64,000 nucleotides of DNA from Helicobacter brantae (GTDB lineage Bacteria; Campylobacterota; Campylobacteria; Campylobacterales; Helicobacteraceae): NCBI RefSeq assembly GCF_003364205.1, contig NZ_NXLV01000004.1, forward strand, positions 62,001-126,000, written 5' to 3'. The position numbers and the translations under genes are program-made. The notes beneath the pieces were generated by a model that saw nothing but the letters and a program-made list of their open reading frames with translations, did not search any database and was not told where the DNA came from. Below are positions 1 to 64,000 of this stretch, in pieces. The first letter of the stretch is position 1, and each line of letters opens with the position of its first letter.

Positions 1-1
1 C

Positions 2-1573
2 TCAGGCATCTTTGCAGCACTTTGCACAGCAGGGGTAACTTATCTAGTCAAACCGATGCTTGATGAGGTTTTTGTAGATAAAGATGTTAGCAAACTTGCC
101 TTAATCCCCTTTTTGCTAATGTTAGCCTACATTGGCAAAGCCATTGGCTCTTATGCTCAAAGCTATATTATGAGTTATGTTGGGGAGGATATTGTCAGAC
201 AGATTCGAGACAAAATGCTCTCTCATATGCTTTTTTTGGATTTGTCTTTTTTCAATAAAAATCGCAATGGAGAGCTAATCGCTAGGATTACCAATGATAT
301 CGGTCTTATTCGTTCAGCAGTTTCTTCTACTTTTACTGAGTTTGTAAGAGAGGGGATTACAGCTATTGCACTTATTGGTGTAGTGATTTATCAAAGCCCA
401 AAATTAGCTTTAATTGGACTAGTAATCTTGCCTTTGTCCATCTTGCCCATCTCACTCATCATTCGCCGATTAAAAAAGGTTTCCAAAAAAGCTCAAGAAA
501 AAAATGCGGATATCACTTCTAATCTCAATGAAATATTTAATAATGTTGAGATGATTAAAGTCAATAGTGCAGAAGAGCTAGAGTCTCAAAAATTCAAAAA
601 TGAAAACCAAGAGTTTTTTAAAATCAATATGAAAAACACATTGGTTGGGACTATGGATACTCCGGTGATGGAAATCTTGGGAGCTTTAGCAATCGGAGCT
701 GTGCTGTATATAGGAGGAAAAAGCGTGATTGATGGTACACTCACGGTGGGTGAGTTTTTTTCATTTAATACTGCTCTTTTTATGGCTTACACTCCTATTA
801 AGCGATTGCTCAATTGTGTGGTGAGAATGCAGAGTGCAATCGTGGCAAACAAAAGGATTTTAGAGATTTTCTCTCAACACTCTCAAATCACTGATGGAGA
901 AAGAGAATTAAGTGAGGAGATAAAAGAAATTGCCTTTAGTAATGTGAGTTTTAAATACGATGAGGAAGAGGTGCTATCTCATATCTCTTGTGAGTTCAAA
1001 AAAGATTCAATCACTGCACTTGTGGGAAAAAGTGGGAGTGGAAAAAGCACTTTGATTGCCCTCTTGCTTAGGCTTTATGATGTCAATAATGGAGAAATCT
1101 CAATCAACTCTACCCCACTCAAAGACTATAAAATCAAAAGTTTAAGATCTAGGATTTCAGTGGTGAATCAAAGGATTTTTATCCTCAATGATAGCATTGC
1201 CAAAAATGTGGCTTATGGAAGTGAGGTGGATAGCAAAAGGGTTGAGTGGGCACTCAAGCAAGCAATGGCGTGGGAGTTTGTAGAGAGTTTGTCTGAGGGG
1301 ATTGAGACAAGGCTTGATGAATTTGGCACCAATCTTAGTGGAGGACAACGCCAAAGGATTGCTATTGCAAGGGCGTTATATAAAGATTCCCAAATCCTTA
1401 TCCTTGATGAGGCGACAAGTGCATTAGATGAGAAAACAGAAGAGGCGATTAAGCACACAATCGATCTTATACGCAAAGATAAAATCATCATTCTCATTGC
1501 TCATCGCCCTAGCACTATTGAGCTAGCCGATCAGATTTTAAGAATTGAGAATGGAAAGCTTACCAATGCTTAA
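2..1573 (+). CDS. msbA: MsbA-type ABC exporter, 5' end outside window
   Basis: Fused half-transporter of the lipid-A/LOS flippase family, acting in the inner membrane: an N-terminal transmembrane region followed by an ATPase domain. The frame is open from base 2, so the first codons lie upstream; ATG at 56 is internal and 18 residues precede it here. The ATPase domain shows Walker A GKSGSGKST (from base 1025), signature LSGGQRQ (about 1334) and Walker B ILILDEATSALD (about 1394). The stop overlaps the start of the GT25 gene, and a run of glycosyltransferases follows, which supports a role in moving LOS or its lipid-linked core. Another lipid or glycan exporter of the same family cannot be excluded because substrate is not readable. 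Confidence 0.85.
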   Translation, partial: SGIFAALCTAGVTYLVKPMLDEVFVDKDVSKLALIPFLLMLAYIGKAIGSYAQSYIMSYVGEDIVRQIRDKMLSHMLFLDLSFFNKNRNGELIARITNDIGLIRSAVSSTFTEFVREGITAIALIGVVIYQSPKLALIGLVILPLSILPISLIIRRLKKVSKKAQEKNADITSNLNEIFNNVEMIKVNSAEELESQKFKNENQEFFKINMKNTLVGTMDTPVMEILGALAIGAVLYIGGKSVIDGTLTVGEFFSFNTALFMAYTPIKRLLNCVVRMQSAIVANKRILEIFSQHSQITDGERELSEEIKEIAFSNVSFKYDEEEVLSHISCEFKKDSITALVGKSGSGKSTLIALLLRLYDVNNGEISINSTPLKDYKIKSLRSRISVVNQRIFILNDSIAKNVAYGSEVDSKRVEWALKQAMAWEFVESLSEGIETRLDEFGTNLSGGQRQRIAIARALYKDSQILILDEATSALDEKTEEAIKHTIDLIRKDKIIILIAHRPSTIELADQILRIENGKLTNA

Positions 1574-2306
1574 AGCCTATATTATCAATCTCTCTAGTGC
1601 AAAAGAACGCAAAGAAAGAATGCAAGAGGAGATTGCAAGAGTAGGGGAGCAAAAGATAATTGAGTTTTGCTTCTATGAAGCGATTGCTGCGGGGAGTGAG
1701 AAGTTTAGGGAGTATCAAGCTCATTATAAAAGAGATTTTCTCACTCAACTCTATCGAGGAAAAAGACTAAGTGATGGAGAAAAGGCTTGTTTTGCTTCCC
1801 ATTATTCTCTTTGGCAAAAGTGTGTAAGTGAAAATAGAGCAATGCTAGTCTTAGAAGATGATATTACTTTTTTAGATGGATTTTTAGAGCAGATTCAAAG
1901 GATTGAGAGTGCAGGTGTGGATTTTGTGCGATTGATGAGTTTTTTTCAGAAAAAAAGCACCCCTTTTAATGATTTTCTCAATCTTACAAAAGAGAATATC
2001 TGTGGCACTCAAGGCTATTATCTCACCCCCAAAGGAGCAAAAAAACTTCTAGCCAAAAGCAATCTTTGGCTTTGCCCTGTGGATAATTATCTAGATAAAA
2101 GCTATATTCACACTCTCCCCAATCTCATTTCAAATCCTGAGATAATTAAAGAGATGCCTTTGGGCTCTTGTATAGGGGGGGGGGGAAGAGATTGCAAACC
2201 TACATTGTTTTTTATCATTACAAGAGAAATCAGTGCAAGTTTAGAGTTTGTCTGGAAGAAGTTATATGATTTTTATATGTTGATTTTTTTGCAAAAAGGA
2301 AAGTGA
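1566..2306 (+). CDS. GT25 family LOS glycosyltransferase with poly-G tract
   Basis: Glycosyltransferase family 25 (LPS/LOS core transferase). Family signs: N-terminal AYIINLSSAKERKERM, then LSDGEKACFASH, the acidic LVLEDDITF motif, GTQGYYLTPKGAKKLL and PVDNYLDKSY. The frame extends upstream to a TTG at 1545, but ATG 1566 has GGAAAG about 8 bases ahead and homologues start at this point; it overlaps the ABC gene by 8 bases. A run of 11 G (2175-2185) encodes Gly-Gly-Gly-Gly near the C-terminus. In this assembly the frame stays open for about 37 more residues and its TGA overlaps the next ATG. A slip by one base would replace only this tail, because the catalytic part is already complete. Sugar donor and acceptor are unknown. 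Confidence 0.85.
   Translation: MLKAYIINLSSAKERKERMQEEIARVGEQKIIEFCFYEAIAAGSEKFREYQAHYKRDFLTQLYRGKRLSDGEKACFASHYSLWQKCVSENRAMLVLEDDITFLDGFLEQIQRIESAGVDFVRLMSFFQKKSTPFNDFLNLTKENICGTQGYYLTPKGAKKLLAKSNLWLCPVDNYLDKSYIHTLPNLISNPEIIKEMPLGSCIGGGGRDCKPTLFFIITREISASLEFVWKKLYDFYMLIFLQKGK
2175..2185 (+). repeat. Poly-G tract, G(11), inside GT25 gene
   Basis: Eleven consecutive G residues inside a coding region. Runs of this length in Helicobacter and Campylobacter sugar-transferase genes are known slipped-strand contingency sites. G10 would end the protein after about 22 different residues and G12 after about 32. Both would also move the stop away from the start of the next gene and so could weaken translational coupling. 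Confidence 0.9.
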
Positions 2307-2620
2307 TGGTAAAGATTTTTTGTGGGAGCTTGATATCTAATAAAAATAAAGAAGTGTTAGAGAAAAAATACAATCAAGAAATTGAGTGGATTATAGATAA
2401 AGAAAAAATAAAAGAGGCTCATCTTGTATTGTTTCCATCATTAAATCAAATACAGGAAGCTAAAAGAATTGGAATTCCTTTTTATTTTTCAAAAAATTCA
2501 AAAATCAAAAAAGTGAGATTCTTTTTCAAACAAATTTTGAGGGAATTCTTGGATAATCTATTGCTTTTTAGGATAATCCCCCCCCCCCCATACAGAGAAA
2601 GTAATAGTATTGAAAGTTGA
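2306..2620 (+). CDS. N-terminal part of frameshifted GT9 gene (C12 form)
   Basis: Reads MVKIFCGSLISNKN and continues for 104 aa until TGA at 2618, after leaving the correct frame at the C12 tract. ATG 2306 overlaps the GT25 stop as TGATG and has AAAGGAAAG upstream. Removing one C (C11) joins this segment directly to the GT9 frame that starts downstream, reading IPPP-HTEKVIVL-KVDAIGD. The roughly 95 residues before the tract do not resemble the usual start of GT9 enzymes, which begin near the K-D-A-I-G-D loop. It may be an extra N-terminal domain, or a small separate protein in the C12 state. I do not recognise a fold in it. Confidence 0.6.
   Translation: MVKIFCGSLISNKNKEVLEKKYNQEIEWIIDKEKIKEAHLVLFPSLNQIQEAKRIGIPFYFSKNSKIKKVRFFFKQILREFLDNLLLFRIIPPPPYRESNSIES
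2578..2589 (+). repeat. Poly-C tract, C(12), at GT9 frameshift
   Basis: Twelve consecutive C residues between the two GT9 frames. The upstream frame continues as Pro-Pro-Pro-Pro-Tyr and stops within 11 codons. With 11 or 14 C the reading frame would run uninterrupted from 2306 to 3656. This is the textbook layout of an ON/OFF phase-variable gene, and the assembled sequence is in the OFF form unless the downstream TTG is used. Confidence 0.92.
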
Positions 2621-3656
2621 TGCGATTGGAGATTATATTCTTTTTAGAAATTTTCTTAAGCCCCTAAGTGAGAAATTTGGAAAGATAACACTTGTTGCCA
2701 ATAAAGGATGTCAGGAGATTGTAGAGCAATGTGATATGCAATTTGTGGATGAAGTAATCTATTTTGAGAGAAAAAAATTCACAAACAACCTTTGGTATCG
2801 TATTGGGTTATTAAGGAAACTACGTCAAAAATCTTTTCAGGCATTGATTCATCCTACATATGGCAGGGATTATTGTGGAGAAGATCTTGCACGAAACATT
2901 ATTGCATTGAAAAAAATCGCTCCAAAAGGAGATTGCTCTAATGTGATTGATTTTCATAAAAAAAGATTTGAGAGAAATTATACAGACTTGTTATCCAATG
3001 CTGATGGATTGATGTTTGAATTTGATAGAAATGCTGAATTTATTTCACAAATCTGCGAAATAAAAGACATTGAGCTGTCAATTGATTTTCCAGAATGGGA
3101 CATTTCTTGTTTTGGGCTGTCTTCTCAATATGTTGTGTTTTTTATCGGAGCTTCTACTTCATGTAGAAAATGGAGTGTTGAAAGATTGTGCGATTTGGCA
3201 GAGGTTTTGAGAAATGATTTGGAAATCGTAATATGTGGTGGATTTGAAGAGTGGGAAAGAGGGGAGAGAATCAAAGGGCAATTAAATGGGCGAAATATAA
3301 AAAATTTATGTGGAAAGACATCTTTGGTTGAACTTGGTCTGATTTTACAAAAAAGTGAATTTGTTGTGAGCAATGAAACATCTTGTGTTCATCTTTATAT
3401 GGGGTTAAAGGATAAGAAAAAGATTTATGTCCTAAGTGCTGGGAATACGATTGTGAGATTTGCTCCGTATCCACAGAAATATTCTTCATTTTATAGGGCT
3501 ATCTTTCACCCTTTTATTTGTAAAAACTTTGAAAGATTTTGTTGGATTGCTGAGCACATTACACATTCTGGTGGTGGATTGGAGATTAATCAAATTGAAC
3601 ATCTTCAGGTTTTAGATCAAATCAAAGAGGATTTTCCTCATTATGTAAAAATATAA
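2610..3656 (+). CDS. GT9 (heptosyltransferase-like) glycosyltransferase, main part
   Basis: Glycosyltransferase family 9, the fold of LPS heptosyltransferases. The N-terminal KVDAIGDYILFRNFL matches the start of the first Rossmann domain. The second domain has FFIGASTSCRKWSVERL and VSNETSCVHL, equivalent to the donor-site SN-(D/E)-(S/T) element. The frame is open from the C tract (about 2589) onward. TTG 2610 is the only convenient independent start and has at most a weak GAGAAAG ahead of it, so in the C12 state translation is probably poor. In the C11 state it is the C-terminal 75% of one 450-aa protein. Likely adds a heptose or other sugar to the LOS core; the exact linkage is unknown. Confidence 0.8.
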   Translation: MKVDAIGDYILFRNFLKPLSEKFGKITLVANKGCQEIVEQCDMQFVDEVIYFERKKFTNNLWYRIGLLRKLRQKSFQALIHPTYGRDYCGEDLARNIIALKKIAPKGDCSNVIDFHKKRFERNYTDLLSNADGLMFEFDRNAEFISQICEIKDIELSIDFPEWDISCFGLSSQYVVFFIGASTSCRKWSVERLCDLAEVLRNDLEIVICGGFEEWERGERIKGQLNGRNIKNLCGKTSLVELGLILQKSEFVVSNETSCVHLYMGLKDKKKIYVLSAGNTIVRFAPYPQKYSSFYRAIFHPFICKNFERFCWIAEHITHSGGGLEINQIEHLQVLDQIKEDFPHYVKI

Positions 3657-3693
3657 AATCTCAACTTTATCTACAAGGACATAGGCTTTAGGA

Positions 3694-3699
3694 TATAAT
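3694..3699 (+). promoter_or_regulatory. -10 box for the ligase-like/GT2/GT4 genes
   Basis: TATAAT at 3694-3699 in the 77-base gap, preceded by TTTAGGA and a T-rich stretch as is common for sigma-70 promoters of epsilonproteobacteria. It would let the three downstream LOS genes be transcribed independently of the phase-variable GT25/GT9 pair. Start of transcription would be near 3706, about 28 bases before the ATG. Confidence 0.6.
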
Positions 3700-3733
3700 A
3701 GATCTTTATCTTTGTATTTTATAGGCTTAAAAA

Positions 3734-5047
3734 ATGGTAAAAAAATATTTTGGATTCAATACTTCTCTTTCATTGCTCTTTTGTTTTTTGTTTCTTGGAA
3801 CCACCATTAGATGGACTACCACAAGCATAGAGATTTTGGTTTTTATTTTTATGGTGAGTCTTTATTTTTTTAAGAAAAAAAAAGAAGTATTTGTCTTAAA
3901 AATTCCAAGAGAGCAACAAATTTTTTTATATGCATTAATTTTTGTTTTGTTTAGCTATCTCTTGACTTTTGTGTTAGGGAAGGGGTGGGAATTAGAGAGT
4001 ATAAAAAGACCAGGTTATCCCTCATTGACAGATTTAGATATTCCTACGCGATATTTTTTGGGCATTTTTATTGTTTTATTGTTTTTAAAGTTGAAATTCA
4101 ATCTCAACAAGAGAATTATTGCGTATTGTGTCGGTATAGGTGCAATTATAAATGGATGTTTTGCTTTGTATGAGCGATACATTTTGGGAATGCAAAGAGT
4201 TGATGCTTTTGTGGGTATTGCAGAAATGGCAACCGCTTCATCACTATTGTGTTTGTTTAGTGTAATTTTCTATGCTTTTTCCACATCAAAAAAAGAACAG
4301 ATTTTTTTTGCTATCGCCTCTCTTTTTGCTTTTAGTGCCTCTTTTTCTACGGCAGCAAGATCGGCAATGATTAGTCTACTTATAGCCTTTTGTATTTTGC
4401 AGATTGTTTTTTTGTTTAAGAATAAAAGAATGTTTAAAAAAACTTTTGTAGCAATAGGGGGAATGCTGATTGTTTTTTCTTTGCTTTGGGCCTTTCCTGT
4501 GGGGAAAGATACTTTCAGATTGCAACAAATTCAAGTTGATATTGATCAGTATGCCAAAGATAATCCTCAGACAAGCATTGGGATGAGATTTGAGATGTGG
4601 AAAGAGGCATGGACGATGCTAAAAATATCTCCAGTTTATGGAATGAGCACAGCAATGATTGCAAAGCGAACAAATGAAATTATCCAAAAAAGTGGAAGCA
4701 GAATTAGATCTGAGAATGATTTGGGGGTAAGAGGGACTAAGCATAGTCAAATTATGGAGGCATTGGCAAAGAGAGGGATTGTTGGTTTATTAGCTTTATT
4801 GTTGTTTTGGTGGACATCACTTCGAATGTTTGGTTATAACTTATCTCAATGTCAAGGTGAGGAGTTAAAATATAGAATTTGTGGTTTTTTGACAATTCTG
4901 TATTTTATTTTTATCAACTCTTTCACTGGAGAGCCTTGGGATTCTATGGTTGATACTCCGATGATTATCCTTTTGTGCTCACTTTTTTTAAAATTTATCA
5001 ATCAGGAAACAAATGAAAAAGAAAATTTCAGTCACTATCATTGCTAA
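3734..5047 (+). CDS. O-antigen ligase/polymerase-like membrane protein (WaaL/Wzy_C type)
   Basis: A 437-aa polytopic inner-membrane protein with about 10-12 hydrophobic segments. A periplasmic loop carries SIGMRFEMWKEAWTMLKISP and PVYGMST, typical of the Wzy_C/O-antigen ligase family (PF04932), and RSAMISLL precedes it. Such proteins join a lipid-linked glycan to lipid A-core (WaaL) or polymerise repeats (Wzy); sequence reading alone does not separate the two. It sits between two sets of LOS glycosyltransferases, which favours a ligase role. ATG 3734 is the start; the 3' end overlaps the GT2 gene by 35 bases. An A9 run at 3875-3883 lies in codons 48-50. Confidence 0.75.
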   Translation: MVKKYFGFNTSLSLLFCFLFLGTTIRWTTTSIEILVFIFMVSLYFFKKKKEVFVLKIPREQQIFLYALIFVLFSYLLTFVLGKGWELESIKRPGYPSLTDLDIPTRYFLGIFIVLLFLKLKFNLNKRIIAYCVGIGAIINGCFALYERYILGMQRVDAFVGIAEMATASSLLCLFSVIFYAFSTSKKEQIFFAIASLFAFSASFSTAARSAMISLLIAFCILQIVFLFKNKRMFKKTFVAIGGMLIVFSLLWAFPVGKDTFRLQQIQVDIDQYAKDNPQTSIGMRFEMWKEAWTMLKISPVYGMSTAMIAKRTNEIIQKSGSRIRSENDLGVRGTKHSQIMEALAKRGIVGLLALLLFWWTSLRMFGYNLSQCQGEELKYRICGFLTILYFIFINSFTGEPWDSMVDTPMIILLCSLFLKFINQETNEKENFSHYHC

Positions 5048-5762
5048 AAACGCCCAAAAAACCCTTTTTGAATGCCTAAAGAGCGTAGAGAGATTTGATG
5101 AAGTGATTTTGCTAGATAACCAAAGCAGTGATGATACGCTAAAAATCGCTAGAGAGTTTAGCAATGTCAAAGTCTATCAAAGTGAGTTTATCGGCTTTGG
5201 AGCACTCAAAAATCTAGCAATTTCTTATGCCAAGAATGATTGGATACTCTCTCTTGATAGTGATGAGGTTGTTGAAGAAGATTTGCTTAATGAAATTGAA
5301 AATCTAAATTTTGAATTGGGGAAATATTATTCTTTTTCACGCAAGAATTATTTTCATGGAAAATGGGTAAAGTGTTGTGGTTGGTATCCAGATCGGGTAA
5401 AGAGGATTTTTAACAAAACAGAAATTGGTTATCGAGAAAAATTAGTTCATGAAGGGCTTCAAACAGGGAAAGCAAAAGAGATAAAACTTAAGGGGTCTGT
5501 GAAGCATTATACGATGGAGAACATTGATAATATTCTCTCAAAAATGAATCGTTACACCTCATTGAGTGCAAAAGAAATGAAAGAAAGAGGAAAGAGGGGG
5601 AGTGCTATTGGTGGGATTGGGAGATTTGTTTTTGTTTTTGTCAAAGATTATTTCTTTAGAATGGGGTGGAGATATGGTTATAGGGGGTTTGTCATTGCGT
5701 GGTGTAATGCAAGTGGAGCAATGTTTAAATATCTCAAACTTTATGAAATGGAACAAAAATGA
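5013..5762 (+). CDS. GT2 family LOS core glycosyltransferase
   Basis: A 249-aa family 2 glycosyltransferase similar to the WaaE/KdtX/LgtF group that adds glucose to the LPS or LOS inner core from the cytoplasmic face. It begins SVTIIAKNAQKTLFECL, has LLDNQSSDDT and the metal-binding LSLDSDEVVEEDL, then CGWYPDRVKRIFNK and VHEGL, both frequent in this group. The C-terminal YFFRMGWRYGYRGF region is amphipathic and probably associates with the membrane. The start lies 35 bases inside the previous gene and the stop overlaps the next start (ATGA), so the three genes are translationally linked. Confidence 0.85.
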   Translation: MKKKISVTIIAKNAQKTLFECLKSVERFDEVILLDNQSSDDTLKIAREFSNVKVYQSEFIGFGALKNLAISYAKNDWILSLDSDEVVEEDLLNEIENLNFELGKYYSFSRKNYFHGKWVKCCGWYPDRVKRIFNKTEIGYREKLVHEGLQTGKAKEIKLKGSVKHYTMENIDNILSKMNRYTSLSAKEMKERGKRGSAIGGIGRFVFVFVKDYFFRMGWRYGYRGFVIAWCNASGAMFKYLKLYEMEQK

Positions 5763-6838
5763 ATATTTGTATTGTATTAAGAGATATTACAGAAAAAGGA
5801 GGAGGAGAGAGAGTATGTGTCAATTTGGCCAATGCACTTTCTTTAGAGCATAGGGTTAGAATCATTAGTTACTATAAGTCTCAAAACTCCCCTATTTATG
5901 CACTCAATCCCCAAGTTCAGGTCGAATATTTGGAGAGATGTGGAGAAAGAAGCGGAGGTAAAATAGGATATTTATTTAAGAAGATTTTTTATCGCTATAT
6001 TCTCACATTGAAGGCAAGAAAAAGCTTTAAGCAAGATGACATTATTATCGCAAATGATCGTGCATTGGCTCAAATATTCAAACTTAAGGATAAGAAATAT
6101 ATTCGTATTTGGCATTTAAATTTCCCAAAAAGGAAGCGAAATTTAGATTTCTTTGATGAAGTAGTTATCCTTTCTCATAAAGAAGAAAAAAAGTGGAAAC
6201 AATGTCATCCCCACATTAGTGTTATTCCCAATTTCTTACCCACATTTCCCACAAAACAAGCCGATTCTTCTTCAAAAATTTGTCTAAGTGTCGGAAGAAT
6301 GGATAGGGGGGATCAAAAAGGTTTTTTGCGTTTGGTGGATATTTTTGCAAAGATTCAACCAAAAATTAAAGATTGGAAGCTTTATATTGTGGGTGAAGGA
6401 ACTTTAAAAGAAGAAATAAAAAATAAGATTGATACTTATGGTTTGCAAGATTGTATTTTCTTAAAACCCTTTACTCCAGAGATACAAAAAGAGTATTTAC
6501 AAGCCTCACTTTATGTGATGAGTAGTCATTTTGAAGGATTGCCATTGGTTTTGCTTGAGAGTGGAAGTTATGGTTTGCCTAGTGTTGCTTTTGATATCTG
6601 TGCTGGACCAAGTGATATTATTGAGGATGAAAAAACTGGTTTTTTGATTGAAGATGGAGATTTAGAGGGTTTTGCTTCAAAAATGGAGATTTTGATGCAA
6701 AACCAAGAGTTAAGAAGAGATATGGGACAAAGAGCAAAAGAAAGGATACAAGCCCAATTCTCTCAAGAAAAAATCTTAGAAGAATGGAATAAGCTTTTTA
6801 CTCAACTTCAAATCCGCAATCTTCAATCGCCTCTTTGA
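5759..6838 (+). CDS. GT4 family glycosyltransferase
   Basis: A 359-aa GT-B enzyme of family 4. N-terminal MNICIVLRDITEKGGGERV is the acceptor-side Gly-rich loop; ICLSVGRMDRGDQKG and the E-x7-E element in HFEGLPLVLLESGSYGLP mark the donor domain. It follows the GT2 gene with a 4-base ATGA overlap and closes the LOS block. Its 3' end overlaps the convergent copZ gene by 41 bases, leaving no room for a terminator between them. Probable role: transfer of one hexose or hexosamine to the LOS oligosaccharide; donor unknown. Confidence 0.85.
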   Translation: MNICIVLRDITEKGGGERVCVNLANALSLEHRVRIISYYKSQNSPIYALNPQVQVEYLERCGERSGGKIGYLFKKIFYRYILTLKARKSFKQDDIIIANDRALAQIFKLKDKKYIRIWHLNFPKRKRNLDFFDEVVILSHKEEKKWKQCHPHISVIPNFLPTFPTKQADSSSKICLSVGRMDRGDQKGFLRLVDIFAKIQPKIKDWKLYIVGEGTLKEEIKNKIDTYGLQDCIFLKPFTPEIQKEYLQASLYVMSSHFEGLPLVLLESGSYGLPSVAFDICAGPSDIIEDEKTGFLIEDGDLEGFASKMEILMQNQELRRDMGQRAKERIQAQFSQEKILEEWNKLFTQLQIRNLQSPL

Positions 6839-7001
6839 TTTGCTCAATACTTGCTGGGAGGGAGAAAGCCACCTTTACCTCTTTGCTAGGCAAAAGGCAT
6901 TCAATCTCTTGCACCCCTTCAACTTCTTGAAGAAAATTTGTGATTTTACTCACACAATGAGAGCAATTCATTTGAGGGACTTTGAGGGTGATTGTATTCA
7001 T
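6798..7001 (-). CDS. copZ: Copper chaperone, heavy-metal-associated domain
   Basis: A 67-aa single-domain protein with the Cu(I)-binding MNCSHC motif (Cys13, Cys16) and the beta-alpha-beta-beta-alpha-beta length of HMA proteins. It lies 3 bases downstream of the copper ATPase and is the same arrangement as copA-copP of H. pylori, so it should deliver or buffer Cu(I) for CopA in the cytoplasm. Its last 41 bases overlap the convergent GT4 gene. Confidence 0.92.
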   Translation of the reverse strand: MNTITLKVPQMNCSHCVSKITNFLQEVEGVQEIECLLPSKEVKVAFSLPASIEQIKEAIEDCGFEVE

Positions 7002-7004
7002 AAA

Positions 7005-9197
7005 CTATCCTTTAAAAGTTTTTAATCTTTGGGCGTTAAACACCACACTTAGACTGCTAAGCGTCATTGCAATAGAGGCAAGGATTGGAGTAAGGGTGAT
7101 TCCAAATCCACTTAGCAATCCACACGCAATAGGAATCATACACGCATTATATCCAAAAGCCCAAAAAAGATTTTGCTTGATATTTTTAAGTGTGGCATTA
7201 GAGAGCTTGATGGCATAGGGGATATTTTCTAAATTGTTGTTGAAGATGATGAGATTTGAGCTTGCCATCGCCCCCTTAGAGCCTTCTCCCATACTCACAC
7301 TAATACTTGCATTGCTTAAAGCTAACATATCATTAATCCCATCTCCTACCATCATTGTGATTTTGTCTTTGTGGTGTTTTAATACCTCTAGTTTGTCTTG
7401 GGGGAGTGCATCAGAGGTAAAAGAGATATGAAGCTCTTTTGCGATTTTCTCTACATTTCCTTTCCTATCTCCACTCAAAATCTCTGAAGTAACCCCCATA
7501 TTCTTTAGCTCTTCAAGTGTGCTTTTGGCTTCTGTTTTTATCTTCTCTTCTAGCAAAATATATCCCAAAATCTTATCTCCCCCCTCATTGCTCTCACCTA
7601 TAAAAATCTCAATCCCCTCTTTGGAGTGAGTAGGGGAGGGGGAGAAGTTTTTGGCACTTCCGATTTTATATCTCACCCCCTCAATCTCTCCACTAATCCC
7701 CAATCCTTCTTGGATAGAGATATTTTGAGCTTTGGGGATAGAGAGGCTTTTTGAGGCTTCAAGGATACTTTGGGCAATGATGTGATGAGATTGACACTCA
7801 AGAGAGGAGCAAATCTGCAAAAGTTGAGTTTGAGAGAGTGAGCTAGAGGAGTGAATCTCTTTGATATGAAGCTGTTTTTGAGTGAGTGTGCCTGTTTTAT
7901 CAAAGAAAATCATAGAGGTTTTGCCAATGAGTTCTAAAATCTGAGCATCTTTGAAGAAAATTCCTCTACTACTAGCAAGTTTGGTGGCAATATTGAGAGC
8001 CAAAGGCGTGGCAAGTCCCAAAGCACACGGACAAGAGATCAAAAGCACATTGCAAAAGGTTTGAAGAGAGAGTTGAAAATCTTTATGAAGAAAATACCAA
8101 GTGATTGCAGAATACAAAGCCAAGATAATCACTGAGGGGACAAAAAAGGCTGAGATTTTATCGGCGACTCTAGCGATGGGTGCTTTGGAAATAAGAGCGT
8201 TTTGTACAAGATTTAAAATCTGCTGATAAGTGGAGTTTTCTGCACTTTTGCTTGCTTGCATTAAAAAAGTCGTATTGAGATTGAGTGAGCCTGAGTAGAG
8301 AGTATCTCCTTCTTTTTTACTGATAGGCAAACTCTCTCCATTTAAACTTGAGCAATCAATATTTGCATAGCCTTGCAAAATCACTCCATCAACCAAAATG
8401 CTCTCTTGAGGTGTGATTTTGAGGATATCCCCACCTTTGACTTCATTGATATTCACTCTTTCCTCTTCCCCATCAATGATTTTTATCACAGAGGCTTCTT
8501 TGAGAGAGGCGAGGGTTTGAAGTGAGTTTTGTGTGTTGTTTTTGGCTCTCTCCTCAATGCTTTTGCCTATCAAGATAAAGAGCAAAATTACACACACACT
8601 CTCAAAATACACCCCCTCACTTGAGTGGCACAAAAGCAAGGCATTTTTGCTATCTTCAAGACTTTGGGGTAAGGAGGGGATTTGAAAAAGAGAGAAGATA
8701 AAAGCACTCCCACTGCCTAGCATTACAAGTGTATCCATTGTAGGGTGGAGAGAGAGGAGGGAAGAGAGGCCTTTGAGATAGAAGTTTCTCCCCATATGCA
8801 TTACAACTAGTGTAAAAGCCATTTGCAAAAGAGCATTATAAAAAGGTGCAATAGGTGTGAGCTTTTCATAAAGGCTAAGAGAGAGCATAGGAAGCATTGA
8901 GAGATAGAGAGTGAGAAGAGTGAAAAATAGAGCTAAAACAATGCGTTTTTTGGGAGTGAGGAAGCTGTGATCAAGCTTTTCTATCACTCCTTGCTTTCTT
9001 GGCTTATATCCTAGTTTTTTGATAAGGGCAAAGATTTCAGCTAGATTGCTCTCTTTCTCATCAAAGTCAATGATTGCCATTTTGTTGAGCAAATCCACTT
9101 GGATTTCTCTAATATAGCTCTTTTTTTTCAATGCTCTCTCAATCCCACCTGAACACGCTGTGCAAGTCATTCCATCAATATAAATTATCTCTCTCAT
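7005..9197 (-). CDS. copA: Copper-exporting P-type ATPase
   Basis: A 730-aa P1B-type ATPase that pumps Cu(I) from cytoplasm to periplasm. Order of features: one N-terminal HMA domain with GMTCTACSGG (Cys12, Cys15), transmembrane helices, the actuator domain with LNGESLPI, the ion-channel SCPCALGLATP motif, the phosphorylation loop DKTGTLT, and GDGINDMLAL. The position usually occupied by the His-Pro pair of the nucleotide domain reads Ser-His-His-Ile. Start ATG 9197 overlaps the upstream gene by 4 bases. It forms an operon with copZ and, upstream, the galU group. Confidence 0.95.
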   Translation of the reverse strand: MREIIYIDGMTCTACSGGIERALKKKSYIREIQVDLLNKMAIIDFDEKESNLAEIFALIKKLGYKPRKQGVIEKLDHSFLTPKKRIVLALFFTLLTLYLSMLPMLSLSLYEKLTPIAPFYNALLQMAFTLVVMHMGRNFYLKGLSSLLSLHPTMDTLVMLGSGSAFIFSLFQIPSLPQSLEDSKNALLLCHSSEGVYFESVCVILLFILIGKSIEERAKNNTQNSLQTLASLKEASVIKIIDGEEERVNINEVKGGDILKITPQESILVDGVILQGYANIDCSSLNGESLPISKKEGDTLYSGSLNLNTTFLMQASKSAENSTYQQILNLVQNALISKAPIARVADKISAFFVPSVIILALYSAITWYFLHKDFQLSLQTFCNVLLISCPCALGLATPLALNIATKLASSRGIFFKDAQILELIGKTSMIFFDKTGTLTQKQLHIKEIHSSSSLSQTQLLQICSSLECQSHHIIAQSILEASKSLSIPKAQNISIQEGLGISGEIEGVRYKIGSAKNFSPSPTHSKEGIEIFIGESNEGGDKILGYILLEEKIKTEAKSTLEELKNMGVTSEILSGDRKGNVEKIAKELHISFTSDALPQDKLEVLKHHKDKITMMVGDGINDMLALSNASISVSMGEGSKGAMASSNLIIFNNNLENIPYAIKLSNATLKNIKQNLFWAFGYNACMIPIACGLLSGFGITLTPILASIAMTLSSLSVVFNAQRLKTFKG

Positions 9198-9577
9198 TTT
9201 CTGTTCTTTAAGGAGTTGCTAATATGGTTTTCGATTTCTTTTTTGAGCTGAGGGTTTGCCTCAATCACTCTTTGTTGCAATTCTACAACCTCTGTGGTTT
9301 CTAGCCATTTGCAAAGGGCAAATTGATCTAGTAAGTTCATCCAAACCTGCCTATCACAGCTTTGTGCATCGATAAAAAGCTCTTCAAAATTTTTTAGAGC
9401 TTGATGAGCAGAATCTTTATTTTTTTTGATTTGTTTTAGCAGATCTTGAGGGGTGGGTTTTTTGGGAGCTGAGGGTTTGCTAGGTTTCTCTGGAGTGATT
9501 AAAATCCCCAAAAGAACAATGGGGATAAGCAAAACAAAAGAGAGAATATAAAAAAAGATGATAAAACTACTTTGCAT
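9194..9577 (-). CDS. Membrane-anchored protein of unknown function between galU and copA
   Basis: A 127-aa protein starting at ATG 9577, which overlaps the galU stop as TAATG; a longer frame to 9637 lies within galU and is not needed. One N-terminal transmembrane segment (residues 4-27), a Pro/Lys-rich linker (EKPSKPSAPKKPTPQ), then a helical domain of about 75 residues with two Cys. It is predicted to sit at the membrane with its helical part on one side. I do not recognise the family. It overlaps copA by 4 bases, so it is produced with GalU and CopA, but neither context clearly explains it. Confidence 0.75.
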   Translation of the reverse strand: MQSSFIIFFYILSFVLLIPIVLLGILITPEKPSKPSAPKKPTPQDLLKQIKKNKDSAHQALKNFEELFIDAQSCDRQVWMNLLDQFALCKWLETTEVVELQQRVIEANPQLKKEIENHISNSLKNRK

Positions 9578-10395
9578 TAGATTTTCTTTTTGAAAAATAC
9601 ATTTGTAGCCTCTACAAATCCCTCCACACTTCCACAATCATATCTTTTGCCTTGAAATTTATAAGCAATGACTTTGCCCTCTTTGGCTAGGGTTTGGAGT
9701 GCATCAGTGATTTGAATCTCCCCCTTTTTTCCTGGAGGTGTAACTTTGAGAATCTCAAAAATTTCAGGGATAAGAATATAGCGTCCAATGATTGCTAGAT
9801 TGCTAGGGGCTTCACTTGGAGAGGGTTTTTCTACCATTGAATGCACTCTATAAATCCCGCTCTCAATCTCTTCTCCATCAATCACCCCATATTTATCCAC
9901 TTGCTTGATCTCAACTTCTTCAATCGCCACAATCGCACAACGATATTTCTCATAAAGCTCTACCATTTGTTGCATTACCCCCTTGCCCTCATTATCACAC
10001 AAATCATCAGCCAAAATCACGCCAAAAGGCTCTTTGCCAATGAGTGTTTCTCCTGTGAGGATTGCATGACCTAAGCCTTTCATCTCATTTTGGCGAGTAT
10101 AAGAGAATGTGCAAGCCTGCATAATTTCTCTAATACTTGCTAGATAGCTTTCTTTATCCGTCCCCCTAATCTCTTGCTCTAGCTCATAGCTAATATCAAA
10201 ATGATCTTCAATACTTCGCTTATTGCGTCCTGTAACGATAGCAATGGTGTTACACCCTGCTTCTTTGGCTTCTTCTACTCCATATTGAATGAGTGGCTTA
10301 TCTACGATTGGAAGCATTTCTTTGGGCATTGCTTTTGTGGCAGGTAAAAATCTTGTCCCATAACCTGCTGCGGGAAAAAGGCATTTTTTTATCAT
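9577..10395 (-). CDS. galU: UTP-glucose-1-phosphate uridylyltransferase
   Basis: A 272-aa enzyme making UDP-glucose from UTP and glucose-1-phosphate in the cytoplasm, for LOS core and other glycans. The nucleotide-binding signature AAGYGTRFLPATKAMPKE lies at residues 9-26, followed by PLIQYGVEEA, and GEIQITDAL in the C-terminal half; the length is normal for the family. It lies 10 bases downstream of slt, the same order as slt-galU of H. pylori. The product would feed the glycosyltransferases at the left end of the window. Confidence 0.95.
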   Translation of the reverse strand: MIKKCLFPAAGYGTRFLPATKAMPKEMLPIVDKPLIQYGVEEAKEAGCNTIAIVTGRNKRSIEDHFDISYELEQEIRGTDKESYLASIREIMQACTFSYTRQNEMKGLGHAILTGETLIGKEPFGVILADDLCDNEGKGVMQQMVELYEKYRCAIVAIEEVEIKQVDKYGVIDGEEIESGIYRVHSMVEKPSPSEAPSNLAIIGRYILIPEIFEILKVTPPGKKGEIQITDALQTLAKEGKVIAYKFQGKRYDCGSVEGFVEATNVFFKKKI

Positions 10396-10405
10396 TTTTT
10401 ACTCC

Positions 10406-12031
10406 TTAATTTACTAATGTTTTTGAGAGAAAATCCTCTACATTGATTTCTTGTCCTAGAATTTGCTGATAAATTATATAGTTTGCTAGAACAATTTGTC
10501 CATAATTTTTGCTCTCCTCATAAGGGATAAGCTCCAAGCTTAGCCAAGGATCATATTCTCTATCTTTGATAAAAAGTGTTTTTCTCTTTAAGGTTCTTCT
10601 CCAAAAACCTGGCCCTCCATTATAAGCATAAGCCACAAAAAGAGGATGATTAAACTCCCTTTCAAGCTCAGCTAGATAAAATCGCCCAAACTCTAGGGCT
10701 GTGCTAGGATTAAACAAATCATCTAATGTTGCATTCTCTTTACCCAATGCTTTGGCAAAGGGCTTGAGATTGAAGGGCATAATCTGCATCATTCCTAGAG
10801 CATAAGAGCTTGAAACAAGAGCAGGGAGAAGATTGCTCTCTTGTTTGGCAATCGCATAGGTGAAGGCTTTTTGGTGTTGATTTTTCCAAGTTAGATTTTC
10901 AGAGTAGGGCATCAAAAAATAATTGCTTTTGTATTTTTTGATTCGATTAAGCATAAAAGCAAGATGGGGCTGAGTATTGCTGAAGGTGAGTTTTTGATCC
11001 AAAATAGGCTTAAGTTCATCTCCTGTGGGGATTTGAGTGAGTTTGTTGCGTAAGATTTGCCACTCAAATGGATCGGTGATATCAAAGTTTGCTCTCTCAT
11101 CTTTGATATTCTCAAGTTTTGAGGTGATTGTGTATTGGGGTGTGGTTTTGAGTTTTTGGTTGGCAAAGATAGAGTAGAGATTGAGATTTTGGCTTTGAGA
11201 GAGGGTTTGAAGATATTTTTCATCTTTGCTAATGAGGTATTGCCAAAAGAGGGCTTTGTCTTTGATAAGAGGGTCTTTGGGATTTTGTAAAATCAGTGAG
11301 AAATAATTTTGGGCTTGTGTGATTTGATCGTATTTGGCATGCATTATTCCAAGCAAAAGCAACATTTTGTCATCAACATTGATGATTGGGGCATTGAGAA
11401 TGGTTTTTTTGAAAACTTCAAAATGTTCTGAGAGCAAAACATATTGCATCATTTTATTGAAGTTTGCGTCATTTTGATTGGCTAGAAGTGCAAAATCTTT
11501 TGGGGGGATTTTGCGGTTAAAAATATCAAGTCTTTGCTCTAAATTCAACCCATAAAAAATCTCACTAAAGATTTGAGCATTTTTGGATTTTATCATTTCA
11601 GAAAGAGGGTTTTTGGATTCTAAGATTTGCACCTCTTGAGCCAAAATGGGCTTGATGGGGGCAAGTTTTTTGACAAGCACTTCAGCATCTGTGGGAGAGA
11701 TTGAGGGGATAATAGAAAGCTTTAGCCCAAAGGCGATACACTCCCCATCTTCTTGCTTGAGTTTTTCAAAGGAGAGTTTTTTACAAGCCACCTCTTTTGG
11801 AAGCTCGTGTGTATAGCCCTTTTTTGCAAGTAAATCTTCTAGCTTTGGAGTCTTTTTATATACCAAATCATAGGCTTTGATTGCATCTTCAAGCGAAGTT
11901 TTGGGATCTTGCAAATATCTCCAAATATAAAAATCTCTTGCAATCCCTTTGGGTTTGTTTTGGAGAAAATCAAGAGTGATTTGACTTGCCGATACAAAAA
12001 CACATACAAAAATCAGAGTAAAAAATCTCAA
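10406..12031 (-). CDS. slt: Soluble lytic murein transglycosylase
   Basis: A 541-aa periplasmic enzyme that cleaves the MurNAc-GlcNAc bond of peptidoglycan. A signal peptide (FFTLIFVCVFVSA) is followed by a long alpha-helical superhelix and a C-terminal lysozyme-like domain with AIAKQESNLLP (catalytic Glu), SSYALGMMQIMP and VAYAYNGGPGFWRR. The start is TTG 12031 with AAGG 7 bases upstream. The gene heads a same-strand group with galU. Roles in wall turnover and insertion of envelope machinery are expected from the family. Confidence 0.93.
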   Translation of the reverse strand: MRFFTLIFVCVFVSASQITLDFLQNKPKGIARDFYIWRYLQDPKTSLEDAIKAYDLVYKKTPKLEDLLAKKGYTHELPKEVACKKLSFEKLKQEDGECIAFGLKLSIIPSISPTDAEVLVKKLAPIKPILAQEVQILESKNPLSEMIKSKNAQIFSEIFYGLNLEQRLDIFNRKIPPKDFALLANQNDANFNKMMQYVLLSEHFEVFKKTILNAPIINVDDKMLLLLGIMHAKYDQITQAQNYFSLILQNPKDPLIKDKALFWQYLISKDEKYLQTLSQSQNLNLYSIFANQKLKTTPQYTITSKLENIKDERANFDITDPFEWQILRNKLTQIPTGDELKPILDQKLTFSNTQPHLAFMLNRIKKYKSNYFLMPYSENLTWKNQHQKAFTYAIAKQESNLLPALVSSSYALGMMQIMPFNLKPFAKALGKENATLDDLFNPSTALEFGRFYLAELEREFNHPLFVAYAYNGGPGFWRRTLKRKTLFIKDREYDPWLSLELIPYEESKNYGQIVLANYIIYQQILGQEINVEDFLSKTLVN

Positions 12032-12087
12032 TGTCTAACCTTAAAAATTCATATAAAATATAATTTTATCAAAGTTTGATTGCCCTA

Positions 12088-12122
12088 AGCAAGGAGGGAT
12101 TAGATTTTGTAGATTCCTTGCT
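12088..12122 (-). terminator. Possible hairpin at the end of the 149-aa gene
   Basis: An 8-bp perfect inverted repeat, AGCAAGGA (12088-12095) and TCCTTGCT (12115-12122), with a 19-base loop spanning the stop codon of the minus-strand gene upstream of slt. It lacks a clear U-run, so termination is uncertain; it may only stabilise the 3' end. Confidence 0.35.
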
Positions 12123-12549
12123 GAAGAGAATATCCCATTGAGGGAGAAAAAGTGCTTTGAGCTGGAGTTTGCTCCATTTCTTCCATTACCCAATCAAGGA
12201 TTGAAGAGATTTCTTCTCTTTTTTGGGTGAAGTAGCTTTCTAGCTCTTCTTGAGATTTCTCTAGTGCAAGAGTGGTGAAATCTTGGATAAAAAAGCTTTG
12301 AGTTTGTCCAAAGAGCAAAAGTGTGATTTCTTTATTGATGAGGTTTTCTCCCATAAAACTGCACTCACAACTTTGGCAAAAGCTTTGAAAATCTTGCAAG
12401 TTTTGCAAAGCTTTTTTGAGTGTGCTATCAATAGTTTGCAAACTCCCAATGGCTTGATTGATGTCTTTTATGTTTTTAGCAAGATTTTTTTGCTCCCCTG
12501 CTCCTAAAGCATTGCCAAGATGTTTTTCAAAGATAGATAAAGCATTCAT
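12100..12549 (-). CDS. Hypothetical protein (149 aa), helical, upstream of slt
   Basis: Starts at ATG 12549 (MNALSIFEKHLGNALG). The sequence is mostly amphipathic helix with heptad-like Leu/Ile spacing over residues 25-115, a Cys-x2-Cys-x-Cys cluster (CQSCEC, about residues 58-63), and a polar tail. No signal peptide or transmembrane segment. The length and helical makeup are like FlgN-type flagellar chaperones, but no specific motif supports that. It precedes slt by 68 bases. Family not recognised. Confidence 0.7.
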   Translation of the reverse strand: MNALSIFEKHLGNALGAGEQKNLAKNIKDINQAIGSLQTIDSTLKKALQNLQDFQSFCQSCECSFMGENLINKEITLLLFGQTQSFFIQDFTTLALEKSQEELESYFTQKREEISSILDWVMEEMEQTPAQSTFSPSMGYSLQQGIYKI

Positions 12550-12667
12550 TGATATCCTTTATTTTTGGATTTTTTGAGTTAAAAGCATTTTTCATTCCCT
12601 TATTTGTTTGATTTTCTCTAAATTTTCAAGATAATATTTTGAAAAAATATTAGAGCTAGGGATTTTT

Positions 12668-13972
12668 TTGAAAAAGATACTTTTATATATAGGTATGTGT
12701 TTATTGCTGAGTGCAAATATTTTGGATTTTGATTTAGTCAAAATGCCAAGCCAAAAAGAAGACTCACCTAGAGTTTTGCTCATTGGTGGGATTCAAGGAG
12801 ATGAACCGGGGGGATTTAATGCACTTAATCTCTTTTTGCAACACTATAAGATCCTCAAAGGTGAGGTGTGGGTTATTCCCAATCTCAATCGCCATAGCAT
12901 TCTAAGAAATCATCGTGGGATTTATGGGGATATGAATCGTAAGTTTAAAACTCTCTCAAAAAATGATCCTGAATACTCTATCATTGAGCGGTTGAAAAGC
13001 ATTGTTTTACACGATAAGATTGATTTTATTTTTCATTTGCATGATGGAAGTGGGTTTTATCGTGAAACTTATATTAGCAAAGAGCTAAACCCCTCACGCT
13101 GGGGGAATTGCTCAATTATTGATCAAGAGAAATTAAAGGGAGCAAAATATGGCAATCTTTTGGAGTATTCCCAAAGCATTGTTAAATATGTCAATGCCTC
13201 TGCTCTCAAAGATTTGCACCTCTATCATATTAGAAATACACATACTGCCAAAGAAGATAAAGAAATGGAAAAAAGTCTTACTTTTTTTGCAGTGCGTAAT
13301 CAAAAGGGGGCCTTGGCAAATGAGGCAAGTAAGAATTTACCTCTAAATGAAAGAGTGTATTATCACTTATTGGCAGTGGAGGGGATTTTGAAAACTTTGG
13401 GCGTGGAGTTTAAAAGAGATTTTAAACTTACTCCTAGAAAGATTTTGGAATTTATCAATGATAGCGAGGCTGTGGTGCAAATCACCCCCCTAATCACCTT
13501 GCCTGTAATGGGATTAAAAAAGAGTATTGCCTTTTTTCCTCTACCTAGCAAAGAGATTGCACAAATCCCACTAAGCTCCACTCATTACATTATGGGATTA
13601 TTGCCAAAAAATCAAGATATTGTTTTAAAGTATGGCAATAAGATTGTAACTCAGCTCTCTCCTTTTGTCATCGAGTTTGAAAAATCTGCTCAAAAGGTTC
13701 AAATCCAAGTAGATCATAGGGTTGAGGAAGTGAGGCTGGGGAGTATCATTAAAGTCAAAAAAAGCTTCAAAGTGCTTCCCTCCAATCTTAGAGTCAATGT
13801 CATTGGATTCACGCCAAAGGGTAGAGCAGGGGTGAGTGAGGCAAATTATGAAATCTCTTTGGCAAATTTGATCAAAAAATACTCCATTGATACAAAAGAG
13901 CGACAATACCGAATCGAGTTTTATAATGGTAGGAAATTTGCAGGAATGATAATCGTGGAGTTTGAAAAATAA
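12668..13972 (+). CDS. csd4: D,L-carboxypeptidase, helical cell-shape determinant
   Basis: A 434-aa secreted M14-like zinc peptidase corresponding to Csd4 of H. pylori and Pgp1 of Campylobacter, which trims tripeptide to dipeptide stems in peptidoglycan and is needed for helical shape. The signal peptide is ILLYIGMCLLLSA. Zinc ligands in the family are Gln, Glu and His; here GGIQGDEPGG gives Gln43 and Glu46, and FHLHDG gives His125, with the same 82-residue Gln-His spacing known for Csd4. The start is TTG 12668 with AGGGA about 6 bases upstream. The C-terminal two domains are of the Csd4 type (VLPSNLRVNVIGFTPKGR). Confidence 0.9.
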   Translation: MKKILLYIGMCLLLSANILDFDLVKMPSQKEDSPRVLLIGGIQGDEPGGFNALNLFLQHYKILKGEVWVIPNLNRHSILRNHRGIYGDMNRKFKTLSKNDPEYSIIERLKSIVLHDKIDFIFHLHDGSGFYRETYISKELNPSRWGNCSIIDQEKLKGAKYGNLLEYSQSIVKYVNASALKDLHLYHIRNTHTAKEDKEMEKSLTFFAVRNQKGALANEASKNLPLNERVYYHLLAVEGILKTLGVEFKRDFKLTPRKILEFINDSEAVVQITPLITLPVMGLKKSIAFFPLPSKEIAQIPLSSTHYIMGLLPKNQDIVLKYGNKIVTQLSPFVIEFEKSAQKVQIQVDHRVEEVRLGSIIKVKKSFKVLPSNLRVNVIGFTPKGRAGVSEANYEISLANLIKKYSIDTKERQYRIEFYNGRKFAGMIIVEFEK

Positions 13973-13974
13973 TT

Positions 13975-13998
13975 CTCTCCCCTAACTAGAAGGGAGAG
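13975..13998. terminator. Terminator hairpin between csd4 and hsrA
   Basis: CTCTCCC (13975-13981) pairs with GGGAGAG (13992-13998) around a 10-base loop, followed on the plus strand by a T-rich stretch that also encodes the Lys-rich tail of the convergent hsrA gene. Placement between convergent stops fits a shared terminator. Confidence 0.65.
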
Positions 13999-14005
13999 AG
14001 GGGGA

Positions 14006-14680
14006 TTATTTTTTCTTTTTGGGATAGCAGAAGCGATAACCTCTTCTTCTCACTGTTTCAATTGTAGTGATTCCTAGAGGCTTATCTAGTCTTTGTCGAA
14101 TTTGATTGATTGCTACTTCAATGACATTTGGAGTCACAAGCTCTGGCTCTTCCCAAATCGCATCTAGGAGTTGTTCTTTTGAAACGATTTGATCTCTATG
14201 TCGTGCAAGATGGGTAAGGACTTCAAAAGGTTTGCCTTTGACTTCTACTTCTCTATTTTTGTAGATTACACGCTCTTCTGTTGGATTGATTGAGAGATCG
14301 CCAAACTCAATGGCATTGCTTCCCCAAAATCTTAAATGCGCCTCAATTCTTGCTAGAAGAATATCAAAGTCAATGGGTTTGACAATAAAGTCATCAGCTC
14401 CACCTTTGAGTGCTGCGATTTCAAACTCTTTGTTGTGTTTTGCTGAGAGAACGATGATAGGAGTTCTAGGAGTGGTTGCTTTGATTGAAGGGATAACTTC
14501 AGTTGCCAAACCATCAGGGAGAATGTAGTTTGTAATCACAAGATCATAATTTCTAATTCCTGAAAAATATTCTCCATCTTTAATGCTTTCTGCAACATCA
14601 GTTTGATAACCAAACTCATCAAGGATTTCACTTAGCGTCTTATGGAGGGTTGGCTCATCTTCAATGATTAAGATTCTCAT
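14006..14680 (-). CDS. hsrA: Orphan OmpR-family regulator of the HsrA/CosR type
   Basis: A 224-aa regulator with receiver and winged-helix domains. The DNA-binding half, with KGKPFEVLTHLARHRDQIVS and ETVRRRGYRFCYPK, is close to H. pylori HsrA (HP1043) and C. jejuni CosR, essential orphan regulators linked to growth phase and oxidative stress. The receiver keeps the acidic pair (IEDE, residues 6-9), Ser79 and Lys101, but the phospho-acceptor position is Asn51 (VITNYILPDG). No histidine kinase gene is adjacent. ATG 14680 is preferred over 14683 because AGGA is 6 bases from it and homologues start MR(I/V)L. It probably acts without phosphorylation. Confidence 0.9.
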   Translation of the reverse strand: MRILIIEDEPTLHKTLSEILDEFGYQTDVAESIKDGEYFSGIRNYDLVITNYILPDGLATEVIPSIKATTPRTPIIVLSAKHNKEFEIAALKGGADDFIVKPIDFDILLARIEAHLRFWGSNAIEFGDLSINPTEERVIYKNREVEVKGKPFEVLTHLARHRDQIVSKEQLLDAIWEEPELVTPNVIEVAINQIRQRLDKPLGITTIETVRRRGYRFCYPKKKK

Positions 14681-14715
14681 CATTAGTCCTTTTGATTTTA
14701 AGATAGATTTAAGCG

Positions 14716-14721
14716 ATTATA
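14716..14721 (-). promoter_or_regulatory. -10 box for hsrA
   Basis: On the minus strand the sequence reads TATGTTATAATC, a TATAAT box with a TATG extension, about 35 bases upstream of the start codon. It lies between flgL and hsrA, so hsrA does not depend on the flagellar promoter. Confidence 0.6.
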
Positions 14722-14753
14722 ACATAGCTATTTTTATTTTTTATCTTTCTTTT

Positions 14754-17270
14754 TTAAACATAATCAAGAATTGACATTTTGTTGATTTTGCTTGAGGAGT
14801 TAAGCACAGCATTGTAATTGGTGCTAAGATCTGAAAACTTATTATAAGCCTCTGCAATATCCTCTCCCATATTCTCTCCCCTTAAGGTTTGCACTTGAAC
14901 CTTAAGCATTTCATTTTTTTGAATGGAATTTTCAAAACTATTTCCATAAGAACCATTGAGAGCAATGATTTTCTCTAAGTGATCGCCAATGTGTTTGATA
15001 GTCTCTAGGCTATTTTGTATCCCTATATTTCTCATATTTTTATTGTATGAGTTAGGATATTCATCAGGGCGATAGATTCCATCTCGCACAGCAGAAATTG
15101 CAGTATCTAGTGCATCAAAGAAATTGATTTGAGGTCTATCGATTGTAAGAGCATTGTTGGCGTGCAAAAACAATCCACTCTCTGTATTGCGAATGCATTG
15201 TTCAGAAAAATCAGTGCTTGAGCTATCTGTAAAAGAAAAATCCATCAAACTTGAAGCTCTTGTCCTATCAGAGATTGTAACTTGTCCGTTTTGGTTGAGA
15301 TTGATTTCAATCCTTTTGCTTGCTTGAGTGCTTATATTTTCATAAAGCTCTTTTTGTTTGACACTATAAGTTTCAGGGTTTCCAAGCAATTCTTGATAAA
15401 TATTTTCATCTTGATTGGAATAATTGAGTGCTAGAGCGAAAGTATCCATAAGCTGACGATAGGTGATATTGTTTGGCATTGCAATGCTTGATTTACCCTT
15501 TTCATTGAGATTGACAATGGGAAGTTTGTATTCTTTGGGGTTTTCTTGTGTTGATTGCTTAGAGGGGAGAAGTAAATAGCAACCATTTTTTTCAAACATA
15601 ATCTTTGCCTCAACGCTTGTGCCATTATGATCTTTGAGTGACATTTGATAGGTTTTGCCCTCCAAACTTCCTGCAACTTCTTCTAGCCTTGTTTGATCTG
15701 TGGCATAGCCATCTTTGCTTAATAGCACTTGAGAGACATTGGAGGCAAGTTTTGAGCCTTGTTTTTCAAACAAAACATCATCATAAGTGCTTTGATAATC
15801 AATCCTTATCCCATCGGTGAGATGACTTTCTTTGTCTGCTGTTGAGAAGGTTAGATCAATACTAGATTTACTTTGAGTTTTTTTAGCATCAAGATCTGTG
15901 ATGATAAATTTTCCATTGGCAATCTCTACATCAATATTTTGTCCATAGTTTTTATAAAAAGTTTTCAAGTCTTTGATGACATCCATCACTTTGGTGTCTT
16001 TTGTTGAAAATGTTAAGACTTGAGGTTGCTTGTCTTGATCTTTGAAATTTCCATCAAGAAAGATTGTCATCACATCAGAGTCAAAAATCTCACTGAGTTG
16101 AGTGTTGCTATTTGCAGGGTTTCTTGTTTTTTGGGAGATAAAAGAGGTGGGAAGTTCGACTTGATAGCTTTTGTAATCATTGATAGTGGATTTGATAGAA
16201 GATACTTTTTGATTGCTCATAAATGGGCTTTTCTGAAAGCTCACAACTTTTGCCCCAAGTGTGGGAAGCGTATTGATATCATCAACATCTTTATCACTTG
16301 CAATAAGATTGAAATCAAGATTTGAGCTTCCATCAACCAAAGATTTGATCTCAATCTCTCCCCAAGGATTAAGGCTTACATCTACGGTTTTTGTAATTTG
16401 ATTATTCCCATATTCTCGCCCAATTCTCTCTAGCAAATCACTCACTTTCACAGCATTATCAGGGGTGATATAGGAGGGATCAAGCTCAAATTTGCTTTTG
16501 AATCGGCTTCCATCAGGTCTTACACCTCTAAGATAAAAATACATTTTTTTATCATTATCTGTTTGATTGTCATTATCACCAATCAAATCACGCAAAGTAT
16601 CTGTGGGTTTGATGAAAACTTCTTGAGGTGGCTCATCACGATTGATTTTATCCATAACGCTTGGATAGAGTTTGCTTAGATTGTATTTTTTGATATTGCT
16701 TGTAACTGAAGCTGAATAGTCTGCATCATTGCCAAAAAATAGCTGAGTACCAGGGATATTGTAGGGGACTTTGACATTAGATCCAATAAGGGCTTCAAGT
16801 TTTTGATCATTTCCCATATAGCGTCCATCTTGAGCAATGGGTGGGTTTTTGACCTTTGTGCCACCAAAGAGGTATTCTCCTCCAATAGAGGTGTTGGCAA
16901 CATTAATCATATGCTCTTTTAAAACTGCCAATTCATTAGCGATTGCTACTCTTGAGGTGGGGGATTGGGGTTGATTTGCGACTTGAAGAAGCTTGGTGTT
17001 GAATGTCAGGATAGTTTTTGAGAGTTCTTGGAGAGCTTTGTCGGTGTTGATTGTGTTGTTGTAGGCATTGCGTGCGACATCAATCCCTTGAGAAAGTGTA
17101 GTTTCTTGATAGCCAAGTTGCAAGTCTTTGTTATACACCCTGCTATCTTGATAGCTGTATTGAATCTTCTTGCCTGATGCGATTTTGGCATTTAAATCAT
17201 TCAGCTTTGACTGCAATGAGTCTTGAGAATTTCTAATTTGATTGTATTTTGTACCAAAAGTTACTCTCAT
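14754..17270 (-). CDS. flgL: Flagellar hook-associated protein 3 (hook-filament junction)
   Basis: An 838-aa FlgL, the second junction protein between hook and filament. The conserved ends are present: the N-terminal coiled region (MRVTFGTKYNQIRNSQDSLQ, KLNDLNAKIASGKKIQYSYQD) and the C-terminal helices (NEMLKVQVQTLRGENMGEDIAEAYNKFSDL as a family element). Between them lies a very large variable domain, giving more than twice the length of enterobacterial FlgL; H. pylori FlgL has about 828 aa. No signal peptide, as expected for type III export. A sigma-54 promoter about 100 bases upstream places it in the middle class of flagellar genes. Confidence 0.95.
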   Translation of the reverse strand: MRVTFGTKYNQIRNSQDSLQSKLNDLNAKIASGKKIQYSYQDSRVYNKDLQLGYQETTLSQGIDVARNAYNNTINTDKALQELSKTILTFNTKLLQVANQPQSPTSRVAIANELAVLKEHMINVANTSIGGEYLFGGTKVKNPPIAQDGRYMGNDQKLEALIGSNVKVPYNIPGTQLFFGNDADYSASVTSNIKKYNLSKLYPSVMDKINRDEPPQEVFIKPTDTLRDLIGDNDNQTDNDKKMYFYLRGVRPDGSRFKSKFELDPSYITPDNAVKVSDLLERIGREYGNNQITKTVDVSLNPWGEIEIKSLVDGSSNLDFNLIASDKDVDDINTLPTLGAKVVSFQKSPFMSNQKVSSIKSTINDYKSYQVELPTSFISQKTRNPANSNTQLSEIFDSDVMTIFLDGNFKDQDKQPQVLTFSTKDTKVMDVIKDLKTFYKNYGQNIDVEIANGKFIITDLDAKKTQSKSSIDLTFSTADKESHLTDGIRIDYQSTYDDVLFEKQGSKLASNVSQVLLSKDGYATDQTRLEEVAGSLEGKTYQMSLKDHNGTSVEAKIMFEKNGCYLLLPSKQSTQENPKEYKLPIVNLNEKGKSSIAMPNNITYRQLMDTFALALNYSNQDENIYQELLGNPETYSVKQKELYENISTQASKRIEINLNQNGQVTISDRTRASSLMDFSFTDSSSTDFSEQCIRNTESGLFLHANNALTIDRPQINFFDALDTAISAVRDGIYRPDEYPNSYNKNMRNIGIQNSLETIKHIGDHLEKIIALNGSYGNSFENSIQKNEMLKVQVQTLRGENMGEDIAEAYNKFSDLSTNYNAVLNSSSKINKMSILDYV

Positions 17271-17372
17271 AATCCCTTACCTTAAAAGTTTGCCGACATC
17301 CTGTCTATATTTATTGTTTGAATTTTACTCAAACATTTTAGCAATCTAGAATCTAAAACTTCAAAATCGACA

Positions 17373-17386
17373 GCAAAAACGATTCC
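17373..17386 (-). promoter_or_regulatory. Sigma-54 promoter for flgL
   Basis: The minus strand reads AAAGGAATCGTTTTTGCT: GG and GC are exactly 10 bases apart, with the TTTGCT -12 element intact. RpoN control of flgL is known in H. pylori. Transcription would start near 17361, leaving a leader of about 90 bases. Confidence 0.7.
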
Positions 17387-17439
17387 TTTAATTTTTTTAA
17401 TCATACAAAAATGCAAGAGAAAAAATGCAAAAAAGTATG

Positions 17440-17445
17440 TATAAT
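17440..17445 (+). promoter_or_regulatory. -10 box for rplU-rpmA
   Basis: TATAAT preceded by TATG (TATGTATAAT), an extended -10 element. It lies 84 bases before the rplU start, so the transcript has a leader of about 75 bases containing a hairpin. It appears to be the first promoter of the long plus-strand block. Confidence 0.6.
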
Positions 17446-17490
17446 TCAAGCTTTGTTTTCTAACCAAAGTGTTAGTCATAAGCAAAAAAC

Positions 17491-17505
17491 GACACTCAAA
17501 GTGTC
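17491..17505 (+). promoter_or_regulatory. Hairpin in the rplU leader
   Basis: Perfect inverted repeat GACACT-CAA-AGTGTC, 23 bases upstream of the rplU start and just ahead of its ribosome-binding site (AAGGAA at about 17518). Small and with no U-run, so a site for translational feedback or mRNA stability is more likely than a terminator. No named leader family is claimed. Confidence 0.45.
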
Positions 17506-17528
17506 AATATCAAAACTAAGGAACCACG

Positions 17529-17840
17529 ATGTATGCAGTGTTTAAGAATGGAGGCAAGCAATACAAGGTGCAAGAGGGAGATATCGTTCTTCTTGATAAA
17601 ATGAGCCTTGAGCCAAAGTCAAAAATCCAATTGCAAGAAGTTTTGGCAATTGTTGATGGTGAAAAAAGTAAGTTGGGAACACCTTTTATCTCTGGTGCTC
17701 TTATTGAGGCAGAAGTCATCAATGAGGGTAGAGCAAAGAAAGTTATTACCTTTAAAAAACGCAGAAGAAAAGATAGCAAAGTCAAAAGAGGCTTTAGAAG
17801 AGATTTCACTCGCGTTAGAATTGTAAAAATTGTAGGATAA
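17529..17840 (+). CDS. rplU: 50S ribosomal protein L21
   Basis: A 103-aa L21, of usual length. It begins [19 protein letters not shown] and ends in the basic tract [20 protein letters not shown], both family signatures. L21 binds 23S rRNA near L20. It is followed 11 bases later by rpmA, the standard pair. ATG 17529 has AAGGAACC upstream. Confidence 0.97.
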
Positions 17841-17851
17841 AGGAGTAAGAT

Positions 17852-18106
17852 ATGGCTCACAAGAAAGGTCAGGGAAGTACGCAGAATAACCGCGATTCAG
17901 CGGGACGCCGTTTAGGTGTCAAAAAATTTGGTTCTCAGTTTGTTAGAGCAGGAAATATCATTGTTCGACAAAGAGGAACAAAGGTGCATGCTGGAAACAA
18001 TGTAGGTATGGGAAAAGATCATACAATTTATGCATTGATTGATGGCATTGTAAAATTTGAGCAAAAAAGCAAAGACAGAAAAAAAGTTTCTGTTTATCCT
18101 GCTTAA
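17852..18106 (+). CDS. rpmA: 50S ribosomal protein L27
   Basis: An 84-aa L27 starting directly with [18 protein letters not shown], without the cleavable N-terminal extension seen in Firmicutes. The N-terminus reaches the peptidyl-transferase centre in the family. [12 protein letters not shown] and [14 protein letters not shown] are standard elements. It is separated from rplU by 11 bases and from the DUF535 gene by 21. Confidence 0.97.
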
Positions 18107-18127
18107 CCCACTTTTATAGGTTGGCAA

Positions 18128-19042
18128 ATGCTTTATCGATGGCCTGAGTTTTCTACACTTTTTGGAAAACTCAGCGATCGAGTAGGATTTGATAGTAAAT
18201 CTTATTTCTTCAGACAATACATTCGTTTCTTTCTTCGCAATTTCATCGCTAGAAAACAAATCAGTCCTTTTGTAGAGTTTGTCAATGCACATCCTAGAAG
18301 AATTGATTTGTTTTCTAAGCACTTAGGACAAGCTCATTGGGTAGTGTGCAAGGATTTTTTGAATAAAAAATTTTCTCAGGAGCAACGCCGATTATGTATT
18401 GAATACAATCTTGAAGTATTAGAGCAAATTTTGAGTGATAGTCTTTTTTATCGTTTATTGCAAGGGGAAGAGATAGAGATATTAGAACTTGAATGGGGAT
18501 TGAAGTGCATTTTAACTCTTAATGGAGCATTTGAAGAGGGGTTTTTGGCAATTCGCTTACTTTATGAAAATCAGACAATTTATCATCTTTCTTTTGGTTT
18601 TATTAGAGGGAGAGAAGCTCCTAGCCTTCTCATAGCGTGTGTTCAAGGAGGTGGAAATGGAGATGAAGTAAGAAATCAAATTAAAGAAGTTACAAAAAAG
18701 CTTTTTGGTTTGCGTCCTCAAATTTTTTTGATTGAAATTGCAAGATTTTTTTCAAGTTTTATCAAATCCAATGCTCTTTTGGGTGTGCAACAAGATAGGC
18801 AAGTAAGACATTTAAGTTTTGGGAAGAGAAAGTATTCTATGGATTATGACTTGATGTGGGAAGAATGTGGGGGAAAGAGAGAAGGTGAATACTTTGATCT
18901 GACAGAGAGTAAACAAAAAGATTTGAGTGAGATTCCAAGTCAAAAACGCTCAATGTATAAAAAGCGTTTTGCACTCCTAGATGAACTCAAAGCTCAAATG
19001 GAGCAAAATTTTAGAGAAATGGGGCTAAGAGAATGTTTGTAG
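18128..19042 (+). CDS. DUF535 (VirK/YbjX) family protein
   Basis: A 304-aa cytoplasmic protein with no signal peptide. The pattern of [32 protein letters not shown] and [20 protein letters not shown], then LLGVQQDRQ, matches DUF535 (PF04393), the VirK/YbjX family. Family members have been connected with virulence and antimicrobial-peptide tolerance in enterobacteria, but no biochemical activity is established. It occupies the slot between rpmA and obg, which in H. pylori holds the dpp peptide-transport genes, and overlaps obg by 10 bases. ATG 18128 is the only good start. Confidence 0.8.
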
Positions 19043-20103
19043 ATTGCGTTGATATTTTTGTATCTTCAGGAAAAGGTGGAGCAGGAGCAGTTAGTTTTAG
19101 AAGAGAGAAGTTTGTAATCCAAGGTGGGCCTGATGGGGGAGATGGAGGAAGAGGGGGGAGTGTGTTTTTTGAGGTGGATAACAATAGTGATACACTCTCA
19201 AAGTTTCGTGGAGCAAAGCATTATAAGGCTGAAAATGGACGCCCAGGGGAGGGCAAAAACAAAACAGGAAGAAGTGGAGAGGATTTGGTCATCAAAGTCC
19301 CTGCAGGGACTCAAGTCTTTGATGAGGAGAGCGGGGAGCTTTTGCTAGATTTGAAAGAGGGCAAACACCTTTTGTTTGAAGGGGGCAAAGGGGGATTGGG
19401 CAATGCAAGATTTAAAAACTCAGTCAATCAACGCCCCACTTACGCTCAGCAAGGAATCGCAGGACAAAAAGCTCATTTACGCCTAGAGCTTAAACTCATT
19501 GCCGATGTGGGCTTGGTAGGATTCCCAAATGTGGGGAAATCCACCCTTATCTCCACTCTCTCCAATGCAAAACCTGAGATTGCAAACTATGAATTTACTA
19601 CCTTAGTGCCAAATCTAGGGGTAGTTGATGTAGGAGATTTTGATAGTTTTGTGATGGCAGATATTCCAGGGATTATTGATGGAGCAAGTGAGGGAAGAGG
19701 GCTTGGGATTGGCTTTTTAAGACATATTGAGCGAACTAAAGTGCTTTTGTTTGTGCTAGATTGTGCAAATTATCGAACCCTCACAGAGCAATATCAAAAC
19801 CTAAGAGTAGAGCTAGAGAGATTTAGTGCAGAGCTTAGCACTCGCCCTTTTGGAATCGCTCTAAGCAAGATTGATATCGCTCAAGATTTACCCCAAAGCA
19901 TTGATGAGTTTTTGCAAAATCTAGGATTACCTAAAATTGAATATGAGGGAAGTGTATATGCAAGTGAGGGGATAAGAGGAGAATTGGAGCTAGAGAAAAC
20001 TCATCAAGCCCTCTTTGTGCTTCCACTCTCCTCAGCACTTGGCACAAACCTCTCCACTCTCAAACTCTTTCTCTCAAAAGCCCTCAAAGAAAGTCAGAAA
20101 TGA
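19033..20103 (+). CDS. obgE: Obg/CgtA GTPase
   Basis: A 356-aa ribosome-assembly GTPase. The N-terminal Gly-rich Obg fold ([29 protein letters not shown]) precedes the G domain with G1 [10 protein letters not shown]2 TTLVPNLG and G3 [10 protein letters not shown]. It binds the 50S subunit and links ribosome maturation to growth. The start lies 10 bases inside the DUF535 gene and its stop overlaps proB by 4. The usual neighbours rplU-rpmA lie upstream, with DUF535 inserted. Confidence 0.96.
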
Positions 20104-20864
20104 AAAGAATTGTTATCAAAGTAGGGACTTCTAATCTTAGTGATGGAGAGACAATTTTAAGTGAGGCGATTGAGAGGATTGCTCGAAGTATTGCTAGGCT
20201 TAGAGAGAAATTTGAGATTATTTTGGTTACCTCAGGTGCAGTAGCAAGTGGATATACTAAGCTTAGACTTGATAAAAGCCTAATCTCTCACAAACAGGCT
20301 CTAGCAAGTATTGGACAGCCCTTGCTTCTTGAAACCTATCGCAAAATTTTTGAGAGCTATAAAATCCTCAATGCTCAAATCTTACTATGCGGACACGACT
20401 TTGATTCTTGCTCTTGCACCCAAAATGCCAAAGATACTATTGAAGTCTTGCTCTCAAACAAGGTTTTGCCTATCATCAATGAAAATGACGCACTTGCCAC
20501 AGCAGAGCTAAAGTTTGGGGATAATGATCGATTGAGTGCTCATATTGCATATTATTTTGATGCAGATTTATTGGTGATTTTGAGTGATATTGATGGTTAT
20601 TTTGATAAAAATCCTCACGAGTTTCCTGAAGCCAAGCTCATTAAACATATCACCTCAATCCCTGAGCAAAATCTTAAAACCACTTACGATCCCCACGGGC
20701 ATTTCGCCACAGGGGGGATTGTAACCAAACTCATTGCTGCTGATTTTTTGATGAAGAGGGGGAAGAAAATGTTTTTGTGTAATGGAGCAAAGCTAGAGGA
20801 TTTGGAAGCCTTTCTTTTGGAGGGGATTCAAAGAAGTGGGACAATTTTTGGAGAATCAAAGTGA
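20100..20864 (+). CDS. proB: Glutamate 5-kinase
   Basis: A 254-aa kinase that phosphorylates glutamate at the start of proline synthesis. It has the amino-acid kinase fold: [10 protein letters not shown] at the N-terminus, [22 protein letters not shown] with FGDNDRLSA, and [12 protein letters not shown]. The C-terminal PUA domain of E. coli ProB is absent, as in many short forms. ATG 20100 overlaps obg; the stop overlaps the GTG of fmt. No proA is nearby. Confidence 0.93.
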
Positions 20865-21760
20865 AGATTGCTTTTTTTGGAACTCCTCTTTTTGCTAGAG
20901 AAATCCTAGAATTACTCTCTTCTTCTCATCAAATTGTCGCAGTGATTACTCAGCCTGATCGCCCTTTTGGACGCAAACAAGAGCTTAAGGCTTCAGAAGT
21001 GAAAGAATATGCCCTAACTCAAAACTATCCTATCTATCAACCCCAAAGCCTAGATGATACGCTCTTAAATGAGCTTTGCACACTAGGGGCAGAAGTGTTT
21101 GTGGTGGTGGCTTTTGGGCAATTCTTCCCCTCAAGCTATCTTCAAGCAAGGCTGTGTCTTAATATCCACGCCTCTCTTCTTCCCTCAATGCGTGGGGCTT
21201 CTCCTTTGCAAGAGATGATTTTGCAAGATGAGAGGAAGTTTGGGGTGAGTGTGATGAAAATGGATGAGGGAATGGATAGTGGAGAGATTATGGCATTGAG
21301 CTATTTGCAATCTCCTCACAATCTCTCTTTGGAGGTTTTATCTCATTCTTTGGCACATCTAGGAGGAAAAGTTTTGCTCAAAACCCTCTCCTTACTCCCT
21401 AGCATTAAGGGAATGAAGCAAATTCATTGCGATGCCACATATTGCAAAAAAATCAAAAAAGAAGAAGGGTGTGTAGATTTCTCTAGTGGCAAAGTAATTA
21501 TCAATAAGCTCTTAGCCTTTAGCTCTTGGCCAAGTGTGTTTTTGGAAAATGGACTAAAGATTACTCAAGCTGAATTTATCCCTAGCAAAAGAAGTGAGAG
21601 AGTAGGGGAGATTGTAGAGATAGATGAGAGTGGAGTAGAGGTGGCGTGTTTAGATGGGGTGCTTAAAGTCTATGAAGTGCAACCCCCAAGTAAGCAAAAA
21701 ATGAAAGCAAGTGATTATATAAGAGGAAAAAGAGCAAAGAAGGGGGAGATTTTTTGCTAA
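20861..21760 (+). CDS. fmt: Methionyl-tRNA formyltransferase
   Basis: A 299-aa enzyme that formylates initiator Met-tRNA using 10-formyl-THF. It begins [18 protein letters not shown]; the folate and catalytic region is LNIHASLLPSMRGASPLQ, and SVMKMDEGMDSGEIM follows. The C-terminal domain binds tRNA. Start is GTG 20861, overlapping the proB stop (GTGA). The order fmt-birA-parA-parB is the same gene set as in H. pylori (HP1141-HP1138). Confidence 0.95.
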   Translation: MKIAFFGTPLFAREILELLSSSHQIVAVITQPDRPFGRKQELKASEVKEYALTQNYPIYQPQSLDDTLLNELCTLGAEVFVVVAFGQFFPSSYLQARLCLNIHASLLPSMRGASPLQEMILQDERKFGVSVMKMDEGMDSGEIMALSYLQSPHNLSLEVLSHSLAHLGGKVLLKTLSLLPSIKGMKQIHCDATYCKKIKKEEGCVDFSSGKVIINKLLAFSSWPSVFLENGLKITQAEFIPSKRSERVGEIVEIDESGVEVACLDGVLKVYEVQPPSKQKMKASDYIRGKRAKKGEIFC

Positions 21761-22398
21761 ATTTTTTGTTTTTTGAAGAGATTGATTCTACTCAAAAGTG
21801 GCTAGTTGAGTATCTCAAAAGAGAGCAAACCCCTCTTGTGCCTTTTTGTGTGATGAGTGATAAGCAGAGCAGTGGAGTGGGGAGCAGGGGGAATGAGTGG
21901 GAGAGTGTGGAGAGTGCGATTTTATTTTCTTTTGCTTTTAGCCAAAGTGATTTGCCCAAAGACTTGCCTTTGCAATCCCTATCCATTTATATTAGCAATC
22001 TTATGAGTGAGTTTTTAGAGAAAAGAGGCTTTGAAGTGTGGGTTAAATGGCCCAATGATTTGTATATCAATGAGAACAAAATCGGAGGGGTGATTACTCA
22101 AAGTGTGAGAGAGTTTTGCGTGTGTGGGATTGGAATCAATTTGCTCTCCTCTCACTTTGCCTCACTTCAAACCCAAATGGATAAAGCTCAAAAAGAGCAA
22201 TTTATCAGAGAATTTTTGCAATTTTTTTGCACTTATCCAACTTGGAGTGTAATTTTGAGCAATTACAAGCTAAAATTTTATAAAAACTATCCATTTTCTT
22301 TTCACTATGGTGATAAGACTTTGTCGTTTGAAGATGCGCTTTTGTGTGAGGATGGTGCAATTATGATTGAAAATCAAAAAATATATAGCTTGAGATAA
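21754..22398 (+). CDS. birA: Biotin-[acetyl-CoA carboxylase] ligase, short form
   Basis: A 214-aa biotin protein ligase that attaches biotin to AccB. It lacks the N-terminal DNA-binding domain, so it cannot repress biotin genes as E. coli BirA does. Conserved elements: SSGVGSRGNEWES, KWPNDLYINENKIGGVI and GIGINLL. Start is TTG 21754 with GGGGGAG about 6 bases upstream, inside the last codons of fmt. Confidence 0.92.
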   Translation: MLNFLFFEEIDSTQKWLVEYLKREQTPLVPFCVMSDKQSSGVGSRGNEWESVESAILFSFAFSQSDLPKDLPLQSLSIYISNLMSEFLEKRGFEVWVKWPNDLYINENKIGGVITQSVREFCVCGIGINLLSSHFASLQTQMDKAQKEQFIREFLQFFCTYPTWSVILSNYKLKFYKNYPFSFHYGDKTLSFEDALLCEDGAIMIENQKIYSLR

Positions 22399-22411
22399 TA
22401 TGGAGAGTGAG

Positions 22412-23215
22412 ATGTGTGAAATTATTGCTATTGCCAATCAAAAAGGAGGAGTTGGGAAGACGACAACAGCTGTCAATCTTTCGGCTTCTTTGGCATATGC
22501 TAAGAAAAAAGTTTTATTGATTGACTTTGATCCACAAGCCAATGCGACTACAAGTCTTGGATTGCGTCGCAATGAGATTGAATTTGATATTTATCATGTT
22601 TTAATGGGGAGCAAAAAACTCTCAGAGATTATTCACAAAACCGATATGAAAAATCTTTTTATCGCTCCCTCAAATATCGGACTTGTAGGGATAGAAAAAG
22701 AGTTTTACAACAAAAAAAATACACGAAGAGATCTTTTGCTCAAAAACAAAATTGAAGAGATTAGGACTCAATATGATTTTATCATCATTGATTCTCCTCC
22801 TGCTCTTGGACCTTTAACAATCAATGCCCTAAGTGCAGCAAATTCAGTCATTATCCCAATTCAGTGTGAATTTTTTGCTCTAGAGGGATTGGCACAATTG
22901 CTTAGCACTATTAAGGTTTTACGCGATTCTAGCAATCCAAACCTAGTCATCAGAGGATTTTTACCCACAATGTATTCCTCACAAAACAATCTCTCAAAGC
23001 AGGTTTTGGCAGATTTAATCCAACATTTTGAAAGCTCACTTTTCAAAAAAGGGAGAGCCAAAGATTGTGTAATGGTTCCACGCAGTATCAAACTTGCTGA
23101 ATCTCCAAGCTTTGGAAAGCCAATTTTGCTCTATGATCAACGCTCAAATGGAAGTATGGCTTATCAAGATTTGGCAAAAGCAATTCTAAAAGGAGAAGCT
23201 AGTGGCAAAGCATAA
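22412..23215 (+). CDS. parA: Chromosome-partitioning ATPase ParA/Soj
   Basis: A 267-aa Walker-type ATPase for chromosome segregation. The deviant Walker A KGGVGKTTTAVNLSASLA lies just after the start, and LIDFDPQANATTSLG, DSPPALGPLTINAL and PRSIKLAESPSFGKPI are typical of Soj. ATG 22412 is preferred over 22400: it has GGAG 6 bases upstream and gives MCEIIAIANQKGG, which matches H. pylori ParA from its N-terminus. It overlaps parB by 14 bases. Confidence 0.95.
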   Translation: MCEIIAIANQKGGVGKTTTAVNLSASLAYAKKKVLLIDFDPQANATTSLGLRRNEIEFDIYHVLMGSKKLSEIIHKTDMKNLFIAPSNIGLVGIEKEFYNKKNTRRDLLLKNKIEEIRTQYDFIIIDSPPALGPLTINALSAANSVIIPIQCEFFALEGLAQLLSTIKVLRDSSNPNLVIRGFLPTMYSSQNNLSKQVLADLIQHFESSLFKKGRAKDCVMVPRSIKLAESPSFGKPILLYDQRSNGSMAYQDLAKAILKGEASGKA

Positions 23216-24059
23216 AAAAATGGCATTAGGAAGAGGGCTAGGAGAGATTTTGGGGGAAGTCAAAGAAGCGTATGAAAACAATATGTATGATTCTGAAAAT
23301 CAGAGCGTAGTAGAGATTGCAATCTCTGAGATTATCCCCAATCCCTATCAGCCAAGAAAGCATTTTAGAGAAGAAAGTCTAAATGAACTTGCACAATCAA
23401 TCAAAGAATACGGACTGCTTCAGCCTATTTTGGTGTATAGAGAAGATAAACATTATGTCTTGATTGCAGGGGAGAGAAGACTTAAGGCTTCAAAAATTTT
23501 AGAGAGTGAGAAAATTAAGGCAATTATTGCAGATATAGATCTCAATCAGTTACGAGAAGTAGCATTGATCGAAAATATTCAAAGAGAAGATCTTAATCCA
23601 ATTGATTTAGCAAATGCTTATAATGAACTCATTCAAATTCATCATCTTACACACGATGAATTGGCTCAAAAGGTGCAAAAATCGCGATCGCAAATCACAA
23701 ATACACTCAGATTGCTTCAGCTAAACTCTGAAATTCAAGAGATGTTAATCCAAGAGAAGCTTACACAAGGACACGCCAAGATTCTTATCGGATTAGATGA
23801 TGAAAATCAAAGAAAGATTGCCAAATCCATTGTGGGACAAAAGCTTTCTGTAAGAGATACAGAGTTAATGGTAAAAAAACTCAAATCCCCTCAAACTCCA
23901 AAAGAAAAAACCAAAGAAACCTTTGAGGGCAGGGAGATTGAAGACCTAAGAGGAAAATTGGCAAAACTTGATTTCTCTTTTGCTTTGAATAAAACAAAAT
24001 TAACAATTCATTTTAGAAATGAGAGCGATATCAAAAAAGTTTTAGATTTTTTCAAATAA
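23202..24059 (+). CDS. parB: Chromosome-partitioning protein ParB
   Basis: A 285-aa centromere-binding CTPase. ParA-interaction peptide ALGRGLGEIL near the N-terminus, the CTP-binding GERRLKASK region preceded by LQPILVY and followed by ALIENIQREDLNPID, a helix-turn-helix with QKSRSQITNTLRLL, and a C-terminal dimerisation domain. Start GTG 23202 has AAAGGAGAAG upstream and lies within the last codons of parA. I did not find a consensus parS site by eye nearby. Confidence 0.95.
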   Translation: MAKHKKMALGRGLGEILGEVKEAYENNMYDSENQSVVEIAISEIIPNPYQPRKHFREESLNELAQSIKEYGLLQPILVYREDKHYVLIAGERRLKASKILESEKIKAIIADIDLNQLREVALIENIQREDLNPIDLANAYNELIQIHHLTHDELAQKVQKSRSQITNTLRLLQLNSEIQEMLIQEKLTQGHAKILIGLDDENQRKIAKSIVGQKLSVRDTELMVKKLKSPQTPKEKTKETFEGREIEDLRGKLAKLDFSFALNKTKLTIHFRNESDIKKVLDFFK

Positions 24060-24126
24060 GCATATTTTTAGAGTCTTTTTGGGGTATGATTGTAAGATCT
24101 ATATTTCAAAGGAATAGGAGTAGAAA

Positions 24127-24564
24127 TTGAGTTTAGAATTGAATTTGCATTTGATGTTATTGGTTTTTGTTACCTTTATGTTGCTTATTTTGATTCTTAA
24201 CACTTGCCTTTATCGCCCTATTTTAGAACTACTTCATAGAAGAGAATCTTTGCTTGGAGAAGATGCCAAAGATATTCAAGAGCAAAGAGATGAGATCGCT
24301 CAGCTCAGACTTGAAGCAGAAAAAGTGCTAGGAGAGGCAAGAGATCAAGCCAAAAGGATTAAAGATCTAGCAACACTTGAGGCTCAAGGGGTTTATGAAG
24401 AGAAGCTAAATCGCTCAAAAGCAGAGATTGGCAATCGCTTTATGAATGCTCAAAGAGAGCTCACTCAAAGAAGGGAGCAAATCAAAGAAGAGCTTAGCAA
24501 AAATGCTGGGGTATTTGAGGCAGAGGTAAGAAAGAAATTTCTTGCTTTGGGAGGTTGTGAGTGA
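24127..24564 (+). CDS. atpF': ATP synthase Fo subunit b'
   Basis: A 145-aa peripheral-stalk subunit with one N-terminal transmembrane helix (LMLLVFVTFMLLILILNTCL) followed by a long charged helix. Together with the next gene it forms a b-b' heterodimer, the arrangement used by epsilonproteobacteria and photosynthetic organisms. Start TTG 24127 has AGGAGTAG upstream; there is a 67-base gap to parB that could hold a promoter. Genes for subunits a and c are not in this operon. Confidence 0.88.
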   Translation: MSLELNLHLMLLVFVTFMLLILILNTCLYRPILELLHRRESLLGEDAKDIQEQRDEIAQLRLEAEKVLGEARDQAKRIKDLATLEAQGVYEEKLNRSKAEIGNRFMNAQRELTQRREQIKEELSKNAGVFEAEVRKKFLALGGCE

Positions 24565-25076
24565 TGAAAAAGATTGTTTGTGGAATTTTGGTAACACTTG
24601 CAGTAGGATTTTGCTCTGAGGTTACTTTATCTCAAAGCGACTTTATTGAGCGTTTGATCAATTTTCTAATCTTTGTATTGATTTTTTGGTATTTTGGTGC
24701 AGGAAAAATCAAAGAGATTTTTACAGGACGCACTAAGTCTATCTCTGAAGCTTTTGAGAGAGCACAAGAGGAAGCACAAAAAATCAAAAGAGAAAAAGAA
24801 AAAGCCAAGTTTGAGCTTGAAGAAGCCAAGCAGAAAGCTTCAGAAATTATTGCACTAGCCAAAAGAGAGTCTTATATGATCGCACAAAAGTTTGAAGATC
24901 GACTTGATCGTGAAGTCAAATCTCTCAATCTTTCTTATGAACAAAAGATTGCTCAAGAGGAGAAAATGATAGTTGAGGAAGAAGTGTATGCAGTTTTGCA
25001 AGGGTTTCAAAATCATCTTGATACCAAGACTTGCAAAGACTACTATGGCGAAGTTTTGTGTAAAGGATTGAAGTGA
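24564..25076 (+). CDS. atpF: ATP synthase Fo subunit b
   Basis: A 170-aa stalk subunit with an N-terminal hydrophobic segment that may begin as a signal-like stretch (KIVCGILVTLAVGFCS), then a membrane helix (FLIFVLIFWYFGAGKIKEIF) and a long heptad-rich helix. ATG 24564 overlaps the b' stop as TGATG; a GTG three bases earlier is less likely. Works with b' as the stator that holds F1. Confidence 0.9.
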   Translation: MKKIVCGILVTLAVGFCSEVTLSQSDFIERLINFLIFVLIFWYFGAGKIKEIFTGRTKSISEAFERAQEEAQKIKREKEKAKFELEEAKQKASEIIALAKRESYMIAQKFEDRLDREVKSLNLSYEQKIAQEEKMIVEEEVYAVLQGFQNHLDTKTCKDYYGEVLCKGLK

Positions 25077-25618
25077 TGAAAAGTTCTTTAGCTCAAAGAT
25101 ATTCTCAAGCGTTTATTCAAGCATTTGATGCTCAAGGAGCTCAAGAGTTTGTAGCAAAAGCTGAGATGATAGATGTTTTGTTTGCAAATAAGGATTTTTT
25201 GGATTTAGTTTGTAATCCTTTTGTGGATTATTCCAAGAAATATGAAGTTCTCAATGGAATTTTGGCTTTCAAAGATGAGAAGATTCAAAAAGCTCTCTTG
25301 CTTTTGGCAAAATCAGGGAGATTGTCTCTTTTGCCTGAGATTTTAAGCGATGTTCTTTCTTTCAAATCTTTAGAGAGCAAAACCTATAAGGCGATTGTGT
25401 ATTGCAATAGCAAATTGAGTGCAGAGATGATAGAGAAGATTTCAAAAATTCTTTGTCAAAAGCTCGATCTTGCAGTTAGTGTTGAAGAGCGACTGTGGGA
25501 GAGAGATGGGATTAAATGTGTGATTGATGAATTGGATTTGGAGGTTTCTTTTTCAAAAGAAATGTTTGTTTCTAATTTGCAAAACTATATCTTAGATTCA
25601 TTTAGGAAAGGAGTATAA
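25076..25618 (+). CDS. atpH: ATP synthase F1 subunit delta
   Basis: A 180-aa stator subunit that links F1 to the b-b' stalk. It starts [17 protein letters not shown], the conserved helix, and contains [19 protein letters not shown] 25076 overlaps the atpF stop (TGATG). The C-terminal part is divergent, as is usual for delta. Confidence 0.92.
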
Positions 25619-25619
25619 G

Positions 25620-27128
25620 TTGAAAATTAAAGCTGAGGAAATTAGTTCCATTATTAAGGAAAAAATCGCTCAATTTGATGTTGAGCTTAAGGTTGATGAA
25701 GTAGGTAAGGTTCTCACTTACGCTGATGGTGTTGCCAAAGTTTATGGACTCAAAAATGTAATGTATTATGAAATGGTTGAGTTTGAGAGTGGCGATATTG
25801 GTTTGGCTTCAAGCTTGGAAGAGGACTTTGTAGGTGTTGTAATCCTAGGAAGTGGCAAAAACATTCAAGAGGGAATGAGTGTCAAAAGATTGCATAAATT
25901 GATGAAAGTTCCTGTGGGTGAGAGCATTATTGGGCGTATCCTCAATCCTTTGGGTGAGCCAATCGATGGAAAGGGTGCAATTGAGGCAAAAGAATATCGA
26001 TTTGTTGAAGAGAAAGCACCAGGGATTATGGATAGAAAATCCGTTCATGAGCCAATGCAAACAGGACTTAAAGCAATCGATGCACTTGTGCCTATCGGTA
26101 GAGGACAAAGAGAGCTTATTATCGGAGATAGACAAACAGGTAAAACAACCGTTGCAGTAGATGCGATTATCAATCAAAAAGGACAAGATGTTATCTGTAT
26201 CTATGTTGCAATCGGACAAAAAGAATCAACAGTTGCTCAAGTAGTAAGAAGACTAGAAGAGCATGGAGCGATGGAATACACTATCGTTGTCAATGCCCCT
26301 GCTTCTGATTCTGCTGCAATGCAATTCCTTGCCCCTTATGCAGGTGTAACAATGGGAGAGTATTTTAGAGATAATGGCAAACACGCACTTATCGTTTATG
26401 ATGATTTGAGTAAGCACGCTGTGGCTTATCGTGAGATGTCGCTTATCCTTAGACGCCCACCAGGAAGAGAGGCATTCCCTGGAGATGTATTCTATCTACA
26501 CTCAAGACTTCTAGAGCGTGCAGCAAAAGTGAGTGATGAGCTAGGAGCAGGTTCTTTGACAGCATTGCCTATCATTGAAACTCAAGCAGGAGATGTTTCA
26601 GCCTACATTCCTACCAATGTAATTTCAATTACTGATGGACAAATTTTCCTAGAAACAGATTTGTTTTATTCAGGTATTCGCCCTGCAATCAATGTGGGAC
26701 TTTCGGTTTCAAGGGTTGGTGGAGCAGCACAGATTAAAGCTACAAAGCAGGTTTCAGGAACATTGCGACTTGATTTGGCTCAATATCGTGAGCTTCAAGC
26801 TTTTGCTCAGTTTGCTTCAAACCTTGATGAGACAAGCAAAAAGCAACTTGAGAGAGGGCAAAGAATGGTTGAGGTGCTTAAACAACCTCCATATTCACCA
26901 CTTCCTATCGAGAAGCAGATTGTGATCATTTATGCAGGTGCTAAGGGATATTTAGATGATATTGCAGTTTCAAAAATTACAAAATTTGAAGCAGATTTGT
27001 ATCCATTTATTGAAGATAAGTATCCCAATATTTTCAAATCAATTGCTGAGAAAAAAGCACTTGATGAGAGCATTGAGAGTGAGCTTAAGAAAGCTTTAGA
27101 AGATTTTAAAATGACTTTTTCTAATTAA
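25620..27128 (+). CDS. atpA: ATP synthase F1 subunit alpha
   Basis: A 502-aa non-catalytic nucleotide-binding subunit of F1. Walker [16 protein letters not shown], then [20 protein letters not shown] and [20 protein letters not shown], are diagnostic. Start TTG 25620 with AGGAAAGGAG upstream, one base after atpH. Length is normal. Confidence 0.97.
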
Positions 27129-27140
27129 AGGTGAGCGAAA

Positions 27141-29458
<2,318 letters not shown>

Positions 29459-29467
29459 GATTAGATT

Positions 29468-29845
29468 ATGGAAGAGATTAGAGTGAGTATCGTGACTCCT
29501 GAGGGGTTGATTTTTGATGATGAAGTCAAAAGTGCCACTCTTCCTGGCGAAGCAGGTGAATTTGGTGTGCAATATGCTCATAGCGATTTGATTTCTTTGC
29601 TAAAAAGTGGCGTGATTGAGATTGTCAGAAGCGATGAGAGCAAGGAGTATGTAGCGATTGATTGGGGATATGCAAAAGTAGATGGCAAAAGTGTAGATAT
29701 CTTGGCCAATGGTGCTGTTGCAATCGGTAAGGGAAGTATTTCTGAGAGCTTAGAGCGAGCCAAGAAACTTCTCAAAAGTGCTTCATCTGATGAGGCAATG
29801 CTTTCAAGTGCGTTGTATAAGATTGATAATATTGCACGGAGATAA
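29468..29845 (+). CDS. atpC: ATP synthase F1 subunit epsilon
   Basis: A 125-aa rotor subunit with the N-terminal beta-sandwich (VSIVTPEGLIFDDEVKSATLPG, GEFGV) and a short helical C-terminus that in the family inhibits ATP hydrolysis. It is the last atp gene; the TolQ-like gene begins 3 bases later, so the Tol-Pal genes are probably co-transcribed with ATP synthase. Confidence 0.94.
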   Translation: MEEIRVSIVTPEGLIFDDEVKSATLPGEAGEFGVQYAHSDLISLLKSGVIEIVRSDESKEYVAIDWGYAKVDGKSVDILANGAVAIGKGSISESLERAKKLLKSASSDEAMLSSALYKIDNIARR

Positions 29846-29848
29846 GTA

Positions 29849-30433
29849 ATGTTTGAATTTCTTGTGCAATATGCCCATACAAGCTCAAAAATCAGTATCA
29901 TTGTTTTGTGCTGGTTGGCATTTTATCTATTTTTGACTTTTTGGGCTTTTTTGTATCGTTTTTTTGCAATCGCTTCAGCGATAAAAAAAGAAAATAAATC
30001 TTTGCAAACTCTTGTAGCTGATGAGAGCAATCTTCCTTCTTCAATCACAATCATTCAAGGGATTGTAGGAGAGAGTGTAGGAAAAGAGGTTTTGCATATT
30101 TGGAAACAAAAGATTTTGCAAAATGCTTCAAAGGGCTTGACACTTCTAGGGATTGTAGCTTCTACTGCTCCTTTTGTGGGGTTGTTTGGAACGGTGGTTG
30201 AGATTTTGGAGGCTTTTTCATATCTTGGTGGAGGAGAGGGTAAGGTAGCATTTGATACAGTTGCTCCTGTGATTTCCAAAGCCCTTATTGCTACTGCAGC
30301 AGGGATTTTGACTGCAATTCCTGCATATAGCTTTCATCTAATCCTCAAACGAAAGTGCTATGAGCTTTCTTTGGTTTTACAAATGCAGATTGATTATTTG
30401 ATGTCCAAACAATCTCATCAGCTTAGGTTTTAG
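29849..30433 (+). CDS. tolQ: TolQ/ExbB-type proton channel subunit
   Basis: A 194-aa inner-membrane protein with three predicted membrane helices: an N-terminal one (ISIIVLCWLAFYLFLTF), and two after ASKGLTLLGIVASTAPFVGLFGTV, the MotA/TolQ/ExbB signature, the last around VISKALIATAAGILTAIPAY. With TolR it uses the proton gradient to energise a periplasmic partner. The following tolR-tolA-tolB-pal order identifies the Tol system rather than TonB uptake. Confidence 0.88.
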   Translation: MFEFLVQYAHTSSKISIIVLCWLAFYLFLTFWAFLYRFFAIASAIKKENKSLQTLVADESNLPSSITIIQGIVGESVGKEVLHIWKQKILQNASKGLTLLGIVASTAPFVGLFGTVVEILEAFSYLGGGEGKVAFDTVAPVISKALIATAAGILTAIPAYSFHLILKRKCYELSLVLQMQIDYLMSKQSHQLRF

Positions 30434-30435
30434 TA

Positions 30436-30825
30436 ATGCACGATTTTGATGAAACTCCTGAGCTAAATATCACACCTTTGGTGGATATTATGCTTGTGCT
30501 TTTGGCAATCTTGATGGTAACAATCCCTGCGGTTTCTTATCGTGAGGATATTGCCCTGCCTCAAGGTTCTAAAAAGGTTCAAGCTCAAGAAGAATCTGTC
30601 CTTGAAATCCAAGTTACACAAGCCAAAAAAATTGTTGTAAGAGGCAATGAATATACTTTCAGCACTTTTCCTGATGGATTTGCTTTGCTGACACAAAACA
30701 TACAAAAAAACACACCTGTATATATCACAGCAGATAAGCGTTTGATTTATGATGATGTGATTTATATCCTCAAAGTTGTCAAAGAATCCGGCTTCTCTCG
30801 TGCCTCTCTTGTAACAAGTGGATAG
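30436..30825 (+). CDS. tolR: TolR/ExbD-type proton channel subunit
   Basis: A 129-aa protein with one N-terminal membrane helix. LNITPLVDIMLVLLAILMVT holds the conserved Asp needed for proton flow; the periplasmic domain has ADKRLIYDDVIYILKVVKESG, typical of TolR/ExbD. Two bases after tolQ. Confidence 0.9.
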   Translation: MHDFDETPELNITPLVDIMLVLLAILMVTIPAVSYREDIALPQGSKKVQAQEESVLEIQVTQAKKIVVRGNEYTFSTFPDGFALLTQNIQKNTPVYITADKRLIYDDVIYILKVVKESGFSRASLVTSG

Positions 30826-30828
30826 TCG

Positions 30829-31743
30829 ATGAATGCTCGTTTTCTTTGGAGTGGAATTGTTGCTTTTTGCTTGGAAGCCCTGTTGTTTGTAGGGCTGTTT
30901 TTTGCACTGCTTCCCAAACCCAAAGAGCTTTATACTGCCAAAGATAAAACCCAATTAGAATTTATCCAAATTGATCAAATCCTCTCTGAAGTCCCAAAGC
31001 AAAAAGAAAAATCCATACAAAAACCCATAGAGAAACCTATAAACAAACCAAAAGAAGAGCCACAAATCAAAGAGGCTCAAAAAGAAGTCAAAAAACCTGA
31101 AGTCAAAATCCAAGAGGTTGTAAAAACACCTAAGCAAGAAGAGATAAAACCCCTCCCTCCAAAAGAGCAAAAAGCAAAAACTCCTCAAATCAAAGAGATT
31201 TTTTCCTCTCCTGTTGCAGGAAGTGGAGTGAAGAGTTTGTTTGAAAAAGTGGATAGCTCTAATCCTCCTATCAAAGAAGAAGATGAAGTCTATGATGATC
31301 GCCCTCTATTTTCAGCCAATAGTATTCAAAGCAAGAATTATGCTTACTCTCAAAGCAACTCCCAAGAGCTTGCCAAAGAAACTTCAAAACTCAAAAACAC
31401 CTTAGAGCAGATTTGGGAAAAAGAGCTTGAAATCAAAAGCTCTCCCCCTCAAGATCTCTCTGATGGCAAATATGATGAGTGGTTTGCCAAAGTCAAAAAT
31501 ATCTTATATGCTAAGTGGGATAATCATTTTTATGAATCCGTTTCAATTGTTGTCTATATAACAATCACAAATCAAGGCAAATTTTCTTATCGTATTATTA
31601 AAAAATCAAAAAATTCTTCTTATAATACCTATATGCAAAATCTTTTGGAAACTTTGCGTCAAGAGAGTTTCCCCCCTTATCCCAAAGGGGATCAAAAAAG
31701 TATAGAAGTTACATTTAAGACAAAGGAGCAAGGGAATGTTTAG
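30829..31743 (+). CDS. tolA: TolA/TonB-type energy-transducing protein
   Basis: A 304-aa protein: one N-terminal membrane helix (LWSGIVAFCLEALLFVGLFFALL), a Pro/Lys/Glu-rich spacer at residues 55-130 (repeats like KPIEKPINKPKEEP), then a C-terminal globular domain with YAKWDNHFYESVSIVVYITI and SFPPYPKG that resembles TolA/TonB C-termini. It should connect TolQR in the inner membrane with TolB-Pal at the outer membrane. It overlaps tolB by 8 bases. A TonB name is possible by sequence alone; context favours TolA. Confidence 0.82.
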   Translation: MNARFLWSGIVAFCLEALLFVGLFFALLPKPKELYTAKDKTQLEFIQIDQILSEVPKQKEKSIQKPIEKPINKPKEEPQIKEAQKEVKKPEVKIQEVVKTPKQEEIKPLPPKEQKAKTPQIKEIFSSPVAGSGVKSLFEKVDSSNPPIKEEDEVYDDRPLFSANSIQSKNYAYSQSNSQELAKETSKLKNTLEQIWEKELEIKSSPPQDLSDGKYDEWFAKVKNILYAKWDNHFYESVSIVVYITITNQGKFSYRIIKKSKNSSYNTYMQNLLETLRQESFPPYPKGDQKSIEVTFKTKEQGNV

Positions 31744-32965
31744 AGTATGTTTCGTTTTTTTATTCTCTTTTGGCTTGATTTTTGCCACTGATGCCAAACT
31801 AGAGATTATCAAATCCAAACAGCAAATGCCCACAATTATGGTCAATATTTCAGGAAATAATCTCAATCAAAAAATCGCCTCTCTTACAGCCAAAGATTTG
31901 GAAGTGAGTGGGAATTTCAAGGTTTTAAGCCAAAACAAAAGTGATGATGATCCTAGTTTTGTGTTTTATCAAAGTCAAAAAGTCGATCTTCTAGTGCAAA
32001 TCAATGCAAAAAATCAGCAATACACTCTCAAGCTTTTTGATATCAACTCCAAAGAAAAAGTGCTAGAAAAAATCTTTTTGCTTGAAGATAATGCCCAATA
32101 TCCCTTTGTCTCTCACAGAATTGCCAATGCAATCAACCAATACCTCAAAGCCCCAAGTATCGCTTGGATGAATCGCAAAGTGGTGTTTTCTAAACTTATT
32201 GCTCCTTCCAAAAGTGAGATTGTAATCGCAGATTATACGCTCACTTATCAAAAAAGCATTATCAATGATGGATTAAATATCTTTCCAAAATGGGCAAATG
32301 CAGAGCAGAGCAGTATCTTTTTTACCAAATATCTTGATCGCCCAACGATTCTCAAATACGACTTAAGAAGCAAAAAATTTGAAAGGATTTTAAGCTCTCA
32401 AGGTGTGGCGATTGTCTCAGATGTGAGCAATGATTTTAAGAAAATTTTGGTGAGTATGTCCCCAATAGCCCAAGCTGATGTCTATCTGTATGACTTGGAA
32501 GCCAAAAATACAAAAAGATTGACTACTTATCAAGGCATTGATGTAGGAGCTAATTTTATTGAGGATAAAAACAAAATCATTTTTATCTCTGATCGTTTAG
32601 GCTATCCCAATGTATTTTTGATGAATGAAGATGGAAGTGGAGTAGAGCAAGCAGTGTTTCACGGAAGAAATAATAGCTCAGCAAGCTCAAATGGAGAATA
32701 TGTCGTCTATTCTAGTCGTGAAGAAAAAAATGAATTTGGCACAAGTGTTTTCAATCTCTATCTTATTGCTCTAGGCACGACAGAGATACGCAGATTGACG
32801 ATCAATGGGGCAAATCAGATGCCAAGATTTTCAAAAGATGGGGAGAATATTATGTTTTTGAAAAATACTCAATATGAGAGTGCGTTAGGAATTGTGAGGT
32901 TAAGGTATAATAAGAGCTATTTATTCCCAATTACAAAAATGAAGATTCAATCTTTTGATTGGTAG
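31736..32965 (+). CDS. tolB: Tol-Pal system periplasmic protein TolB
   Basis: A 409-aa secreted protein with signal peptide (VCFVFLFSFGLIFA), an N-terminal alpha/beta domain and a C-terminal beta-propeller built of repeats such as PKWANAEQSSIFFTKYLDR, IIFISDRLGYPNVFLMNEDG and PRFSKDGENIMF. TolB shuttles between Pal and TolA during envelope constriction. It overlaps tolA and is followed by pal after 9 bases. Confidence 0.94.
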   Translation: MFRVCFVFLFSFGLIFATDAKLEIIKSKQQMPTIMVNISGNNLNQKIASLTAKDLEVSGNFKVLSQNKSDDDPSFVFYQSQKVDLLVQINAKNQQYTLKLFDINSKEKVLEKIFLLEDNAQYPFVSHRIANAINQYLKAPSIAWMNRKVVFSKLIAPSKSEIVIADYTLTYQKSIINDGLNIFPKWANAEQSSIFFTKYLDRPTILKYDLRSKKFERILSSQGVAIVSDVSNDFKKILVSMSPIAQADVYLYDLEAKNTKRLTTYQGIDVGANFIEDKNKIIFISDRLGYPNVFLMNEDGSGVEQAVFHGRNNSSASSNGEYVVYSSREEKNEFGTSVFNLYLIALGTTEIRRLTINGANQMPRFSKDGENIMFLKNTQYESALGIVRLRYNKSYLFPITKMKIQSFDW

Positions 32966-32974
32966 GAGAGGATA

Positions 32975-33505
32975 ATGAGAGTATTAGTTATGCTATTGAT
33001 AGGCTTGTTATTTGTAGCTTGTGGTGGGAAAAAAGTTGAAATGTCAGAGGGTAGTTCTTCACAATCTATCCCCAAAGAAGAGCAACAAACTCCTCAACAA
33101 ACCCAACTCCCTCAAGAGGAAGTCAAAGTGATTGAGGAATATGTGCCACAAAAACCCACTTTGACGCAAGAGCTCCTTGCTCCAATCTATTTTGCTTTTG
33201 ATTCTTTTGTTTTGTCTAAAAGAATGTTTGAAGTTGTTGATAAAAATGCTGAAGTTCTCAAAGAATATCCCAACAGCAAAATTGTCTTGCAGGGGAATAC
33301 CGATGCTTATGGAAGTGATGAATACAACTTTGCTCTTGGCACAAAAAGAGCATTAGCAGTCAAAGATGCTTTGATTGTGCGTGGGATTCACAAAGATTTA
33401 ATCAGCACGATTAGTTTTGGAGAGACAAATCCTGTCTGTACAAGCTTAGATGCAGAATGCAGACAGAGAAATAGAAGGGTGGATTTTGTCATTGAAAATA
33501 AATAA
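32975..33505 (+). CDS. pal: Peptidoglycan-associated lipoprotein
   Basis: A 176-aa outer-membrane lipoprotein. Lipobox FVAC puts the lipidated Cys at residue 16; a Gln/Pro/Glu-rich linker follows, then an OmpA-like domain with IYFAFDSFVL, GNTDAYGSDEYNFALGTKRA and a closing CRQRNRRVDF that binds peptidoglycan. It is the Omp18 orthologue of H. pylori by position and sequence. Partner of TolB. Confidence 0.95.
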   Translation: MRVLVMLLIGLLFVACGGKKVEMSEGSSSQSIPKEEQQTPQQTQLPQEEVKVIEEYVPQKPTLTQELLAPIYFAFDSFVLSKRMFEVVDKNAEVLKEYPNSKIVLQGNTDAYGSDEYNFALGTKRALAVKDALIVRGIHKDLISTISFGETNPVCTSLDAECRQRNRRVDFVIENK

Positions 33506-34472
33506 TTTTCTTTTCCCCCTTTTATTGCTCACCTCTTTGCTCTATGCAGAGCCCTCAGCATTTGAGACTCAAAGTGGAGCGACAAAAAAAGATATAAAAA
33601 ATCTCAAAGACACAAGTCTTAATCTCTCCTCACTTCTTTTAGATGTGCAATCAAGATTAGAATCCCTAGAGCAAGTTCAGTATGGACTTCAAAGTCTCTA
33701 TGATGCACAAAATCAAAAAATGCAAAAATTCCTCAGTGATTTAGAATCTCAAAATCTTTTCGCACAAGAAACACGCTCTAGGCTTGAAGTGTTGAGTGAG
33801 CAAGTAGAGCAAATGAAAAGTACACAAAAACGCTATGGAGAAAATCTACAAGGCTTTGTCAAAATCCTTGATGGGTTGGGGGAGAAAATCAAGGAGCTCT
33901 CTGGAGTGAGTAGTAATCTCAATGATTTGATTCTCAAAGAGTTTGCAAGTGTGAGGGCAGAGCTTCAAAAACAAGCAGAAGTAATTCTTAAAGATCAAGA
34001 AAATATCCAAAAACTTAGCCTTGAGATTGAAAAACTCTATGAGGATAGAAAAAAGATTCAAGAACGCAATGCCTTCAAGGATCCCAACAAAAAAGCAGAA
34101 GTTTTAAAAGAAGCAAAAAAAATGTATGCAGATAAACAATTTGAAGACTCTAGAGTGCGTTTTGTTTGGTTGCTAGAGCAAGGATATAAAAAAGCTGAAG
34201 TAAATTATTTTCTAGGACAAATTGCCTTTAATCAAAAGCAATACCAAGAAGCAATTTATTACTACAAAGAGAGTGCTGTGGCAAATGATAAGGCAAGCTA
34301 TATGCCAACATTGATGTTACATACGATAAAATCCTTCCAAGCTTTAAAAGATGAGGAGAGTGCAATGAAATTTATCGAATCTCTTTTAGCACTTTATCCA
34401 AACTCTAAAGAGGCTAAAGAAGCAAAAACAATCCAATCCAAAATCAAAGGAGTAAAAAATGCAAAAAATTGA
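33492..34472 (+). CDS. cpoB: CpoB/YbgF-type TPR periplasmic protein
   Basis: About 326 aa. TTG 33492 is chosen because it gives a clean signal peptide (MKINNFLFPLLLLTSLLYA) and has AGAAGGGTGG about 10 bases upstream; the frame extends to 33450 inside pal. After the signal a coiled coil of about 150 residues (heptads of Leu/Val/Gln) leads to TPR repeats (EAKKMYADKQFEDSRVRFVW, NYFLGQIAFNQKQYQEAIYY). In E. coli CpoB tunes PBP1B and Tol during division. Position after pal is standard. Confidence 0.82.
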   Translation: MKINNFLFPLLLLTSLLYAEPSAFETQSGATKKDIKNLKDTSLNLSSLLLDVQSRLESLEQVQYGLQSLYDAQNQKMQKFLSDLESQNLFAQETRSRLEVLSEQVEQMKSTQKRYGENLQGFVKILDGLGEKIKELSGVSSNLNDLILKEFASVRAELQKQAEVILKDQENIQKLSLEIEKLYEDRKKIQERNAFKDPNKKAEVLKEAKKMYADKQFEDSRVRFVWLLEQGYKKAEVNYFLGQIAFNQKQYQEAIYYYKESAVANDKASYMPTLMLHTIKSFQALKDEESAMKFIESLLALYPNSKEAKEAKTIQSKIKGVKNAKN

Positions 34473-35016
34473 AAATGGCAAAATGGTGTCAATCCAATAC
34501 AGTGTCAAAAACAAAGACACTCAAGAGGTAATCGATCAAAATCTTGATGGAGAGCCACTAGAGTTTTTGGCAGGTAATTCTCAAATCATTGTAGGACTTG
34601 AGAAGGCATTAGAGGGAATGAGCGTGGGTGAGAGCAAAGAGGTAGTTGTGGCTCCAGAAGAGGCTTATGGAGAGTATCGAGTAGATTATCTTCAAGAAGT
34701 GCCAAGAGAGCAGTTTGAGGGAATCGAACTCAAAGAGGGAATGACACTTTTTGGACACGGAGAAGATGGAAGAAGTGTGCAAGTTATAGTCAAAAGCTTC
34801 AATGATGAGAGCGTAATGATTGATTACAATCATCCTCTTGCTGGGCAAACCCTAATCTTTGATGTTAAAGTCCTAGATGTCAGAGATGCAACTGAAGAAG
34901 ACTTTATGGTTGCAAATGGTGGAGGTTGCTGTGGAGGACATCATGGCGAAGGTCATCATCACGGAGAAGGTGGATGTTGTGGGGGAGGTGGTGGAGGCTG
35001 TGGTTGCGGACACTAA
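34459..35016 (+). CDS. slyD: SlyD-type peptidyl-prolyl isomerase with metal-binding tail
   Basis: A 185-aa FKBP-family chaperone. It starts at ATG 34459 with AAAGGAG upstream. FKBP segments flank an insert-in-flap domain, and GMSVGESKEVVVAPEEAYGEY is typical of SlyD. The last 35 residues are almost only Gly, Cys, His and Glu (GGHHGEGHHHGEGGCC and similar), a nickel/zinc-binding tail known in SlyD proteins and tied to hydrogenase and urease maturation in Helicobacter. It overlaps cpoB by 14 bases and ends the long plus-strand block. Confidence 0.93.
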   Translation: MQKIENGKMVSIQYSVKNKDTQEVIDQNLDGEPLEFLAGNSQIIVGLEKALEGMSVGESKEVVVAPEEAYGEYRVDYLQEVPREQFEGIELKEGMTLFGHGEDGRSVQVIVKSFNDESVMIDYNHPLAGQTLIFDVKVLDVRDATEEDFMVANGGGCCGGHHGEGHHHGEGGCCGGGGGGCGCGH

Positions 35017-35022
35017 TCTCTC

Positions 35023-35043
35023 AAAGAGGGGTAATCCCTCTTT
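35023..35043. terminator. Bidirectional terminator between slyD and the 158-aa gene
   Basis: AAAGAGGG (35023-35030), loop GTAAT, CCCTCTTT (35036-35043): an 8-bp perfect stem with A and T flanks on both sides, placed between convergent stops 7 bases after slyD. Its symmetry suits termination in both directions. Confidence 0.75.
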
Positions 35044-35518
35044 AGTTTCTAAACTCTTCTGAGAGGATATTGAAAACCTCTCTCTCAATCTCAAAATAAT
35101 AATTCTTTTGAGGCAATTTATTAAAATCAATACAGAAAATGTTTTTCTTCCCTGAGCGAGTGAGTTCATAAGCTTTGAGAATTACTGGAAGTGCAAAAGC
35201 TAGTTCTCTATGTTGCATTGGAAAAGAAGCAATACTTTTAAAATCTCCTCTATTGTAGCTATCCAAAAGCATTTGAAGTGTTGAGTGTTTGATACATAGA
35301 AAATATTTCCAATCCCTAATCTCAGGAGCAAACTCACTTTGTGGATATGTTCCAAAAAAACTTGAGAGAAAAATCAAATCAGAATGATTATGTTTAAAAT
35401 CAGAAACCTTTTTCATCGTGCTAATATAGTGTCTTGTTTCCTTGCAGATATGACCATAGCAAGTTAAAAGTCCATATTCAGAATTATGAATTGTTTGAAT
35501 ATGAATAATCTTTTTCAT
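35042..35518 (-). CDS. Hypothetical protein, 158 aa
   Basis: Starts at ATG 35518 (MKKIIHIQTIHNSEYGLLTC). No signal peptide, membrane segment or motif that I recognise. It has several aromatic and Cys residues and a mixed alpha/beta look, and the C-terminal part reads KKNIFCIDFNKLPQKNYYFEIE. It has its own promoter and stands alone between slyD and a tRNA, more AT-rich than its neighbours, which could mean later acquisition. A short dyad overlaps its transcription start. Function unknown. Confidence 0.7.
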   Translation of the reverse strand: MKKIIHIQTIHNSEYGLLTCYGHICKETRHYISTMKKVSDFKHNHSDLIFLSSFFGTYPQSEFAPEIRDWKYFLCIKHSTLQMLLDSYNRGDFKSIASFPMQHRELAFALPVILKAYELTRSGKKNIFCIDFNKLPQKNYYFEIEREVFNILSEEFRN

Positions 35519-35533
35519 CTTTATTCCTTTTGT

Positions 35534-35556
35534 AATAATGAAGCTTATACATTATT
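35534..35556. promoter_or_regulatory. AT-rich dyad at the promoter of the 158-aa gene
   Basis: AATAATG (35534-35540) and CATTATT (35550-35556) form a perfect 7-bp inverted repeat with a 9-base spacer, lying at and just downstream of the predicted transcription start. AATAAT/ATTATT half-sites recall Helicobacter Fur boxes, although the spacing is longer than the described TAATAATnATTATTA form. It could instead be an mRNA 5' hairpin. Confidence 0.4.
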
Positions 35557-35558
35557 CT

Positions 35559-35564
35559 ATTATA
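35559..35564 (-). promoter_or_regulatory. -10 box for the 158-aa gene
   Basis: On the minus strand TTTTTATAATAG contains TATAAT about 40 bases before the ATG at 35518, preceded by T-rich sequence. The remaining bases from 35565 to 35763 show no further gene. Confidence 0.55.
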
Positions 35565-35763
35565 AAAACTTTTCTTAAATATGAATACCTATTTTGAGGT
35601 GGGATTTGGCTTTGAAGTGGGAAAAATAAATTTTTAGCTAATTTTTTTGGTTATGATAGATTTTTGAAGGTATATTTTTATCTTTTTATCAGAGTCTAAA
35701 GAATGCTTTTGCTCTTAAAATAATATTGTATTTTCAAAAGAGATAAAAAGAAGAAGGCTAACT

Positions 35764-35840
35764 TGGTGGACCTTGCAGGATTCGAACCTGCGACCAATCG
35801 GTTATGAGCCGAGTGCTCTGACCAGCTGAGCTAAAAGTCC
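35764..35840 (-). tRNA. tRNA with CAU anticodon (elongator Met or Ile2)
   Basis: A 77-base cloverleaf including encoded CCA. Acceptor stem GGACTTT/AAGGTCC (one G-U pair), D-arm AGCTCAGCTGGTCAGAGC, anticodon stem-loop TCGG-CTCATAA-CCGA with anticodon CAT, T-arm GCAGGTTCGAATCCTGC. The CAU anticodon can be elongator methionine, or isoleucine after lysidine modification of C34; the variable loop (TTGGTCGC) resembles that of E. coli tRNA-Ile2, so I leave both open. The 5' half overlaps the 3' end of rodA on the same strand. Confidence 0.93.
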
Positions 35841-36944
35841 ATTTTTTCTAGAGGGCGTATTATACTTAAGATCAAACCTAAATGCAAGTAGATTTTCTAA
35901 GATTGCAAGCATAAGTATAAAAGTCATAAAGCTCGTCCCTCCATAGCTAAAGAGTGGCAAGGGCAACCCCACCACAGGAGCAAAGCCTATCGTCATAGCA
36001 ATATTGACACTCATATATACAAAGAGCAATATAGCAATACAGCTAGAAACAACCTTGAGAAAATAATCTTTGGCATTAAGTAGGCAGTAAGAGAGGATAT
36101 GAAAAATCAAAAACATATAAATCCCAATAAGAGCAACCCCACCAATAAATCCAAACCTCTCCATATAATAAGCAAAGATGAAATCACTTGTAGCGATGGG
36201 GAGAAATTTGAGTTGGGATTGTGTGGCTTCATCTTTTTGTTTGCCTCTTAGTCCTCCTGCACCTATGGCGATGATAGATTGATTGACTTGATGGCTTGGT
36301 TTTTCTGAAAGAAAGTCGTGGATTCGCTTCTTTTGATAGTCTCTAATCCCATATTGATAGATAAGAGGCGAGGCGATAGCAAAGACTAGAGTAAGAGTAA
36401 TCCAAATCTTTTTATTTACTCCGATGAGAAAAAGCATACCAAACCCCATAAACAGCACTGTAAGAGCTGTGCCAAGATCGGGCTGTCTTAAGATGATAAA
36501 AAAAGGCAAAAGGATAAGCAAACTGATTCTGCCAAACTCTTGCCAATCATAGCCATCTCTTGGGGGAGGATTTTGTCGGATAACAAGAGCAAGCATTAGC
36601 ATCAAAGCGATTTTGAGAATCTCGCTTGGCTGGATAGAGAATGGAGTGAAGGGGATTTCAATCCATCTTTGAGCTCCTAGCTTTTTTGTCCCCAAAAACT
36701 CCACCAAGACAAGCAAGACAATACAAAGCCAATAAAACAGATAAATCCCTTTGGAGAGTTTGCGAAAGGGGATAAAAAACACGACATAAGCCACACCAAA
36801 AGAAGCCCCTATATAGATGAGTTGTTTATAGATCAAAGCACTTCCTAGCTCATAAATCAAAAATAATGAGAGCAATATAATTGGAGTGATAAGTAGGGGA
36901 ATCAAAAAATCAAAATGTGCTAAAATCCGACGATCAAAAATCAA
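35802..36944 (-). CDS. mrdB: RodA (MrdB), SEDS peptidoglycan glycosyltransferase
   Basis: About 380 aa with roughly ten membrane helices; polymerises lipid II for side-wall growth. Family motifs: LGAQRWIEIPF, FSIQPSEILKIALMLML, RQPDLGTALTVL, FLPIATSDFIFAYYMERFG and GLPLPLFSYGGTSF. The start is TTG 36944, 8 bases after AGGG and just outside the divergent rluD; the longer frame to 37079 runs antisense through rluD. The normal protein end (LLAFRFDLKYN) is followed by about 18 extra residues, of which GLLAQLVRALGS is encoded by the tRNA gene, and the TAA stop lies in the tRNA anticodon loop. Confidence 0.9.
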   Translation of the reverse strand: MIFDRRILAHFDFLIPLLITPIILLSLFLIYELGSALIYKQLIYIGASFGVAYVVFFIPFRKLSKGIYLFYWLCIVLLVLVEFLGTKKLGAQRWIEIPFTPFSIQPSEILKIALMLMLALVIRQNPPPRDGYDWQEFGRISLLILLPFFIILRQPDLGTALTVLFMGFGMLFLIGVNKKIWITLTLVFAIASPLIYQYGIRDYQKKRIHDFLSEKPSHQVNQSIIAIGAGGLRGKQKDEATQSQLKFLPIATSDFIFAYYMERFGFIGGVALIGIYMFLIFHILSYCLLNAKDYFLKVVSSCIAILLFVYMSVNIAMTIGFAPVVGLPLPLFSYGGTSFMTFILMLAILENLLAFRFDLKYNTPSRKNGLLAQLVRALGS

Positions 36945-36971
36945 AATCAAATCCCTAAAATAAGTCTTAGA

Positions 36972-37940
36972 ATGAAAAATTTTACCATAACTTGCCAAGA
37001 TCTTAGCCACTCTGCCAAGCTCAGAGTCGATCATTTCCTTTGCAATGCACTTGCTCAAAGCAAAAATCAAGTCAATCAAGCGATCAAAAATGGGCTAGTG
37101 CAAATCAATTCTAAAGTATGCAAAAAAAATGGAGAATTACTCAAAGTCGGAGATAAAGTGAGTTTCACTCCTTTGCAAAAGCCAAAGAGTGAATGCCTTT
37201 GTGAGTTTGATTATGAAATAGAAGTGCTTTATGAAGATGAAGAGGTGCTAGTGCTAAACAAACCCCCTCATCTAGTCGTGCATTCAGCCCCAAGCGTGAA
37301 AGAGGCGACCTTGGTGGATTATCTCAAAGCCAAAGGCTATCAGCTCTCAAATCTTAGTGGAGAAGAGCGATTTGGGATCGTTCATCGCCTTGACAAAGAT
37401 ACAAGTGGAGCCATAGCCATAGCCAAAAGCAATCAGGCTCACATCGCCCTGTGCAAAGAGCTCAAAGAAAAAACTATGGGAAGATATTATCTAGCCCTCA
37501 TTGACTTACCCCTCAAAGATAGAGTAGAAGTAGAATGCCTAATGGGACGCAATCCCAATAACCGACTAAAAATGGCAAAGCTCCCTTATGGGCGATACTC
37601 AAAAACCACTTTTATCCCATTGCTTGGCACTTCTCCCTCTTTGGTGGTAGCCAAGCTTGATACAGGGCGAACTCATCAAATCCGAGTGCATTTAGAAACC
37701 CTTTCACGCCATATCTTAGGCGATAAAATGTATGGAAAAAAAGACAATAGCTCTTTGCGTTTGATGCTTCATGCGTATTTAATGTATTTTATTCACCCAA
37801 TTTCTCAAAAAAAGATTCTAATTCAAGCACCACTTTTTGAAGATATGCTAGGATTCTTGAAGCAAAATTTTTCTTTGGAGGATATAGATGAAGTTATCTC
37901 TCAAGAGCATATACTTGAGTGTTTTGGGGATTATTTTTAG
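36972..37940 (+). CDS. rluD: 23S rRNA pseudouridine synthase, RluD family
   Basis: A 322-aa enzyme isomerising uridines in 23S rRNA (helix 69 for true RluD). An N-terminal S4-like RNA-binding domain (RVDHFLCNAL, KNGLVQINSKVCKKNGELLK) precedes the catalytic domain; HRLDKDTSG holds catalytic Asp141, and DTGRTHQIRVHL is conserved. It diverges from rodA with under 30 bases between starts. The last 53 bases overlap the next gene. RluC is a possible alternative name. Confidence 0.9.
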   Translation: MKNFTITCQDLSHSAKLRVDHFLCNALAQSKNQVNQAIKNGLVQINSKVCKKNGELLKVGDKVSFTPLQKPKSECLCEFDYEIEVLYEDEEVLVLNKPPHLVVHSAPSVKEATLVDYLKAKGYQLSNLSGEERFGIVHRLDKDTSGAIAIAKSNQAHIALCKELKEKTMGRYYLALIDLPLKDRVEVECLMGRNPNNRLKMAKLPYGRYSKTTFIPLLGTSPSLVVAKLDTGRTHQIRVHLETLSRHILGDKMYGKKDNSSLRLMLHAYLMYFIHPISQKKILIQAPLFEDMLGFLKQNFSLEDIDEVISQEHILECFGDYF

Positions 37941-39105
37941 TGGATGTGCTGATTTATTCTTCTCTCCCACACTCAATCTCTCACTTCCCCCACTTCAAAA
38001 CATCAAAGCCCTGCCTGATGTAAGCTCTGTGGCATTTGAGTGGAATAGAGTGGAAAATGACAAAGTCAAAGGATATGTCATCTATCGTAAAGATAGCAAT
38101 GAGAGTGAGTTTGAGAGAATTGCGATTATTAGAAATCCACGCATAACGCATTTTTATGATAGTGGGCTAAAGAGTGAGAGCGTTTATCAATATCAGTTTG
38201 CCACTTTGGGCGAAGATGACACGATTTCTGCACGCTCTAAAGCGATTGCGATTAAAACTTCATATATTGATCCTATTGAGTTTATTTATGCTACAAGTGA
38301 TGAACCACGCTTAATCAAACTCATTTGGAATCCCCACCCCAATCCCAGTATCAAAAAATACATTATTGAAAAACTTATCAACAACAAATGGGAAGAGATT
38401 GGAGAGGTGGATCATCGCTTAGGAATTGAGTTTTTTGACACAAACCTTAGTGATGGGGTAACTTATGAGTATCGCGTAGCTGGAGTGAGTTTCCAAGGAG
38501 ATAAAAGTCGCTACTCTCAAGTAGTGAGTGCCACGACAAAATTCCCCCCTGATCCTCTAAGTGGAGTGAATGCTTCACTTGATGTGCCAAAGTTAATCAT
38601 TTTGAAATGGAATCCCCTTAGCAATCCTGATATCAAAGGCTATATCATCTATGCTTCAAGAAGTGAGAAGGGAGGATATAAGAAAATAGGGGAGAGCAAA
38701 AATGCTTATTTTGAGCTAAGGACTGAAGAGAATGGAGAGAAGTGGTTTTTCAAAGTCGTGGCTGTGGATAAGAGTGGTATTGAGGGGGTTTTGCCTCAAG
38801 TTCCTGTGATGGGAAGCTCTCTTACCCCACCTGAGCGTCCTAAGATTAAGGGGGCAGAAGTGGTAGATGGCAAGGCAGTGATTGGGTGGGAGATGCCAAG
38901 TCAGAGAGTAAGTGAGGTGCTTGTTTTCCGAAAAGAGGGGACTTTTGGGAATCCTTTGAGATTTAGATTGAATGGCAAATCTACTCAATTTGTGGATAAA
39001 GAGATGCAAAAAGGTGTGAAATATACTTATTGGGTGGAGTTTGTCGATGTCAATCAAATCGCAAGTGAGAGAAGCCAAGAATTTACTTTGAGTGATAAGG
39101 AGTAA
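37888..39105 (+). CDS. Lipoprotein with fibronectin type III repeats
   Basis: A 405-aa lipoprotein: signal LSLKSIYLSVLGIIFSGC gives a lipidated Cys20. Four FnIII-like modules follow, recognisable by repeated pairs such as SSVAFEWNRVENDKVKGYVIYR, IKLIWNPHPNPSIKKYIIE and LILKWNPLSNPDIKGYIIY (each cut here to the core) and by Tyr-x-Tyr-x-V/F turns (YQYQFATL, YEYRVAGV). Likely an envelope-attached binding or scaffold protein. Conserved at this position in H. pylori (HP0746), function unknown. Starts 53 bases inside rluD. Confidence 0.85.
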   Translation: MKLSLKSIYLSVLGIIFSGCADLFFSPTLNLSLPPLQNIKALPDVSSVAFEWNRVENDKVKGYVIYRKDSNESEFERIAIIRNPRITHFYDSGLKSESVYQYQFATLGEDDTISARSKAIAIKTSYIDPIEFIYATSDEPRLIKLIWNPHPNPSIKKYIIEKLINNKWEEIGEVDHRLGIEFFDTNLSDGVTYEYRVAGVSFQGDKSRYSQVVSATTKFPPDPLSGVNASLDVPKLIILKWNPLSNPDIKGYIIYASRSEKGGYKKIGESKNAYFELRTEENGEKWFFKVVAVDKSGIEGVLPQVPVMGSSLTPPERPKIKGAEVVDGKAVIGWEMPSQRVSEVLVFRKEGTFGNPLRFRLNGKSTQFVDKEMQKGVKYTYWVEFVDVNQIASERSQEFTLSDKE

Positions 39106-39107
39106 AG

Positions 39108-40271
39108 ATGCCCCATTGTCTCACTCATCAATTCTCCCTCCCACCCTTGCCTTATGTCTGTGAGGATTATCATTTTCTCTTTGAAGTCCAAAAAACTTCA
39201 AACCCCAAAGAAAGCCTTATTTTTGTGCGTTTCAAAGACTATGAGTTTTTTCTAAGAAAACGCTTTAGAGAGAGAAAGGGGGATTATATCCTCAAGTGTG
39301 AGAAGATTTCTAGCTCACTTCCCACAGGGATTATCAAGGGAGCGATTAGGATTTTGGCTCAATTTAATAGTCCCTATCTTATCACTCACAATCTCAATAA
39401 TGATTCTTTGCGACAAACTCTTCAATCTCCCTATCTCAAAAAGATTTCTGATTTTTTGGATTTTTGCACTCCTTTTGAGCTAGAAATCGGCTTTGGTTCA
39501 GGACGCCATATCTTGCAAAAAGCACAGAAAAATCCCAATATGCTATTTGTGGGAATTGAGTTGCATACCCCATCAATTGAGCAAGTATTAAGACAGATTG
39601 AGCTTTTGGGATTGCAAAATTTGTGGATTGTCAATTTTGATGCAAGAATTTTCTTAGAGCTTATTCCCTCTAATCTTGCTAGGGCAATCTATCTCCACTT
39701 CCCCGTTCCTTGGGGGAAAAAGCCTCATCGAAGAGTGTGGAGCGAGAGATTTGTGAAAGAGAGTATGAGGGTGTTATCTTGTGGAAGTAGGCTAGAGCTA
39801 AGAAGTGATGATGAAGACTATTTCTCTTATGCACTAGAGGTGGCACTTCAAGAAAAAACTCTGCAAATGCAAGTGGGAAAAAACCTCTGTGGAGAGGTAG
39901 TAAGCAAATATGAGGAGAGGTGGAGAAAACAAGAAAAAAACATTTATGATTTGTTTTTAACCTCGCTTCAAGACAGCCCCCCTAAACCTCAATACCCCAC
40001 CTTTGATTTTCCCAAACCTAGAGAGGATATTTGGGGAAGTTTTGATACAATTAGCAAAAAAATCATAGGGCAAGATTTTTTCTTGCATATTGATAGTTTT
40101 TATACTCATCAATCTCAATGCGTTGTTATGTTGAGTTTTGGGGATTTTAATCAACCACAGAGTAAATTTCTTTTGATTAGCAAAGATGAAATGCACTACA
40201 TTGGAGGCAATCCACTTCCAACTCAAGCGTCATTCAAGGCTCATCAAGAATTAGTCAAACTTTTGGGATAA
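39108..40271 (+). CDS. trmB: tRNA (guanine-N7-)-methyltransferase
   Basis: A 387-aa SAM-dependent enzyme forming m7G46 in tRNA. The core has ELEIGFGSGRHIL, FVGIELHTPSIEQVLRQ and YLHFPVPWGKKPHRRVW. An N-terminal extension of about 120 residues and a C-terminal extension of about 90 make it longer than the roughly 240-aa E. coli protein; the H. pylori form is long too. Two bases after the FnIII gene. Confidence 0.9.
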   Translation: MPHCLTHQFSLPPLPYVCEDYHFLFEVQKTSNPKESLIFVRFKDYEFFLRKRFRERKGDYILKCEKISSSLPTGIIKGAIRILAQFNSPYLITHNLNNDSLRQTLQSPYLKKISDFLDFCTPFELEIGFGSGRHILQKAQKNPNMLFVGIELHTPSIEQVLRQIELLGLQNLWIVNFDARIFLELIPSNLARAIYLHFPVPWGKKPHRRVWSERFVKESMRVLSCGSRLELRSDDEDYFSYALEVALQEKTLQMQVGKNLCGEVVSKYEERWRKQEKNIYDLFLTSLQDSPPKPQYPTFDFPKPREDIWGSFDTISKKIIGQDFFLHIDSFYTHQSQCVVMLSFGDFNQPQSKFLLISKDEMHYIGGNPLPTQASFKAHQELVKLLG

Positions 40272-40280
40272 GGAGCATTT

Positions 40281-40952
40281 TTGAGTATCATCATCAAAGC
40301 CAAACAACTAGAGTTGTATTACAAAAAAAGTGAGCCTGTAATCAAAAAAGCAAATTTTGCTATCCAAAAAAGGGATTTTGTCTTTGTTGTAGGGGAGAGT
40401 GGAAGTGGCAAAAGCACTTTGCTAAAATCCCTTTATGGTGCATTGCAAATCAAAGGAGGGGAGCTAGAAGTGGGAGGAATCAATATGAAAACTCCAAGCA
40501 AAAGCGATATTGCAAGGCTTAGAAAAAGCATAGGAATAGTCTTCCAAGACTACAAACTCATTGAAGAGTGCAATGTAGAAGATAATGTCAAACTTCCTAT
40601 GCAAATCAATGGTTATGCCAAAGAGCTTTGCTCTAAGAGGACAGAGAAACTCCTAGCTCATACTAAAATGGCACATAAAGCCTCCAAATATCCCCTTGAA
40701 CTGAGTGGTGGAGAGCAACAAAGAGTAGCGATGGCTAGGGCATTGGTGCATAATCCATTTTTAATCTTAGCAGATGAGCCTACAGGAAATCTTGATGAGC
40801 ATTCAAGCTCTTTGATTTGGAATCTCCTCAAGGGGGCTAATGAGAGATTGGGGATTACCATTGTGGTAGTAACTCATCAAATCCCTCACACTCTTGATAT
40901 TTTGAGCAAAAAACTTTGCATCGAGGGAGGAGAAGTTTATGAAATTCATTAA
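40281..40952 (+). CDS. ftsE: Cell-division ATP-binding protein FtsE
   Basis: A 223-aa ABC ATPase. Walker [18 protein letters not shown]-loop VFQDYKLI, signature [15 protein letters not shown], Walker [12 protein letters not shown]. With FtsX it controls peptidoglycan hydrolysis at the septum through a periplasmic LytM-type protein, whose gene follows. TTG 40281 has AGGAG 5 bases upstream; the 3' end overlaps ftsX by 14 bases. Confidence 0.93.
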
Positions 40953-41748
40953 ACAGCACCTCTCACTCATCTTCCCCCTTCTTATGCTTCTTTTTAGCTA
41001 TGAGAGTGCAATCCTTGTCAAAAGAGCAGTGCTAGAGCACGAGAAAAAGCTTTCAGCAGATTACTCTATCATCATCGCTACCAAAGGAGCGATGAGTTTT
41101 TCTACACTCAAAAGCAAAGTGGTAGAGCTAAAAGATATGAGAGAGATTGATCCTCAAGTGGTTTTGAGAGATTTAGAGCATACACTTTCCCCCCAAAATT
41201 TACAATTTCTCAAAAGTCAGCTTCCTACATTCTACTCTCTCACTCTAAGCATTTTTCCCAATCAAGGAGAACTAAAAAGAATCAACCAATCCCTTCTTTC
41301 AGTGGAGGGAGTGCAAAAGGCTGAAGTTTTTGCCAAAACTCACTCCAAAGTCTATCGCCTTTTATTGCTTTTGAAAAAAAGCATTATGTTTTTTGGCTCA
41401 CTTTTGGGGATTTTGAGTGTGATATTGATGGTGAAGCAAGTGGAGATTTGGCATTTGCAACACTCTAAGCGTATGGAGATTATGAGCTATCTTGGAGCTC
41501 CTTCTTGGATGAAAAACAAGATTTTATTCAAACTTGCTTTTATTGATTCTTTTATCTCTTCTTTGCTTGTGATTTTTGGGATTTATTATATTTTGGAGAG
41601 CGAAGAGTTTTCGGTGCTATTCAACTCTCTTGAGATTACAAAAGCGATTTTCACTCCATTGCAAGATTTTATGGTACTTCTTGTGATGTCAGTTGTAATC
41701 TCAACACTCTCTGCCCTCATTGTCATCATTCGCCAAAAGGATTATTGA
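40939..41748 (+). CDS. ftsX: Cell-division protein FtsX
   Basis: A 269-aa membrane protein with an N-terminal helix (LSLIFPLLMLLFSYESAILV), a periplasmic domain of about 110 residues containing QVVLRDLEHTLSPQNLQF, and three more helices in the C-terminal half. This is the FtsX topology. The periplasmic domain should contact the coiled coil of the downstream EnvC-like protein. Confidence 0.9.
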   Translation: MKFIKQHLSLIFPLLMLLFSYESAILVKRAVLEHEKKLSADYSIIIATKGAMSFSTLKSKVVELKDMREIDPQVVLRDLEHTLSPQNLQFLKSQLPTFYSLTLSIFPNQGELKRINQSLLSVEGVQKAEVFAKTHSKVYRLLLLLKKSIMFFGSLLGILSVILMVKQVEIWHLQHSKRMEIMSYLGAPSWMKNKILFKLAFIDSFISSLLVIFGIYYILESEEFSVLFNSLEITKAIFTPLQDFMVLLVMSVVISTLSALIVIIRQKDY

Positions 41749-41749
41749 T

Positions 41750-42973
41750 TTGCTAAAGAGGTTTGTTTATTTTTCTTGCTGTTTGGTTTGTGCTTTTGGC
41801 TTGAATTCAATTGATAAAGATATACAAAAAAATCAAGCCAAAATCCAAAAAACAATCAAAGAGCAAAATCGTATCAATGCCAAAATCCAAAAGCTTGGAG
41901 AAGACATCGCAGAGCAAAACAACCAAATCAATGTCTTAGTGGGCAAAATCCAAGTCCTTGAAAAAGAGATAGAAGACAATCAAGCAAGATTTTCAGAGCA
42001 ACAAACTCAGCTAAAAAAAATGCAAGAACAATCCAAAATCCTTCAAGACAGAGATATTCAAATCCAAAAACAAATCACAACCATCATCACTCAAGAACTT
42101 GCCTTTCGTGTGATTGCCAATAGAAAACAGCTCAATAATCCTGAAGATTTGATTTTGGAAGATTTATTTCACACTCTAAGCAAAAACGTCCAAAACCAAA
42201 TCACTTCCCTCACTCAAGAGAAGAGAGTGATTGGAGAGGAGATTATCAAAATCTCAAGCGAGATTTTAGAGCTTCAAAGTTTGTTAAAAGAGCAAACCAC
42301 CAAAAGAGAACAATATTCTTTGGGGATAAAAAAACGCAACACAATGATTGCTAAATTCCAAAAAGATATGGAAACTTACAATCAAAAACTTACTCAAATT
42401 GCACGAGAGAGAGAAAATCTTGATGAAATCTTGCAAAAACTCAATATTAAAAAGTTTGATATGGAAGAAAAAGCCAAAAAACAAGCCCTAGCCAAACAAG
42501 AGAGCAAAAAATCCACTCAAAAGCTCAATGCTCCCCTAGAAGTCAAACAGCTTGGAAGCTCTTATCGTAAGGTTTCAACCATAGCCTACAAAGGGAAAAA
42601 AACCATCGCTCCCCTTGATAATTATCGTATAGAACAACGCTTTGGAGAGTATTTTGATCCTGTGTATAAACTCAAAGTTTTCAATGAATCCCTAGTCTTA
42701 TCTCCTCAAACTCCCAATGCCAATGTCAAAAATGTATTAGATGGCAAGGTGGTATTTGCCAAAAATACACCAATGCTCAAAAAAGTGGTTATCATAGAAC
42801 ACGCCAATTCAATGCATACCATTTATGCACATCTTGATAAGATTGCCCCCACGGTTAGACCAGGGCTTAGAGTGCCAAAGGGCTATGTGATTGGCAAGGT
42901 TGATGATAAACTCAATTTTGAGGTAACACTCAAAGATAGACATATCAATCCATTAGAATTGATCAAAAGATGA
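41750..42973 (+). CDS. EnvC-like coiled-coil protein with degenerate LytM (M23) domain
   Basis: About 407 aa, exported (signal FVYFSCCLVCAFG), with a coiled coil over residues 20-230 rich in Gln, Lys and Glu, and a C-terminal LytM domain (NVLDGKVVFAK, KVVIIEHANSMHTIYAHLDKI, LRVPKGYVIGKV). The metal-ligand positions look lost: the usual H-x3-D is replaced near KVFNESLVL, and H-x-H reads KLNFEV. It should therefore activate amidases, as EnvC does with FtsEX, rather than cut peptidoglycan. Start TTG 41750 lies 9 bases after AAAGGA and just behind the ftsX stop. Confidence 0.85.
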   Translation: MLKRFVYFSCCLVCAFGLNSIDKDIQKNQAKIQKTIKEQNRINAKIQKLGEDIAEQNNQINVLVGKIQVLEKEIEDNQARFSEQQTQLKKMQEQSKILQDRDIQIQKQITTIITQELAFRVIANRKQLNNPEDLILEDLFHTLSKNVQNQITSLTQEKRVIGEEIIKISSEILELQSLLKEQTTKREQYSLGIKKRNTMIAKFQKDMETYNQKLTQIARERENLDEILQKLNIKKFDMEEKAKKQALAKQESKKSTQKLNAPLEVKQLGSSYRKVSTIAYKGKKTIAPLDNYRIEQRFGEYFDPVYKLKVFNESLVLSPQTPNANVKNVLDGKVVFAKNTPMLKKVVIIEHANSMHTIYAHLDKIAPTVRPGLRVPKGYVIGKVDDKLNFEVTLKDRHINPLELIKR

Positions 42974-42975
42974 TT

Positions 42976-43000
42976 TAAAAAATTTTTTTTCTGCCGATTA
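42976..43000 (+). promoter_or_regulatory. Sigma-28 (FliA)-like promoter for flaG-fliD-fliS
   Basis: TAAA at 42976-42979 and GCCGATTA at 42993-43000, separated by a T8 run, resemble the FliA consensus (TAAA, about 15 bases, GCCGATAA); the spacer is 13 bases here, slightly short. About 35 bases before flaG. Confidence 0.55.
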
Positions 43001-43035
43001 TGGATTGATAAACTCAAGAGTTCAAGGAGGAGCAA

Positions 43036-43398
43036 ATGATTGAGCTGAAGCAAAACCCTGCTATGGTGCAGGATAAGATTATTGATTTAACCAAACAATA
43101 TGGCAAAGAGGCTTCATCGATCACCAAAAATAAAGAAGTCCAATCTCAACTAGATGAGAGTGAGAAAAAAAAGCTCAAAGAAGAGCTAATGGAGCTGACT
43201 AAAAAACTCAATGCTGAGATGAAAGGGCTAAATACTGATGTGAGTTTCAACTACAATGAAACTATTGAGGGATTGCTAGTTACAGTCAAAGAAGCAGGAG
43301 GAGATAAAGTCATTAGAGAAATCCCCTCCAAAGAAGCAATTGAGCTGATGAAGAAGATGCAAGATTTGGTAGGAATCATCTTTGACAAAAAGGGATAA
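43036..43398 (+). CDS. flaG: Flagellar protein FlaG
   Basis: A 120-aa protein with a polar, Lys/Glu-rich N-terminal half and the C-terminal FlaG core (LNTDVSFNYNETIEGLLVTV as family element, IPSKEAIELMKKMQDLVGIIFD). In Campylobacter and Vibrio FlaG influences filament length. It has AAGGAGGAG upstream, follows a FliA-like promoter and precedes fliD, the usual order. Confidence 0.92.
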   Translation: MIELKQNPAMVQDKIIDLTKQYGKEASSITKNKEVQSQLDESEKKKLKEELMELTKKLNAEMKGLNTDVSFNYNETIEGLLVTVKEAGGDKVIREIPSKEAIELMKKMQDLVGIIFDKKG

Positions 43399-43423
43399 AA
43401 GAGGGTTAAGGTAGGTTTGTAGT

Positions 43424-45460
43424 ATGGCAATGGGGAAACTTAGCTCCCTTGGTGTAGGGAGCAATGTTTTAAATTACGATGTTATTGAGAAGCTCAAAAA
43501 GGCTGATGAGAAAGCAATGATTGAGCCTATTGATAAAAAAATGAAAGACAATATAGAAAAACAAGCCGAGCTAAGTGGAATCATCGGTATGCTTAATGGT
43601 ATGCGAGGAAGTGCTCAAACGCTCTCTGATTATTCCACTTATATTGGACGAAAAGTCAATGTGCTTGGAGATGCACTTAGAGCGACTGCAAACCCAGGGG
43701 TTCCTATCCAAGATATTAGCATTGACATCAAGCAAATTGCCAAAAACGATATCAATGAAGTAGGCACTAGATTTGAAGATCGCAGTAGTGTGTTTTGTGA
43801 GCAAGATACCAATCTGTCTTTTTATGTGCGAGGGCAGAGATACAAGATTGAGATCAAAGCAGGGACAACTCTTGGCGAAGTCGCTCAACTCATCACTGAT
43901 AAATCCGGAGGCACTGCTATTGGTGTGGTGATGAAAACTGGTGGAGCAAATCCTTATCAACTTATGATCAACTCCAAAGAAACAGGAGAGGAAAACAAGA
44001 TTTATTTTGGCTCTACCTTGCAATCTGATACTATCGCTTCAGGCTCACTTGAATTGACTGAAGGGGATTTGGAGCTTGTATTAAAAGATGCCAAAGGATT
44101 GGATCAATCTGTCAATATCATTCTTCCTCCCACAGAGGCAAATAGCAAATCAAGTGATAATGCCCAAGCCCTCAAAAAAGCTATCAAAGAAGCAATCGGA
44201 GAAAATCCTGATCTTGCAGATTTGCTAGGAAGCGATATCAATATTGGTATTGGTGTAGGGGGAAATACACTAGTTATCAATGATAGAAGAGGGTATCAAG
44301 TCCAAGTCTATGGTAGCAAAGCAAAAACTATCGGCTTCAAGCAGACAGAAACCCCAGAAGAAAACCTAGTAACAAGCTCCAAAGTAACCACCACAGGGAG
44401 AATGAGTGGAAATATTACTATCAATGGTGTGCCACTTGATCTCTCTGAAATCACAGAGCGAGGCAATAGTGCAGAGCAAAACGCTCAAGCAATCGCTCAA
44501 GGATTGGATAATGTCTCTGATCTTCACGCTTATGTCAGCAAAGATGGAAAAATAGTGATCAACTCTGATGATGGCGAGGTGAGAATCAACGCCCAAGATG
44601 AGGCAGGAAGAGAAGCACTTAAAAAACTAGGATTACAAGAGGGGACATTTGCAGGATATAGCAAAACCCAAGAGCAAACCCTTAGACTCAAAAACATTCA
44701 AAGCGGACAAGATGCTGAGATTACCTATAATGGAGTCACAATCACAAGGGGCAAAAATACAATCAATGATATTGTAGGAGGAGTGAGTTTAGAGCTAGTT
44801 AGCACAACTCCTGAAGGGAATCCTGCCACCGTGAGTATCACAGCAGATAATGAAAATATCATTGAAGACATCAAAGGCTTTGTAGAAAAATACAATGAGC
44901 TAATGCCAAAACTTGCAGAAGTTACACGCTATGACCCTGATACTCAAACAGCAGGGATTTTCAATGGTGTAAGTTTTATTCGTATGATTCGCTCCTCTAT
45001 CAACAAAATTTTTTCAATGAGCTCAGGAAGTGGGCTAGAAATACAAAGTTTGATTAAATATGGTTTGAGTCTTGACGATAATAATAAAATGAGTTTTGAT
45101 GAGTCAAAACTTCGTAACGCCTTAAACTCAGATGCTGATGCTGTAAGAGACTTTTTCATAGGGATTGATAAAACAATCCTAGGAAAAGATACGCGTGTGG
45201 GAGGTGTGTTTAGGGTTTTAAATGAAGATTTGGATTCTTTAGTGAAGGGATCTAATTCTACTTTGAAACTCTATGAGCAATCCCTAACGCGTGATGATAA
45301 GCGACTAAGAGAGGATCGTAAGAGAACAATGGAACGCTTAAATGCTAGATATGAAAGTATGGCAGAGCGTTTTGCTGCTTATGATGCTCAAATCGCACAG
45401 ACAAACAACTCTTTCAATAGCGTTCAGATGATGATCAATCAGGCAACCAAAGGAAAATAA
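43424..45460 (+). CDS. fliD: Flagellar filament cap protein FliD
   Basis: A 678-aa hook-associated protein 2 that caps the filament and folds incoming flagellin. Conserved N-terminus SSLGVGSNVLNYDVIEKLKK and C-terminal coiled region (AERFAAYDAQIAQTNNSFNS) as in H. pylori FliD (about 685 aa); flagellin-IN-type segments such as ITINGVPLDLSEITERGNS lie in the middle. Secreted by the flagellar export system, so no signal peptide. Start ATG 43424; an alternative is the Met two codons on. Confidence 0.96.
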   Translation: MAMGKLSSLGVGSNVLNYDVIEKLKKADEKAMIEPIDKKMKDNIEKQAELSGIIGMLNGMRGSAQTLSDYSTYIGRKVNVLGDALRATANPGVPIQDISIDIKQIAKNDINEVGTRFEDRSSVFCEQDTNLSFYVRGQRYKIEIKAGTTLGEVAQLITDKSGGTAIGVVMKTGGANPYQLMINSKETGEENKIYFGSTLQSDTIASGSLELTEGDLELVLKDAKGLDQSVNIILPPTEANSKSSDNAQALKKAIKEAIGENPDLADLLGSDINIGIGVGGNTLVINDRRGYQVQVYGSKAKTIGFKQTETPEENLVTSSKVTTTGRMSGNITINGVPLDLSEITERGNSAEQNAQAIAQGLDNVSDLHAYVSKDGKIVINSDDGEVRINAQDEAGREALKKLGLQEGTFAGYSKTQEQTLRLKNIQSGQDAEITYNGVTITRGKNTINDIVGGVSLELVSTTPEGNPATVSITADNENIIEDIKGFVEKYNELMPKLAEVTRYDPDTQTAGIFNGVSFIRMIRSSINKIFSMSSGSGLEIQSLIKYGLSLDDNNKMSFDESKLRNALNSDADAVRDFFIGIDKTILGKDTRVGGVFRVLNEDLDSLVKGSNSTLKLYEQSLTRDDKRLREDRKRTMERLNARYESMAERFAAYDAQIAQTNNSFNSVQMMINQATKGK

Positions 45461-45473
45461 TAAAGGATAAGTT

Positions 45474-45854
45474 ATGAGAGGGAATGCCTATAATCTCTAT
45501 CAACAAAATTCAGTTACTATTGAATCACCTGTAAAGCTTGTAGAAATGCTTTATGAGGGGATTTTGCGTTTTGCTTCACAAGCTAAGCGTTATATTGAAG
45601 CTGATGATATTGAGAAAAAAATCTACTATATCAATAGAACCACTGATATTTTCAGTGAATTGCTTAATACACTTGATTATGAGAGGGGAGGAGAAGTCGC
45701 ACACTATCTCTCAGGACTTTACACTCATCAAATCAAGCTTCTAGCTCAAGCCAATATCAGAAATGATGGAGAGAAGATTGACACAGTGATTCGCGTAGCC
45801 AAAGGATTGCTTGATGCGTGGAGGGAGATAAACAGCAATGAATTGGCTAGATAA
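45474..45854 (+). CDS. fliS: Flagellin export chaperone FliS
   Basis: A 126-aa helical chaperone that binds the flagellin C-terminus and prevents early polymerisation. AYNLYQQNSVTIESPVKLVEMLYEG is the family start (quoted as its core YQQNSV..SP..L..MLY), and RTTDIFSELLNTLDYERGGEVA follows. Overlaps the next small gene by 17 bases. Confidence 0.95.
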   Translation: MRGNAYNLYQQNSVTIESPVKLVEMLYEGILRFASQAKRYIEADDIEKKIYYINRTTDIFSELLNTLDYERGGEVAHYLSGLYTHQIKLLAQANIRNDGEKIDTVIRVAKGLLDAWREINSNELAR

Positions 45855-46062
45855 TCTCAAAATTGCTCTTTTGCAAGAGGATTCTCAAAAAGCTTTTACT
45901 CTCTGCTCCAATCTCCCACAAGAGGGCTTTGCCTCACTTGATGAAATGCTTCAAGCCAGAGAGCTTATCGCTCAAACAAAAGAGCTTTTAATCAAAGAAA
46001 AAGAAAAAGTGCGAATCGCAATGCAACAAATTCGCACAGCTCAAAAATTTTTGCAAAACTAA
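45838..46062 (+). CDS. Small helical protein, probable FliT-like chaperone
   Basis: A 74-aa soluble protein, almost entirely helical, with a charged second half (KELLIKEKEKVRIAMQQIRT). It starts 17 bases inside fliS and occupies the position of fliT in other flagellar operons and of HP0754 in H. pylori. FliT proteins are short, helical and weakly conserved, so the assignment rests on context and size. Confidence 0.6.
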   Translation: MNWLDNLKIALLQEDSQKAFTLCSNLPQEGFASLDEMLQARELIAQTKELLIKEKEKVRIAMQQIRTAQKFLQN

Positions 46063-46710
46063 ATGAGGGTTTTTTTTGTCAGTGGAAGCGATACAAATGT
46101 AGGCAAAACCCATACAACCTTAAATCTTGTCCGACTTCTCCAAGCACAAGGCAAAAAAGCCTTGGCAATCAAGCCGATTGAAACAGGGGTGCAAACTCTC
46201 CCCCAAGATTGTTTGCTTCATCTCAAAGACGCTCAAAACCTCTTCCCTCACTTCACTCTCCAAGATATCAATCTCTACTCTCTCCCACTTCCTGCCTCTC
46301 CATTTGTCGCTGATAGTTTGGGAGAGATTGATATCCAAAAGATTTTCTCTCATATCACAGCTTTGAGTGATGAGGTAGAAATCTTGCTTATAGAGGGAGC
46401 AGGAGGGCTTTTTGTGCCGATAAAGAGAGATTATTTTATGCTCTCTTTTGCCCTAGAGCTTCAAGAGAGATTTGAGAGTGAAGTGATTTTTGTCTGTGAT
46501 GATAGGCTAGGAATGCTCAATCGCCTTTTGAGTGGGAAATTTATTTTGGAAAGTAAGGGGTTGAAATCTCACTATTTTATCAATCTTAGAGAGAGAGAAG
46601 AGTTTGAGAGAACTAGCCTCCCTTTTTTGCTCTCAAGCTCCACCCCCTTTGAAAGCAATCTAGAGCAATTAGCTCAAGAGATTATGAGAACATTCCACAA
46701 AGTGCCATAA
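46063..46710 (+). CDS. bioD: Dethiobiotin synthetase
   Basis: A 215-aa ATP-dependent carboxylase closing the ureido ring of dethiobiotin. P-loop SGSDTNVGKTHTTLNL at the N-terminus, ALAIKPIETGV and IEGAGGLFVPI are typical. It follows the FliT-like gene with no gap, and its end overlaps the convergent flavoprotein gene by 29 bases. Confidence 0.93.
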   Translation: MRVFFVSGSDTNVGKTHTTLNLVRLLQAQGKKALAIKPIETGVQTLPQDCLLHLKDAQNLFPHFTLQDINLYSLPLPASPFVADSLGEIDIQKIFSHITALSDEVEILLIEGAGGLFVPIKRDYFMLSFALELQERFESEVIFVCDDRLGMLNRLLSGKFILESKGLKSHYFINLREREEFERTSLPFLLSSSTPFESNLEQLAQEIMRTFHKVP

Positions 46711-48286
46711 TCCCTAGACTAACTCCTGTGCCAAAGAGAATAGAGAGGGCAAATTTTCTAGGCAGTGCATAAGGATCAAGTATCTTTCTACCTGTGCGAT
46801 ACCCTGACATAATCGCTCCTGTAAATCCACCACCGGGGGCACAGAATGCTGAAGCAAAATAAAGGTTTTTCACACTATGGCTCATCCATCGCTCACGCCC
46901 AAAGAAAGATTCTTTATTTTGATCATATCCATAAGGAGTCCCTTTCCTTGTGCGAATATATCGCTCGATAGTCTTAGGTGTAGCAAGTTCAGAGTGGATA
47001 CAATGCTCCATAATCCCTGGGAAAGCCTTCTCTAGCCTATCTTCTAGGATTTTTTGTACTTGCTCTTTTTTGGCTTTATACTCTTCTTTGTCAAGATTTT
47101 CCCAATCCTCATACTTTCCAAAAGTTGTGATAACCCCTAAGTGTCTATCTTCTCTATCACTTAGCCCACTATCCACTCTTGAGTAATTCACAAATACAAA
47201 GTCAATATCCTCATAGCTTGTATTGAAGCAATCTGAGTCTTTAAAATCACGATTGAAATTCTCAGGGCTGACAATAAATGTGCTGTAATCCATATCAGGA
47301 TACAAGTCATTAGGCTTTTTGTCAAATACCATATAAATAGAGATAAGAGAAGTGGTGATTTCTAAATCTTTGGTGAGATTAAGATCTTTACTATAATCCC
47401 TATCTTGTGGTAAGAGTTTGTGATAAACCGTAGCAGGATCGCAGTTTGCGATGATTTTATCAGCATAGACTTCTACTTCTTCTTTGCTTTTTTTATCAAA
47501 ATATCTCACACCTATGGCTTTATTGCCCTCAAGCAAAATATCTGTAACATCAGCTCTTGCCTTAACCTCTCCACCATTATCAGTGATAACTGAAGCAATT
47601 CCATCAGCTAGAGCTTGAGAACCTCCATTGACATACATTCCTTGGATATAGTAGTTGTTTTGTGGGATAGCGTGATAGCTCCAAATGAATTTATAGGGAT
47701 CGTGATGATAATACACGATATTGATATCTAAGATTCTTTTGAGTTTGGAGTCTTTGATACACTCATCAAGCACTTGCCCTGTGGTTCTATTGACAAAATA
47801 GTTATAAGCAAGGAAAGGAATCGTCGTAAAAGGTGCAAGGAAAAATTCAAAAAATCCCATATCAAAAGGGAATTTATAAGCTTTTCTTGCTTGAAGTCTG
47901 ATTTTTTTGAAATATTTATCAATCCCCTCACTCTCGTGTGGAAACATCTCTTTGAGTGCTTCAATGGTATTGCCATGAGGGATCACATAGTCTTTATCCC
48001 CCTCTTTGATAGTCCAAGCAGTAGGGAGTTTGACAAACTTTACCTTCTCCCATAGTCCAATATAGTCAAAGATTCTATGCTTTTGATCCACTCTTGGATC
48101 TCCAAAGTCTAGCTCGTGCAATCCTGCATCTACAAGCATTCCTTTTCTAGGAAAACAAGTCGAGCATCCTCCGATAAGGTTGTGTTGCTCTAGCACCAAA
48201 ACCTTTTTTCCATTTCTAGCAAGAGTAGCCCCACAAGTAAGCCCTCCAAGCCCTGAACCGATCACTATCGCATCATAATGAGCCAT
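46682..48286 (-). CDS. Carotenoid-desaturase/retinol-saturase-like FAD oxidoreductase
   Basis: A 534-aa flavoprotein of the CrtI/COG1233 group. The N-terminal dinucleotide site is AIVIGSGLGGLTCGATLARN with LVLEQHNLIGGC; the C-terminal FAD motif is NLYFASAFCAPGGGFTGAI, followed by a final hydrophobic helix (FALSILFGTGVSLGIMALCG) that may anchor it to the membrane. No carotenoid or isoprenoid genes are nearby, so the substrate is unknown; annotated relatives include phytoene dehydrogenases and all-trans-retinol 13,14-reductases. It has its own promoter with a perfect palindrome in the leader, suggesting specific control. Confidence 0.8.
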   Translation of the reverse strand: MAHYDAIVIGSGLGGLTCGATLARNGKKVLVLEQHNLIGGCSTCFPRKGMLVDAGLHELDFGDPRVDQKHRIFDYIGLWEKVKFVKLPTAWTIKEGDKDYVIPHGNTIEALKEMFPHESEGIDKYFKKIRLQARKAYKFPFDMGFFEFFLAPFTTIPFLAYNYFVNRTTGQVLDECIKDSKLKRILDINIVYYHHDPYKFIWSYHAIPQNNYYIQGMYVNGGSQALADGIASVITDNGGEVKARADVTDILLEGNKAIGVRYFDKKSKEEVEVYADKIIANCDPATVYHKLLPQDRDYSKDLNLTKDLEITTSLISIYMVFDKKPNDLYPDMDYSTFIVSPENFNRDFKDSDCFNTSYEDIDFVFVNYSRVDSGLSDREDRHLGVITTFGKYEDWENLDKEEYKAKKEQVQKILEDRLEKAFPGIMEHCIHSELATPKTIERYIRTRKGTPYGYDQNKESFFGRERWMSHSVKNLYFASAFCAPGGGFTGAIMSGYRTGRKILDPYALPRKFALSILFGTGVSLGIMALCGMFS

Positions 48287-48315
48287 ATTAAATCCTTATT
48301 AAGTCAAGTTTATTG

Positions 48316-48332
48316 GACTATTTGAAATAGTC
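48316..48332. promoter_or_regulatory. 17-base perfect palindrome upstream of the FAD oxidoreductase
   Basis: GACTATTT-G-AAATAGTC, 8-bp arms around a single base, 30 bases before the start codon and about 14 bases downstream of the predicted transcription start. Dyads of this length and symmetry are typical of repressor operators (TetR or MarR type); the single-base centre is too tight for an RNA hairpin loop unless two pairs open. Confidence 0.55.
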
Positions 48333-48352
48333 ATTGTTTGGAAAAAACAAAA

Positions 48353-48358
48353 ATTATA
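48353..48358 (-). promoter_or_regulatory. -10 box for the FAD oxidoreductase
   Basis: The minus strand reads TTGCTATAATTT, an extended -10 element with TATAAT, giving transcription from about 48346 and a leader of about 60 bases containing the palindrome. Confidence 0.6.
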
Positions 48359-48530
48359 GCAATTTTTTTAAATTTCTACCAAAATATAGGAGATTTTTTG
48401 AAAGATACTTCTTGTTAATTTATTTTAAAGATTGAGAGGTTGGAGCAAAACTTGAAAAAGGGTAAAACAAATTTTTTTCTAGAAGAGAGAGGATTTGACT
48501 TTGAGGATACAAGAGTGTCTTAAAAGAGGA

Positions 48531-48546
48531 CTTGCTAGAAAGCAAG
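48531..48546 (-). terminator. Terminator downstream of cysS
   Basis: CTTGCT (48531-48536), loop AGAA, AGCAAG (48541-48546). On the minus strand the hairpin is followed by TCCTCTTTT, a modest U-run, 4 bases after the cysS stop. The region 48359-48530 contains no other gene that I can support. Confidence 0.55.
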
Positions 48547-48549
48547 GGG

Positions 48550-49962
48550 TTAGATTTTTTCCCAAATCGTTCCCTCACTACTATCAAGCAAGGCAATTCC
48601 TTGACTCTTTAGCTCTTCTCGGATTTTATCAGCAAGTGCATAGTCTTTGTTGGCTTTGGCTTCTTGGCGTTTGGCAATTTGTGAGAGGATTTGATCTCTT
48701 TGCTCCTTGCTTACTCCTAGTTGGAAATACTCTGTGGCATTGAGTGTGCCAATCCCTAGCACCTCTTGGATATAGAGGAGGTTTGAGAGGATTAAAGAGT
48801 GAAGAGCTAAATCTTTGGGAGATTTATCTAGTAAATCATTGCTCTCTTTGATAAAGCCCTCAATAAAACTTAGAGCTAAAGAGATATTGAGATCATCACA
48901 CAATGCCTCTAGCAAACCACTTTCAAACTCTTTGCTAGGAGCAGAGGGGGTGGCTTTGGGGCTTAGGCGTTTGTAGAGGCGATAGATTTTGTCAAGTCGT
49001 TTTTTGCTTGAGAGCAAATCTATCTCATTGAAATCAAAGTTTGCTCTATAATGAGAGCCTAGAAGATAGTTTCTCACGATTTCTCCGTGATAGTGAGCTA
49101 AAACATCTTTGAGAAAAAAGCTATTGCCTAGACTTTTGCTCATCTTCTCTCCATTGATTGTAACAAACCCATTATGCACCCAATATTTAGATAGTTCTCT
49201 TTGAGTGGCACAGCGAGTTTGAGAGGCTTCGTTTTCGTGATGAGGGAATAGCAAATCTGCTCCCCCTCCATGAATATCTATGGCATACTCTCCTTGAGGA
49301 TAAGCAAGGTGTTTTTCTATCATTGCTGAGCATTCGATATGCCACCCAGGGCGTCCTTTGCCTAGATTTGAGGGGTAGCCAATATCCTCTTCTCCTTTGT
49401 AAGCTTTCCATAGCACAAAATCCCTCTCTGAGCGTTTTTGATCGCTCTCTTGAAGTCTTGAGAGGTTTTCTAGCTCCTCTCCTCTATGGCTCAAACTCCC
49501 ATAAGAGCTATCTTTGCTTGTATCTAAATAGACATCGCCATTTGGGGTTTGATAGGCAAAACCTTTTTGCAAAAGGGTTGAAATCATCTCTTCCATTGCT
49601 CCTAGATTGTCAGTAGCCTTTGGCTCTAGGGTAGGGGAGAGAACATTGAGGGCTTTCATATCATCTAGGTATGCCCTTATATAATGAGAGGTAATCTCCT
49701 CTAAACTCTTGCCACTTTCTTTGCATTTTTTGATGATTTTGTCATCAATATCTGTGAAATTTTTAGCAAATTCTACCTCATAGCCAAGGGCAATGAGTGT
49801 GCGTCTAAGCAAATCAAAAGCAATCGCACTCCTAGCGTGTCCTAGATGAGAATCATCATACACCGTAGGGCCACACACATACATTTTGACACGATTAGAA
49901 GAGATAGGAGAGAAAGGAAGCTTCTCTTTGGCAACACTATCAAAGATAGATAAAGTTTTCAT
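48550..49962 (-). CDS. cysS: Cysteinyl-tRNA synthetase
   Basis: A 470-aa class I synthetase. The HIGH equivalent is in YVCGPTVYDDSHLGHARSA, the zinc region includes WHIECSAM and HGGGADLLFPHHENE, and the KMSKS loop is GEKMSKSLGN. Start ATG 49962 overlaps the upstream murJ stop by 4 bases. The murJ-cysS pair also occurs in H. pylori, where vacA follows; here it does not. Confidence 0.96.
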   Translation of the reverse strand: MKTLSIFDSVAKEKLPFSPISSNRVKMYVCGPTVYDDSHLGHARSAIAFDLLRRTLIALGYEVEFAKNFTDIDDKIIKKCKESGKSLEEITSHYIRAYLDDMKALNVLSPTLEPKATDNLGAMEEMISTLLQKGFAYQTPNGDVYLDTSKDSSYGSLSHRGEELENLSRLQESDQKRSERDFVLWKAYKGEEDIGYPSNLGKGRPGWHIECSAMIEKHLAYPQGEYAIDIHGGGADLLFPHHENEASQTRCATQRELSKYWVHNGFVTINGEKMSKSLGNSFFLKDVLAHYHGEIVRNYLLGSHYRANFDFNEIDLLSSKKRLDKIYRLYKRLSPKATPSAPSKEFESGLLEALCDDLNISLALSFIEGFIKESNDLLDKSPKDLALHSLILSNLLYIQEVLGIGTLNATEYFQLGVSKEQRDQILSQIAKRQEAKANKDYALADKIREELKSQGIALLDSSEGTIWEKI

Positions 49963-51395
49963 AAAATATATCCTTGGATTAAAGTTTTGATTCCATAGAG
50001 CAAAGCCCCTTCAATGATGAGAATCACTATAAGAGCAATACCCCATTTTTTGGCATTTATTATACTCAAAAAGTTCTCCCTCCCCACTGCCTTGATATTG
50101 AGTGCTAGGAGGATAAAACCTGAAATTGAGCTAGAAAATGCAATCCCTAGCACTCCAAAAGGAGAGATAAGAAGCAAAGAGAGAATTGTGCCACAAGAGA
50201 GTGAGATGATAGAAAATTTTGCAGCTTTTCCTTGTTGAGCGTGAGAGTAGAGCCAAAGTGAGAGAATCTTGCTTAGCCCAAAGGGAAGCAAACCGACTAG
50301 ATAGAGGGCAAAGACATTGGCTGTGATGAGAGTGTCTTGAGTGGAGAATGAACCTCTTGTATAAAGCAAAGTAATAATCTCCTCTCTAAGCATAATCCCT
50401 CCAAGAGTGCAAACACATAGAGCAAGAGTGAGAAACCAAAAAGATTTTTTCATCGCTTCTAGGGCTTTGGTATGCTCTTTGTGTTTGATAGCTTTTGCTA
50501 CAAGTGGGAAGAGGGCTGTGGAGATTGCGATAGCAAAGAGAGCTAGGGGGAGCTGAAAGATTCGATTGGCATAGTAGAGATAAGAGATACTTCCTGCACT
50601 CAAAAATGAAGCGATAAATGTCTCAATAAATGCTAGGAGTTGGGCTGTAGAGCCACCAAGGAGGGCAGGGAAGAATTGAGAGAAAAAGGCTTTAAGCTCT
50701 TTGTGAAATTGCTTGGCTTTCTCTCCTTTGCTTCTCCAAAAGACTTGAATATGTTTGCTAGAGAGATAAAAAAGTCTGAAAAACCCTAGAGAGTAGAGGG
50801 GGTAGAAGTGTATGAGGATTTGAGCGATTCCTCCTGCTAAAACCCCATAGCTGAGAAAATACACGATTTGCATTTTCTCCATATCTTTGGCATATAAAAG
50901 TGAGGCAATCATACAGAGATTAAGCAGAGCAGTATTATAAGCACTAACCCAAAAGATGTGTTTGTATTGCAAAAGTGAGCCAAAGAAGGTTACACAAAAC
51001 ACAAGCCAAAGATACCAAAAATTTATCGCCACAATAGGGGAGGCTAGAGTAAGGCTCTCTTGAGAGAATCCAAAAGCCAAAAGCTTTGTCATAGTAGGAG
51101 AAAAAAAGCTTACAAATATGCTAAGGGTTAAAAGGATTGAAGAGAAGATGAGAAAGAGAGTGAGGGCAAATGCACCTTTGTGCCTAGAGTGGATAAAAGA
51201 GGGCAGGAAACTTTGAGTGAAAGCTCCTTCTCCAAAAATGCGTCTAAAGAGATTAGGAAGTTTGAAAGCGATGAAAAATATATCGCTATATATTCCTGCT
51301 CCAAGTGTAGAAGCCATACACACATCACGAGCAAATCCAAGAATCCTAGAGCATAAAATCCCCCCACTATTGGTGAAAAATGCCTTTTTTAACAA
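49959..51395 (-). CDS. murJ: Lipid II flippase MurJ (MviN)
   Basis: About 478 aa with some 14 membrane helices; moves lipid II across the inner membrane. N-terminal GGILCSRILGFARDVCMAS is the family signature, and IFGEGAFTQSFLPSF follows; QLPLALFAIAISTALFPL is conserved. The start is taken as TTG 51395, with AAAGGA 7-8 bases upstream; an earlier TTG at 51416 is possible. With RodA, Slt and Csd4 in the window it belongs to the wall-synthesis set. Confidence 0.93.
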   Translation of the reverse strand: MLKKAFFTNSGGILCSRILGFARDVCMASTLGAGIYSDIFFIAFKLPNLFRRIFGEGAFTQSFLPSFIHSRHKGAFALTLFLIFSSILLTLSIFVSFFSPTMTKLLAFGFSQESLTLASPIVAINFWYLWLVFCVTFFGSLLQYKHIFWVSAYNTALLNLCMIASLLYAKDMEKMQIVYFLSYGVLAGGIAQILIHFYPLYSLGFFRLFYLSSKHIQVFWRSKGEKAKQFHKELKAFFSQFFPALLGGSTAQLLAFIETFIASFLSAGSISYLYYANRIFQLPLALFAIAISTALFPLVAKAIKHKEHTKALEAMKKSFWFLTLALCVCTLGGIMLREEIITLLYTRGSFSTQDTLITANVFALYLVGLLPFGLSKILSLWLYSHAQQGKAAKFSIISLSCGTILSLLLISPFGVLGIAFSSSISGFILLALNIKAVGRENFLSIINAKKWGIALIVILIIEGALLYGIKTLIQGYIL

Positions 51396-51478
51396 TTTTA
51401 CTTCCTTTGTAAGCAATTTATGAGCTAAAATTTAGTTTAATTTTACCTAGTCATTTTATATTTTAGGAACAAAAATCA

Positions 51479-53290
51479 ATGGAAGAGTTAAAAGTTAGTC
51501 GTTGCTTTGATATAGCACACGAATTACAAAAAGCGTCAATCATTTTTAAAACAAATATTAAAAATCTAACTTTTAATGTCGTAGAGGTTTATACTTTTTT
51601 AAGCACTGAAGAAGATGGGATAAAGACTGAGCTAAGCGAAAGTCGTGCTAAGGAATTTTTCTCTTCTGGAGAGTATGAGGATAATCGATATTTTGTAACT
51701 CAAGCTTATGATTTGATTATTAAGAAAAAAGAAAAGAAGAGTGAAGATAAATTTTCTTTAAAACTTGAAAGATCAGAAAGTGAGCTTTATTTGGTGTGTT
51801 TGGAAGAAAACTATGAATGGCTTTTGGGGAATTTGGGGGAGGTGCAGAGAGGAATTAACGCACAAAAAGCACTTTTGGGTGTGATTTTTCATAGCTTTTC
51901 AATCAGTTTTAGCACAGAAGAGTTGAGAAATAAGCTATCTTTGGCTCAAAGAGGGATAGGGCATACAAGAAAAGTGCTTTTGGAAAAAAGTCAATATTTT
52001 TCTCCATTGAGCGATTCATATTTTTATTTCACACTCAAAGAAGATTGGGAAGCAATCAGAAAGGTGTGCCATGAGAATTCTTCATTTGCTGTCAAAGAGG
52101 GAATGGAAGTGGGGAGGTTTTATAAAGCAAATGCAGGAAGTGATGGCAGAAATCTCAAAGGAGAGTTTATCAAAAACGAAAAAAGAGAGCCGATTGAGAG
52201 TGAGTTTAGTGTCTTAGGAGATGATTTTGAGCTAATAGAAGAGGAAGAATACACACTTTATAAAGGGAAGCGTGAGGGGTTTGTAGGACAGAATAGCAGT
52301 GGATTGATTTTGGTAAAAGAGATGAATTTTGAAGAAATTACTCAAAGAAATATTGGCAATCTTTTGGGGGGGCTGGAGTGTGGAATGGAAATCAATGTCA
52401 AAGCAAGTGTGCCTGAAAAAGATGCAGTAGGGACAGGAATCATCATTGAAGCACAAAGGGTAAAAATCATAGGAAGTGTCGATCAAGGAGCAGTGATTAG
52501 AAGTGAGTTTTGCTCGATTTCAGGCTCTGTGCATCAAGGGGCTGAGATTTTTGCAAAAGAGGCAGAAATAGGGCTTCACAAAGGAAAACTTCATTGTGAG
52601 CAAGCCAAGATTAAGCTCTGTGAGGGGGGTATGGTGGATTGTGGATTGGGAGAGTTTGAAGAGCTTACAGGAGCAGAGGTTTATGGCAAAGAGATTAGCG
52701 TGAAGGTGATGAGGGGGAATAATAAAGTATCAATCTCAACAAGCCTAGATATTGCAGAGATGAGTGGAGGGGCAAATAGTCTATGTATTGATAGCTCAGC
52801 ATTTTCAGAATATCGAGAAGAGATTAAGAAGATTCAAAAAAGACACGGCAAGTATTTAGAAGCGATTGATAAGCTCAATCGTGCTTATCGCCAAGATTTT
52901 GCTCAAGCCAAAAAAATGAAACCCGCAGTAGATAAATTCCGCCTTCTTCTTGCTCAACAACAACAGCAAGGTATCCAACCTCAGCCCTATCTTCTTAGCA
53001 CTATTGGAGAGTATATGACTTTATGCAATCGTCTTAAGGCTCTTAAATCAAAGATAGAAAACTATGATAGAGATGCCAAAGAAGTGCTTAAAGAGATTGA
53101 GCCAATTGCAAAAATCAGTCTAGGGGGCAGAATCAATTGTAATTCTGCTTGGGTGCAACAAAATCAAGTGGAGTTTATCAATATTTTAAACATTGGCAAA
53201 GAGAGGTTAATCATCGAAGATGGAGAAAAAGTCAATATTAAAATCGATCCAAACTCTATGAGGCTTGTTAAAGAGAGGAATCTGAAGTAA
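51479..53290 (+). CDS. FapA/DUF342-family protein
   Basis: A 603-aa soluble protein. The middle of the sequence, from about residue 200 (VKEGMEVGRFYKANAGSDGRN) through repeated short strands (VKIIGSVDQGAVIRSEFCSI, SGSVHQGAEIFAKEAEIG), is the beta-helical DUF342/FapA domain; an N-terminal domain and a C-terminal coiled coil (residues 455-545) flank it. FapA of Vibrio affects the localisation of glucose-specific EIIA and flagellar behaviour, but the function in Helicobacter is not established. It abuts ruvA with no gap. Promoter region lies in the 83 bases shared with murJ. Confidence 0.82.
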   Translation: MEELKVSRCFDIAHELQKASIIFKTNIKNLTFNVVEVYTFLSTEEDGIKTELSESRAKEFFSSGEYEDNRYFVTQAYDLIIKKKEKKSEDKFSLKLERSESELYLVCLEENYEWLLGNLGEVQRGINAQKALLGVIFHSFSISFSTEELRNKLSLAQRGIGHTRKVLLEKSQYFSPLSDSYFYFTLKEDWEAIRKVCHENSSFAVKEGMEVGRFYKANAGSDGRNLKGEFIKNEKREPIESEFSVLGDDFELIEEEEYTLYKGKREGFVGQNSSGLILVKEMNFEEITQRNIGNLLGGLECGMEINVKASVPEKDAVGTGIIIEAQRVKIIGSVDQGAVIRSEFCSISGSVHQGAEIFAKEAEIGLHKGKLHCEQAKIKLCEGGMVDCGLGEFEELTGAEVYGKEISVKVMRGNNKVSISTSLDIAEMSGGANSLCIDSSAFSEYREEIKKIQKRHGKYLEAIDKLNRAYRQDFAQAKKMKPAVDKFRLLLAQQQQQGIQPQPYLLSTIGEYMTLCNRLKALKSKIENYDRDAKEVLKEIEPIAKISLGGRINCNSAWVQQNQVEFINILNIGKERLIIEDGEKVNIKIDPNSMRLVKERNLK

Positions 53291-53854
53291 ATGATTGCAG
53301 GGATTAGAGGGATTGTAGAAGAGATTGGGATAGGCAAAGTTTTGCTTGAGGCTAGGGGAGTGATTTATGATATTACACTCTCTTTGCATACAAGTTCAGA
53401 GATTAAAAAGGGAGAGGAGATAAGGCTGTGGATTACAGAGATTATCCGTGAAGATGCGTATTTGCTTTTTGGATTTTTGCATAAAGAAGAGCAAAGAATC
53501 TTTGAGCGACTAATCAAAATCAATGGCGTTGGCCCAAAGGTGGCAATGGCAATCCTCTCTACTTATACTCCCCAAAACTTTGCTCAAATTGTGGAGCAAA
53601 AAAATATCACTGCTTTGCAAAAAGTTTCAGGCGTTGGGGCTAAGGGAGCAAGCAAGATTATGGTAGATTTGGCAGGATTTTTTGATTTTTCACTTGAAGT
53701 GAGTGGAGATCAAAAAGCAAAAGAAGAAGCAATCTTGGCACTTGAGGGGCTGGGCTTTAAGAAGAGTGAGATTGAGAAGGTGATGAAAAAAGTGAGTGCT
53801 AAAGATACAGCAGGAATGATAAAAGAAGCACTGAAATATTTTCAAATGATTTGA
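53291..53854 (+). CDS. ruvA: Holliday junction helicase subunit RuvA
   Basis: A 187-aa DNA-binding subunit of the RuvAB branch-migration complex. OB-fold N-terminus (MIAGIRGIVEEIGIGKVLLE region), two helix-hairpin-helix motifs (LIKINGVGPKVAMAILS and LQKVSGVGAKGASKIMVDL) and the C-terminal RuvB-binding three-helix domain (EAILALEGLGFKKSEIEKV). ATG directly follows the FapA-like stop. Confidence 0.96.
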   Translation: MIAGIRGIVEEIGIGKVLLEARGVIYDITLSLHTSSEIKKGEEIRLWITEIIREDAYLLFGFLHKEEQRIFERLIKINGVGPKVAMAILSTYTPQNFAQIVEQKNITALQKVSGVGAKGASKIMVDLAGFFDFSLEVSGDQKAKEEAILALEGLGFKKSEIEKVMKKVSAKDTAGMIKEALKYFQMI

Positions 53855-53873
53855 TTATTTAGTAGAAAAAAAC

Positions 53874-53879
53874 TATAAT
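53874..53879 (+). promoter_or_regulatory. -10 box for the zinc-ribbon gene
   Basis: AACTATAATAGC with TATAAT, preceded by an A-rich stretch; transcription would start near 53886, leaving a 57-base leader with a good AAGGAG site before the ATG. Confidence 0.6.
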
Positions 53880-53942
53880 AGCAATATTAGGAGTTTTTGA
53901 GCTTGTCTCACTCTTAAGCAAAATCATCACTAAGGAGAAGAA

Positions 53943-54206
53943 ATGTCACAAGATATTTCAATCACAGAACAAGCAATCCTAGACAAGGTAAAAGAAAAAG
54001 CTGGAAAGCTTAAGTGCCCAGTTTGCGGTGGAAGCGAGATTGGTATCGCTCCTGGTTTTAGTAATGTAACATTGCAAAACAGAATTGATGGAAGTTTGGT
54101 GTCTAATGGACCTATGGTTCCTGCAATTTACACAGTATGCAACAAGTGTGGTGCTATGACTCCTCACGCTGTTGGTGTATTGGGATTGCTTAATCAATCT
54201 AAGTAA
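53943..54206 (+). CDS. Small zinc-ribbon protein, unknown function
   Basis: An 87-aa soluble protein with two Cys pairs, CPVC (25-28) and CNKC (66-69), arranged as a zinc ribbon with a 37-residue connector. The N-terminal 20 residues are helical. It has its own promoter and hairpin, and a strong ribosome-binding site (AAGGAGAAG), suggesting high expression as a single gene. I do not recognise a named family; such proteins often are accessory to nucleic-acid or metal metabolism, but that is only a guess. Confidence 0.8.
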   Translation: MSQDISITEQAILDKVKEKAGKLKCPVCGGSEIGIAPGFSNVTLQNRIDGSLVSNGPMVPAIYTVCNKCGAMTPHAVGVLGLLNQSK

Positions 54207-54214
54207 TCTCAAAT

Positions 54215-54232
54215 AGAGGGGTTTCCCCCTCT
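54215..54232. terminator. Hairpin after the zinc-ribbon gene
   Basis: AGAGGGG (54215-54221), loop TTTC, CCCCTCT (54226-54232): a GC-rich 7-bp stem between convergent genes. U-run is weak, but position and stability fit a shared terminator. Confidence 0.6.
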
Positions 54233-54248
54233 GATTTCCCCTATATAT

Positions 54249-55337
54249 CTACTTTATTGTTATTTCTTTAAATGCTTCTTTTTCTACTTCATCTAATTTG
54301 AGTGCTTGCCATTTTGTTTTGGAGAAGTCTATTTGTTTGAGATTGACTTTTCGAATCGTGCTGTTATACATCGTGCGATAATAAAACTCTAAATCACTTT
54401 GATTGCTTACTGCAGTCCATTGTGTGGCACTTGGGAGAGTAGGGGGGACTTCAGAGCTTTTGGCATATTCTGTGCCAATAGGTAGATCAAAGAGATTGAG
54501 GAGATGGAAAGCTTGAGTGACTCCCTCATAGGCATTATTGGGTTTTGGAGCAGTATGGAGAAAAAAACTTGCCCTTACAAATCTTGAGGGAGGTGTGAAA
54601 TCCCCTGGTAAGCCCAACATTCCACTTCCTGCACCCACTGCAAAGATATCTTGCTCTCCTAGTTTGAAAGCTTGGGCTGAGCCTGAATGGAGATTGACAT
54701 AGTTATTGAGATTGGTGAGTTGCCAAGAAAAATCAGGAGAGTTTGTCAGCACACCAATGGGGTTATCATAGATTTTTACCTCCCCTTTCATAATCTCAAT
54801 CACAATCCTTCCACCCTTATTGTCATTGACTCTCCAATGTGCAGTAGGAGGGGCTTTGCCATCTTTTTCTAGCATAAATGGAACGACTTTGATATTTTTG
54901 AAAGCTTCTTTGACTTCCTCTACGCTAGAGAAGTTTGAGAGGATATATTTTGTAAGTTCCATATCTGAAATGCTTTTATCTAAATCTTTGCCACTAAATG
55001 GAGCAAGTGAGCCATAATGAGAGAAATAAAACAATCCTGCATTTAATCCTGCTTCATTAATCCCCTCTCCAATAAACCCATCCATTGCCACACTTATGCC
55101 TACAAATCCATATTTTGCCCTCCACTTGATTCCATTTTTGCCTTGAGGGGTGAGGGATTGGAATTCTTGATTTCTAGGAGAGATGATGAGTTTGCTTCCC
55201 AAAGGAAACTCTCCCCACTCAATCGTGCGTGCTTGAATATGTTTGCTATCTTTGGTGGTGATAGAAATCCCTGTACAAGCTAAGAGCTGAAGATGAAGAA
55301 GTGCAAAAGCACTCAATAGACTAATAAACTTTTTCAT
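54249..55337 (-). CDS. Choloylglycine hydrolase/penicillin acylase family enzyme (Ntn hydrolase)
   Basis: A 362-aa exported linear-amide C-N hydrolase, the family of bile salt hydrolases and penicillin V acylases. Signal peptide MKKFISLLSAFALLHLQLLA ends at Cys21, which as the new N-terminus would be the nucleophile. Further active-site equivalents: Arg37 (QARTIEW), Glu40 where classical BSHs have Asp, Asn199 (LTNSP) and Arg252 (PPSRFVR). ATG 55337 is chosen because the upstream 39 residues of the longer frame are not signal-like. Substrates could be conjugated bile acids, penicillin V or acyl-homoserine lactones. LLAC also reads as a lipobox. Overlaps the DUF4149 gene by 17 bases. Confidence 0.85.
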   Translation of the reverse strand: MKKFISLLSAFALLHLQLLACTGISITTKDSKHIQARTIEWGEFPLGSKLIISPRNQEFQSLTPQGKNGIKWRAKYGFVGISVAMDGFIGEGINEAGLNAGLFYFSHYGSLAPFSGKDLDKSISDMELTKYILSNFSSVEEVKEAFKNIKVVPFMLEKDGKAPPTAHWRVNDNKGGRIVIEIMKGEVKIYDNPIGVLTNSPDFSWQLTNLNNYVNLHSGSAQAFKLGEQDIFAVGAGSGMLGLPGDFTPPSRFVRASFFLHTAPKPNNAYEGVTQAFHLLNLFDLPIGTEYAKSSEVPPTLPSATQWTAVSNQSDLEFYYRTMYNSTIRKVNLKQIDFSKTKWQALKLDEVEKEAFKEITIK

Positions 55338-55782
55338 ATTTTCTCCTATTGTAAAATGGTAAAAAGAAAAGCAGAAGTTGTAATGCGACAATACTTTTGA
55401 GTGTAAGCTCACTCCATTGATGAATGTCTTTAAACTCTTGAGTTTGTGTGGCATTTTCTCCTAGACTTTGAGCATGAAGGATAAAGTCTGAGAAATAAAA
55501 TACAAACACACAAGAGAGAAGAGCAATGAGAAGAGAGAGCGTGAAGCGAAAAAAGTGTTTGGGGAGAGAGAAAAACTCAAAAACCACACTCACAAAGCTC
55601 ACTCCTAGCAAAATATAACCCATTTTCTCAAAAAGTCTTCCCATCAATAATCCACTTTGAAAAAGGCTTAAGGTTTCTATTCCAACCTTTTGAGGATAGA
55701 AGATTATAGGAGCAACCAAAACTCCCAAAGTCAGCTCCACTCCAATCAAACTTGCTAGTAAAAACTGATAAAGTAGTCGCAT
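55321..55782 (-). CDS. DUF4149-type inner-membrane protein
   Basis: A 153-aa protein with four predicted membrane helices (around residues 5-28, 45-65, 75-97 and 130-146). The pattern LLASLIGVELTLGVLVAPIIF near the N-terminus and the pairing of helices resemble DUF4149, a family without known function. It is translationally coupled (17-base overlap) to the Ntn hydrolase gene, so the two may act together at the envelope. Family assignment is tentative. Confidence 0.65.
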   Translation of the reverse strand: MRLLYQFLLASLIGVELTLGVLVAPIIFYPQKVGIETLSLFQSGLLMGRLFEKMGYILLGVSFVSVVFEFFSLPKHFFRFTLSLLIALLSCVFVFYFSDFILHAQSLGENATQTQEFKDIHQWSELTLKSIVALQLLLFFLPFYNRRKYEKVY

Positions 55783-55868
55783 TTTTCCTCCTTGATATTC
55801 TCAAATAGATTCTACAATAGGGGAGTAATTTTTGTAAAATAAAATAACTTTATTTTTAAGGAAATATT

Positions 55869-56645
55869 ATGGAAGTTTTAAAGCAGATTGAAATCATCAG
55901 GTTTGAAGATGGAGAGAGAGTGCAAAAGGGTGATGTAGTGATTTTGGAATCAAGGGTAAATTTCTTTCTCAATGGAGAGAAGATTATCTCCACAATGTGT
56001 ATCCCACAAAATCAAGAAGCCCATATGGTGGGGTTTTTGCTAAGTGAGGGGGTGATTGATGGGATAGAAGATGTCAAAAGCATACAAGTAGATGAGAGCG
56101 GATTGGCTGTAAGAATGGAGGCTAGGATTAATGAAGGAAATCTCAAAAATCTCTACAAAGAAAAAACTCTAGTTTCAGGCTGTGGTGGAGGAGTTACAGG
56201 AAATGTAGAAAATGCTGTGGAGGTGGATTTCAACACTTCAGACTTAAAAGTGAAGGGAGAGTGGGTGCTTTCTCATGTAAAAAGATTTTATCAAGAAAGC
56301 GAGCTATATTTGCAGACAGGGTGTGTGCATAAAGCAATGTTGCTTTTCTCTGATGATAGCTCTCTAGTCAGTGAGGATATTGGAAGACATAATGCGATTG
56401 ATAAAGTGTGTGGAATGGCAAGAATGCAAGGAAAAGATCCAAATGAGGGGATTTTGATTGTGAGTGGAAGATTAAGTTCTGAGATGGTAACAAAAGCTGT
56501 AATGCACCATATCCCTATCGTCATCTCAAGAACTGCTCCTACATTTTTGGGAGTGCAAACAGCACAAAAGCACGGAATCACACTCTGTGGGTTTGCAAGA
56601 GGAAAAAATATGAACCTCTACACCCACACTTCAAGGATTCTCTAA
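55869..56645 (+). CDS. fdhD: Formate dehydrogenase accessory protein FdhD
   Basis: A 258-aa sulfurtransferase that passes sulfur from IscS-type desulfurase to the molybdenum cofactor of formate dehydrogenase. Conserved parts: FLLSEGVI, TGCVHKAML, EDIGRHNAIDKVCG and VSGRLSSEMV, and SRTAPTFLGVQTAQ. The CxxC element of the family reads Cys-Gly-Gly-Gly at residue 105, with no second Cys. No fdh structural genes are in the window. Its 3' end overlaps the convergent gene by 15 bases. Confidence 0.9.
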   Translation: MEVLKQIEIIRFEDGERVQKGDVVILESRVNFFLNGEKIISTMCIPQNQEAHMVGFLLSEGVIDGIEDVKSIQVDESGLAVRMEARINEGNLKNLYKEKTLVSGCGGGVTGNVENAVEVDFNTSDLKVKGEWVLSHVKRFYQESELYLQTGCVHKAMLLFSDDSSLVSEDIGRHNAIDKVCGMARMQGKDPNEGILIVSGRLSSEMVTKAVMHHIPIVISRTAPTFLGVQTAQKHGITLCGFARGKNMNLYTHTSRIL

Positions 56646-57752
56646 CCCCATTTCCTCGCCTAGCTCTTCATACTCCCTTTGAGGGGGTTTGACTTCATAG
56701 AAACCTTTGGTGTCAATTTGATAAATTTTGACTTGGTATTGCATTTGATTATCCAAGATATTTTCTTTGAAATACGCCAAACTTTCAGGATGCACTAGGC
56801 GATAAAAAATCTCCATTCCCAAAGCTGTGGAGTAATTCACCCAATCATATTTAAGATCACTATTAAGAAGTGAGGCATACTCTATCAATTTTTGATCTGC
56901 CTCTCCAATGGAGTTAGCGATATAGAGATTTTCTCTATCTCTTTGTTGGGTGAGGATACCCAAAGAGGGATTGTAGTTGATTTGAGTAGAGAGAAAACTA
57001 GAAGCTTTTTTCTTGAAGTATCCGATTTGAGAGAGCAAAAGTCCAGTTTTCACTACAGGGGTATTGAGGAAGACATCGGCTTGATAAATTAGCTCTTCTT
57101 GAGTTTTTCTGCTTTTTGAGAATGTTGCAGCAATCTCATTGGTGATGGTTTGCTCTTGGATTTGAGGGATTTTCTCTTGCAAAAGGAGTGAAAGTCGCTC
57201 TCCCACAGGGCTATCATCATTGTAAGCGATTGTGTGTGTGCCACTTTGGAATTTCAAAAGCTCATTGATTTGATCCTCATAGCTAATCCCTCCAAAGAAT
57301 AGCAGAGGAGAGAGAGAGGGATCAAAATCGATTTGAGTTTTATTCACCGTGGGGATATAAAGAGGGATTTTTAAAGAAAGTTTGGTGCTTTCATAAGCTC
57401 CTTTGGTTGTAAAAATCGCGATGATGAAATGAAAGTCTTGTGAGTAGATTTGCTGATAGAAGCTCTTAATTGAGCTTTCTTCCTCATCTCCACAATCAAA
57501 AACTTCAAGCTCAAAATCTCCTCCTCTTGCAGAAAGATAAGCAAGAATAGTATCAATAGTTGCCACAGAGTAGCGTCCGATAATCTTTTTGGGCATCATT
57601 AAGGCGATTTTGAGAGAAGAAGATTTTGTGGGGATATTGCCAAATTGAGCAATTATTTCTTCTTGAGGTTTGGAGAGTCTTGGATCTTGGAGGTTGAGAG
57701 GATTTGCAGACAAAGAGATAAGGGTGAGTAGAATGATAAAAAGAGCTTTCAC
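56631..57752 (-). CDS. Secreted protein, possibly periplasmic-binding-like
   Basis: A 373-aa protein with signal peptide (FIILLTLISLSA). Segments LKIALMMPKKIIGRYSVATIDT, FELEVFDCGDEEES, FHFIIAIFTTKGAYESTKL and GTHTIAYNDDSPVGERLSLLL suggest an alternating alpha/beta fold like type-1 periplasmic binding proteins and LpoA/YraM-type regulators. No ligand can be named. It overlaps the next upstream gene by 4 bases and belongs to the operon with the dehydrogenase. The family is not recognised with certainty. Confidence 0.7.
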   Translation of the reverse strand: MKALFIILLTLISLSANPLNLQDPRLSKPQEEIIAQFGNIPTKSSSLKIALMMPKKIIGRYSVATIDTILAYLSARGGDFELEVFDCGDEEESSIKSFYQQIYSQDFHFIIAIFTTKGAYESTKLSLKIPLYIPTVNKTQIDFDPSLSPLLFFGGISYEDQINELLKFQSGTHTIAYNDDSPVGERLSLLLQEKIPQIQEQTITNEIAATFSKSRKTQEELIYQADVFLNTPVVKTGLLLSQIGYFKKKASSFLSTQINYNPSLGILTQQRDRENLYIANSIGEADQKLIEYASLLNSDLKYDWVNYSTALGMEIFYRLVHPESLAYFKENILDNQMQYQVKIYQIDTKGFYEVKPPQREYEELGEEMGLENP

Positions 57753-58312
57753 ATTAGAGCCTTTGCTGAGTTGAGGTGTTGCATTGTTTGTTTTTTGAGT
57801 CCTTCAAGTCTTAGAAGAGCTTTGAGGGAATGGGTGAAGATGAGGGTTTTTCCTCTGAAATTCAGTGTGCTTCCAAACTGAAGCCTTTGATTGGGGAAAA
57901 GGACACTTCCCACTTCTTCTACACCAAAGATGACAAAAACTTTGGCTTGAGAATGAGAGATTTGAGCCAAGAGTATTTCTCTGTATTTAAAAAACTCACT
58001 AGCTGGAGGGATATTCTCTTGGGTTTTAAAAAGTGAGAAAATCCCACATTGCTCTTGAGTGAGAGAAAAAACCTTGCTCATAATGTCTTGGAGCATTTGT
58101 GAGCTTTTTTGTATCAAAAACGCATTGTGTGTATCAAGGGTGGGCGTTTGGGTGATTAGCCCTAGCTTTGCTCCTTTGGGATCCCACCCTAGCACTTGAG
58201 AGTTTTGAGCTTGTGCTTGTTCTTTTTGGGGAAGAATGTTTTCAGAAAAAAACTCTTCTCCAAACATTTGAAGATGATAGAGATAATTGAGCGTGATGAT
58301 TTGATTTCTCAA
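57749..58312 (-). CDS. Degenerate uracil-DNA-glycosylase-like protein
   Basis: About 187 aa starting at TTG 58312, which overlaps the upstream stop (TTGA). Its C-terminal half (KVFVIFGVEEVGSVLFPNQR, NFRGKTLIFTHSLKALLRLE) follows the last part of family 4/5 uracil-DNA glycosylases, including the T-H-S/P-x-x-LLR element. The N-terminal Cys residues that bind the Fe-S cluster in family 4 are not present. It may therefore be an inactive or reassigned relative. The assignment is from pattern only. Confidence 0.55.
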   Translation of the reverse strand: MRNQIITLNYLYHLQMFGEEFFSENILPQKEQAQAQNSQVLGWDPKGAKLGLITQTPTLDTHNAFLIQKSSQMLQDIMSKVFSLTQEQCGIFSLFKTQENIPPASEFFKYREILLAQISHSQAKVFVIFGVEEVGSVLFPNQRLQFGSTLNFRGKTLIFTHSLKALLRLEGLKKQTMQHLNSAKALM

Positions 58313-59493
58313 AACTCTAGCACCTTCCAAGGCAATCCTTGAGTGTTAAGCTCTTCCATAAAAGGATCAGGATCTAGCTCTTCCATATTAAACACTCCTT
58401 CTCCTCCCCACTTGCCCTCAACAATGAGTTTAGCCCCAATCATTGCAGGAACTCCTGTGGTGTAGCTAATAGCTTGAGAATTGACTTCTTTGTAGCACTC
58501 TTGGTGATCGCAAACATTGTAGATATAGATAGTTTTCTCTTTGCCATCTTTAAGCCCTGTGATATAGCAACCAATATTTGTTTTTCCAATCGTGCGTCCT
58601 GCTAGACTTGCAGGGTCAGGGAGTAGAGTTTTTAGGAATTGGATAGGAATGATTTTGCTTCCATTATGCTCTACTTCATCGATTCTAAGCATTCCTACAT
58701 TCTCCAAACATCGCATATGGTTGAGGTAGTTTTGGGAGAAAGTCATAAAGAATCGGATTCTTTTCAATCCCTTGATATTTTTGACTAATGATTCTAGCTC
58801 TTCGTGATAGAGCAGATAAGAATCTTTCTCTCCAATCTCAGGATAATCCCACACTTGCATAATCTCCATAGGCTCTGTTTCAATCCACTTACCCTCTTGC
58901 CAATAGCGTCCCTTAGAGCTAACCTCTCTTAGATTGATTTCAGGGTTGAAGTTTGTCGCAAAAGGATAGCCGTGATCCCCTGCATTGCAATCCAAAATAT
59001 CAATGCTATGAATCTCATCAAAATAATGTTTTTGAGCATAAGCACAAAACACATTGGTAACCCCTGGATCAAATCCACTTCCAAGTAATGCAAAAATCCC
59101 TGCTTCTTTATAGGCTTTATCAAATGCCCATTGCTCTTTGTATTCAAACTTTGCAGTATCAGGATGTTCATAGTTTGCTGTATCAAGATAGTGGGTTTTT
59201 GTCCTCAAACACGCCTCCATAATACTCAAATCTTGATAAGGCAAAGCTACATTGATGACAACTTTTGGCTTAATCTCATTGATAAGAGCTACAAGCTCAT
59301 CTACGCTATCAGCATCAACGCTTTTGCATTGGATTTGCACTCCTGTTTTTTCTAAAACACTTTTGGCAATCTCTTGGCATTTGCTTAGAGTCCTTGAAGC
59401 CAAAGTAATTTCTCCAAAAGTCTTAGCATTCATTGCTAGTTTGTGGGCGACTACTCCTCCTACTCCCCCTGCACCAATCTGTAAAACACTCAT
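58309..59493 (-). CDS. Carboxynorspermidine/carboxyspermidine dehydrogenase
   Basis: A 394-aa NAD(P)-dependent enzyme of the saccharopine dehydrogenase fold. N-terminal Rossmann motif VLQIGAGGVGGVVAHKLA, LASRTLSKCQEIA, and GSGFDPGVTNVF, DILDCNAGDHGYPF and TTGVPAMIGAKLI are typical of the enzyme that condenses aspartate semialdehyde with putrescine or diaminopropane in the alternative spermidine pathway used by Campylobacter and relatives. ATG 59493 has GGAG 6 bases upstream; earlier Met codons at 59505 and 59520 are less likely. The partner decarboxylase gene is not in the window. Confidence 0.85.
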   Translation of the reverse strand: MSVLQIGAGGVGGVVAHKLAMNAKTFGEITLASRTLSKCQEIAKSVLEKTGVQIQCKSVDADSVDELVALINEIKPKVVINVALPYQDLSIMEACLRTKTHYLDTANYEHPDTAKFEYKEQWAFDKAYKEAGIFALLGSGFDPGVTNVFCAYAQKHYFDEIHSIDILDCNAGDHGYPFATNFNPEINLREVSSKGRYWQEGKWIETEPMEIMQVWDYPEIGEKDSYLLYHEELESLVKNIKGLKRIRFFMTFSQNYLNHMRCLENVGMLRIDEVEHNGSKIIPIQFLKTLLPDPASLAGRTIGKTNIGCYITGLKDGKEKTIYIYNVCDHQECYKEVNSQAISYTTGVPAMIGAKLIVEGKWGGEGVFNMEELDPDPFMEELNTQGLPWKVLEF

Positions 59494-59801
59494 TTTACTC
59501 TCCATAATCAATAAAATCAAAAAGCTAATTATACCCTTGTTGATCGTTTTTGGAGCTTAACCTTTCAAAGGTAAATTTTTGGTAAATTTTAGTTGAGATT
59601 CGGCGATAAAATAGTGTAATATTTTAGTTTCAAAATGCATTAAAAGATTGTTATAGGCAACTTATGTTGCTAGATTCTAGCTTCATCTTTTCTTTGTCTT
59701 TTTGGGTGAGTTTGGCTAGGATTTTTGTGTTTGACAAGATGTGCAATGTTTTTTAGCATTTTTGAGAGATTTTTTGAATTACAGACAGAAAGGAGAAAGT
59801 T
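59494..59801. promoter_or_regulatory. 308-base divergent control region, no gene
   Basis: Holds the promoter of the minus-strand operon: TATAAT on the minus strand at 59528-59533 (GGGTATAATTAG). Just upstream are a 13-base palindrome ACCTTT-C-AAAGGT (59560-59572) and two direct copies of GGTAAATTTT 11 bases apart (59570-59579, 59581-59590). For the plus-strand lipoprotein operon the best -10 is TGTAAT at 59615-59620, weak. A small inverted repeat GCAAC-TTAT-GTTGC (59657-59670) lies in the long leader. No supported ORF. Confidence 0.5.
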
Positions 59802-61226
59802 TTGTTTAAGAAGAGTTTGATGATCGGATCATCTTTGATGCTTTTGGTAATGACTGGTTGTTCTACAATCAGCTTGAGTGAGGTAAGTAAGCAGTATTAT
59901 GAAGGGAATGCAAATAAGGCATATGAGCTTGCAAAAAAGGGAGCAAATCTTCCTAAAAAGGGTGAAAAAGAGAAAGATGCAAGTGGTGATGACCTATTGT
60001 GGCAGATCCAAGGTGGAATTATTGGCTTTGATTTGAAAAAGAATGAAGCTGGAGAAATGCTTGAGGTAGCAGAAAAGAATATCAACAAAAATGAATTAGA
60101 GGGAGTTCTTTCAGGATTCTTTCAAAATGTTGGAGCTCTTTTAGTTAATGACACAATTATGCCATACAAGGGATTTTTGTATGAAGGAGCAATGGTTAAT
60201 TACTACAAGGCATTGTTCTATCTATCTCAAAATAAATTGGCTGATGCAAGAGTAGAGTTCAATCGTGCAAGTGATCGTCAAAGACGAATAAAAGAGTATT
60301 ATGAAAAAGAAATTGCAAAAGCAAAAGAGGCTTCAGATAAGGTTGCAAATGACAAGGAAAATAAAGGAGATAAAAAGTCTCAAGAAGAACAACAAAATAA
60401 ATTCTTGGCAAGCTATAAGAATCTCTCTGAATTTGCAAATCTTAATGGATACATCAATCCAATGATTGATTATGTGGCAGGATTGTTCTTTATGCTTGAG
60501 GGAGATAATGGTAAATCCATTGATTTTCTCAAAGAATCTTATGGGGTAAGCAATTCTGAAGTGATCAAGCAAGACTTGGAGACAATTCAAAAAGGTGGAT
60601 ATCAAGAGAAGCAAACATGGGTAATCATTGAAGATGGAAAAAGTCCATTTAAGATTCAAAAGAAATTCTCAATGCCCGTTATTCTCCCAGGAAGTGTAGT
60701 AAGCGTTGATTTGGCTTTGCCTGATTTGAAAAAAGGTGTCGCTTTTGCAAAATCTTATGAGGTTTTAAATGTTGGAAAGGCACAAGCTTATGGGGCATAT
60801 CAGATCTCAACTCTTAATCCTTTGGTATTTAATGAGTTTAGCAAACAGCTTCCTTTTATTATCACAAGAGGAGTTCTTTCTACAAGTATTAAGACTTTAA
60901 CTCAGTATTTTGCACAGCAAGCAGCCAAAAAAGCAGGAGGAATTGCAAGTTTAGCAGTAGGAATTGGTGGAGCGATTTATAGCAAAGCAACAGCTCAAGC
61001 TGACACAAGGATTTCAACAGTTATGCCAAATAGCTTCTATGTTGTGAGAATCAAAAATACAGAGGGCAAGTTTGATGTAAAAGCAGGTGATAAAGTAATC
61101 ACTACAATCAATATGACAACAAAATGTGATGGGGGAAATCAGCAAGTTTGTGTAGATAAAAACAATATTGTTTATATCAGAAATGCACAGAAAAATATTT
61201 TCAAGCAAGTATTGCTTTCAAAATAA
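59802..61226 (+). CDS. COG3014-like TPR lipoprotein
   Basis: A 474-aa lipoprotein: MIGSSLMLLVMTGC puts the lipidated Cys at residue 20. The N-terminal half has TPR-like helices (KQYYEGNANKAYELAKKGANL, YEGAMVNYYKALFYLSQNKLADARVEFNRA, quoted by core), with a charged Lys/Glu/Asp segment around 175-205. A Gly/Ala-rich stretch (QQAAKKAGGIASLAVGIGGAI) sits near 385, and a beta-rich tail follows. This matches the layout of COG3014 proteins, which often neighbour LpoB genes. Start TTG 59802 has AGGAGA 5 bases upstream. First gene of the operon; function unknown. Confidence 0.75.
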   Translation: MFKKSLMIGSSLMLLVMTGCSTISLSEVSKQYYEGNANKAYELAKKGANLPKKGEKEKDASGDDLLWQIQGGIIGFDLKKNEAGEMLEVAEKNINKNELEGVLSGFFQNVGALLVNDTIMPYKGFLYEGAMVNYYKALFYLSQNKLADARVEFNRASDRQRRIKEYYEKEIAKAKEASDKVANDKENKGDKKSQEEQQNKFLASYKNLSEFANLNGYINPMIDYVAGLFFMLEGDNGKSIDFLKESYGVSNSEVIKQDLETIQKGGYQEKQTWVIIEDGKSPFKIQKKFSMPVILPGSVVSVDLALPDLKKGVAFAKSYEVLNVGKAQAYGAYQISTLNPLVFNEFSKQLPFIITRGVLSTSIKTLTQYFAQQAAKKAGGIASLAVGIGGAIYSKATAQADTRISTVMPNSFYVVRIKNTEGKFDVKAGDKVITTINMTTKCDGGNQQVCVDKNNIVYIRNAQKNIFKQVLLSK

Positions 61227-61236
61227 GGAGTAATAT

Positions 61237-61848
61237 ATGAGAATGATTAGAAATATTGCGACAACACTTCTTGTCGCTTTTAGTTTTTATGGTTGTGCTG
61301 GAGGTGCAAGATATATCGACACTGCAAGCACAGAGTATGTCAGCTCAAGTCTTGATCTAAACGATATTAAAAAAGCTGCAACAGATAGCTTGAATTCACT
61401 TTATAAGAGTGGATATTTCAATAGAATCAATATTGATAATCCTGTGGTTTTGGCAGTATCAGATTTTACAAATGATACAACCATCAAGCTAGATATGGAG
61501 CAAATCACAGCAAGGATTGTAGAAGAGCTTCAAAATAGCGGGAAGTTTCTTATCACTCGTGCAATCAGTGGAAGTGGTGGCTCTACAGATCGTATGATTG
61601 ATAGAAGTCGTCAAGCAAGAAACGATGAGGAATACAATCAAGATACGGTAGTAGAAAAAGGCGAAAAACTTGCAGTTTCTGCATCTCTAACTGGTAAGGT
61701 TGGTCAGAGAATTACAAGAGTGGGGAGTGATCAAAGAGTGGATTATTTCTTTAAAATTGAAATCATCAATACAAAAAATGGAATCTCTGTATGGTCAAAA
61801 ACAATCGATATCTCCAAAATGAGTTCTGGCAATAGTTCGGTTTGGTAA
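61237..61848 (+). CDS. LpoB-like lipoprotein
   Basis: A 203-aa lipoprotein, Cys20 in FYGCAGG. A short linker leads to a domain with VVLAVSDFTNDTTIKLDMEQ, IVEELQNSGKFLITRAIS, SRQARNDEEYNQDT and YFFKIEIINTKNGISVWSKTID, the pattern of LpoB (PF13036), the outer-membrane activator of class A PBP1b in E. coli. Whether it activates a PBP here is not shown by the sequence. It lies 10 bases after the TPR lipoprotein gene. A second, related domain occurs in the gene at 62903. Confidence 0.82.
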   Translation: MRMIRNIATTLLVAFSFYGCAGGARYIDTASTEYVSSSLDLNDIKKAATDSLNSLYKSGYFNRINIDNPVVLAVSDFTNDTTIKLDMEQITARIVEELQNSGKFLITRAISGSGGSTDRMIDRSRQARNDEEYNQDTVVEKGEKLAVSASLTGKVGQRITRVGSDQRVDYFFKIEIINTKNGISVWSKTIDISKMSSGNSSVW

Positions 61849-61852
61849 ATAG

Positions 61853-62695
61853 ATGAAGAAAATAGCAGTCTTAAGCGTGTTTCTTGCTCTTTTGGGGGCA
61901 GAAGCACCACAATGGTTTTTGAATCCTAGTGTTGATTCAGGCAAAATCTATGGTTTGGGCAAAGACTCAAGTATTGCATCGGCAAAGAAAAAAGCAATCA
62001 ATGATCTTGTTAATTCTTTGCAAGTAAGTGTAAAATCAACTTTTGATCAAACCAAGATTAAGCAAGACAAAAAAATAAATTCATTGACTTCTCAAACAAT
62101 CAATCTTCAATCTCAAATTGATGATTTGACTAACATTGAGCCTACAAAAGCCCAATGTGATGGAGAAAATCAGTGTTATGTTCAGGTAGAGATAAGCAAA
62201 GCAGATCTTATCAATCAGCTTAAGAGAAGAATTGAGCAAAAAAAGCAAGAGCTTCTATCAAATACTTCTCCATTTGAATACCAATACAGAAAGGGGTTGT
62301 TCTCAAAGATCCAAAGAGATTATGTTCTTTATTTGTCTTTGGGTGGAAGTCCAATGCCAATCCCAGAAGTTGAAGAGAAACCCACATTTGATTTAGTATT
62401 TGAATATGATGGGGATTTTTCTAAAAGCTTTAAGAGTGTTTTGGAGAAAACAATCCAAGACTATCTTACAAAATTTGGGAAGCTTTCTTCAAGTTCGCAG
62501 TGGAAGATTGTTGTAGAAGTGTTGCAAGAAGATAAGAGTGTAACATTGGATATTTCTACAAAATATGGAGGTGAAGTTCTCCATAATGCTTCAGTCTCTG
62601 ACACTCAAAATCCTAGTGTTTCAAAATCTTTTTTTGCAAAGCGATTAGGAGTGCAGGCTTATAAAAAAATGCAAAAATGGGGGAGAGCTGATTGA
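61853..62695 (+). CDS. LPP20/FlgP-like secreted protein
   Basis: A 280-aa exported protein; the signal peptide ends LLGAEA with no lipobox Cys. The first part, PQWFLNPSVDSGKIYGLGKD followed by IASAKKKAINDLVNSL, is the LPP20-type start (PxWFxNP, then G-x-G and an Ala-rich helix). A C-terminal domain with FDLVFEYDGDFSKSFKSVLEK and WKIVVEVLQEDKSVTLDIST is not part of short LPP20 proteins. Position between two LpoB-like genes suggests a complex at the outer membrane. Confidence 0.7.
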   Translation: MKKIAVLSVFLALLGAEAPQWFLNPSVDSGKIYGLGKDSSIASAKKKAINDLVNSLQVSVKSTFDQTKIKQDKKINSLTSQTINLQSQIDDLTNIEPTKAQCDGENQCYVQVEISKADLINQLKRRIEQKKQELLSNTSPFEYQYRKGLFSKIQRDYVLYLSLGGSPMPIPEVEEKPTFDLVFEYDGDFSKSFKSVLEKTIQDYLTKFGKLSSSSQWKIVVEVLQEDKSVTLDISTKYGGEVLHNASVSDTQNPSVSKSFFAKRLGVQAYKKMQKWGRAD

Positions 62696-62865
62696 TGATT
62701 TTTAAAAATATCACAATGGGATACATAATTGCAATCTTTGTTGTGATATTTTCTCTCCCTTTGATTGTTTTAAAATATTTCAACAAAATGTCTTGTAAGA
62801 ATACTTTGCAAGAGCAGAAAAAACCTTCAATTACCCCCCCCCCCTTAGAAGCACACATTTTTTAG
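62695..62865 (+). CDS. 56-aa single-span membrane protein with poly-C tract
   Basis: A small ORF starting at ATG 62695, overlapping the LPP20-like stop as TGATG. It encodes a hydrophobic helix (MGYIIAIFVVIFSLPLIVLKYF, residues 8-29 by core), a basic stretch, then Thr-Pro-Pro-Pro from the C11 tract, and ends LEAHIF. Tract changes alter only the last residues: C10 stops at once, while C12 moves the stop to 62885, close to the ribosome-binding site of the next gene. Tight coupling and a good coding pattern support a real gene, although it is short. Confidence 0.5.
   Translation: MIFKNITMGYIIAIFVVIFSLPLIVLKYFNKMSCKNTLQEQKKPSITPPPLEAHIF
62834..62844 (+). repeat. Poly-C tract, C(11), upstream of the LpoB-barrel gene
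   Basis: Eleven C residues within the 3' end of the 56-aa ORF and 58 bases before the ATG at 62903. Such a tract in an otherwise AT-rich region is expected to slip. It cannot fuse the small ORF to the downstream gene in any frame, so an effect would be on coupling or RNA structure. Confidence 0.9.
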
Positions 62866-62902
62866 AAAAAACAAAAATATTTTAAAAAATGTGAGGTATA
62901 TA

Positions 62903-63991
62903 ATGAAAAAACAATGGATGTTGACTGTTTTTGTTGGCATATTATTATGCTTGTCAGGTTGCTCTTCTAAAAGAATGGCATTACAAACCAAGCTTAGTAT
63001 GAGTGAATTTGAAGAAATTGCTCAAAAAAGTGCTAAAAACTTCTTGAGTGGCTATGCTAAAAAATCAAAGGTGGAAGAACAAACAATTGTGATTTCTGAT
63101 TTTAGTAATGATACAAATTTGAAGTTTAATATGACTTCATTTGCAGAATCTTTTTTGGAAAATGTTAGAAATTCAGATCCTAGATTTAAACTTTCAGCAA
63201 CAATGGGAAAAAGCAAGGAAACCTTGCTTAATGATGCAAGAAAGGTGCGTGATGATGAAGAATTTAGTGCTGAAACTACAAAAGAAAAAGACTCACTTCT
63301 TGCACCCGATCTATTGCTAAGTGGAACAATCACACAAGATTGTGCCTTGATTGATGGAGATGAAATGACAGAATATCTCATTTCTATTAAGCTTACAGAC
63401 ACAAATACAGGAGCTGTAGTTTGGTCAGATCGTCGTATTGTTACAAAAGAGGGAAAATGTCTGATCAAAAAGAAAGTAAGTTCAAATGATGAAGAACAAG
63501 ACACTATGCTTGGATATGAAAATAACTTCTTTATTCTCACGCTTGAGGGGGGATTTGGACAAGGGCATTTGGCAGGTGAGAAAACAAATTATGCTTTTAG
63601 GACAAGATTTGGTTATATGTATCGATGGGATGATGGAAATTATGGATTTGGAGCTTATGGGATTTATGAGCTTAGATCTCAAGGTGTAAAAATCACAGAT
63701 AACAATATTGTAGAAAAGCTCAACTATGGACAAGATGCAGGATTGGGTTTGTTATTTCAAGCTAGCTATTTTTATGCAAGTGCAGGAGTTCTCTATGATC
63801 TTGATGCGATTGATTCAAACTTCTTTAGCAGTGGATATAAAGCAGCAAATCCTTTCTTTGAAGCAGGTTTAATGATAATGACAAAAAATATAGGATTACT
63901 AAGTGGAATTAGATATGTTGTTGCTACTCAAGATCCAAACTACCTTAATAGAGGTATAAGTGGCTCTATTGGTTTGATGTTTGCAATATGA
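62903..63991 (+). CDS. Lipoprotein fusing an LpoB-like domain to a predicted 8-strand beta-barrel
   Basis: A 362-aa lipoprotein from ATG 62903 (GAGG 6 bases upstream; a GTG at 62891 is less likely). Lipobox LSGC gives Cys20. Residues 55-180 are LpoB-like: TIVISDFSNDTNLKFN, DARKVRDDEEFS, LLLSGTI and IKLTDTNTGAVVWSDRR, clearly paralogous to the gene at 61237. Residues 208-362 show about eight alternating amphipathic strands (NFFILTLEGGFGQG, YAFRTRFGYMYRW, YGFGAYGIYELRS, and so on), closing with ISGSIGLMFAI, an outer-membrane barrel-like end. A GAAGGAAGG site right after the stop suggests the operon continues beyond the window. Confidence 0.75.
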   Translation: MKKQWMLTVFVGILLCLSGCSSKRMALQTKLSMSEFEEIAQKSAKNFLSGYAKKSKVEEQTIVISDFSNDTNLKFNMTSFAESFLENVRNSDPRFKLSATMGKSKETLLNDARKVRDDEEFSAETTKEKDSLLAPDLLLSGTITQDCALIDGDEMTEYLISIKLTDTNTGAVVWSDRRIVTKEGKCLIKKKVSSNDEEQDTMLGYENNFFILTLEGGFGQGHLAGEKTNYAFRTRFGYMYRWDDGNYGFGAYGIYELRSQGVKITDNNIVEKLNYGQDAGLGLLFQASYFYASAGVLYDLDAIDSNFFSSGYKAANPFFEAGLMIMTKNIGLLSGIRYVVATQDPNYLNRGISGSIGLMFAI

Positions 63992-64000
63992 GAAGGAAGG

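Follow-up and report, generated by a model that had tools for sequence, protein, structure and literature searches.

An LpoB-fold domain followed by a predicted outer-membrane barrel in a protein lineage of the Helicobacteraceae

The window analysed here, a whole stretch of 64,000 nucleotides (G000:C32:62001-126000), stems from a Helicobacteraceae genome of 1.73 Mb (G000). Close to its end an HP0018-like gene, an LpoB gene, an LPP20-like gene and the gene of P0001 follow each other in this order (Table 1). P0001 is encoded by an intact open reading frame with an ATG start and a TGA stop. The short LpoB upstream just reaches the cut-off of TIGR02722, the NCBIfam equivalog for the PBP activator LpoB (111.7 bits vs 110.55). 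For the LPP20-like protein the score for PF02169 is 24.7 bits when searched as a protein (cut-off 25.9) and 27.0 bits in the genome search. HP0018 has been linked by synteny to HP1457 and tied to envelope maintenance (PMC11394524), and an HP0018-like homologue occupies the same place in the genomes G003 and G004. The LPP20-type proteins HP1454 and HP1456 of H. pylori interact with the flagellar accessory proteins FlgP and FapH (PMC11756786). Proximity of the fusion gene to the HP0018-LpoB-LPP20 genes was found in G000 only; in relatives it lies elsewhere.

Table 1. Positions of genes, domains and tracts around P0001 (window numbering).
Feature	Coordinates	Strand	Basis
474-aa lipoprotein, probable HP0018 homologue, directly upstream of the short LpoB	59802..61226	+	synteny as in PMC11394524
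Ordinary short LpoB, 203 aa, HP1457/Cj0091 type	61237..61848	+	PF13036, 97.6 bits
LPP20-family secreted protein, 280 aa, HP1454/HP1456-like	61853..62695	+	PF02169, weak
Small coupled ORF, ~55 aa, one hydrophobic segment, contains the poly-C tract	62695..62862	+	ATG overlaps stop of upstream gene
Poly-C tract, 11 bases, 58 bp upstream of the P0001 start codon	62834..62844	+	G/C-run scan of the window
P0001, LpoB-barrel fusion gene, 362 aa	62903..63991	+	intact ORF, PF13036, AlphaFold2 model
Lipoprotein signal peptide, lipobox LSGC, Cys20 (residues 1-20)	62903..62962	+	sequence
LpoB-fold domain, predicted periplasmic (residues 34-182)	63002..63448	+	PF13036 and 4q6z fold match
Charged low-confidence linker (residues 183-204)	63449..63514	+	pLDDT <50 at 190-204
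Predicted eight-stranded outer-membrane barrel (residues 205-362)	63515..63988	+	fold matches, strand alternation, conserved in homologues

Only three G/C runs of at least eight bases were found in the window, among them the poly-C tract preceding P0001. Homopolymer tracts of this kind frequently act as gene switches in this group, and by analogy this one is possibly a phase-variation tract, i.e. part of a contingency locus. Read-through or an in-frame phase-variable fusion of the poly-C reading frame into P0001 was rejected because a TAG (62846-62848) follows the tract in the P0001 frame. A convincing promoter was not found for the P0001 gene. Elsewhere in the window, a poly-G11 (2175-2185) inside a glycosyltransferase-family-25-like gene and a poly-C12 (2578-2589) where a 105-aa ORF meets a glycosyltransferase-like one lie in what looks like a phase-variable surface-glycan locus.

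Judging from the lipobox, P0001 is presumably lipidated at Cys20. Its residues 37-177 match the Pfam LpoB family PF13036 with 71.1 bits (cut-off 22.3, E 1.2e-19); the score for TIGR02722 is 58.1 bits and stays below the cut-off of 110.55. A preliminary description had seen in this gene an LpoB-related domain and a C-terminal barrel united in one lipoprotein. The PF13036 match and the AlphaFold2 folds bear this out, and the lipobox is present. The description was right in finding the LpoB domain within residues 55-180 but let it start about 20 residues too late, as the Pfam match (37-177) and the fold (34-182) indicate. At the junction the composition shifts: the barrel contains 17% aromatic residues vs 6% in the LpoB part, 14% vs 3% Gly and 3% vs 11% Lys. 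The protein ends with IGLMFAI, in agreement with the terminal FAI noted earlier. The last residue is Ile after FA or FF in P0001 and in a second fusion protein, P0002, and Phe in the homologues of G132 and G134.

The AlphaFold2 model of P0001 was built on a 12-row alignment with the barrel present in three rows only and reached a mean pLDDT of 75.5 and a pTM of 0.44. In it, an LpoB-type domain is followed by a linker of low confidence (190-204) and by eight strands between residues 208 and 361 (208-219, 227-242, 247-261, 274-287, 290-299, 315-327, 330-344 and 347-361), most of them at pLDDT 80-95; the model gives the two folds but not the relative placement of LpoB domain and barrel. For the fold comparison, VIA-align was run over Foldseek's list. 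Residues 205-362 match NspA (1p4t) with Z 15.2 over 140 aligned residues, the N-terminal barrel of OprF with Z 15.1 and OmpA (1bxw) with Z 14.5, while residues 34-182 match E. coli LpoB (4q6z) with Z 10.1 (rmsd 3.9, 118 aligned). Structure prediction therefore yielded both a closed-type barrel fold and an LpoB fold, the two features whose absence would have spoken against the preliminary description. The small pore considered in the preliminary description does not fit these matches, since the best of them are eight-stranded barrels of the NspA/OmpA kind and not porins. TolB, which occupies Foldseek's top rows, was discarded: its alignment spans both domains with an rmsd of ~20 Å and a TM of ~0.2 and is not meaningful as a whole. 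The separately modelled L105 homologue (Ca. Helicobacter avistercoris) gave barrel matches of up to Z 16.5 and Z 11.9 for LpoB 4q6z, its model and that of P0001 being built on nearly identical alignment rows. Structural support for both predicted folds in the two proteins is good but not deep.

Alternation of hydrophobic and polar residues was examined independently of the fold search, with strand limits taken from the model. In the barrel strands of P0001 it amounts to 2.1 vs 1.19 (SD 0.31) in within-strand shuffles (p 0.003); in the LpoB strands it is no better than in shuffles (p 0.77). The eight alternating C-terminal strands of the preliminary description are thus recovered in the model, and their alternation exceeds chance. 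These results also bear on whether the C-terminal half, instead of being a membrane barrel, might belong to a periplasmic ring or form a soluble beta domain. No Pfam or PDB sequence match to this half was found, and the C-terminal residue is Ile, both of which would suit such a view. Outer-membrane barrels lead the fold matches in two homologues (Z 14-16), the strands of P0001 alternate, and a profile of the region shows weak similarity to TraF-like outer-membrane proteins; hence we consider both of these options highly improbable.

Short turns (243-246, 288-289 and 328-329) take turns with longer loops (220-226, 262-273 and 300-314) in the modelled barrel, a pattern as in outer-membrane barrels. 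Since the number of strands is even, the N-terminal domain and the C-terminus of P0001 would both be periplasmic, with the longer loops pointing outward. A surface-variable protein for host or phage contact could have such a topology: the barrel would display loops, the poly-C tract would switch expression and the LpoB domain would mainly serve as a periplasmic stabiliser. Besides the position of the poly-C tract and the loops exceeding the turns in length, one ~50-residue low-complexity loop in P0002 is in line with this proposal. So are findings on the LpoB orthologue of C. jejuni, Cj0091, which is located in the outer membrane and is required for C. jejuni to adhere to INT 407 cells and to colonise chickens early on (PMC3100323); for LpoB orthologues from this phylum we found no other experimental results. 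We nevertheless regard the proposal as doubtful, as the loops of P0001 are short, the poly-C tract lies inside the small ORF with the TAG behind it blocking a read-through fusion, and adherence defects can be indirect.

P0002 (374 aa) is encoded in the same genome beyond the window end at 64000 (L004:8018-9142, minus strand, corresponding to G000:C32:126017-127141). Its gene is convergent to that of P0001, with 25 bp between the stops, and lies directly after topA. The protein has a Sec signal without a lipobox, a linker of 49 residues and the C-terminus FSFFI; its second loop, the one of ~50 residues mentioned above, is rich in Ser, Lys, Asp and Glu. A recent duplication was dismissed as the origin of the pair: P0001 and P0002 are ~34% identical, and the gene of G004, with which P0002 pairs, also directly follows topA.

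PF13036 occurs in 102 of the 121 family genomes. Most copies comprise ~200-230 aa, and many genomes additionally contain ORFs of 340-611 aa, whose C-termini are of two kinds, Sel1/TPR repeats or barrel-like. A profile of the barrel searched against the 121 genomes retrieved G000 (two genes), G004, G132 and G134 at E 1e-54 or better and G018 more weakly (2.8e-6), all remaining matches being no better than ~1e-3. The strong matches are LpoB fusions only; the weak ones that were inspected are TraF-like outer-membrane proteins, apart from a putative barrel protein of 331 aa. Derivation of the barrel from a known outer-membrane family was rejected, the profile reaching only E ~1e-3 to TraF-like proteins and nothing among PDB sequences. 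By eye, the C-termini of the proteins from G006, G026, G102, G105 and G092 appear barrel-like in the alignment, and a search for related loci gave ten, two of them with barrels. The domain pair thus recurs: three or more further genomes of the Helicobacteraceae hold close relatives, and others hold fusions that diverge more strongly and are barrel-like or carry Sel1 repeats. Among the matches listed for an order-wide sample of 399 members, all strong LpoB matches outside the family are short proteins, and weak LpoB matches with long frames exist. Absence of the LpoB-barrel fusion outside the Helicobacteraceae is likely rather than proven. A phage origin was also discarded: PHROGs gave weak matches only, none of which spanned a domain; they were to an Rz-like spanin or to families without a known function.

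The LpoB domains of the fusions form lineages separate from the ordinary ~200-aa LpoB of the HP1457/Cj0091 type. When 73 LpoB domains were placed in a quick tree, 46 ordinary short LpoBs grouped apart from the fusion proteins (99% SH-aLRT). P0001 falls into a five-row barrel group together with P0002 and the proteins of G004, G134 and G132 (95%), its exact placement being unsure because the branches of P0001 and G132 are very long. A second group (90%) mixes barrel-like and Sel1 forms, and a third contains Sel1 forms only, except for one short protein. Six label changes are needed on the tree; consequently, C-terminal extensions have repeatedly been lost or exchanged. The genomic positions vary as well. 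The fusion gene adjoins topA in G000 (P0002) and G004, follows the transketolase gene in G026 and G102, and adjoins kdsB in G132 and G134, where it is located upstream of a TonB-dependent receptor. Beside kdsB in G131 lies a decayed LpoB-fusion gene with several stops (L096, about 4413-4928, minus strand); the copies of G132 and G134 at this place are intact.

A lipobox is present in P0001 and in the proteins of G134, G018, G006, G105 and also G092 (G134 and G092 read by eye). It is absent, with the barrel kept, in P0002 and in the proteins of G004, G132, G026 and G102 (G026 and G102 barrel-like by eye). P0001 combines a lipobox with the predicted barrel, in line with the initial description, but the lipobox is not constant in the family. 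Barrel homologues that lack it imply that the barrel can be the only membrane anchor, and this is the main argument for an anchor role, be it as second or as sole anchor. NalP and SphB1 also carry a lipobox and a C-terminal barrel in one protein (PMC8151025), so that a double anchor is not without precedent.

The genome G000 encodes a single class A PBP (L134:172-2187, minus strand, in the region of G000:C4:22043-22570) with transglycosylase and transpeptidase domains and without UB2H. A genome-wide search for UB2H in G000 gave no match over the cut-off and none at the PBP; E. coli was positive in the control. Three LpoB-domain proteins are encoded in G000, yet its only class A PBP is without UB2H. 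E. coli LpoB reaches PBP1B by a disordered tether of 54 residues (~145 Å) and binds UB2H (PMC9593243; PMC6220978). In P0001 the tether after Cys20 comprises only ~11-13 residues, and the other side of the LpoB domain is tied to the barrel by ~22-25. With no UB2H in the PBP and tethers this short, it is unlikely that P0001 works by the mechanism as known from E. coli.

The missing UB2H, the shortness of the tethers at both ends and the TIGR02722 score below cut-off do not support the PBP-activator-like role that the preliminary description had assigned. They likewise make it unlikely that P0001 is a barrel-anchored activator whose LpoB domain stimulates the class A PBP while the barrel fixes it and may relay surface signals, even though the LpoB fold is conserved in P0001 and L105, outer-membrane anchoring of LpoB tunes the synthesis rate in E. 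coli (PMC9593243) and HP1457 has been proposed by homology as a possible regulator of a PBP (PMC11394524). The 49-residue linker of P0002 could let its LpoB domain reach further into the periplasm, so that a PBP or peptidoglycan partner is possible within the family, and activation of a PBP by P0001 via another contact is possible, too. Very unlikely, in our opinion, is a device connecting surface and periplasm, in which phase-variable barrels sense or bind something outside with their outward loops and the LpoB-fold regulator alters peptidoglycan synthesis or outer-membrane constriction via a UB2H-independent class A PBP route.

Beyond the domain content, predicted folds, recurrence and separate lineage established by computation, we propose that P0001 is probably an LpoB-fold paralogue pinned to the outer membrane and acting close to it, with the barrel as second or sole anchor. 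The short lipid tether would tie the LpoB domain to the inner leaflet of the outer membrane, so that the domain would face the periplasm close underneath, and the linker of ~22 residues would join it to the eight-stranded NspA/OmpA-type barrel. Since several barrel homologues have lost the lipobox, the barrel may chiefly be an anchor that supplements or replaces the lipid. A role near the outer membrane is favoured because the E. coli mechanism is unlikely, Cj0091 is an outer-membrane protein, and HP0018-like, LpoB and LPP20-like genes are the neighbours. The LpoB domain would most likely find its partner at the outer membrane or close to it, and not bind the UB2H of a PBP1B in the manner of E. 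coli. Candidate partners are a further envelope protein encoded at this locus, with an LpoB fold or of the LPP20 type, or factors associated with peptidoglycan.

E. coli LpoB (PF13036; 4q6z, 2mii) shares with P0001 the lipobox, the LpoB fold (Z 10.1-11.9) and the expected outer-membrane placement; it differs in having no barrel, a far longer tether and a PBP1B with UB2H. The short HP1457/Cj0091 proteins, one of which is encoded two genes upstream, belong to the same domain family but comprise ~200 aa, have no C-terminal domain and form a separate group in the tree. OmpA, OprF and NspA resemble the predicted barrel (Z 14-16), and OmpA also pairs a barrel with a periplasmic domain. In contrast, P0001 has the reversed order with the periplasmic domain first, an LpoB fold instead of an OmpA-like peptidoglycan-binding domain, a lipobox and no detectable sequence relation to these proteins. 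With the lipidated autotransporters NalP and SphB1 it has the lipobox and the C-terminal barrel in common; in them, the barrel is a translocator of 12 strands and the passenger is secreted. We found no published description of an LpoB domain with a fused barrel. Both modules are known, and their order, their pairing and the optional lipid are, to our knowledge, new. LpoB-type proteins have been known as regulators on a lipid tether that spans the periplasm, and the barrel lineage represents another way to fix this fold at the outer membrane, in places giving up the lipid. The role of LpoB-fold proteins where the class A PBP lacks UB2H becomes testable, and this concerns the ordinary HP1457/Cj0091 proteins of Helicobacter and Campylobacter as well.

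Helicobacteraceae also contain LpoB + Sel1/TPR fusions of ~500 aa (L072, L073, L075, L076, L079-L088), some having a signal peptide without a lipobox; no description of this architecture was found. As in P0001, the LpoB domain of these proteins (e.g. L075 and L081) carries a C-terminal extension, and they belong to neighbouring lineages, with a Sel1/TPR solenoid where P0001 has the barrel. In two proteins (L069:3630-5120 and L070:4352-5842), a single Sel1-like repeat stands between the LpoB domain and a barrel-like C-terminal part; they are possibly intermediate between the two kinds of fusion.
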